DNA of 28,681 nucleotides from assembly GCA_001804165.1 (NCBI GenBank), contig MHFL01000023.1:1-28681 (forward strand), in the 5' to 3' direction. The position numbers and the translations under genes were made by a program. The notes below the pieces were generated by a model. That model was given only the letters and a program-made list of their open reading frames with translations, was not told where the DNA came from and did not search any database. The stretch's first letter is position 1. Every line of letters starts with the position of its first letter. This DNA is from Omnitrophica bacterium RIFCSPLOWO2_01_FULL_45_10 (GTDB taxonomy: Bacteria > Omnitrophota > Gorgyraeia > 2-01-FULL-45-10). Shown piece by piece: positions 1-28,681 of the stretch.

Positions 1-251
1 CTGAATTCAGGATGCCATTTGACACTGTTATATGCGCGATTGGCCAGGGGCCAAACCCCCTTCTCGGGCGAACTCTTCCGGATTTGAAATTAAACGAGGA
101 CGGTAATATAATAATAGAGAATAACTTTATGACGTCAATTGAAGGAATATTCGCAGGAGGAGATATCGTTACGGGCGCCGCCACCGTTATTGAGGCGATG
201 GGCGCGGGCAAGCAAGCCGCTTTAGCGATAGATAAATACCTGAATGAATAA
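1..251 (+). CDS. C-terminal part of a GltD-like FAD/NAD(P)-dependent oxidoreductase (5' end outside window)
   Basis: The open frame runs from the window edge (codons in phase from base 3) to TAA at 249-251. The protein tail has the closing part of a two-dinucleotide-binding flavoprotein. It shows an AIGQGPNP segment, then GIFAGGDIVTGAATVIEAMGAG, which is the FAD-binding GD motif and the helix following it in the glutamate synthase small subunit (GltD/GltA) and related NADPH oxidoreductases, including NfnB/SudA. Family knowledge places these enzymes in the cytoplasm, moving electrons between NAD(P)H and ferredoxin or glutamate synthase. Only about 80 residues are visible, so the exact partner cannot be decided. 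It overlaps xseA by 8 bases, suggesting co-translation. The internal ATG at 12 is not a credible start because the fold needs hundreds of upstream residues. Confidence 0.8.
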   Translation, partial: EFRMPFDTVICAIGQGPNPLLGRTLPDLKLNEDGNIIIENNFMTSIEGIFAGGDIVTGAATVIEAMGAGKQAALAIDKYLNE

Positions 252-1455
252 CGAGCAGAAAGAGAAGCGCATATATACAGTATCAGAATTAACGAAATAT
301 ATCCGCGTCATAATCGAAGACTCATTTCCCGCAATTTGGATTGAGGGCGAGATCGCGAACTACGTTCTTCACTCTTCGGGCCACATCTATTTCAGTCTGC
401 GCGACGCGAACTCGGTTTTAAAATGCGCCTTTTTCCGGCACTCCAACGAAAAACTGAAATTCAAGCTCAAAGACGGGATGAAGGCGATATGCTTTGGTTC
501 TATATCGGTCTACGAGGCGCGCGGGGATTACCAGTTGATCGTTGAGGAGATTGAGCCAAAGGGAGTGGGCGCGCTTCAGTTGGCGTTTCAGCAGTTGAAA
601 GAGAAACTTCATAAAGAAGGATTATTTGACGAAAGGCATAAAATCCCTATTCCTTACCTTCCGACAAGGATCGGGATTGTGACGAGTCCAACGGGAGCCG
701 CGATTCGCGATATCCTGAATATAGCGAGGAGAAGATTCTCGAACGTCGAGATAATCATATTGCCCGTCAGGGTCCAGGGCGAGTCCGCGAAAGATGAGAT
801 AGCCGCCGCCATAAGAGAATTCAATAGAATCAAAAATGTGGATGTCATGATAGTTACTCGCGGAGGAGGAAGCCTGGAAGACCTGTGGCCGTTTAATGAA
901 GAGACAGTGGCCAGGGCAATTTACGACTCAGAGATCCCGGTGATAAGCGCCGTGGGGCACGAGATAGATTACACGATTTCGGATTTCGTCGCGGACTTTA
1001 GGGCGCCTACGCCGTCGGCCGCGGCGGAATTGGTCATACCTAAAAAAGAGGATCTCTCTAACCTTATAAACACATTAATGGCGCGGCTCAAAAATACCTT
1101 AACCGGCAAATTGGGCCTCTTGAACCAAAGACTTACGGCCCTAAGAGAAAGTTACATCCTGAGGCAGCCGCTAAATTTTATTATTCAATATGAACAGAGG
1201 ATAGACGATCTGAGCAAGGATTTGAATATACGTCTCGACCATATCGTTGAGATGCGGAATGAGAATTTCAATAATTTAATAAGTAAACTCGGGGCGCTTA
1301 GCCCTTTGGCCATATTGAATCGCGGCTACTCTATAACGATGAAGTTGCCGGATAGAGTAGTTGTGAAAGACGCCAAAACTCTACGAAAAGACGACCTGGT
1401 AGAGACGAAACTCGGCAGGGGAAAATTTATAAGCAGGGTGGAGGAAATAGAATAG
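244..1455 (+). CDS. xseA: Exodeoxyribonuclease VII large subunit
   Basis: XseA with XseB forms exonuclease VII, which degrades single-stranded DNA from both ends into oligonucleotides in the cytoplasm. The 403-residue protein has the usual two parts. The N-terminal OB-fold (about residues 10-110) contains FPAIWIEGEIANY and GHIYFSLRD. The catalytic exonuclease VII domain contains GIVTSPTGAAIRDIL, VTRGGGSLEDLWPFN and VGHEIDYTISDFVADFRAPTP, followed by a helical coiled-coil region and a C-terminal segment with LNRGYSI. Length is slightly below the roughly 450 residues of E. coli. The ATG at 244 overlaps the preceding stop by 8 bases, so it depends on translational coupling. The small-subunit gene follows 80 bases later, the normal pairing. 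Confidence 0.96.
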   Translation: MNNEQKEKRIYTVSELTKYIRVIIEDSFPAIWIEGEIANYVLHSSGHIYFSLRDANSVLKCAFFRHSNEKLKFKLKDGMKAICFGSISVYEARGDYQLIVEEIEPKGVGALQLAFQQLKEKLHKEGLFDERHKIPIPYLPTRIGIVTSPTGAAIRDILNIARRRFSNVEIIILPVRVQGESAKDEIAAAIREFNRIKNVDVMIVTRGGGSLEDLWPFNEETVARAIYDSEIPVISAVGHEIDYTISDFVADFRAPTPSAAAELVIPKKEDLSNLINTLMARLKNTLTGKLGLLNQRLTALRESYILRQPLNFIIQYEQRIDDLSKDLNIRLDHIVEMRNENFNNLISKLGALSPLAILNRGYSITMKLPDRVVVKDAKTLRKDDLVETKLGRGKFISRVEEIE

Positions 1456-1510
1456 GGTAACGGAAAACGGGTTACGGGATACGTTACCCGTTACCCATAT
1501 CCCGTAACCC
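1455..1510. repeat. Iterated GTTACGG-type inverted repeat between xseA and xseB
   Basis: The xseA-xseB gap is built from repeats of a GGGTTACGG-like word on alternating strands. The perfect 13-bp arms GGGTTACGGGATA (1469-1481) and TATCCCGTAACCC (1498-1510) pair around a 16-base spacer. A second pair, GGGTAACGG (1455-1463) and CCGTTACCC (1488-1496), would form a mutually exclusive hairpin. The first arm begins in the xseA stop codon. No T-run follows, so this is not a standard terminator. The xseB ribosome binding site lies just downstream at 1525-1531. Confidence 0.75.
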
Positions 1511-1535
1511 TGACTTGATATTACGAGGAGGCACA

Positions 1536-1829
1536 ATGGCTGAGATGAAATTTGAAGAGGGGTTGAAACGGCTCGAGAAGATAGTCTGCGACCTGGAAGA
1601 TGGGAACCTTTCCCTTGAGGAGTCTTTGGAAAAATATGAGGAAGGAATCAGGCTTTCGAAGATGTGCGCGAAGAAGCTTGAGATCGCGAAAAAAAAGGTT
1701 GAGATATTGTTGAAATCCGAGGACGGCACCGTAGAGCTGAAAGATTTTGAAGAAAAAACGCAAGAAGACGCGAAAGCCGAACAAGAACCCAAAAAGAAAA
1801 AAGGCAAGACAGAGGAAGCGCTGTTCTAA
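1536..1829 (+). CDS. xseB: Exodeoxyribonuclease VII small subunit
   Basis: XseB is the small helical subunit that assembles in several copies on XseA. The first 60 residues match the family: KFEEGLKRLEKIVCDLEDGNLSLEESLEKYEEGIRL, a two-helix hairpin. The lysine/glutamate-rich tail (about residues 68-97, with KKKKGK) is longer than the minimal family form and probably disordered. I chose ATG 1536 because GAGGAGG at 1525-1531 is well spaced from it; an upstream in-frame TTG at 1515 has no such site. The chosen start gives 97 residues, close to the usual 70-90. Its stop overlaps the ispA start (TAATG). Confidence 0.93.
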   Translation: MAEMKFEEGLKRLEKIVCDLEDGNLSLEESLEKYEEGIRLSKMCAKKLEIAKKKVEILLKSEDGTVELKDFEEKTQEDAKAEQEPKKKKGKTEEALF

Positions 1830-2683
1830 TGAGCGATCTTGATACTTATTTCGCGCGGCTGAGAAATTCGGTAGATAAGCGTTTGAACGCATACCTCCCA
1901 TCGGGGAAAGAAGCGCCCAGGATCGTACACAGGGCGATGCGATATAGCGTATTCTCGGGAGGCAAGAGGATTCGTCCCATCTTGGCCATCGAGGCATGCC
2001 TTGCCTGCGGAGGCCGGGTAAATGAAGTTCTCCCCATAGCATGCGCGATAGAATTAATCCATACCTATTCATTAATACATGACGATCTACCGAGCATGGA
2101 TGATGATGATTACAGGAGGAATAAATTGGCATGCCATAAGGTATTTGGCGAATCTATCGCGATTCTCGCCGGCGACAGCCTTCTTCCGCTGGCGTTCAAC
2201 ATAGTCTCTAAAGAGATTACGCCAAAGATCGGCCTTGAGATTATAAAAGAACTTTCAGGGGCCGTGGGGACGAAAGGCATGACCGGCGGACAGGCCCTCG
2301 ATCTGGAATTTTTCGCGAGAGGTTACGGCAAAAAGGCGCGTCCGATAAAGCCTTCGGCCTTAAACCGCATAAACCGTCTTAAGACCTCGAGGCTCTTTGA
2401 GGCCTCTACTAGAGTCGGGGCGATTGTCACCGGCGCTAAGGCCGAAGATATTGACGCGATAGCAAATTTCGGCGCCGCGTTCGGATCGGCTTTTCAAATT
2501 CTGGACGATATCATTGACGGCGGCATCTATCCTGAAATATTCGGCATGAGAAAAGCAAGGAACGATGTAAAGATATTGCTCGGGAGAGCGAAGGGATTCT
2601 TAAGGCCGTTCGGCAGGTCGTCCGAGCGGCTTAATAAATTAGCGGATTATTTGATGGAAAGAGCGGATATAAAGACAAAATAA
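1829..2683 (+). CDS. ispA: Short-chain polyprenyl diphosphate synthase (farnesyl/geranyl type)
   Basis: This enzyme condenses isopentenyl diphosphate with allylic diphosphates to make C15-C20 prenyl diphosphates, downstream of the DXS-dependent pathway encoded next door. Seen: the first aspartate-rich motif DDLPSMDDDD (residues 85-94), GGKRIRP near residue 45, GGQALDLE, RLKTSRLFEAS, and the second motif FQILDDIID (D226, D227, D230). Odd point: after the second motif the chain goes directly to GGIYPEIFGMRKAR, so the usual segment with GDxxxLGKxxGxD and the following threonine is missing (roughly 15 residues). The protein is 284 residues, just under family length. It overlaps xseB by one base and precedes dxs by 3 bases. 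Chain length of the product cannot be told from sequence alone. Confidence 0.9.
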   Translation: MSDLDTYFARLRNSVDKRLNAYLPSGKEAPRIVHRAMRYSVFSGGKRIRPILAIEACLACGGRVNEVLPIACAIELIHTYSLIHDDLPSMDDDDYRRNKLACHKVFGESIAILAGDSLLPLAFNIVSKEITPKIGLEIIKELSGAVGTKGMTGGQALDLEFFARGYGKKARPIKPSALNRINRLKTSRLFEASTRVGAIVTGAKAEDIDAIANFGAAFGSAFQILDDIIDGGIYPEIFGMRKARNDVKILLGRAKGFLRPFGRSSERLNKLADYLMERADIKTK

Positions 2684-2686
2684 CTT

Positions 2687-4555
2687 ATGGCAAGACTCAT
2701 AGATTCTATAAATAGCCCAAGCGATCTGAGAAAGCTTAAACCTATTACCTTACCTGTATTAGCGGCCGAGATAAGGGAAGAGATGATAAAGACGGTCTCA
2801 AAGACAGGCGGCCATTTGGCATCGAGCCTGGGCGCTGTTGAACTTGCCGTTGCCCTGCACTATGTCTTTAATACGCCAAAAGACGTCATCTTATGGGATG
2901 TCGGCCATCAGACATATGCTCATAAACTTCTGACAGGCAGGCTAAAGAAGTTTCACACCTTAAGGCAGTTAGGCGGGTTAAGCGGGTTCCCGAATAGAGA
3001 TGAAAGTCCCGAGTACGATACGTTCACGACCGGCCATAGTTCTACCGTCATCTCGACACTGCTCGGCCTCGTCGTGGGCCGGGACCTAAAGGGCGAGAAG
3101 GATAAACTCATAGCCGTGATTGGCGACGCGGCGCTTGCGGGCGGGATGGCATTTGAGGCGTTGAACCATGCGGGTCACGCGCAAAAGGACATGATAATCG
3201 TCCTGAACGATAACGAACTTTCAATCTCCCGCAGCGTGGGCGCCCTGTCCAGATACCTGAACAGGATAATCGTCAATCCCGCGTATAACAAAGTAAGGAA
3301 AGATATAGAACGGCTCCTTAAGAGGATACCGCGTTTCGGATTTCGGGCATACAGGGCCGCGAGAAAACTTGAAGAGGGATTGAAGAATCTTCTCATACCC
3401 GGCATGATCTTTGAGGAGATGGGATTCAGGTATTTCGGCCCTATAGACGGACACGATATTCAGCAATTGGTCCTGACATTCAGGAATCTCATGAATTTGA
3501 ATGAGCCGATATTGATACATGTGATCACGAAGAAGGGAAAGGGCTTCAGGTACGCCGAAGCGAATCCCGGCGCGTTTCATTCGACAGGGCCATTCGATAT
3601 AGCGACGGGCCGGAAGGGTGAGACACGCGAAGCCATGACGTTCACAAACGCGTTTGGAGAGAAGATACTAGAATTGGCCGAAAACAATCCCCGAATAGTT
3701 TGCGTGACTGCCGCCATGGTCGACGGAACGGGCCTGAGCGAGTTCGCCTCACGCTTCCCCGAGCGATTCTTTGACGTCGGCATAGCGGAGGGGCACGCGG
3801 TCGGGTTTGCGGCGGGCCTTGCGCGGCATGATTTCAGGCCATTTACGGCGATATATTCGACGTTTTTACAGAGAGGATACGACCAGATAATTCACGATGT
3901 CTGCCTTCAACGCCTGCCCGTCGTCTTCTGCCTTGATAGGGCAGGTCTTGTTGGAGAGGACGGCCCTACTCACCACGGCGCCTTCGACATCGCCTATTTA
4001 CGGCATATACCGAATCTTGTATTTATGGCGCCGCGGGACCCTCTTGAATTGAAGGATATGGTCGAATTTTGTCTGAGTCAGCCCGGCCCGTGCGCCATTC
4101 GTTATCCTAAAGGAGGCGCTTCCTTAACCGAAACGAGGACTGCGGCAATTCGGTTAGGAAAGGCGGAAGTAATGAAGAACGGCAAAGATTTGGCGATAAT
4201 CGCGATCGGGAGCATGGCAGGGACCGCCTTGGATATTGCTTCGCTATTAGAGAGAGATAGGCTATCCGCAATGGTGGTGAACGCGAGATTTATCAATCCC
4301 TTGGATGAGGAGTTATTGGAAGGGATCGCTCACGATATAAAAAGAATAGCTACGCTTGAAGACGGGGTCTTGAAAGGCGGCTTCGGAAGCGCCGTTTTGG
4401 AATTTTTGGAAAGAAGGAAGTTTGGGGATATCAAAATTAGGCGGTTCGGCCTGCCCGATAGATTTATCGAACATGGGAAAAGAAGCGAGTTATTTTCAAA
4501 GTATAACTTGACACCATCCGCGATTTACGATGTAATTATTAAAGAGATGATGTAA
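2687..4555 (+). CDS. dxs: 1-deoxy-D-xylulose-5-phosphate synthase
   Basis: DXS makes deoxyxylulose phosphate from pyruvate and glyceraldehyde-3-phosphate, the first step of the MEP isoprenoid route. It is a cytoplasmic thiamine-diphosphate enzyme. Seen in order: SKTGGHLASSLGAVELAVAL and DVGHQTYAHKLLTGR near the N terminus; the cofactor motif written here GDAALAGGMAFEALNHAG (146 onward) with NDNELSIS (N174-N176); the transketolase pyrimidine domain with DRAGLVGEDGPTHHGAFD; and the C-terminal domain ending with GLPDRFIEHG. At 622 residues it has normal length. The third residue of the usual GDG cofactor motif is alanine (A148), a minor variation. The gene lies between ispA and the 2-oxoacid oxidoreductase cluster with gaps of 2-3 bases, so the two pathways are probably cotranscribed. 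Confidence 0.96.
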   Translation: MARLIDSINSPSDLRKLKPITLPVLAAEIREEMIKTVSKTGGHLASSLGAVELAVALHYVFNTPKDVILWDVGHQTYAHKLLTGRLKKFHTLRQLGGLSGFPNRDESPEYDTFTTGHSSTVISTLLGLVVGRDLKGEKDKLIAVIGDAALAGGMAFEALNHAGHAQKDMIIVLNDNELSISRSVGALSRYLNRIIVNPAYNKVRKDIERLLKRIPRFGFRAYRAARKLEEGLKNLLIPGMIFEEMGFRYFGPIDGHDIQQLVLTFRNLMNLNEPILIHVITKKGKGFRYAEANPGAFHSTGPFDIATGRKGETREAMTFTNAFGEKILELAENNPRIVCVTAAMVDGTGLSEFASRFPERFFDVGIAEGHAVGFAAGLARHDFRPFTAIYSTFLQRGYDQIIHDVCLQRLPVVFCLDRAGLVGEDGPTHHGAFDIAYLRHIPNLVFMAPRDPLELKDMVEFCLSQPGPCAIRYPKGGASLTETRTAAIRLGKAEVMKNGKDLAIIAIGSMAGTALDIASLLERDRLSAMVVNARFINPLDEELLEGIAHDIKRIATLEDGVLKGGFGSAVLEFLERRKFGDIKIRRFGLPDRFIEHGKRSELFSKYNLTPSAIYDVIIKEMM

Positions 4556-4557
4556 AC

Positions 4558-4758
4558 ATGCCGAAGATAAAGATAGACAAAGTGCGATGCAAGGGATGCT
4601 ACCTCTGCATCGTTAATTGCCCGAATGGCCTTATAAAGATAGCGAACGGCTTGAACATAAAGGGCGTTAAACCCGCCGTATTTTCCGGCGGCAAATGCAC
4701 CGGCTGCACGATGTGCGCGGTCATCTGTCCCGAATGTATTATTGAGGTCTATAGATAA
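4558..4758 (+). CDS. korD: 2-oxoacid:ferredoxin oxidoreductase, ferredoxin-like delta subunit
   Basis: A 66-residue protein with two bacterial-type 4Fe-4S motifs: C11-x2-C14-x2-C17-x3-CP and C47-x2-C50-x2-C53-x3-CP. In this enzyme family the small subunit carries electrons from the thiamine-bound intermediate to external ferredoxin. It is placed 2 bases after dxs and 2 bases before the alpha subunit, so its role as the delta subunit of the same complex is strongly supported by context. By sequence alone it could be a free ferredoxin. Confidence 0.92.
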   Translation: MPKIKIDKVRCKGCYLCIVNCPNGLIKIANGLNIKGVKPAVFSGGKCTGCTMCAVICPECIIEVYR

Positions 4759-4760
4759 TT

Positions 4761-5813
4761 ATGGCTCATAAAATATTGATGTGCGGTAATGAGGCATGCG
4801 GAGAAGGCGCTATCTTAGCCGGCTGCACTTTTTACGCGGGCTACCCTATCACGCCTCAAAATGAACTTACCGCATACATAGCCAAGCGCATGCTTGAAAC
4901 GGGCGGCGTCTTTATTCAGGCGGAATCGGAACTTGCCGCGATAAATATGGTATTTGGCGCGAGCGTCGCGGGCGCCAGAGCGATGACTTCATCATCGAGT
5001 CCGGGAATCAGTTTGAAGCAGGAAGGCATTTCTTATCTGGCCGCCTGTGAACTTCCCTGTGTCATCGTTAATATGCAAAGGGGAGGTCCCGGTCTTGGCA
5101 ATATAGCGCCATCCCAGGCGGATTATTTCCAGGCCGTGAAGGGAGGGGGCCATGGCGATTATAAATTGATCGTCTTCGCGCCGTCTTCCGCCCAGGAACT
5201 TTTGGAATTTACATACCTTGCCTTTGAACTCGCCGATAAATATAGAAATCCCACATTCATCCTTGGCGATGGGCTTCTTGGCCAAATGATGGAGCCGGTG
5301 CAAATACGATATACGAACGACGATATACGAACGACGAAAAAAGAATGGGCGCTGACGGGCTGTAAGGGCAGAAAGCCAAATGTGATAAAATCACTTCTTC
5401 TGGGAGAGGGAGAACTTGAGAGACACAATCAGAAACTGCAGGAAAAATACAGTAGTATAAAGAAGATCGAACAGCGCGCGGAAGCCTTTTATATAAAAGA
5501 TAGCGACATAGTAGTGACCGCTTACGGTTCGGTAGCCAGGATTGCCAGATCCGCGATGAAGAAGGCGAGGGCAAAGGGCATAAGGGTCGGCATGATAAGG
5601 CCCATTACGCTGTGGCCTTTTCCGGATAGATTATTTAAGGAAACCGCGGATAGGACGGAGAAATTTCTCGTTGTTGAGATGAGCGCGGGACAGATGGTTG
5701 AGGATGTGAAACTGGCTGTGGGAGGAAGAACAGATGTGGAATTCTATGGAAGGATGGGCGGAGCGATTCCTACGGAAGAAGAGATACTTGAAAAGATAGA
5801 GTCGATAATATGA
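4761..5813 (+). CDS. korA: 2-oxoacid:ferredoxin oxidoreductase alpha subunit (KorA/VorB type)
   Basis: The alpha subunit of a ferredoxin-dependent 2-oxoacid oxidoreductase, which oxidatively decarboxylates a 2-oxoacid to an acyl-CoA and reduces ferredoxin. Family signatures seen: AGCTFYAGYPITPQNELTAY, ESELAAINMVFGASVAGARAMTSSSSPGISL, and NMQRGGPGLGNIAPSQADYFQAVKGGGHGDY. These match the group often annotated VorB (branched-chain 2-oxoacid) as well as KorA (2-oxoglutarate), so the substrate is uncertain. At 350 residues it is full length. A 14-bp tandem duplication at 5307-5334 lies in the linker between the two domains and encodes RYTNDDIRTTK; because 14 is not a multiple of three, the copies are read in different frames. 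The stop overlaps korB as ATGA. Confidence 0.93.
   Translation: MAHKILMCGNEACGEGAILAGCTFYAGYPITPQNELTAYIAKRMLETGGVFIQAESELAAINMVFGASVAGARAMTSSSSPGISLKQEGISYLAACELPCVIVNMQRGGPGLGNIAPSQADYFQAVKGGGHGDYKLIVFAPSSAQELLEFTYLAFELADKYRNPTFILGDGLLGQMMEPVQIRYTNDDIRTTKKEWALTGCKGRKPNVIKSLLLGEGELERHNQKLQEKYSSIKKIEQRAEAFYIKDSDIVVTAYGSVARIARSAMKKARAKGIRVGMIRPITLWPFPDRLFKETADRTEKFLVVEMSAGQMVEDVKLAVGGRTDVEFYGRMGGAIPTEEEILEKIESII
5307..5334 (+). repeat. 14-bp tandem duplication inside korA
   Basis: CGATATACGAACGA occurs twice head to tail (5307-5320 and 5321-5334), followed by a further CGA. It lies in the interdomain linker of the alpha subunit. The word style resembles the iterated intergenic sequences at 1455-1510 and 7208-7237. 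Confidence 0.9.
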
Positions 5814-6616
5814 AGAGTCGCGCAAAAGGAAAAGGAAAAGGAAAAGGAAAAGGAAAAGGAAAAGGACACGCACTCACTGAGAATAATTTGATTTTCGCTC
5901 ATCCCGCGAGCCTGCGCGATGTCGAAAACCATTACTGCGCGGGATGCGGCCATGGCATAGTTCACCGTCTCATATGCGAGGCGGTTGATGAATTCGGGAT
6001 TCGAGAAAAGACAATAGGAGTCGCGCCCGTCGGCTGCGCGGTATTGGCGTATGATTACTGGGACTTCGATGTCACTGAAGCGGCACACGGAAGGACGCCG
6101 GCTGTGGCGACCGGCATAAAAAGGGTCAGGCCCGATAATATAGTATTCACTTATCAGGGAGACGGCGACCTCGCCGCGATCGGCACCGCGGAGATAATCC
6201 ATACGGCGAATCGGGGGGAAAATATCACAGTCATATTCGTGAATAATGGTGTTTACGGTATGACCGGCGGCCAGATGGCGCCAACGACACTCGCCGGCCA
6301 GAAGACCGCTACCACGATATACGGCCGCAGTTTGAAACGCGATGGCTATCCGATTAAAATTTTAGAGATGCTTGCTGTTTTACCGGGCGCGAAATACCTG
6401 GAACGCGTAGCGGTCAATTCGGCGCACGAAGTTTTAAGGGCCAAGCGCGCCATAAAGAACGCCTTTAAGATGCAGATAGATAATAAGGGCTTTTCAATGG
6501 TAGAGGTATTATCAATGTGCCCGACTTACTGGGAGATGACGTCGATTCAGGCGGCAAAAAGGATTAATGACGAGGTGGCGACCTTCTATCCTTTGGGCGT
6601 AATCAAGAGTTGTTAA
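5810..6616 (+). CDS. korB: 2-oxoacid:ferredoxin oxidoreductase beta subunit (thiamine diphosphate-binding)
   Basis: The beta subunit binds thiamine diphosphate and carries the catalytic centre. Seen: HYCAGCGHG (cysteines 43 and 46), the GDGD cofactor motif (residues 117-120) followed by IFVNNGVYGMTGGQMAPTT, and CPTYW near the end. With the ATGA-coupled start at 5810 the protein is 268 residues and begins with a low-complexity lysine-glycine tail made by (AAAAGG)7. The family normally begins close to FAHPASLRDVENHYC, so a TTG at 5888 would give a canonical N terminus. I keep 5810 because of the 4-base overlap with korA, but the true start is undecided. The gamma subunit follows 31 bases later. 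Confidence 0.92.
   Translation: MKSRAKGKGKGKGKGKGKGHALTENNLIFAHPASLRDVENHYCAGCGHGIVHRLICEAVDEFGIREKTIGVAPVGCAVLAYDYWDFDVTEAAHGRTPAVATGIKRVRPDNIVFTYQGDGDLAAIGTAEIIHTANRGENITVIFVNNGVYGMTGGQMAPTTLAGQKTATTIYGRSLKRDGYPIKILEMLAVLPGAKYLERVAVNSAHEVLRAKRAIKNAFKMQIDNKGFSMVEVLSMCPTYWEMTSIQAAKRINDEVATFYPLGVIKSC
5824..5865 (+). repeat. (AAAAGG)7 hexanucleotide microsatellite at the 5' end of korB
   Basis: Seven perfect head-to-tail copies of AAAAGG. Read in the korB frame they encode seven Lys-Gly pairs. Gain or loss of a unit keeps the frame, so the tract would change tail length rather than switch the gene off. Each unit also resembles a ribosome binding site. Confidence 0.95.
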
Positions 6617-6647
6617 AAATAGTAATCCGTAATAAGCAATTAAAAAG

Positions 6648-7211
6648 ATGACGAAAGTAAGAAATAAAATATCAAAAAATCATTATGAAGAGATACTCTG
6701 CGCGGGCTTCGGCGGCCAGGGTATCATGTTTATGGGCAAACTGTTAGCGCAGGCGGGGCTCATTGCCGGGAGGCAGGTTACGTGGATGCCTTCTTACGGG
6801 GCCGAGGTGCGCGGCGGCACCGCCTATTCCATGACTAAAATATCAAAGGAAGAGATAGCGAGCCCTGTTGTGACCGCGCCTGACATATTGATTGTCATGA
6901 ACGGCCCGTCTTTCATTAAATATGAGCCACGGTTAAAAGAGGATGGCATTTTGATATCCAATAAGACCCTGATAGGCGATCTCCCCAAAAAGAAAGACAA
7001 AACATCGATCAATATCCCGATGACCGAAATGGCGTTAAAACTCGGCGACATACGATGCGCCAATATGATCGCGGTAGGGGCGCTAATGAAAAGCGCAAAG
7101 ATACTTTCTATCAAGGTTATTTTGGACGCGTTGAAGTTAATGTTGAAGGGTAAGGAAGATTTATTTTTGAAGAATAAGAAGGCATTGGAGAAAGGTTATA
7201 AAATTCCGTAA
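6648..7211 (+). CDS. korC: 2-oxoacid:ferredoxin oxidoreductase gamma subunit
   Basis: The gamma subunit (domain III in fused enzymes) helps bind CoA and completes the alpha-beta-gamma-delta complex. The 187-residue protein has the family hallmarks: CAGFGGQGIMFMGKLLAQAG near the N terminus and MPSYGAEVRGGTAYSMTKIS about 30 residues later, with LGDIRCANMIAVGAL towards the end. The gap from korB (31 bases) again contains an iterated TAAT/CGTAATA-like stretch. The start at 6648 has only a weak ribosome binding site, but no better in-frame start exists. Its stop codon lies inside a 30-bp perfect palindrome (7208-7237). Confidence 0.93.
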   Translation: MTKVRNKISKNHYEEILCAGFGGQGIMFMGKLLAQAGLIAGRQVTWMPSYGAEVRGGTAYSMTKISKEEIASPVVTAPDILIVMNGPSFIKYEPRLKEDGILISNKTLIGDLPKKKDKTSINIPMTEMALKLGDIRCANMIAVGALMKSAKILSIKVILDALKLMLKGKEDLFLKNKKALEKGYKIP

Positions 7212-7237
7212 TACGTAATTTTAAAATTACGTATTAC
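7208..7237. repeat. 30-bp perfect palindrome over the korC stop codon
   Basis: The arms GTAATACGTAATTTT (7208-7222) and AAAATTACGTATTAC (7223-7237) are exact reverse complements with no spacer. Further ATTACGCATTACG-like words continue to about 7252. A hairpin could form in the korC-gltX transcript, but the only T-run is at its apex, so a Rho-independent terminator is not supported. Confidence 0.85.
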
Positions 7238-7276
7238 ATATTACGCATTACGAAGAGTCAGTTTACGAGGAGACCT

Positions 7277-8557
7277 ATGATTCGAGTCCGTTTCGCGCCG
7301 AGCCCTACCGGCTACCTGCACATCGGGAGCGCAAGGACCGCTCTATTCAACTGGCTTTACGCAAGGCACAGTAACGGGGAATTCATCCTCCGCATAGAAG
7401 ATACTGATAAAGCGAGATCAAAAGAAGAATATCTCGATGAGATACTCGGCTCGCTCAGGTGGCTATTCATGAACTGGGATGAAGAGCCGGTCTTTCAATC
7501 CAAGAGATTTGAAATTTATAGAAGGTATGCTGAAGATTTAGTGAAGAGAGGCCTCGCCTATAAGGAAGGGGAAGCGATAATATTCAGGGTCGAGAAGGGA
7601 AAGACAGCGTCATTCGAAGATATAATTCACGGCAGGATAGAGGTTTCAACAGACGAAATAAAAGACCAGGTATTGATGAAGTCGGACGGCACGCCGACAT
7701 ACAATTTTGCCTGTGTCATAGACGATGCTGAAATGAAGATAACTCATGTCATACGCGGGGACGACCACATATCGAATACGCCTAAACAGATTCTCATTTA
7801 TAACGCGCTCGGATTCGCGATACCTCGTTTCGCTCATATACCTTTGATATTGAGCACGGACGGAGGGCGTCTTTCCAAGCGCCATGGCGCTACGAGCATA
7901 TTCGAATATAAAGATATGGGATATCTGCCCGAGGCCATTGTGAATTATCTCACCCTCATGGGCTGGTCGCCCGGACAGGACAGGGAGATTTTACCGCCCG
8001 ATGAGATTATTAAATTATTCGATGTAAAAGATGTCAATAAAACAGGCGCCACCTTCGACATTGATAAACTAAGTTGGATGAACGGCCAGTATATAAAAGA
8101 TATGCCGCTCGACGAACTGGTCGCGAGAACCGAGAATTTCCTGAAAGAAAAAAATGTAATCGGCGGCGGATTCGATCGAAACATTTGGCGCGGGGTCGTT
8201 AGTGTTTATAAGGAAAGGACCCGGACGCTGAAGGATTTTATAGGCGTCCATGACATATTTTTTAAAGATGAGTTCGAGTATGACGAAAAAGCGGTAGAGA
8301 AATATTTAAAAAAGCCGGAATCCAAAAATATAATGAGTAAGTGTAAAATAACCCTTGAGGGCCTTCCTAAATTCGATAAGATTTCTATAGAGGGGTCATA
8401 TAGAAAATTGGCCGACGATTTAAAATTAAAGGCGGCCGAACTGATACATCCTACGCGCGTCGCCATAAGCGGCAAGACCGTCGGGGCAGGCCTCTTCGAT
8501 ATGATGGAACTTTTAGGTCGCGATAAGGTGGTGAAACGGCTCGAGAGATTCTGCTAA
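7277..8557 (+). CDS. gltX: Glutamyl-tRNA synthetase (short form)
   Basis: GltX charges tRNA with glutamate in the cytoplasm. Class I signatures are present: PSPTGYLHIGSARTAL (HIGH motif), HVIRGDDHISNTPKQ, and LSKRHGA (KMSKS motif). The C-terminal anticodon-binding domain ends normally with GLFDMMELLGRDKVVKRLE. ATG 7277 is preceded by GAGGAG at 7267-7272. At 426 residues it is about 40-50 shorter than typical. The missing part is visible: after KRGLAYKEGE the chain goes straight to AIIFRVEKGKT, skipping the roughly 30-residue insert that in E. coli carries the zinc-binding cysteines. A tRNA-Gln gene begins 4 bases after its stop. Whether this enzyme also charges tRNA-Gln (non-discriminating, needing GatCAB) cannot be decided here. 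Confidence 0.95.
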   Translation: MIRVRFAPSPTGYLHIGSARTALFNWLYARHSNGEFILRIEDTDKARSKEEYLDEILGSLRWLFMNWDEEPVFQSKRFEIYRRYAEDLVKRGLAYKEGEAIIFRVEKGKTASFEDIIHGRIEVSTDEIKDQVLMKSDGTPTYNFACVIDDAEMKITHVIRGDDHISNTPKQILIYNALGFAIPRFAHIPLILSTDGGRLSKRHGATSIFEYKDMGYLPEAIVNYLTLMGWSPGQDREILPPDEIIKLFDVKDVNKTGATFDIDKLSWMNGQYIKDMPLDELVARTENFLKEKNVIGGGFDRNIWRGVVSVYKERTRTLKDFIGVHDIFFKDEFEYDEKAVEKYLKKPESKNIMSKCKITLEGLPKFDKISIEGSYRKLADDLKLKAAELIHPTRVAISGKTVGAGLFDMMELLGRDKVVKRLERFC

Positions 8558-8561
8558 AAGT

Positions 8562-8635
8562 TGGGAGGTCGTCCAATGGTAAGACGCGAGCCTCTGGAGC
8601 TCGTTATCTTGGTTCGAATCCAAGCCTCCCAGCCA
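8562..8635 (+). tRNA. tRNA-Gln (anticodon CUG)
   Basis: Acceptor stem TGGGAGG (8562-8568) pairs with CCTCCCA (8625-8631), followed by an encoded GCCA end. The anticodon stem CGAGC/GCTCG encloses loop CTCTGGA, giving anticodon CUG for the CAG codon. T arm CTTGG-TTCGAAT-CCAAG is canonical, and base 8 is T. Lies 4 bases downstream of gltX, probably cotranscribed. Its 3' end is the attachment point of the accessory island. Confidence 0.97.
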
Positions 8636-8655
8636 ACCTTGACGCTCAGGCGAAC
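8630..8655 (+). repeat. Island repeat copy 1 (attL-like): core plus right arm
   Basis: These 26 bases are identical to 10748-10773. The first six are the last six of tRNA-Gln. The left arm seen in the other two copies is absent here and replaced by the tRNA gene. Weaker similarity continues for about seven more bases. Confidence 0.85.
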
Positions 8656-8689
8656 TACGGTTATTGAAGTAGAATCAAATAACAAAGTT

Positions 8690-8723
8690 CTTATTGAAGA
8701 AAATGCTTGATTTCTTCAATAAG
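8690..8723. promoter_or_regulatory. Operator-like 13-bp inverted repeat upstream of the Fic gene
   Basis: The perfect arms CTTATTGAAGAAA (8690-8702) and TTTCTTCAATAAG (8711-8723) are separated by 8 bases. An extra half-site TTATTGAAG lies at 8661-8669 in direct orientation, 30 bases before the left arm's copy. The right arm covers part of the -35 box and the spacer of the promoter at 8707-8735, so a bound protein would block transcription. The C-terminal winged-helix-like segment of the Fic protein makes self-repression plausible (inference). Confidence 0.7.
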
Positions 8724-8735
8724 ATGTTTTATAAT
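8707..8735 (+). promoter_or_regulatory. Sigma-70-type promoter of the Fic gene
   Basis: TTGATT (8707-8712) and TATAAT (8730-8735) are separated by exactly 17 bases. The predicted start of transcription is near 8742, giving a leader of about 40 bases before ATG 8782. This also argues against the in-frame upstream start at 8707. Confidence 0.75.
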
Positions 8736-8781
8736 TGAAGCTGGGTTCACTAACCGCATAAGCAAAACTAGAGGAAGCGAT

Positions 8782-9939
8782 ATGAACATAGGCAATTTTA
8801 AAAGCACCAGAGCAGGAAAAATTGTAAAAACGGATAGAGATTATTCAGCATTCGTTCCTCACTCGTTGCCTCCCGACATTAAGTATTCAACCGGATTGAT
8901 CAATTTATTAGCTGAAGCAAATCGTCACCTAGGAAATCTTAATGGCGTAGGAATATTATTGCCAAATCCGAACTTGCTGATTGTTCCCTACATGAGAAGA
9001 GAGGCGGTATTAAGCTCTAGGATTGAAGGTACACAAACTTCTCTTTCAGATTTGTTTTATTTTGAAGCAGCGCGAAGAGAAGAACAAAAAGCCGAAGCCC
9101 AAAAAACAGATGTATTAGAAGTAGTAAATTATGTTAAGGCGATGGATTACGGTCTTAAGAGATTAAAAGAATTACCGATTTGTTTACGTCTTATGCGGGA
9201 GATACACGAAATTCTTATGAAAAACGTAAGAGGGCAACATTTGACTCCGGGTGAATTTCGCCGTAGCCAAAATTGGATAGGACCTGCGGGGTGTAATCTA
9301 AATGAAGCTAAATATGTACCACCGCCGATTCATGAAATGCATGAGTCTTTAGGAGATTTCGAGAAATTCTTGCACGAACGAGAATCTTTATCAGGTTTAA
9401 TACAATGTGCGCTTATCCATTATCAATTTGAAGCAATTCATCCTTTTCTAGATGGAAACGGGAGAATAGGGAGGTTATTAATTACTTTATTCTTGTGCGA
9501 GCGGGAATTTTTGCATTATCCCATGCTTTATTTGAGTGCGTTTTTTGATAAGTATAGAGATGAATATTACGAACGGCTTCTGTCAGTAAGCCAAAAAGGC
9601 GAATGGGAAGAATGGATTAGTTTTTTCTTGCGAGCTATCATCGTTCAATCAAAAGATGCAGCTGAGAATTCAAAAGCCATACTTGGTTTGCTTGAAAGCT
9701 ATAGAGGACGCATACAGGAGAAACGAACAAGTATATACGTAACTAAATTATTGGATGAATTATTTAAAAATCCATACGTAACTATCCCCCGAACAGCAAC
9801 AAAACTAAAGACTTCTTTTCATACCGCTAAAGCAGCTATTGAAAAACTTAAAAAAACAAATATTTTGGTTGAAATTACTGATAAACAGCGTGGCAAGGTT
9901 TATTGTGCGAAAGAATTATTAAGTTTGTTAGAGAAATAA
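8782..9939 (+). CDS. Fic-family protein (predicted AMP transferase) with C-terminal winged-helix segment
   Basis: Fic proteins transfer AMP or other nucleotide phosphates to hydroxyl groups on target proteins. The catalytic motif HPFLDGNGRIGR begins at H220. The autoinhibitory (S/T)xxxE(G/N) motif is present in the N-terminal part as S78-SRI-E82-G83, so this is a class II, self-inhibited Fic protein. An N-terminal Fic_N-like region precedes it, and residues about 325-385 (VTIPRTATKLKTSFHTAKAAIEKL) look like a winged helix, as in many Fic proteins of this 370-400-residue group. I chose ATG 8782, which has GAGG at 8771-8774 and lies downstream of the promoter, giving 385 residues. It is the first gene of island module 1. 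Targets are unknown. Confidence 0.93.
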   Translation: MNIGNFKSTRAGKIVKTDRDYSAFVPHSLPPDIKYSTGLINLLAEANRHLGNLNGVGILLPNPNLLIVPYMRREAVLSSRIEGTQTSLSDLFYFEAARREEQKAEAQKTDVLEVVNYVKAMDYGLKRLKELPICLRLMREIHEILMKNVRGQHLTPGEFRRSQNWIGPAGCNLNEAKYVPPPIHEMHESLGDFEKFLHERESLSGLIQCALIHYQFEAIHPFLDGNGRIGRLLITLFLCEREFLHYPMLYLSAFFDKYRDEYYERLLSVSQKGEWEEWISFFLRAIIVQSKDAAENSKAILGLLESYRGRIQEKRTSIYVTKLLDELFKNPYVTIPRTATKLKTSFHTAKAAIEKLKKTNILVEITDKQRGKVYCAKELLSLLEK

Positions 9940-9946
9940 CCATCAT

Positions 9947-9967
9947 TGACAATTAGTCATTTTTTTT
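9947..9967 (+). terminator. Weak Rho-independent terminator-like hairpin after the Fic gene
   Basis: A short stem TGAC-aatta-GTCA (9947-9959) is followed immediately by eight T residues (9960-9967). The stem is only 4 bp, so function is uncertain. Confidence 0.35.
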
Positions 9968-10013
9968 GCCTGTTTAGAAAAATAGATTCATTCTTGGGTA
10001 ATGGGAGATGTTT

Positions 10014-10619
10014 ATGTGGTTTAGGAATAAGGAAAGCGACTTAGAAAATCAGTTAGTAGATATTTATGGAACAATGAAATCTTCTGTTATGGGGCTATCA
10101 AAAAGCGAAGCACAAAAAATTGCAAGACAGATGTTGCTTCAAGCCAAGGAAAAAGTTAAGCAGTATGGGTTTGATAGACTTCCACCGAATTTCGGAGACC
10201 ATATTCTTCAAAAAGAAAAAGAAGATCCAAAATTCATGAATATGAACGTTAAGTGAAAAGATGGCGTACAAGATGCAGACATAAAATGGTTTTGGAATAT
10301 GCATCCTTTAGAAAGATGTATGCTTGAGGTTGATGACGAAACTACGCGCCTTACGACCTATATGCATCATTCTGAATTGGGTATGTCCTCTGAAAATGCT
10401 GCCAAAGAAGTGAGAAAATTCCATCCTATGTTCGGTAACCCGGAAGACACACAACATGCGCAGGGGGATGATAGGCCTTTGCCCGTAGAGTTAAAGGATA
10501 GGATAAATAAGTGGGTAGAAAAAAATATGTCTAATGCCCAGGCTTTTAAAGATAGATTAAGCCATTTTTCAACTATGAATTCTTTTATTAGGGCTGAAAT
10601 TAAAGTAGGCGATATTTAA
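10014..10619 (+). pseudogene. Uncharacterised gene interrupted by an in-frame TGA
   Basis: Two open segments, 10014-10253 and 10257-10619, are in the same reading frame and separated only by TGA at 10254-10256. The sequence directly after the stop reads KDGVQDADIKWFWNMHPLER, which is clearly coding in style and has no start codon with a ribosome binding site until well inside it. The simplest reading is one 200-residue gene with a nonsense change, for instance CGA to TGA giving NVK(R)KDG. The start is ATG 10014 rather than 10008, because GGGAG at 10003-10007 is correctly spaced from it. I do not recognise the family. It is charged, mostly helical and without signal peptide or membrane segment. 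It follows the Fic gene in module 1. Alternatives are a sequencing error or two separate small proteins. Confidence 0.6.
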
Positions 10620-10621
10620 GA

Positions 10622-10773
10622 TTGTCCCAAGAGTATAAATCCGCCTTTCCTGCGGCGGATGGTAATTTTCACAAGTAGGTGAATTTCTTGAGGTTGCCTG
10701 CCCTGAGCGAAGCCGAAGGGCGAAGTTCGTCTGGCGTCTAGTTCGGGCAGCCAACCTTGACGCTCAGGCGAAC
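10622..10773 (+). repeat. Island repeat copy 2 (complete, junction-like): left arm, core, right arm
   Basis: Only this copy has both arms. GTTCGTCTGGCGTC (10725-10738) and GACGCTCAGGCGAAC (10759-10773) form an imperfect stem around a 20-base loop that contains the core at 10748-10758. Bases 10722-10758 match 12814-12850 with a single difference. Weaker similarity to copy 3 extends left to about 10622 through a GC-rich CCGCCTTT segment. The 26 bases 10748-10773 are identical to copy 1. Confidence 0.8.
10697..10722. repeat. Small palindromic element nested in island repeat copy 2
   Basis: GCCCT (10700-10704) and AGGGC (10717-10721) flank the inner sequence GCGAAGC (10707-10713), known as an exceptionally stable DNA mini-hairpin. 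The segment is absent from the otherwise matching copy 3, so it looks like a separate insertion. In reverse it spells the LRLRSGQA-type translation often seen from dispersed repeats in environmental genomes. Confidence 0.6.
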
Positions 10774-10802
10774 CACGTTTTGGGATTTGCCAAGGAGAGA
10801 AG

Positions 10803-11363
10803 ATGAATAAAATTGTAATAATCATACTCATGTGTCTCCCCCTTGTTGGATGCGGTCAAGAAACTAATTATCCAAGAGTAAATAACCTTGTTAAAAAACC
10901 AATAAATAGGTCATTCGAAGATGTAACCCTCGGCATGTCAGAGGGCGAATTTAAAGCCAAATTAATTTATCAACAACGTCAACTTGGACGGCCTTATTTA
11001 GTTTATTCAAGGGCATATAATAAATTACATGGGAACCGAATGAAAGAGATAGAAAATGTGTATGAGGTATGGTGTGATTTTTTTAATGGAAAGCTGTATT
11101 ATATACAAATAGTTTATAATTCTGGATATCGCCTTTCTTGGGATGTATTTATTCATAACACTAAGCAAAAATATGATAACGGCAAAGAAAGTCCTATAGA
11201 AAAAGAAATCAGTTGGGACGATAAGAAAACCACTTTGACTATTAAGGAAGAATTTGGGCAACAATTCGGTGAACCAGTTTCTTATTATACGGTATCGTAT
11301 ATGGATGTAAAGCTTGGAGTAGAATATTTAAAAACGGACCAACAATCTTCACCTAAATTTTGA
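10803..11363 (+). CDS. Predicted lipoprotein of unknown function
   Basis: The 186-residue protein starts MNKIVIIILMCLPLVGCGQ, a short hydrophobic signal with lipobox LVGC and lipidated cysteine predicted at residue 17. It should therefore be anchored to a membrane on the outer side of the cytoplasmic membrane. AAGGAGA just before ATG 10803 is a strong ribosome binding site. The mature part has no motif I recognise. The stretch FEDVTLGMSEGEFKAKL resembles the opening of small periplasmic SmpA/OmlA-like or other beta-rich lipoproteins, but this is weak. It is the first gene of island module 2, directly after the complete repeat copy. Its codon use is AT-rich like its neighbours in the island. 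Confidence 0.7.
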   Translation: MNKIVIIILMCLPLVGCGQETNYPRVNNLVKKPINRSFEDVTLGMSEGEFKAKLIYQQRQLGRPYLVYSRAYNKLHGNRMKEIENVYEVWCDFFNGKLYYIQIVYNSGYRLSWDVFIHNTKQKYDNGKESPIEKEISWDDKKTTLTIKEEFGQQFGEPVSYYTVSYMDVKLGVEYLKTDQQSSPKF

Positions 11364-11389
11364 TAATATATAATATGTCGTAAGAAAAT

Positions 11390-11611
11390 ATGCGAAAAGT
11401 GTATAAGTTAATAGTTAAGGCAGTACAAAACGGAAAACTGAAAGAGCCCTTTACGAGTCATGATTTTAGAAAAGCATGCTCAGGCTTAGGAGAGGGAACT
11501 TATAATGCATTTTTATGGAAACACAGATTAGGAAAACCTGGTAGTAATACTGAATTATGTGAAAGAATTTCTCCTGGTAAATTCAAGTTGATAAGACCTT
11601 TTAAAAACTAG
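11390..11611 (+). CDS. Small conserved-looking basic protein of unknown function
   Basis: A 73-residue basic protein without signal or membrane segment. The sequence KLIVKAVQNGKLKEPFTSHDFRKACSGLGEGTYNAFLWKHRLGKPG followed by ERISPGKFKLIRPF reads like a compact winged-helix-type fold: helix, helix, then a strand pair ending with GKFKLIRP. That would make it a possible DNA-binding protein, but this is only a visual impression. The start at 11390 has no strong ribosome binding site. It lies 26 bases after the lipoprotein gene. Confidence 0.5.
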   Translation: MRKVYKLIVKAVQNGKLKEPFTSHDFRKACSGLGEGTYNAFLWKHRLGKPGSNTELCERISPGKFKLIRPFKN

Positions 11612-11668
11612 ATTGTTTGTAGAATAGTTTTTAATTCACAACAGGCTGTTATTTGTTAGAGCAATATT

Positions 11669-11902
11669 ATGCCGTTTAATCCAAAATATTCGATTACCGA
11701 AAAAATTTTAAATAACCTTACGGCTATTGCGTCAGCGCGAGAGGTTATCAAACAGGCATATTTAACGCCAAAATGGGAGACGGAGTTAAGGCGGCAGGCT
11801 TTACTACGTAGTGCCCATGCATCAACAGCCTTAGCTGGAAATAAACTGAGCCTTAAACAGGTAGAGGCGTTGTATTATAGAAGGAATAAAAAGGATAAGT
11901 AA
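11669..11902 (+). CDS. N-terminal fragment of a Fic-family protein, catalytic part missing
   Basis: The 77 residues match only the N-terminal helical region of a Fic protein. FNPKYSITEKILNNL leads into LLRSAHASTALAGNKLSLKQV, the place of the inhibitory (S/T)xxxE(G/N) motif. Here the motif reads S52-TAL-A56-G57-N58, with alanine in place of the inhibitory glutamate. The chain ends soon after (KKDK, stop), so the whole Fic core with HPFxxGNGR is absent. It is probably a decayed remnant. A stand-alone small helix protein acting like a class I Fic antitoxin is a less likely alternative, since the inhibitory residue itself is lost. It is followed 8 bases later by the DUF3800 gene. Confidence 0.6.
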   Translation: MPFNPKYSITEKILNNLTAIASAREVIKQAYLTPKWETELRRQALLRSAHASTALAGNKLSLKQVEALYYRRNKKDK

Positions 11903-11910
11903 TAGGGGAT

Positions 11911-12654
11911 ATGAATAATTATTTTGGTTTTATTGATGAAACAGGCGTTTTACATAATGACCCAGACCAGAGGTTCTTTGCAATAGGCCTATTGAAGTGC
12001 GAAGATACTTCGGCTTTATACGAAGAATTACGAATGTTAAAAAATAGGGCCGAGTCGAAACTCGATCTCGAAAAGCAAGCCAAAGGATTACCTGTAAAGA
12101 AAGGATGCTTTGAGTTTAAATTTTCAAGCATTACTCGTGGCTCGCATGAGTTTTATTACGATCTTATAGGTCTATATTTTAAATTCACAAAGCTTCAATT
12201 CTGTAGCCTCGTGATTGATAAGGCAAATCCTGGTGTAAATATCGAAGAAGTTTTTCCAGACACTTGGGAAGCATATATAGGCTACTCCAAGATGCTGATT
12301 AAGAATAATATGAAGCCGGATGATAAAATATGTGTTGTTGCGGATTTCTTGGGAAAGCCGAAAACGAGCAATAAATACTATGAGCCAGAAATTAGAACTT
12401 TGCCGACCGTTTACAACGCAACTGTGCTAGAGTCACATGCATCACTTTTTATTCAGCTGGTAGATGTTATGATAGGATGTATTGTATTGGATTTTAAAAG
12501 GGGGCGACAGCCAGAGAGAAAAGCGGATATATTCAAGGGTAAAGTTTGTGATTTTCTTAAGGGGAAATTATGGTCGCAATCTTTGGCAGGTAATTTTACA
12601 AAACATCAGCCGAATTACTTTAGCGTGTGGGAATTTAATCCGAAGCAGAAATAA
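11911..12654 (+). CDS. DUF3800 family protein (RNase H-like fold predicted)
   Basis: The 247-residue protein begins with YFGFIDETGVL, the family's typical D-E-(S/T)-G opening, followed by FFAIGLLKCED. It later has FEFKFSSITRG, the segment VVADFLGKP with an acidic residue, and closes with ESHASLFIQLVDVMIGCI, corresponding to the conserved SxxIQLAD-x-xxG helix. This arrangement of acidic residues on an RNase H-like fold suggests a nuclease, but no activity is established for the family. DUF3800 genes are common in mobile and accessory regions. It is the last gene of island module 2. AGGGG lies only two bases before ATG 11911, a rather tight spacing. Confidence 0.8.
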   Translation: MNNYFGFIDETGVLHNDPDQRFFAIGLLKCEDTSALYEELRMLKNRAESKLDLEKQAKGLPVKKGCFEFKFSSITRGSHEFYYDLIGLYFKFTKLQFCSLVIDKANPGVNIEEVFPDTWEAYIGYSKMLIKNNMKPDDKICVVADFLGKPKTSNKYYEPEIRTLPTVYNATVLESHASLFIQLVDVMIGCIVLDFKRGRQPERKADIFKGKVCDFLKGKLWSQSLAGNFTKHQPNYFSVWEFNPKQK

Positions 12655-12692
12655 AAAATGCGAGCCATCGACCCAGTCAACGCCCGCATTTT
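12655..12692. repeat. Inverted repeat after the DUF3800 gene
   Basis: AAAATGCG (12655-12662) and CGCATTTT (12685-12692) are perfect 8-bp arms around a 22-base loop, directly after the stop codon. It could act as a weak terminator of module 2, though the loop is large and no T-run follows. The rest of the gap up to 12735 shows only a short GGGTT/AACCC dyad (12723-12744). Confidence 0.4.
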
Positions 12693-12735
12693 AAATATAC
12701 CTTAAGAAACGCTATTTGTCAAGGGTTTTTGTTAA

Positions 12736-12850
12736 AATTAACCCAAATAGATAAAACCGCCTTTGCCGTGGCGGGCAGAAAGTTTTACAAGTAAAGGGAT
12801 TTCTTGACGCCCTGAAGTTCGTCTGGCGTCTAATTCGGGCAGCCAACCTT
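12736..12850 (+). repeat. Island repeat copy 3 (attR-like): left arm plus core
   Basis: The left arm GTTCGTCTGGCGTC (12817-12830) and the core CAGCCAACCTT (12840-12850) match copy 2, with one difference in 37 bases. After the core the sequence changes to TATTTTTATTG instead of the GACGCTCAGG right arm. This marks the right boundary of the island. The GC-rich upstream part CCGCCTTTGCCGTGGCGGG is a diverged version of that in copy 2. Confidence 0.8.
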
Positions 12851-12891
12851 TATTTTTATTGTATGGTAATTTTTCGGAGCGACGGGAAAAG

Positions 12892-13221
12892 ATGTTGTTA
12901 ATTATTAGACAAAACGCCTACGAAGAGACTTTGAAAAAAGTGGCTGAGGATCTAAAAGGATACGTAAAGGTTGTAGTCGATGTTCGTCGGAATATTTTAT
13001 CTGCCGGAGGGAAGTTACATGTAGATGGGGAGAAATTGCTGCTTCAGGATGGAAGTAGACAAGCGGATCTGTGGGGCGGAGGCATAGATTTTGAGACCGG
13101 TGAAATTGATCTCGATTCCATGATTAATTTAAGGCCTGGTCAGGGCAATGCCAGCAGAGAAGTCTTGGATCCAAATATCCGAAAAGCGATAGAAACCATC
13201 ATTCGCAATTTGTTGAGGTGA
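12892..13221 (+). CDS. DUF5674 family protein
   Basis: A 109-residue protein that fits the DUF5674 pattern: an N-terminal MLLIIRQNAYEETLKKVAEDL, the central VVVDVRRNILSAGGKLHVDGEKLLLQDGS, then ADLWGGGIDFETGEIDLDSMINLRPGQGN and a C-terminal helix. The HxDxExxLLxDGSxQxDLWG pattern and RPxQGN are its most conserved parts. Function is unknown; proteins of this kind are common in candidate-phylum genomes. I chose ATG 12892 over the in-frame TTG at 12859, because the conserved region begins directly at MLLIIR and a GGAG sits at 12876-12879. It is just outside the right repeat of the island. It is 3 bases upstream of the next gene. Confidence 0.8.
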   Translation: MLLIIRQNAYEETLKKVAEDLKGYVKVVVDVRRNILSAGGKLHVDGEKLLLQDGSRQADLWGGGIDFETGEIDLDSMINLRPGQGNASREVLDPNIRKAIETIIRNLLR

Positions 13222-13224
13222 GTC

Positions 13225-13509
13225 GTGAATGCGCGAGAATTGACCTTGAACATCGCGGTGAATCTAGGACGTATTGGGAGGCTGGCCTATGAGGGAAGGG
13301 TTGATCGTTTACATCAATTTTTAGAGGAAACCGAAGAATATGTTCGTGAACTGGAAAAATCCCCTAAATCGCCGCGGTTTGAGAAGACTTTTAATAACTT
13401 TAAAGAGGATTTTACCGAGCTCAAAAATGATGCGCGTTTAGACGCACTATGGGCAGAAATGATTTTTACTTGGGCTAATATATTGACACATCGTGCCCAA
13501 TTAGCTTAA
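13225..13509 (+). CDS. Small all-helical protein of unknown function paired with DUF5674
   Basis: A 94-residue acidic, all-helical protein starting with GTG 13225, preceded by GAGGTG at 13215-13220. It shows NIAVNLGRIGRLAYEGRVDRLHQFLEETEEYVREL, a helix pair, then FEKTFNNFKEDFTELKND and WAEMIFTWANILTHRAQLA. There is no signal or membrane segment. Starting 3 bases after the DUF5674 stop, it is almost certainly cotranslated with it and may form a complex. I do not know a named family. The end pattern WANILTHRA looks like a conserved signature worth searching. Confidence 0.7.
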   Translation: MNARELTLNIAVNLGRIGRLAYEGRVDRLHQFLEETEEYVRELEKSPKSPRFEKTFNNFKEDFTELKNDARLDALWAEMIFTWANILTHRAQLA

Positions 13510-13531
13510 AATTCCTTTTTTGTGTTATAAT
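13483..13531 (+). promoter_or_regulatory. Promoter region of tRNA-Leu
   Basis: TTGACA (13483-13488) with TAAAAT (13507-13512) at 18-base spacing lies over the end of the upstream gene. A second, isolated TATAAT at 13526-13531 would start transcription about 10 bases before the tRNA, but lacks a matching -35 box. One of the two probably drives the tRNA-Leu/tRNA-Glu pair. Confidence 0.5.
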
Positions 13532-13547
13532 GTCGTCCATAATTTGT

Positions 13548-13632
13548 GCGCGGGTGGCGGAACTGGCAGACGCGGCAGCTTGAGGGGCTGTTGGGTTTTC
13601 CCATGCAGGTTCAAATCCTGTCCCGCGCACCA
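13548..13632 (+). tRNA. tRNA-Leu (anticodon GAG)
   Basis: Acceptor GCGCGGG (13548-13554) pairs with CCCGCGC (13622-13628), followed by encoded ACCA. The anticodon stem GCAGC/GCTGT encloses loop TTGAGGG, giving anticodon GAG. A long variable arm built on TGGG-TTTT-CCCA identifies the class II shape. The T arm has TTCAAAT in the loop. The 84 bases downstream carry the hairpin GCTTC-GCC-GAAGC (13637-13649) and no gene. Confidence 0.96.
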
Positions 13633-13716
13633 TTCTGCTTCGCCGAAGCCATACCCGAATGCTCCGGTTGAATGGCGAAGTAGGGCAAAATAAAAGGTTG
13701 GATAAACGGATTAGGT

Positions 13717-13794
13717 GGCCCCATGGTCTAGCCTGGCCTAGGACGTCAGGTTCTCAGCCTGAAGACTCGGGTTCAAATCCCGATGGGGCTACCA
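13717..13794 (+). tRNA. tRNA-Glu (anticodon CUC)
   Basis: The anticodon stem TCAGG/CCTGA encloses loop TTCTCAG, giving anticodon CUC for GAG codons. The T arm is TCGGG-TTCAAAT-CCCGA. Taking T at 13724 as the universal U8 places position 1 at G13717, opposite U13790, so the acceptor stem opens with a G-U wobble. The 3' ACCA is encoded (13791-13794). The D loop is relatively long (AGCCTGGCCTA). Confidence 0.94.
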
Positions 13795-13853
13795 ATCGGG
13801 ACGGTTAACCCCAAAGAGTAAACGATCCCGGAGCATAAAGAAAATTTAATATT

Positions 13854-13882
13854 TTGACATTTTTAAATTGAAAGAGTAGAAT
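13854..13882 (+). promoter_or_regulatory. Strong promoter of the coiled-coil/ParA operon
   Basis: The consensus TTGACA (13854-13859) and TAGAAT (13877-13882) are spaced by 17 bases. Predicted transcription start is near 13889, giving a leader of about 78 bases before ATG 13967. The upstream gap 13795-13853 holds only a weak hairpin (CGGGACG with CGATCCCG), perhaps the trailer of tRNA-Glu. Confidence 0.75.
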
Positions 13883-13966
13883 ATGGCCATCGGGCAGAAA
13901 AATGGCTAATATCAATCAAAAATATCCCCCCACAACAATCCATATCAAAATTATCCGGAGGTCAAT

Positions 13967-14353
13967 ATGTTAGAGTCTGGGATTGTCAATATGGCTATGT
14001 TATTTGTGGTCACTGCCATATCTCTTATCTTCGTAGCGGTCTGGATCATTAAGTCTGAAGCAAGAATAAAGTTTTGCAGGGCCGAGATAAAAAGGCTCAA
14101 GTCGCAGGTGGAATCCGGTGAACGCGAAAAGTTCACTTTATTGGAGAAACTCGATAGCGTCGAAAAAGGGGAAGACGATTTTAGCGGAAGCAATCGGATG
14201 CAAAATTCTTTCGAGAAAGACGAACAGTCTAAGCGGCTGAAAGAGGCCCTTAAGCAGAATACGGCCTTAGAAAAAGAGACTAAAAAATTGAAAGCGGAAT
14301 TGGACGAAGCGAAGAAGTCCTTAGAGGAAGTATATAAGGCGCTTTCGACTTAA
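13967..14353 (+). CDS. Membrane-anchored coiled-coil protein
   Basis: The 128-residue protein has one N-terminal transmembrane helix (about residues 6-28, NMAMLFVVTAISLIFVAVWII), followed by a positively charged segment and a mostly coiled-coil cytoplasmic part. Heptad-like runs are RLKSQVESGEREKFTLLEKL and SKRLKEALKQNTALEKETKKLKAELDEAKKSLEEV. The charge pattern suggests the coil faces the cytoplasm. A good ribosome binding site GGAGGT (13957-13962) precedes the start. It is the first gene after the promoter at 13854 and belongs to the ParA operon. No family is recognised. It could anchor the long coiled-coil protein encoded next to the membrane (inference). Confidence 0.75.
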   Translation: MLESGIVNMAMLFVVTAISLIFVAVWIIKSEARIKFCRAEIKRLKSQVESGEREKFTLLEKLDSVEKGEDDFSGSNRMQNSFEKDEQSKRLKEALKQNTALEKETKKLKAELDEAKKSLEEVYKALST

Positions 14354-14420
14354 AGTTGATTTTGAGAATAGGTTTAAGCGATATACTTGATACTTAGAAA
14401 ATTTGAGGAGCGGACCGCAT

Positions 14421-15707
14421 ATGGAAATAAGCGAGATGAGAAGGAAGATAATAGACAAGATTAAGGAAGAGGGGCGCGAGACGGCCGGGAAGGGAAAGAA
14501 GGTTGATTTATATTCCCTGTCCGCGAAAATGGGGATCAGCGAAGTTGATATATTGAAGGTATTTAAAAAGGCCCCCGCGGAGAAAGAGGAGAAAGAGGGA
14601 ACAGGCACGACCCCTGAAGAAGGGCAGGAAGTGAAGACGAAGAAACCCGTTGATGATTTAATCATCGAGAAACCCGCAGAGGAACATCAAAAGAAGATAT
14701 CCAACTTGGAATTTGAAAATCGGAGTCTCAAGCAGTTGTATGCCCAGGCCCTTAAAGACCGCGACAACCTTCTCGTTCAGATTAGCGAGAAAGATAAGGC
14801 GATAGTGGAGTTCGAAAAGAAGACGATGGACGAGTTCAACGAGTCTCAGAAGGAAAGGGAGCGTGCAATCGGCAACACGGAAATGTTGCGCTCAAAAGTC
14901 TATTCGCTTACCAAAGAATCGAAGGACAAGACAGGACGAATAGCTCAATTGGAGGAGAGGTTAAAGGCAAGAGAGAAAAAGTTGGCGGAATTCGATAAAC
15001 TGAGCAAGAGTTCAGAGAACGAAAATAACGATAGGGCGCAGAAGCTCCAGTCTATAGAGCAGGAGAACGAGCGGCTAAAGGATGAGGCGCTGAACTCGAA
15101 CGTCGAACTCGAAGCTAAGGGCAAAAAACTCGCGGAACTTGCTCAACTTTTTAAGAATCTGGAAACGGAGTCTTCTCGGATGACGCTCAAACTTAAGGCC
15201 TCCGAAAAGTCAAAAGAGGAATTGGAAGAGATCGTCGTCAATCTCAAAAAGGAACTTGAGGCAAAGGATAAGGCGATAGAGCATACCGGCGATATTCATA
15301 AAGAATTGGAAAACCAGCTAAAGGGGGCCGTCTTGAAACTCGGGATTCTTGAAAAGAAAAGAGAAGAACTCGAGGAAGAGATATCCATCTTGAGACAAGA
15401 AGTCGAATCATCGAATAAGAGGCGTGAAAATGATAGAGGCATGGCCGAGGGCCGTATCAACGACCTAAAAACAGAGGTTGACAGATTGAGGAATTTAATA
15501 AAGGAAAAGGATAGGAAAGAGATAGATTTTAATGAGGCAATTGACAACCTCGAATCAGAAATCGAGATGCGGGATAAGAAGATAGAGTCGGACATCATGT
15601 ATCAAGAGAAGGTATTGAAGGAATTGAATGAATTGCGCAAGAGCTCAAAGAATAGCGCAAAGAATAAGGTTTTAAGGTACGAGGAAGAGGAGTTGAATGA
15701 GGGTTAG
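14421..15707 (+). CDS. Long coiled-coil protein with an N-terminal HTH-like segment
   Basis: The 428-residue protein has an N-terminal basic region (1-27), then VDLYSLSAKMGISEVDILKVFKKA (about 28-51), which has the spacing of a small helix-turn-helix. After an acidic, proline-containing linker (52-87), residues about 88-415 are an almost unbroken coiled coil rich in Glu, Lys and Leu. There is no signal or membrane segment, so it is cytoplasmic. I start at ATG 14421, preceded by GAGGAG at 14405-14410; the in-frame TTG at 14403 lies inside that site. It ends 3 bases before the ParA gene. Coiled coils of this kind match many SMC or filament proteins by composition, so homology is not implied. 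A scaffold or adaptor for the ATPase is the most natural guess. Confidence 0.75.
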   Translation: MEISEMRRKIIDKIKEEGRETAGKGKKVDLYSLSAKMGISEVDILKVFKKAPAEKEEKEGTGTTPEEGQEVKTKKPVDDLIIEKPAEEHQKKISNLEFENRSLKQLYAQALKDRDNLLVQISEKDKAIVEFEKKTMDEFNESQKERERAIGNTEMLRSKVYSLTKESKDKTGRIAQLEERLKAREKKLAEFDKLSKSSENENNDRAQKLQSIEQENERLKDEALNSNVELEAKGKKLAELAQLFKNLETESSRMTLKLKASEKSKEELEEIVVNLKKELEAKDKAIEHTGDIHKELENQLKGAVLKLGILEKKREELEEEISILRQEVESSNKRRENDRGMAEGRINDLKTEVDRLRNLIKEKDRKEIDFNEAIDNLESEIEMRDKKIESDIMYQEKVLKELNELRKSSKNSAKNKVLRYEEEELNEG

Positions 15708-15710
15708 CCC

Positions 15711-16520
15711 ATGTATATCGTAAAAGATATATGTCGCGCCATAAGGACTAAGACTAAAAAAGCGACTGTGCAGTTATTCCTTAATTACAAAGGCGGGACT
15801 GGCAAGACGAGCATCTCTTCCGCTTACGGATATTATCTCGCCAAGATTGGCAAAAGGGTTTTAATGATAGACCTCGACGCGCAGGCCCATCTTACCGCGT
15901 GTTTCAATCAGGAAAGTATCCGCCGCAATAAAAGCCTGTACGGCGTGGTTGTGAGCGGCGAACGGCTTTCAGACATAGTAGTCGATACGTCATTGGAGCG
16001 TCTAAAACTTGTTCCCTCTTCAATATCTCTTTCGGCGTTAGAATTACCCCTCTACAGAATGCCTATAGGCGAATTTAGGTTAAGACAGGCCTTAAGGAAC
16101 GTCGATAAGGATTACGATTATATAATAATAGATGCCGCCCCGAGCATAGGGCTTTTAAGCCTGAACGCGATACTGGCGTGCGATGAGCTCTTGGTGCCCC
16201 TATTGGCGGATTTTCTCTCTTTTCACGGCCTAAAAATTTTATTGGAGACACTCGCGTCTATCGAGAAGGAGTTCCAATTCTACCTCGGCAAGATGCACAT
16301 TTTTTTAAACCGCTATAACAGCGCCTACCCTGTATGCAGAGAGTGCCAGGAGGCGATACATAAATTTTATCCGCAGTATTCACTGAAGACGGTCATAAAT
16401 GAAGCGTATGAGATAATGGACGCTTCAAGCATGGGAAAGTCTCTTTTCGAAGTCCACCCCGACTCAAAGGCCGCGGAGGATATAAAGGATCTTGTTTACG
16501 AGGTGAATGGTTTTAAGTGA
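15711..16520 (+). CDS. ParA/Soj-type P-loop ATPase
   Basis: A 269-residue member of the ParA/MinD group, ATPases that form dynamic gradients on DNA or membrane to position chromosomes, plasmids or protein clusters. The deviant Walker A KGGTGKT is at 27-33 (signature lysine K27), the second motif MIDLDAQAHL is at 52-61, and Walker B reads YIIIDAAPSIG with D141. There is no N-terminal HTH and no amphipathic C-terminal helix of MinD type, so it resembles the short chromosomal or cargo-positioning ParAs. GAGGG at 15699-15703 is well placed. No ParB is encoded in the window; instead the gene is flanked by coiled-coil proteins, two with membrane anchors. This suggests an orphan ParA that positions a protein structure. 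Chromosome segregation remains possible but is less supported. Confidence 0.88.
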   Translation: MYIVKDICRAIRTKTKKATVQLFLNYKGGTGKTSISSAYGYYLAKIGKRVLMIDLDAQAHLTACFNQESIRRNKSLYGVVVSGERLSDIVVDTSLERLKLVPSSISLSALELPLYRMPIGEFRLRQALRNVDKDYDYIIIDAAPSIGLLSLNAILACDELLVPLLADFLSFHGLKILLETLASIEKEFQFYLGKMHIFLNRYNSAYPVCRECQEAIHKFYPQYSLKTVINEAYEIMDASSMGKSLFEVHPDSKAAEDIKDLVYEVNGFK

Positions 16521-16536
16521 GCAAATCGGAGGGAAA

Positions 16537-16992
16537 ATGAGAAAAAAATTCGAATCCAATGTCGCGCAGGAAATACCCAAGACGAAACTTAATGAGCCGG
16601 AATTGCCGTGGAAGATAACCGACGAAGACCTCGAGCAAATAGTCTCTAAAGACGAAGGGTATGAAGCGCTCACAAAGGATACGTCTCCGCTTAAGGCGAG
16701 AGCGATATTCCTGATAGCCCTTGTCTCGGCCGTATTTCTATTCATAGTGAATCTGGCGGCCGACTTTATGACAGCGAATGAAAACATGCGCACGGAGATG
16801 ATAAAACGTTCTTTAGATACGAACACCCTTCAGTACAATCTGCAAAAGGCGGTCGCGGAAAAGGCGCAAGCGGGCGAGCGCGCTACGCAACTTGAAAAGA
16901 AGGTCGAAGACCTAAACGCTCAGAAGGCGCTCTTCACCGATGTTATAGAGAGCCTGACGAAAAAGGGCGAAGATGTGCCCTCTGAAGATTAG
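16537..16992 (+). CDS. Second membrane-anchored coiled-coil protein
   Basis: The 151-residue protein has a cytoplasmic-looking N-terminal part of about 55 residues containing NEPELPWKITDEDLEQIV. One transmembrane helix (56-75, AIFLIALVSAVFLFIVNLAA) follows, then a coiled coil to about residue 140 (LQYNLQKAVAEKAQAGERATQLEKKVEDL). With an N-in orientation the coil would lie in the periplasm, the reverse of the first gene of the operon. GGAGGG at 16528-16533 decides for ATG 16537 over the in-frame ATG 16507, which would overlap the ParA gene. It is 16 bases after the ParA gene. It could link the cytoplasmic ATPase to the exported TPR protein encoded next (inference). No family is recognised. Confidence 0.75.
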   Translation: MRKKFESNVAQEIPKTKLNEPELPWKITDEDLEQIVSKDEGYEALTKDTSPLKARAIFLIALVSAVFLFIVNLAADFMTANENMRTEMIKRSLDTNTLQYNLQKAVAEKAQAGERATQLEKKVEDLNAQKALFTDVIESLTKKGEDVPSED

Positions 16993-17007
16993 ACTCAAAT
17001 AATCTTC
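16984..17007. repeat. Hairpin at the end of the second membrane coiled-coil gene
   Basis: GAAGATTA (16984-16991) and TAATCTTC (17000-17007) are perfect 8-bp arms with an 8-base loop, covering the stop codon. No T-run follows. It may stabilise or attenuate the transcript before the TPR gene. Confidence 0.5.
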
Positions 17008-17032
17008 CTGTCGCTATAGTCTTTAAAGATTA

Positions 17033-19027
17033 ATGAAAAAATCCATGTTCGGGAAAGCTCTCCGCTATATCATCCTACTAGCCTGCGTCTTGTGCGGCAC
17101 AAGCCCCGCGTTCCCCCAAGAAGAATTGTGGTCTGAACTCAACGCAAAAGCCATAGATCTCAAGCGTGAAGGAGATGTCTCTAATTCAACGATAGTGGCC
17201 AAGCGCGCATTAGAGATCGCTAAAAAATTATTCAAACCCCGAGATGAAAGAAGGGCCATCTCTTTAAATACTCTGGCCGACGTCTATGTATCGCAAGGAA
17301 AATATTCCCGGGCCGAGCCTCTTTTAAAAAGAGCGCTTGCCATACGGACGCTATCCGTAGGCGATAGGGTGACGGAGAAAGATCTTTTGGAGATTGCGGC
17401 GGGCTTGAGGAATTTGGCAAGACTTTATAAAGCCGAATTTAGATATTCGAGGTCAGAGGCGGTTCTAAAACGGTCCATAAAGATGGGAGAGGGCCTGTAT
17501 GGCAGAAACGTTCCTTATCTAATCGGCGACCTTAAAGAACTCACTTCTTTATATGAGCTGCAAAATAAGTATAGCAAGGCGGAACTTTCTTCAACGCGGC
17601 TTGTGAAATTATGTGAAGAGCATTTGGGCGCATCCCACCCCGACACCGCGCTCGCCCTAAACGGGCTTGCCAAAATTTATAGAGAGGAAGGCAAATATTC
17701 TGAGGCCGAGCCGATCCTCAAGCGTGTGCTCGATATAAATGAGAAGGCGTTGGGCCCAAATGACGTAAAAGTAGCGGCCAATCTTAATAACCTCGCCTCA
17801 GTTTACTATCATCAAGGTAAATACTCCGACGCCCAAGCCCTTCTCGAACGCTCACTCGAGATAGACGAAAAGGCATTCGGTAAAGAACATGAATCGATCG
17901 CGCAAGACTTAACAAGCCTCGCCGCCGTATATTACTGTCAGGATAAATACGAACCCGCCGAGCGCCTCTATAGACGCGCGCTCGAGATAAACGAAAAAAG
18001 ATTTGGCCCGTCTCATCCATCTGTCGCGAAGGGCCTGACCGATCTGGCCCTTCTTTACACTTCCCAGAAAAGATACCTTGACGCCGAGCCCCTCCTCAAA
18101 CGCTCGCTTGAGATAAACGAGAAGACCCTGGGGCCCGATGATCCGACAACATCAACTATTTTGAATAACCTCGCCGCTGTTTATTATAATCAGGAAAAAT
18201 ATTCCGATGCGGAGCCGCTTCTTAAACATTTGCTAGAGATAGATAAGAAAAACTTGGGCAATAATCATCCGGTAGTCGCGGACGATTTCAACAGTCTTGC
18301 CGCGACTTACTTTCATCAAGGTAAATATTCGGAGGCAGAAGCACTCATGCACTGCGCGCTCGAGATAGATCAGAAGGCGACCGGCCAAGATCGGCAGGGC
18401 CTGGTAGAAGACTTGAAAAATTTGATAAACTTATATGAATCCCAAAACAAATATCCCGACGCGGAACTTTTTTATGCGATGCTGCTGAAGGAATACGAAA
18501 ATACGCAGTATTTAGACCATCCAGATGTCGCCTTAGCATTAGACGGCGTGGCGAAAATTTACAGATCTGAAGAAAGGTACGCTGAGGCAGAGCCGATAAT
18601 AAAGCGTTCACTGGAGATAAATGAGAAGACCTCAGGACCCGATGACCCCCGAATAGCGGTCAATCTTAACAATCTGGCCACAGTCTACTATTATCAGGGC
18701 AAATACTCAGAGGCGGAGCCGTTAATAAAGCGCGCAATCGAGATCAATGAAAAGAGATTTGGCGGTGATTCAGCCGATGTGGCGACGACTTTGAATAATC
18801 TCGCCTCGGTCTATTTTCGCCAAGGCAAATATTCTGACGCCGAACAGCTTATGAAACGAGCGCTCGAGATAGATACTGTAACATTTGGAAGGTATAATCA
18901 GGCGGCATTAGCGGACATGAATAATCTGGCCGCACTCTATGCTGAACAGGGAAGATACGAAGAAGCAGAGTCGCTATACAAAGAGATTGACGGGATAAAA
19001 AAATCAAATTCTACTCAATCCGATTGA
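17033..19027 (+). CDS. Exported protein with 14 kinesin-light-chain-type TPR repeats
   Basis: The 664-residue protein has an N-terminal signal peptide (MKKSMFGKALRYIILLACVLCGTSPAFPQ), so it is probably periplasmic. From about residue 80 to 655 it is made of 14 consecutive 42-residue TPRs with the pattern LNNLAxVYxxQGKYxxAExLLKRxLEIxEKxxG, preceded by one degenerate unit. TPR solenoids of this type are protein-binding scaffolds. Repeats 2-7 resemble repeats 9-14 in order. For example, DLKELTSLYELQNKYSKAEL near 165 is matched by DLKNLINLYESQNKYPDAEL near 459, 294 residues or seven repeats away. This shows an internal duplication of a seven-repeat block. The start has a poor ribosome binding site. 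It follows the coiled-coil gene by 40 bases and is the last gene of the operon. Confidence 0.88.
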   Translation: MKKSMFGKALRYIILLACVLCGTSPAFPQEELWSELNAKAIDLKREGDVSNSTIVAKRALEIAKKLFKPRDERRAISLNTLADVYVSQGKYSRAEPLLKRALAIRTLSVGDRVTEKDLLEIAAGLRNLARLYKAEFRYSRSEAVLKRSIKMGEGLYGRNVPYLIGDLKELTSLYELQNKYSKAELSSTRLVKLCEEHLGASHPDTALALNGLAKIYREEGKYSEAEPILKRVLDINEKALGPNDVKVAANLNNLASVYYHQGKYSDAQALLERSLEIDEKAFGKEHESIAQDLTSLAAVYYCQDKYEPAERLYRRALEINEKRFGPSHPSVAKGLTDLALLYTSQKRYLDAEPLLKRSLEINEKTLGPDDPTTSTILNNLAAVYYNQEKYSDAEPLLKHLLEIDKKNLGNNHPVVADDFNSLAATYFHQGKYSEAEALMHCALEIDQKATGQDRQGLVEDLKNLINLYESQNKYPDAELFYAMLLKEYENTQYLDHPDVALALDGVAKIYRSEERYAEAEPIIKRSLEINEKTSGPDDPRIAVNLNNLATVYYYQGKYSEAEPLIKRAIEINEKRFGGDSADVATTLNNLASVYFRQGKYSDAEQLMKRALEIDTVTFGRYNQAALADMNNLAALYAEQGRYEEAESLYKEIDGIKKSNSTQSD

Positions 19028-19117
19028 ATATTGCGGCTGGCAAACCAAATTTTATGCCACGAAAAAGTCATGATAAAGAGCGAAAAAAGTTTGATTGAGT
19101 AATTATTTGTTCCCACC

Positions 19118-19146
19118 TTGACTTCGTAATAATCATTATGTATACT
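19118..19146 (+). promoter_or_regulatory. Promoter of the ROK-efflux operon
   Basis: TTGACT (19118-19123) and TATACT (19141-19146) are separated by 17 bases. The predicted start is near 19153, inside the dyad at 19148-19179. The preceding gap 19028-19117 holds no gene or clear terminator. Confidence 0.75.
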
Positions 19147-19147
19147 T

Positions 19148-19179
19148 TAACAAAAAGTTAGTTACTAACTACTTTGTTA
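19148..19179. promoter_or_regulatory. Operator-like dyad for the ROK regulator
   Basis: TAACAAA-a-AGTTAGT (19148-19162), one central base, then ACTAACT-ac-TTTGTTA (19164-19179) form a near-perfect two-part dyad directly after the -10 box and over the predicted start site. Its AGTTAGT and AACAAA words recall the TTAGTTTGTT-type operators of ROK repressors such as XylR. Binding here would block the promoter, so self-repression of the operon is likely (inference). Confidence 0.65.
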
Positions 19180-19192
19180 GAATTTTTAAAAT

Positions 19193-19234
19193 ACCTTGTC
19201 GTAGAGCAGGTTTAAACCTGCTCTACGACAAGGT
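19193..19234. repeat. 42-bp perfect palindrome in the leader of the ROK operon
   Basis: The 21-base half ACCTTGTCGTAGAGCAGGTT+T (19193-19213) is followed immediately by its exact reverse complement (19214-19234). It lies in the predicted 5' leader, 15 bases before ATG 19250. The RNA would fold into a very stable hairpin. No T-run follows, so it is not a standard terminator. It could be a transcript-stability or translation-control element, or a small dispersed palindromic repeat. Confidence 0.9.
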
Positions 19235-19249
19235 CGAGATGTTAAGGAA

Positions 19250-20389
19250 ATGAAAATAAAGGAAGAAAATTTTTCAGTCCATCGCAAATTGGATGATAAA
19301 GAGATAAAAAATCTCACTCTACTAGAACATATCCGCACAAAGGGACCCATCTCGAGGACAGATCTTTCTAAACTTACCCAGATAAACATGGTTTCTATCT
19401 CCAATTATGTAAAAAATTATATATCTAAAGGAATAGTTTCCGAGACAGGTTACGATATTTCTTCGGGCGGCAGAAGGGCGGAGATGCTTGAGGTAAACGT
19501 AATAGAGAATTACGTATTAGGGATAGAATTACGCGCTCAAGAGGCAGTGCTTGTATTGACGGATCTTAAACTAGACATAATTGAAAAAGTGAAGACCGAA
19601 AGGCAAAAGGACGAAGATAAATTTGAGGTAAAATTGTTGTATGTGATTGAGGATTTATTCAAGAGGCATAATACGGCTCCTGATAATGTAAGAGGCATAG
19701 GAATCGGCGTCTCGGGCGACAACGATAAATGCAATTCCGCATGTTCATTCATAAAAGAAAAGTTAGCGAGAGAGGTCTTTCTCGGAAACGACGCCAAGGT
19801 TGCCGCCCTAGGCGAGAGGACGCTGAATAGAGACTCAGGAGTCGATACTCTCTTATATATCTATTCACATTTAGGATGCGGGATAGTTTTTAGGGGAAAT
19901 ACATATTTTGGACACGATTTTACAGATGGAGAATCACAACCTTCTATGGAAGCGGCCCGTTATTTGAGGCCGTGGGGTTTTAATTTAGGAATTATCAAGA
20001 CCTCCAAAAGCGTTGTAGATAAAGGGGTCGGAACCGAGATGGTGCGCATTGCCGGAGGCAGGGCCGAAAATATCACGAACGATGTGATCATAGAGGCGGC
20101 CGGGAAAGGTGACGTGGCGGCGTTGGGGATAATCGAGACCGCGGGATTGAATTTGGGTCTAAGGATAGCCTATCTTGTGAATTTGTTCAGCCCGGATGTT
20201 ATCATGGTAGGCGGCGGTATCGAAGAGGCCGGGGATATAATATTCAATCCTATAAAAAAGGCCGTGGAGAGGTTCGCATCTCAATCTCTGCAAAGGTCTA
20301 CTAAAATAATGGCTGGAAAATTGGGCGAAGACGCTGTCAGTTTAGGCGCGGCGTCTCTTGCCATAAGAGAGATATTTTTGAGCGCGTAA
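19250..20389 (+). CDS. ROK-family transcriptional regulator with degenerate sugar-kinase domain
   Basis: The 379-residue protein begins with a winged helix-turn-helix (LTLLEHIRTKGPISRTDLSKLTQINMVSISNYV, then the wing ISSGGRR). A ROK domain follows: YVLGIELRAQEAVLVLTD, GIGIGVSG, the GNDAKVAALGE segment, and a C-terminal NLFSPDVIMVGGGIEEAG. ROK repressors (NagC, Mlc, XylR) sense sugars. Here key parts are eroded. The zinc-binding HxCxCxxxGCxE segment is replaced by GHDFTDGESQPSMEAARYL without cysteines. The nucleotide-binding DxGxT is absent, and about 40 residues after GVSG are missing. It is therefore not a kinase and may sense an unusual ligand. It is the first gene after the operator and is followed by efflux genes, so it probably represses that operon. 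Confidence 0.88.
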   Translation: MKIKEENFSVHRKLDDKEIKNLTLLEHIRTKGPISRTDLSKLTQINMVSISNYVKNYISKGIVSETGYDISSGGRRAEMLEVNVIENYVLGIELRAQEAVLVLTDLKLDIIEKVKTERQKDEDKFEVKLLYVIEDLFKRHNTAPDNVRGIGIGVSGDNDKCNSACSFIKEKLAREVFLGNDAKVAALGERTLNRDSGVDTLLYIYSHLGCGIVFRGNTYFGHDFTDGESQPSMEAARYLRPWGFNLGIIKTSKSVVDKGVGTEMVRIAGGRAENITNDVIIEAAGKGDVAALGIIETAGLNLGLRIAYLVNLFSPDVIMVGGGIEEAGDIIFNPIKKAVERFASQSLQRSTKIMAGKLGEDAVSLGAASLAIREIFLSA

Positions 20390-20405
20390 AACGGAGGAGA
20401 ATAAT

Positions 20406-20765
20406 ATGCCAGAAGAGAAAAATTGCACTATTTGCGGCAAACCGTTCTTGGCGAATAAATATCGTCCGAATCAGGTGATCTGTTCTTCGCTTGAGTGTCA
20501 ATATCAAAGACAATTAAACAACATGAAGTCCTGGCGCGGGAAAAATCCAAATTATTTCAGGTACAGAGAGGCGCGGGATACGTCTTGGAAGGAGACGTGC
20601 AAACAAAGGTCTTTAGACTGGCGCAAGAGACACGAGGAATATCTCAAGCTCTATAGGGAAGAGCATAGAGAGCGCCACAGGAATTATATGAGAGATTACA
20701 TGAGAGAATACAGAAAGAAAAATAAATCCACCGACAATAAAGAAAATGAAATCCCCTCGAGTTAA
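20406..20765 (+). CDS. Small Cys4 zinc-finger-like protein with basic helical tail
   Basis: The 119-residue protein has four cysteines arranged C7-x2-C10 and C26-x4-C31 (NCTICGKPFLANKYRPNQVIC, then SSLEC), a probable zinc-binding finger. The rest is a very basic, tyrosine- and arginine-rich helix (RHEEYLKLYREEHRERHRNYMRDYMREYRKKNK). This composition suggests nucleic-acid binding. GGAGGAG before ATG 20406 is a strong ribosome binding site. It lies 16 bases after the ROK gene and overlaps the TolC-family gene by 20 bases, so it is cotranscribed with both. I do not recognise a named family. Its role with an efflux system is unclear; it may be a second regulator. Confidence 0.7.
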   Translation: MPEEKNCTICGKPFLANKYRPNQVICSSLECQYQRQLNNMKSWRGKNPNYFRYREARDTSWKETCKQRSLDWRKRHEEYLKLYREEHRERHRNYMRDYMREYRKKNKSTDNKENEIPSS

Positions 20766-22485
20766 AGGAGGCCCCACCCGCCCGCCACTATTAAATAGAT
20801 CGAGATTGGCGGCATCCCTTCTTATAATGTTTACGATGTCGTTGTCGCAAGCTTTTTGTCAAAACGGCGTCTCTTTCGCTCAAGTTCCGATCTCCAAGGA
20901 AGAGTACGCGAATAAGGAAGAATTGAAGATGGACGATAAGGCCCAGAGAAGAGACCCTGCTCCGGAGATCGGCAAAACCGTTAAAAAAGAATCTGTGCCT
21001 GAGAAGATAATCCTAAATAGAAAGCGGATAGATGAAAAAAGAAAGAGATCTAGAGAAACACAACTAAACAGAGAATTAGGCATTGTAGATATGAAAGGCG
21101 ATTCAAAAAAAGAGGCCCAGATATATACTCTCAATGATTGCATGGAGATAGCGATTGAAAATCACCTGCCTTTACAGATCGCGAAGAAGAGCATGAAGTT
21201 GGCTGAGATGCGGCTCTTTGAGGCAAGAAGAAATCTTCTTCCGACCGCGACGCTGGCGTGGGAAGAATCCGTAGGAAAAATTTCAGGCAGGTATTATACA
21301 GGAAAAAAAGAATATGTCGAAGGCCAGCAGCCGCTCTTTCGCGGCGGAGAATTATATTTTACGATGAAACAGGCGGAGGTCAACCTCGAGGTCATGAAGA
21401 ACGATCACAACAGGATAAGCAATGAACTCGTTCTTCAGGTCAAAAAGGCCTACTATACTTTAGCCAAGTCAAAAGAGAATCTAATTTTGCAAAAAGAACT
21501 ATCGAAAGAGGTCGAGAAGATATTGGATATGCTTACGAAGCAGGCGGACGCAGGGATAGCTCCAAAATTGGAAGTCCTAAATGTAGCTTCACAGGCGAGC
21601 CAGGCAAGGTATCAATTAGTGTCTGCGGAAGGCGATGTCTCCGTAGCGGAACTTATATTGAAGCAGGCGATGAATATCGATTCTAAGGAGAAAATAGATG
21701 TAGCGGATTCAGAGGTGAAATTTAAAAAGATCAAAATCGACTTCGAAAACGCCCTTAACGCCGCAATGATGAACAGGCCCGACCTCAAAGTGAATACGTT
21801 AATGTTCGAGTACTATAGGTATGGCACGAGGATAGCGAAGGCGAAGGGCTGGCCGAAGATAGATTTACTCGGTTCTTGGGGGCTGGCAAAAGAGGAATTT
21901 TTGTCTCGAGACATGGCTGATACAGATGCGGATCAGGAGTTAAAACCACAGTGGTACGTCGGAGTTAAGACGAGCATGCCGTTTTGGGGTTCGACAGGAG
22001 AATATTCCTTGACCAAGGAAGAATGGGTGCCGGTAGTCAGCACAACCCGCGGCACCGCGGCGACAACGAATTCCGTAAAACTTAAGATTCTTGATAAACT
22101 CGATTATTATTCCGGCAAGCAATTGGCGGAAATAGACTTTGACAGGTCAAGGCAAGAACTAAATAAGGTGAAGCAGGACATAGCGCTGGAAATCAAGGAG
22201 TCTTGTTTTAATTACGAGAAGGCATTGGTTCAGTGGGAGACAGCGTCTAATAAGGTAAAATATCAGGAGAAGGATTTAGAACTCGTAAGGTTGAAGAGAG
22301 GATTTGATGAGGCGCAGGATTCAAATGTTATAGACAGCATGATAAGATTGGCGCAGGAGAAATTTGGATACGTTCAGGCGATCGCCGACTGCCACATTGC
22401 GGTCGCGACTCTGAATAAGGCGATTGGCGTCGAAGATTATTTTAGGGACGAGAGTGAACTAAAAATGAGAGGCATTTTAAAATGA
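20746..22485 (+). CDS. TolC-family outer-membrane channel
   Basis: TolC-type proteins form the outer-membrane exit duct of tripartite pumps. The 579-residue protein has a basic start with hydrophobic segment LAASLLIMFTMSLSQAFCQ as signal peptide. A charged stretch of about 90 residues (residues 50-120, rich in Lys, Arg and Glu) is not typical of the family. The OEP domain starts at YTLNDCMEIAIENHLPLQIAKKSMKLAEMRLFEARRNLLP, and its second half begins near FENALNAAMMNRPDLKV. ATG 20746 lacks a ribosome binding site and overlaps the preceding gene by 20 bases, so coupling is likely. The stop overlaps the adaptor gene as ATGA. Confidence 0.88.
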   Translation: MKSPRVKGGPTRPPLLNRSRLAASLLIMFTMSLSQAFCQNGVSFAQVPISKEEYANKEELKMDDKAQRRDPAPEIGKTVKKESVPEKIILNRKRIDEKRKRSRETQLNRELGIVDMKGDSKKEAQIYTLNDCMEIAIENHLPLQIAKKSMKLAEMRLFEARRNLLPTATLAWEESVGKISGRYYTGKKEYVEGQQPLFRGGELYFTMKQAEVNLEVMKNDHNRISNELVLQVKKAYYTLAKSKENLILQKELSKEVEKILDMLTKQADAGIAPKLEVLNVASQASQARYQLVSAEGDVSVAELILKQAMNIDSKEKIDVADSEVKFKKIKIDFENALNAAMMNRPDLKVNTLMFEYYRYGTRIAKAKGWPKIDLLGSWGLAKEEFLSRDMADTDADQELKPQWYVGVKTSMPFWGSTGEYSLTKEEWVPVVSTTRGTAATTNSVKLKILDKLDYYSGKQLAEIDFDRSRQELNKVKQDIALEIKESCFNYEKALVQWETASNKVKYQEKDLELVRLKRGFDEAQDSNVIDSMIRLAQEKFGYVQAIADCHIAVATLNKAIGVEDYFRDESELKMRGILK

Positions 22486-23747
22486 GAAAGCTAGATTTGG
22501 GAAGTTTAAAATTAAAGGCAGAAAGTTTAATATCAAAGGTCAGGGATTTAAAATTCAAGAAACACAATTTCTTTCTTCTGCTTTTTTCTATAATCGTCCT
22601 CATTTTCCTTGTGCGCGCAACCGGGAACATTCAGAGAGTGTTGTTCAAGAAAAAAACTGAGGTCATGAAGAAGGCGCCGGCCGTCACGTTTGAGGAAGAG
22701 GCGGCCCCTGTTAAGGCATTCAAAGTAAAGAAGACAGATTTTAAGGATACCCTGCCCGCCATAGGGACTATCAAGGGATTCAAGGAAGTCGAGCTTAAGT
22801 TTCAAACAGCCGGTGTAATAGAGAGCATAAATTTCGAAGAAGGAGAGAAGGTGCAGGAAGGCGATATAATCGCAAGTCTCGTTCAGAAGGATGCGCTCCT
22901 TAAATTGAAATATGCGGAGATAGAATTGAGCAAGAATCAAAAGTTATTCGAGATCGGAGCGATAAACTCTATAAAGATGGAACAGGCAAAGTTGGAATAT
23001 GAGTCAGCTAAGAGCGATTTAGATAAGACAAACATTTACGCAGTATCAAACGGCCTTTTCGGCGTCAAACTGATGGATATGGGCAGTTACGCGACTCCAA
23101 GCGACAGGATTGGAATCTTTGTTGAGATAGATAAGGTATTCGCGGAATTCAGTATAATCGAAAAGGATATACCTAAAATAGCGCTCGGTCAGAGGGCCGA
23201 GGTTTTCGTAGACTCATACCCCAATAAATCATTCAGCGGCTCGGTCGATAGAATAGCGCCGCTGATAGAGGGCCGGTCCAGGACACAGGCCATTAAGGTC
23301 GAACTCGACAATATGGAAGGCCTCCTCAAACCCGGCATGTTCGTGCGGTCCCTGATAGCCACTTATGAAAAGAAAGAGGCGATAGTGGTTCCCTCATCTT
23401 CTTTGAAAAAGAAAGAGAATGAATACTTCGTATATGTGGTGCACAAGGAAGAGCTGAAGAAACCGGTAGTCGAGACAAAACCAGAAGGAAAGAAGGCCGT
23501 TAAAAAAGGACTCAAGATTTTCGGCAAGAAAAAGGAAGAGCCAAAAGTGGAGGAAAAAGTCAGAGAAAAGGAGGCCGAACTTGGACTGGTTGAGGCAAGG
23601 AAGGTGAAATTGGGCTACATGACGCAGGATCTCGTTGAAGTAGAGGATGGTTTAAAGGAAGACGAGCTGATAATAATAGAGGTAGTAGAGGAATTTAAGG
23701 ATAAAGCTAAGGTTGAGATCGCTGAAGTGCAGGAAGGGCTTATTTAG
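22482..23747 (+). CDS. RND efflux periplasmic adaptor (membrane fusion protein)
   Basis: The adaptor bridges the RND pump and the TolC channel. The 421-residue protein has an N-terminal transmembrane anchor (about 29-45, NFFLLLFSIIVLIFLVR). A barrel-sandwich half follows (VELKFQTAGVIESINFEEGEKVQEGDIIASLVQKD), then a short helical hairpin and the second half (TNIYAVSNGLFGVKLMDMGSYATPSDRIGIFVEID). A beta-barrel comes next (ALGQRAEVFVDSYPNKSFSGSVDRIAPLI). Odd points: residues 8-28 are encoded by a 21-nt repeat (22502-22564), and a Lys/Glu-rich insert at about 326-368 interrupts the membrane-proximal domain. It overlaps the TolC gene by 4 bases and precedes the first permease by 9. Confidence 0.92.
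   Translation: MRKLDLGSLKLKAESLISKVRDLKFKKHNFFLLLFSIIVLIFLVRATGNIQRVLFKKKTEVMKKAPAVTFEEEAAPVKAFKVKKTDFKDTLPAIGTIKGFKEVELKFQTAGVIESINFEEGEKVQEGDIIASLVQKDALLKLKYAEIELSKNQKLFEIGAINSIKMEQAKLEYESAKSDLDKTNIYAVSNGLFGVKLMDMGSYATPSDRIGIFVEIDKVFAEFSIIEKDIPKIALGQRAEVFVDSYPNKSFSGSVDRIAPLIEGRSRTQAIKVELDNMEGLLKPGMFVRSLIATYEKKEAIVVPSSSLKKKENEYFVYVVHKEELKKPVVETKPEGKKAVKKGLKIFGKKKEEPKVEEKVREKEAELGLVEARKVKLGYMTQDLVEVEDGLKEDELIIIEVVEEFKDKAKVEIAEVQEGLI
22502..22564 (+). repeat. Degenerate 21-nt repeat (3 units) in the adaptor N terminus
   Basis: Three consecutive 21-base units start AAGTTTAAAATTAAAGG (22502), AAGTTTAATATCAAAGG (22523) and GGATTTAAAATTCAAG (22544). Because 21 is a multiple of three, they encode three related seven-residue units: SLKLKAE, SLISKVR and DLKFKKH. 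The tract resembles intergenic low-complexity sequence taken into the reading frame. Confidence 0.65.
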
Positions 23748-23756
23748 TTCACCAAA

Positions 23757-26700
23757 ATGAATTTACCTAAATTCTCAGTCGAGCGGCCTGTGACCGTTAT
23801 GATGATAGTCGCAGGAATTTTAATATTCGGCGTAGTTTCACTCGGACTTTTGCCTCAGGAACTATTCCCCCAGATAGTCTATCCCCAACTTACTGTCGTA
23901 ACCCCTTATGCGAACGCGGCACCGGAAGAGATAGAGACTTTAATAACTAAGACGATAGAAGAGGCGATAGGCACAGTCGCCGGAATCAAACGGATACACT
24001 CTATATCCAAGGAAGGATTATCGCTCGTAATTGCCGAGTTCGGGTGGAATCAGAACATAAACTTCGCGGCGCTCGGAATGCGGGAAAAGATAGACCTCAT
24101 AAAGGAGAGGCTCCCCCGGGAAGCGGAAGAGCCGATAGTCCTACCGTTTAATCCATTCGATAAACCCATCCTTATATTGAGTGTCACGAGTTCAAAAGAA
24201 GAGCGCTCAGCCGTTTCCTTGAGAGAGTTGACGAGGAAGATGATAAAAGACGAGATCGAGAAGACCGAAGGCGTCGCTTCAGCAACGATATCGGGCGGTC
24301 TCGAAAGAGAGATACAGATCGAGGTAAACCAGGCCAAACTTCAGGCAAGACAGATACCTATACTCGATGTTTCCAAGGCGATATCGAACGCGAATCTTAA
24401 CTATCCGGCAGGGACAATAAAAGAAAGTTTCTATGAATATCTCATAAGGACATTGGGCGAATTCGAACACGTTCGGGATATAGGCGAGGTAGCCGTAAGA
24501 AGCGAGGCCCAGGAGCAGGAAGATCAATTTTATGAATCAAGGACGGAGTCCCCGTATAGACTTAGGGGCCCCATCTCTAAGTCAAAACGGTTAATATATA
24601 TAAAAGATATAGCCGAGGTCATAGATGGGATAAAAGAAAGAACCTCGTATTCAAGGTTCAACGGAAAAGAGAATATATCCATCTCCATTCAGAAACAGGC
24701 GCTTGGGAATACGGTGAGGATAATAAATAGAGTTAAGAAAAAAATAGAGGATTTGAAATACGATCTGCCTAAAGATATCAGCGTGGCCATAGTCTACGAC
24801 CAGTCCCAATTTATAAAGAGTTCGATAAACGGGGTATGGGACGCCGCATGGCAGGGCGGCGTGTTGGTATTTTTGGTGTTGTTCTATTTCCTCCGGAATA
24901 TCTGGAGCGCTCTAATTGTTACGCTTACCATACCTATCTCAGTGATGGCGACCTTCGCCCTCATGTACTTTTCAGGGATAACTTTGAATATGATGTCCTT
25001 GGGCGGGCTCGCCTTCGGGGTGGGGAGTCTGGTTGACTGCGCCATCGTAGTCGTGGAAAATATATACAGGCACATGCAGTTGGGCAAGGATAAGAAAGAG
25101 GCCGCTATTATTGGCGCTAATGAGGTCTTCATCTCCGTTACCGGATCTATTCTTACCACGGTCGTTGTATTTTTACCTCTCATATTCGTTATAGGCATAA
25201 TTGGGCAGATGTCAAAGGATTTCGCCCTCACTGTAACATTCTCTCTTTTGGCATCTTTGATCGCGTCCCTAACAATAATCCCACTCCTCGCTTCGAGAAG
25301 ACTAAACGTAGGGAAAGGTGTATCGCTGGAAAGCGAGGACGACCTTTCGTCGATAGACAAGGCGGCCGCATCGTCAAGGTTAAGAAAATTTTACGGAGGG
25401 ATGCTCGATAAATATGTAAATAGAAAGGGGAGGTATCTCTTCATTACGCTAGTGGTATTCCTGGCCTCTTTAATCCCATTTGTTTTTATGGACAAAGAGA
25501 TGATGCCAAAGGTTGACCAGGGCCAATTTACCATAAAGGTCGATATGCCGGCAGGGACGCGACTGGATGTCACTAATTATATTGCGCAAAGATTAGAAAA
25601 TCTTCTAGTAACCATACCGGAGGTGGAGACGATAAGCGTGATGGTCGGCTCGACGAAAGAAATGACGACGAGAGATGTGGTGGAACGCCTCAGCTCCAAC
25701 CAGTCGGAGATCGTCTTATCCTTGAAAAAGAATAGGAAGTTGAAGAGTTCAGATGTAGCGCAAATTATTAAGGATAAACTTGCCGCCATGGATTTGAAAG
25801 GCGCGAGGATAGAATATATACTTCAGGAAAACGTCCTCACAACCGGCCTTGGGGCTCAGGCCCCCGTAACTATCGAGATAAGGGGCAACGAGTTGAATAT
25901 TTTGGAAAAGTTGACATATGAGGCGCAGAAAAAGTTAGGCGGCATAGCAGGAGTCTATGGGATAAAGAATAATCTCTCCGAGCCCTCCCCTGAGATGAAG
26001 ATATTTATAAACAAAGACAGGGCCTCTATGTACGGCTTATCAGTGGCGGACATTGCCCAAACATCGATGATAGTTTTGAAGGGCTACATCGCGACCAGAT
26101 TGAAAGAAAAGGGCGAGGAGATAGATATACGCGTGAGATTGCGAAAAGAAGATAGGGACGATTTTGATAAATTGGCCAGGGTGGAATTACAGTCACCGAC
26201 AGGGGCCAAGGTTCAACTCTCTAGCGTTGCCAGTTTCGGAAAGGGCATGGGACCAAGCGAGATAAAGCGAATGAATCAGGAAAGGATCGTTTCAGTTTAC
26301 GCGAATATATATAATAGGCCCGTAAAAGATGTGACAAGCGATGTGAATACGATGTTGGGCAGGATAGAAATGCCCAGGGGCTATCTCGTAAAACTTACCG
26401 GCGAGACCGAAGAGATGAAGGCGTCGTTCACCAGCATGAGAAACGCTATCATAGCGGCGTTCCTTTTGGTCTACATGATAATGGCCGCGCTCTTCGAATC
26501 TCTGTGGCAGCCATTCATAATCATGGTTACTATACCGCTTTCACTCATAGGCGTGTCTCTAGGCCTATTCTTTACCCGCACCAGTATCTCTGCCTATGTC
26601 CTCATGGGAGTAGGCATACTCGGAGGAATAGTGGTCAACAATGCCATCGTTTTGATAGACTGCATAAATTTATTCGTCTCTAAAGGAATGTCCGTCAAAG

Positions 26701-26963
26701 ATGCCGCCATCTACGCCAGCAAAGTGCGTTTGAGGCCCATACTCATGACAGCGCTCACGACCATACTTGGATTGGTGCCGATGGCATTTTTAGGCGGCGA
26801 AGGCGCGGAACTTCGTTCTCCCATGGCGATAACCGTCATGGGCGGTTTGACAGTTGCCACATTCCTGACGCTTGTTGTAATCCCGACGATATATTTAGGT
26901 TTAATCGACATACGAAATAAAATATTCCCGCCAAAAGAATCAAAAAAGAAGAGAAAAGAATGA
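23757..26963 (+). CDS. RND efflux permease (AcrB/HAE1-like), first of two
   Basis: A 1068-residue inner-membrane pump with the duplicated RND layout: TM1 (PVTVMMIVAGILIFGVVSLG), first porter loop, TM2-TM6, second TM set starting near MGKYLF-like RKGRYLFITLVVFLASLIPF, second loop, and TM8-TM12. The proton-relay position in TM4 reads GSLVDCAIVVVEN, giving D427-C428 where AcrB has two aspartates. In TM10 the AcrB lysine position reads GIVVNNAIVLIDC, as in many relatives. A charged insert (about residues 248-270, QEQEDQFYESRTES) lies in the first porter region. Such pumps export drugs, lipids or other amphiphiles using the proton or sodium gradient; the substrate cannot be inferred. The stop overlaps the next permease gene by 4 bases. 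Confidence 0.94.
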   Translation: MNLPKFSVERPVTVMMIVAGILIFGVVSLGLLPQELFPQIVYPQLTVVTPYANAAPEEIETLITKTIEEAIGTVAGIKRIHSISKEGLSLVIAEFGWNQNINFAALGMREKIDLIKERLPREAEEPIVLPFNPFDKPILILSVTSSKEERSAVSLRELTRKMIKDEIEKTEGVASATISGGLEREIQIEVNQAKLQARQIPILDVSKAISNANLNYPAGTIKESFYEYLIRTLGEFEHVRDIGEVAVRSEAQEQEDQFYESRTESPYRLRGPISKSKRLIYIKDIAEVIDGIKERTSYSRFNGKENISISIQKQALGNTVRIINRVKKKIEDLKYDLPKDISVAIVYDQSQFIKSSINGVWDAAWQGGVLVFLVLFYFLRNIWSALIVTLTIPISVMATFALMYFSGITLNMMSLGGLAFGVGSLVDCAIVVVENIYRHMQLGKDKKEAAIIGANEVFISVTGSILTTVVVFLPLIFVIGIIGQMSKDFALTVTFSLLASLIASLTIIPLLASRRLNVGKGVSLESEDDLSSIDKAAASSRLRKFYGGMLDKYVNRKGRYLFITLVVFLASLIPFVFMDKEMMPKVDQGQFTIKVDMPAGTRLDVTNYIAQRLENLLVTIPEVETISVMVGSTKEMTTRDVVERLSSNQSEIVLSLKKNRKLKSSDVAQIIKDKLAAMDLKGARIEYILQENVLTTGLGAQAPVTIEIRGNELNILEKLTYEAQKKLGGIAGVYGIKNNLSEPSPEMKIFINKDRASMYGLSVADIAQTSMIVLKGYIATRLKEKGEEIDIRVRLRKEDRDDFDKLARVELQSPTGAKVQLSSVASFGKGMGPSEIKRMNQERIVSVYANIYNRPVKDVTSDVNTMLGRIEMPRGYLVKLTGETEEMKASFTSMRNAIIAAFLLVYMIMAALFESLWQPFIIMVTIPLSLIGVSLGLFFTRTSISAYVLMGVGILGGIVVNNAIVLIDCINLFVSKGMSVKDAAIYASKVRLRPILMTALTTILGLVPMAFLGGEGAELRSPMAITVMGGLTVATFLTLVVIPTIYLGLIDIRNKIFPPKESKKKRKE

Positions 26964-28681
26964 GTCTTCCCTCCTTTTCGATTAAAAGACCCGTCACCAT
27001 GCTGATGGTTTACACGATATTGATCCTGTTGGGTTTTCTCTCCTTACTGCAATTGCCGGTAGAACTATACCCTAATATAAGTTTCGGCGAGATAAGCATA
27101 ATAATACAAGTGAGGGGAGGCATCCCGCCGACAGAGGTTGAGACGCTCGTCACAAAACCGGTCGAAGAGGCGGTCGGGACCGTCAGCCATTTGGAAGAGA
27201 TGCTATCGATATCCAAAGAAGGGGAGTCAACCGTTGTGTTGAGTTTCGAGCCGGGCATAAATATGGATTTCGCGGCGCTCGAAGTGAGGGAGAAGTTCGC
27301 GAGAGTAAAGAATAAACTTCCAAAAGAGATAGAGAAACCCGTTATAGCGCAGTTTAAAAGGTCCGACGTGCCGATAGTCATAATGGCTGTTACGAGCCTA
27401 AGAAGGACCACAGAAGAGATGCGAAAGATCGTTGATGAAACCGTTCGGGAGGCAATAAAACGGGTTAACGGCGTGGCGGACGCCGAGGTTGCCGGGGGGA
27501 GAGAGAGAAAGATTCTGGTTGAGGCGGACCAGAGAAAGATGGCCGCCTACGGATTATCGCTCGAGAGAATAATATCCATGATTAGTTCTAACAACCTAAA
27601 TTTATTGTCGGGAGAGATTGAGAGAGAGGAAGACAAATATCTCATACGCACGATAGGACTCTACAAATCCATAGATGACATAAAGGATATCCCTGTCTCC
27701 GCGCTTCCGAACGGCACAATCGTGAGATTGAAAGACGTCGCGCAGGTATTAGATTCTTACCTGGAGCCGACGGGCTACGCACGAGTCAATATAAGGCCGG
27801 TGGTCTCAATATATATACAGAAAGAGTCAACGGCAAATACGATAGAAGTCGCGCGTTCGATAGAAAAGGAAGTCGCCAAGTTAAAAGAAACTCTTCCCAA
27901 AGATATCCAGATAGTGGTAACTTCAAATCAGGCGGACTTTATAAAGAAGGCGATAGAGAACTTAAAGATTTCCCTTCTTCAGGGCGCCGGCCTTATAATT
28001 TTAGTGTTGGCGTATTTCTTAATCATATTAAAAAGAAAATTTTTAATTTTAGCCACCGCGCTTTTAGTGGCGACACTTTTTTTGCCGGCCAAGTTGCTCT
28101 ATTTGCTTTTAGCCGGTATGGTTATCGCGTCCATTTTGATTCCCAAGGTCAGGCCCGTTTTAATAGTGACGTCGGCGATCCCTATATCGGTGATAATAAC
28201 TTTTTCGCTCATGTGGGCGATGAAACTGACGGTGAACTTCATGACATTATTCGGCCTGGCGCTCGGCGTGGGGATGCTCGTAGATAACTCTATCGTTGTG
28301 TTCGAGAACATATTGCAGAAGCATGAATTGGGGATGAAGGGAATCCCGGCGGCGATTGCGGGCGCTGAGGAGGTATGGGTCGCCATATGGGCATCCACGC
28401 TCACGACGATAGTAGTCTTCTTGCCGATGGTCTTTGTAGGAGAAGAGATAAAACTCCTTTACGGCGGAGTGGCGTGGACAGTCACTTTCTCTTTAGTCAT
28501 ATCCTTATTTGTCGCTATAACGATAGTCCCGCTATTGTCCTCGAGGATGCGTTTTTCAATGGAAGACATACCGAAGGGTTACGGAAAGACCAATGTAGTA
28601 GGATTTATGAAGGCCCTTTATGGCGCGCAGAGAAGGGGCATTCTGTATGTCATCAGAAATAGATACCGCATTCTCATATAC
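26960..28681 (+). CDS. RND efflux permease, second of two, with an extra hydrophobic insert (3' end outside window)
   Basis: The ATG at 26960 overlaps the previous stop (ATGA), and the frame stays open to the window end, giving 574 residues. The start MSLPSFSIKRPVTMLMVYTILILLGFLSLLQLPVELYPNI is the RND TM1 region. The porter segment PTEVETLVTKPVEEAVGTV and the TM4 motif GMLVDNSIVVFEN (D442-N443) are clear. Odd: between TM2 (LLQGAGLIILVLAYFLIIL, to about 357) and TM3 (VRPVLIVTSAIPISVIITF, from about 397) there are about 39 extra residues. They consist of two hydrophobic stretches, FLILATALLVATLFL (361-375) and LLYLLLAGMVIASILI (379-394). This would add a transmembrane or re-entrant hairpin. 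It probably works with the first permease as a heteromeric pump. Confidence 0.9.
   Translation, partial: MSLPSFSIKRPVTMLMVYTILILLGFLSLLQLPVELYPNISFGEISIIIQVRGGIPPTEVETLVTKPVEEAVGTVSHLEEMLSISKEGESTVVLSFEPGINMDFAALEVREKFARVKNKLPKEIEKPVIAQFKRSDVPIVIMAVTSLRRTTEEMRKIVDETVREAIKRVNGVADAEVAGGRERKILVEADQRKMAAYGLSLERIISMISSNNLNLLSGEIEREEDKYLIRTIGLYKSIDDIKDIPVSALPNGTIVRLKDVAQVLDSYLEPTGYARVNIRPVVSIYIQKESTANTIEVARSIEKEVAKLKETLPKDIQIVVTSNQADFIKKAIENLKISLLQGAGLIILVLAYFLIILKRKFLILATALLVATLFLPAKLLYLLLAGMVIASILIPKVRPVLIVTSAIPISVIITFSLMWAMKLTVNFMTLFGLALGVGMLVDNSIVVFENILQKHELGMKGIPAAIAGAEEVWVAIWASTLTTIVVFLPMVFVGEEIKLLYGGVAWTVTFSLVISLFVAITIVPLLSSRMRFSMEDIPKGYGKTNVVGFMKALYGAQRRGILYVIRNRYRILIY

Follow-up and report, generated by a model that had tools for sequence, protein, structure and literature searches.

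SCC and pseudo-SCC elements of staphylococci rely on serine recombinases, form composite tandem islands and include elements without ccr; they differ from the modules described below in target gene, size and host. The CIMEs of streptococci are integrase-less elements of 1.2-13 kb that are flanked by att sites and accrete in tandem with integrase-bearing elements (PMC7563491). In Dehalococcoides, islands with the serine recombinase DsiB, a CcrB homologue, stand in tandem at the RNA gene ssrA; 15 islands without an integration module have been proposed to be CIMEs, and in one fosmid the target repeat is embedded in dsiB (PMC3146451). The suicidal integrases of archaea, tyrosine recombinases described as exclusive to that domain, carry the att site in the integrase gene, which is split on integration, and rescue is expected from an incoming intact enzyme (PMC8371274). 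The attP of serine integrases measures ~50 bp and is made up of 25-bp half-sites (PMC3783163).

The window analysed here, a stretch of 28,681 nucleotides from an Omnitrophota genome, contains two modules in tandem behind a tRNA-Gln gene. In common with CIMEs, these modules are flanked by att sites, have no integrase and fall in the same size range, and modules of this kind may likewise stand in tandem with an integrase-bearing element; no recombination or transfer family was found by Pfam among their seven forward open reading frames (ORFs), and there was no match to the phage serine integrase (LSR) discussed below. Unlike the CIMEs as described, whose partners are conjugative or mobilizable elements, the sole partner of known content here is a serine-integrase prophage of the tailed type; its left end also differs from the one shared by most Omnitrophota modules. 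With respect to a CIME-type origin by deletion from a conjugative or mobilizable element, the left end holds a remnant of an LSR tail, but the LSR element of known content is this prophage. The Dehalococcoides islands resemble the present locus in the serine recombinase, the tandem arrangement at an RNA gene and the members lacking an integration module, but differ in the ssrA target and in a cargo that includes dehalogenases, and the passages of PMC3146451 consulted show no phage helper. The likeness to archaeal suicidal integration lies in an att site inside an integrase gene that is split at integration; here, however, the enzyme is bacterial and belongs to the serine integrases, and splitting would cost it a tail rather than the catalytic part. 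A literature search for Omnitrophota together with serine recombinases returned nothing, and the main text of a study of Omnitrophota genomes (PMC10066038) does not use the words prophage, integrase, phage, defence or recombinase.

Architecture of the tRNA-Gln island

In the window, CAGCCAACCTT occurs in three same-direction copies starting at 8630, 10748 and 12840, the first of which overlaps the final six bases of tRNA-Gln. The right arms (8630-8662 and 10748-10780) are 94% identical and the left arms (10722-10758 and 12814-12850) 97% identical, with 72% identity over a further 76 bp upstream of the left arms. The three copies with their matching arms bear out the original prediction of an attL, an element-element junction and an attR behind tRNA-Gln, and the absence of an LSR match between the half-sites agrees with two integrase-less modules. 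The features are as follows.

8562..8635, + strand: tRNA-Gln (anticodon CTG; ARAGORN), the integration target; end bases CAGCCA, the putative crossover region
8630..8655, + strand: attL, tRNA end and right arm (P') CAGCCAACCTTGACGCTCAGGCGAAC
8636..10750, + strand: module 1, LSR-less element bounded by right and left arms; no LSR match
8782..9939, + strand: SoFic-type Fic gene of module 1, 385 codons (Pfam Fic_N and Fic; PADLOC SoFic, 1.3e-125)
10008..10256, + strand: ORF of module 1, no Pfam family over its cut-off
10299..10619, + strand: ORF of module 1, no Pfam family
10616..10750, - strand: left end of module 1, readable as an LSR C-terminal tail LPELDARRTS...HLLVKITIRRRKGGFILLGQS and stop; the frame crosses the att core
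10696..10721, + strand: insertion CTGAGCGAAGCCGAAGGG within the module 1 left end, REP-like (name and limits by eye)
10725..10773, + strand: element-element junction, complete 49-bp attP-like dyad GTTCGTCTGGCGTC...GACGCTCAGGCGAAC
10750..12842, + strand: module 2, LSR-less element (right arm 10748-10773, left arm 12817-12842); no LSR match
10803..11363, + strand: ORF of module 2, 186 aa, N-terminus lipoprotein-like by eye, no Pfam family over cut-off
11390..11611, + strand: ORF of module 2, 73 aa, no Pfam family
11669..11902, + strand: Fic-N-terminal mini-ORF of module 2, 77 aa, similar to Fic of another module
11911..12654, + strand: DUF3800 protein of module 2, PADLOC candidate PDC-M04A (Pfam 1.5e-5, over cut-off; PADLOC 3.5e-15)
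12738..12842, - strand: module 2 left end, with the LSR-tail frame LPELDARRTSGRQEIPLLVKLSARHGKGGFIYLG closed by a stop
12817..12850, + strand: attR, left arm (P) GTTCGTCTGGCGTCTAATTCGGGCAG followed by CCA, interpreted as the tRNA end that was displaced, and by the DNA beyond
13548..13794, + strand: tRNA-Leu(GAG) and tRNA-Glu(CTC) (tRNA calls), neighbours downstream of tRNA-Gln at the empty site of relatives

A Fic-related gene had been ascribed to each module, which proved partly correct. Module 1 carries a full SoFic-type gene, which shares 87% identity across 376 residues with the Fic of a module in another genome (G090), whereas module 2 has only the 77-aa ORF, which is similar to residues 1-68 of the Fic in another module and gave no Pfam or PADLOC family match; its relatives stand upstream of differing cargo in other modules. 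The LSR-tail frame of module 1 remains open across the REP-like insertion. The core-to-core distances of 2118 and 2092 bases were given correctly, but their near-equality looks coincidental because ten elements with both arms span 1441 to 3379, and equal size as a constraint was rejected.

Distribution of the arms and filling of the site

Among 84,980 species genomes searched, the right arm was found in 21 stretches (20 contigs), all labelled Omnitrophota. The repeat pattern exceeds chance, its reversed control having given 0 in every genome row. The arm sits on the 3' end of tRNA-Gln in 14 of the 21 stretches, so that core and arms do recur at the same tRNA elsewhere; the remaining seven are not on a tRNA. 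The empty site that had been anticipated in relatives is present in two genomes of the same family (G001 and G008) with the order gltX, tRNA-Gln(CTG), tRNA-Leu, tRNA-Glu, where 111 and 251 bp, respectively, follow tRNA-Gln, compared with 4912 in the window.

Differently filled sites were likewise found. Ten elements at eight loci possess both half-sites and no LSR match, and every array starts at tRNA-Gln, with a single module behind the tRNA at L015, L032, L072 and L076. A displaced CCA is clear at the far end of four of the eight arrays (window, L015, L023 at its first arm, and L076); it is not clear in L032, L072 and L078, and the core is changed in L018. The varied cargo includes Fic, restriction-modification, ParE, zeta, NYN and DUF3800 genes, the eight elements outside the window having been searched for LSR and scanned for families in selected ORFs; element 1 of L078 has a 432-aa ORF that is transposase-like by eye. 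Among the ORFs scanned, a selection in the non-window modules, there were no genes for PICI-type regulation, replication or capsid interference, and viral contigs yielded neither an intact attP junction (0) nor a left arm (0).

The phage serine integrase and its putative attP

At all places with an LSR gene behind the arm (9 of 9), similarity to LSR residues 1-520 stops 106-115 bp from the core. The 49-bp dyad is a site of about 50 bp with two-fold symmetry adjoining an integrase gene, and GTTCGTCTGGCGTC-N20-GACGCTCAGGCGAAC is likely to be the attP of an Omnitrophota-prophage LSR, strands being exchanged at the central CA(G). Its right half would then restore the CCA end of the tRNA and the left half would abut the displaced CCA. 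CA is common to both ends in G242, if these ends, which lie on different contigs, belong to one insertion. Because almost every left end, including those away from tRNA sites, has a G following CA, placement of the exchange at CA depends mainly on G242.

The LSR frame is open on both sides of the core, and six of eight phage-type left ends are open over the 142 codons read. The attP therefore appears to lie inside the LSR reading frame, and integration would cut off the tail of the enzyme. For the integrated phage this strongly suggests that the catalytic, recombinase and zinc domains, which stay together after the split, are placed by the tRNA and the C-terminal tail at the far end. Continuous LSR ORFs with a related att peptide occur in LiM (698 aa) and in the relatives P0001 and P0003; in P0002 and P0004-P0013 the ORF ends within about 50 residues of the att peptide, and no uninterrupted ORF with exactly the two arms of the window was seen among the LSR proteins examined. 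As judged from the reading frames, an att site within an integrase gene that is split on integration suggests that suicidal integration also arose in a bacterial serine integrase. The modules retain a short LSR-like tail with a pN/pS of 0.40 among 13 tails; this purifying selection could predate loss of the LSR from the modules.

The LSR element of known content is a 47.9 kb prophage in G080 (Velamenicoccus LiM) with terminase, portal and tail genes, a right arm at 1887053-1887079 and a left arm at 1839165-1839190. Inspection by eye places it within a resident element, at that element's far end; the left arm of the resident has diverged and was recognized by eye but missed by the pattern search. 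No tRNA-Gln was found in the DNA around this site. The genome of the window (86.7% complete) has only an LSR relative of 23-25% identity at another tRNA (G000:C51), and given this low identity and a different arm it is an unlikely mobilizer. The absence of a recombinase noted earlier holds for the contig of the window, and for both kinds searched: matches in its genome lie on C51 for LSR and on C62, C19, C48 and C59 for integron integrase, none over cut-off. A tyrosine recombinase sharing the arms, as suspected earlier, is not supported: the recombinases found adjoining them were LSRs.

An imperfect hairpin around the core had been taken as a hint of single-strand cassette recombination. The 49-nt junction (10725-10773) does fold (-13.4 kcal/mol, z -4.34, equalled by 0 of 200 shuffles), but the hairpin is weak in a 136-nt context (z -1.83, equalled by 10 of 200) and absent from the half-sites (z -0.07 and -0.67). 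The two-fold symmetry of the LSR attP accounts for the fold, and the hairpin as a cassette site was rejected. An integron-like or other single-strand system using this hairpin as recombination substrate, with which the folding of the junction and the arrays of short gene units would also be compatible, is disfavoured to the point of being scarcely credible: LSR genes stand beside the same arms, the same dyad fits an LSR attP within the LSR frame, and single modules are flanked by half-sites rather than whole hairpins. Integron integrase (TIGR02249) exceeded the cut-off in one of 20 site-bearing genomes, and the window's own genome stayed below it; matches under the cut-off occurred in all 20 and in all 14 control genomes.

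Origin and mobility of the modules

The most probable explanation is that a phage LSR, acting in trans, inserted two tandem integrase-less elements at the 3' end of tRNA-Gln. At the level of sequence comparison, the site anatomy, the empty site, the tie of the arms to one LSR clade, the many sites with other fillings and horizontal transfer of part of the cargo are established; trans-mobilization, as first proposed, is the likely mode. The modules have the appearance of defence cassettes that are non-autonomous and for which a phage serine integrase acts as helper in movement. They may be LSR elements minus the enzyme that kept both half-sites and a short tail, and a phage that brings a working LSR, on entry or on integration alongside, would insert, stack and excise them, while the toxin-antitoxin and anti-phage genes brought along may account for their persistence. 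Serine integrases normally need attP and attB as partners, which leaves stacking at attL or attR unaccounted for and counts against this explanation. So do the seven stretches away from any tRNA, the scarcity of an LSR of at least 80% identity in arm-bearing genomes, the cargo pair no more similar than GltX and the viral contigs devoid of an attP junction or left arm.

It is also conceivable, if unlikely, that the modules no longer move and represent prophages or LSR islands reduced to att halves and some end-proximal genes and now fixed in the chromosome, as in decayed CIMEs. The LSR-like tail still encoded in the left ends would fit such decay, as would element 1 of L078, which combines an LSR-type right end and a short LSR remnant with no LSR match, and the rarity of an LSR of at least 80% identity, present in 3 of 22 arm-bearing genomes and missing from 19. 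However, over ~105 bp the left ends of most modules group together as a family of their own, unlike phage left ends and found with many cargos, and the tail is under purifying selection. Of three full-gene cargo pairs, two exceed GltX in similarity (FicB 92% versus 63% in G059/G037; NYN 87% versus 75% in L023/L073), as does the Fic-N segment of the window and L015 (72% over 68 residues versus 51%), whereas in the third pair, which conforms to decay, Fic shows no excess (60% versus 62% in L015/L076). Homologous recombination between islands sharing ends or internal segments, with the LSR having only founded the sites, would account for the mosaic cargo, in which different genes lie next to recurring copies of the Fic-N segment (about 173-250 bp) and of the ~105-bp left end. 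As the main route of exchange it is nevertheless improbable, because the outer limits of modules coincide with the att core and several sites hold one module behind the tRNA. A more elaborate proposal, in which a serine integrase with attP inside its own gene is the hub of a phylum-specific cassette economy, loses its C-terminal tail on integration, and in a tandem phage is re-tailed by the selected 34-53-codon substitute tail at the left end of a defence module, influencing whether both move or stay, is at present rather doubtful.

Integration by a phage LSR in trans would link a phage integrase, a tRNA target and a pool of small modules for defence and toxin-antitoxin functions in a phylum with hardly any cultivated members, and would offer defence genes a route to spread without mobility genes of their own. 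As the arms are short and nearly exact, the modules could serve as bait in searches for new anti-phage systems.

LSR relatives of about 53-66% identity also adjoin a tRNA, with other arms, so that arm and enzyme covary. The tRNA-Gln beside them was called by ARAGORN for L132, L135 and L137 and identified by eye for the others. A second LSR clade with other arms thus likewise uses tRNA-Gln, and its arm was found in 6 of 41 genomes searched, mostly already known site bearers; three of the six places (L132, L135 and L137) have the LSR, and L133, L134 and L136 gave no LSR match (stretches of 1.6-3 kb; for G070 the whole 10.4-kb contig, L019). The G070 place carries a nucleotidyltransferase gene and a HEPN-like gene, the HEPN match being below the Pfam cut-off.

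Repeat layout and empty sites

The window island reads strongly as an array of site-specific, integrase-less tandem modules made by a large serine recombinase (LSR); the modules would be mobilised in trans. Downstream of tRNA-Gln(CTG), CAGCCAACCTT occurs three times in one direction, with the succession of arms that the original prediction had claimed; the arms are the two halves of a 49-bp attP-like dyad.

8562-8635, tRNA-Gln(CTG)
8630, start of first CAGCCAACCTT copy, right arm only
10748, start of middle copy (the junction), both arms
12840, start of third copy, left arm only

In our genome, which spans 1.43 Mb on 64 contigs at 86.7% completeness, the junction sequence matched at these three places only (E <= 0.001). 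A tRNA-Gln match was found in 11 of 26 same-family genomes, own included, mostly a TTG tRNA at a different locus; tRNA-Gln(CTG) is present in three besides our own (G001, G008, and G004). G001 and G008 share the gene order gltX - tRNA-Gln - tRNA-Leu(GAG) - tRNA-Glu(CTC) with the window, and their gltX is 78 and 75% identical to that of the window, respectively. The spacing from tRNA-Gln to tRNA-Leu is 111 bp in G001 and 251 bp in G008, compared with 4912 bp in the window, of which the island makes up ~4.2 kb; an empty site in relatives, proposed as a check, was thus found in both. In G004 the spacing is 724 bp, with no arm found at the tRNA-Gln end and no gltX match within the stretch examined.

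The att site is common to many families. The right arm (<= 3 mismatches) is present in 8 of 97 genomes, own included, and its exact 23-base part occurs in 21 stretches on 20 contigs of an 84,980-species collection, all titled Omnitrophota, as well as in four viral contigs. It overlaps the 3' end of tRNA-Gln in 14 of the 21 stretches and in three viral contigs, the fourth being cut at the contig start. In the other seven stretches it lies after the left end of another element (L025, L028, and L040) or at neither kind of site (L024, L033, L036, and L042). The left arm (<= 3 mismatches) occurs at 23 places in 19 of 384 phylum genomes and is absent from every row labelled same phylum only; a reversed-pattern control gave 0 matches in these 384.

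The recombinase and the crossover point

An LSR with Resolvase, Recombinase, and Zn-ribbon domains follows the right arm at nine distinct places (L014, L022, L026, L036, L039, and L043-L046). In all nine the gene is oriented toward the arm, and 106 or 115 bp separate the core from the end of the match to the first 520 residues; L016, L027, and L029-L031, which start out as these nine do but in stretches too short to tell, are outside this count. Homologues ~53-66% identical have other arms and neighbour either tRNA-Gln or what by eye is a tRNA-Ser-like gene. The two arms in Velamenicoccus LiM (G080; 1887079 to 1839165, 47.9 kb) probably bound a single element, because no other arm was found between them. 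Its proteins include a GpA terminase, a portal, a J-like tail fibre, and a weak tape-measure match; among eight scanned against PHROGs, three matched families of unknown function only and two, aside from those named, none or non-structural families. Genome G200 appears to hold another LSR element in which both ends are present (15.9 kb), with tRNA-Gln and right arm near 9020, the left arm at 24882, and the LSR split over two frames. The LSRs of G080 and of contig G242:C5 are 99.6-100% identical in two different families, which would suggest a recently spread phage; no tRNA was called within 300 bases of the G242:C5 arm.

Left arms run on to GGGCA, then nearly always G, and then diverge; in right arms the divergence sets in upstream of CAGCC or GCC. 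The G242 ends read GGTCA/GCC and GGGCA/CAC on different contigs; if they belong to one insertion, CA is common to both. By arithmetic, this CA is the midpoint of the dyad's inner arms. CCA stands directly at the far end of four of eight arrays (window, L015, L023 at its first arm, and L076) and is absent there in L032, L072, and L078; in L018 the core is altered. In two genomes, small GIY-YIG-endonuclease-like ORFs, identified by eye (L021 1607-1915 minus; L042 889-1167 minus), sit at the crossover point, with ...CAG on one side and the right arm (G)CCAACCTTGACG on the other.

An integrase gene probably split at its own att site

Translated in the LSR frame, the right arm yields SPERQGW and the left arm LPELDARRTS. 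Over the 142 codons read, six of eight phage-type left ends have no stop and lead into an HTH-like tail (by eye); L081 has an early stop and L086 runs off the contig. The LiM LSR ORF (698 aa) is open across the junction with a resident element. Thirteen proteins were found with the LSR C-terminal part. Two of them, P0001 (699 aa) and P0003 (629 aa), run uninterrupted into a tail of this kind and have an att peptide that is related yet distinct; the remaining 11 stop no more than about 50 residues from the att peptide, and several of these have a stretch resembling antisense of the tRNA (by eye). As the frame is open on both sides of the att core, the tail is very probably parted from the enzyme by integration. 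In 13 module left ends 34-53 codons of the tail remain, with a pN/pS of 0.40 (bootstrap 0.25-0.56; 19 codons outside the arm), compared with 0.20 (0.11-0.31) for phage tails (50 codons, n = 7). The module tail may have a role, and part of the selection on it could predate the split of modules from LSR elements.

A review places self-disrupting integrases in archaea only (PMC8371274). This is qualified by a report on Dehalococcoides, in which the target repeat is embedded in a homologue of the serine recombinase gene dsiB (PMC3146451). The kind of element is itself known, as streptococcal cis-mobilizable elements (CIMEs; PMC7563491) and ssrA islands (PMC3146451). The present case is set apart by its phage partner, its defence and toxin-antitoxin cargo, an att site common to many families, and a bacterial serine integrase that probably splits its own gene.

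Module cargo and neighbouring sites

Ten elements have both halves and no LSR match, in arrays starting at tRNA-Gln.

Cargo of LSR-less elements (from a subset of ORFs scanned; some cargo has no family match)
Window (two): SoFic; DUF3800
L015: Fic
L076: Fic, by 60% identity to L015
L018 first: MTase and MjaI-type REase
L023 first: NYN matching PADLOC HEC-09
L032: 86% relative of the L023 NYN
L072: ParE
L078 (two): zeta and AAA_14/DUF4143
Incomplete elements: NYN (L073); DUF3800 (L079); Fic (L018 second, L021, L074)

Cargo identity exceeds that of GltX for FicB (92% versus 63%, G059/G037), NYN (87% versus 75%, L023/L073), and the Fic-N segment (72% versus 51%, window/L015), with no excess for Fic of L015/L076 (60% versus 62%). 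The window Fic is 87% identical to that of G090, a figure without a GltX reference, and the window DUF3800 had no match among the other loci compared. An ORF of 77-86 aa resembling the Fic N terminus (window 11669-11902, L023, L032) lies upstream of different genes (DUF3800, NYN), and a matching segment precedes the zeta gene in L078. Its motif is STALAGN in the window, L023, and L032, and STAIEGN in the full Fic of L015; the ORF may encode a small partner protein or be a shared relic.

Most module left ends have ~105 bp in common, unlike phage left ends. A third type comprises those of L032 and L073. The end of L023 first has a hybrid look, and degenerate ends are seen in L074, L078 first, and L023 second. 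REP-like insertions occur in the left ends of the window (10696-10721) and L018 (at 4520, oriented copy), and the LSR-tail frame stays open through both.

At L100 1107-1371 (contig C51), the distant LSR of our genome adjoins a tRNA-like gene (by eye) that is split by a group I intron (Rfam RF00028, 69 bits) and has the LSR arm at its 3' end; ARAGORN called no tRNA there. On a G070 contig (L133 / L019), which had no LSR match, an arm of a second LSR clade lies behind what by eye is tRNA-Gln. This contig carries nucleotidyltransferase and HEPN-like genes, and the site is perhaps that of a second satellite family.
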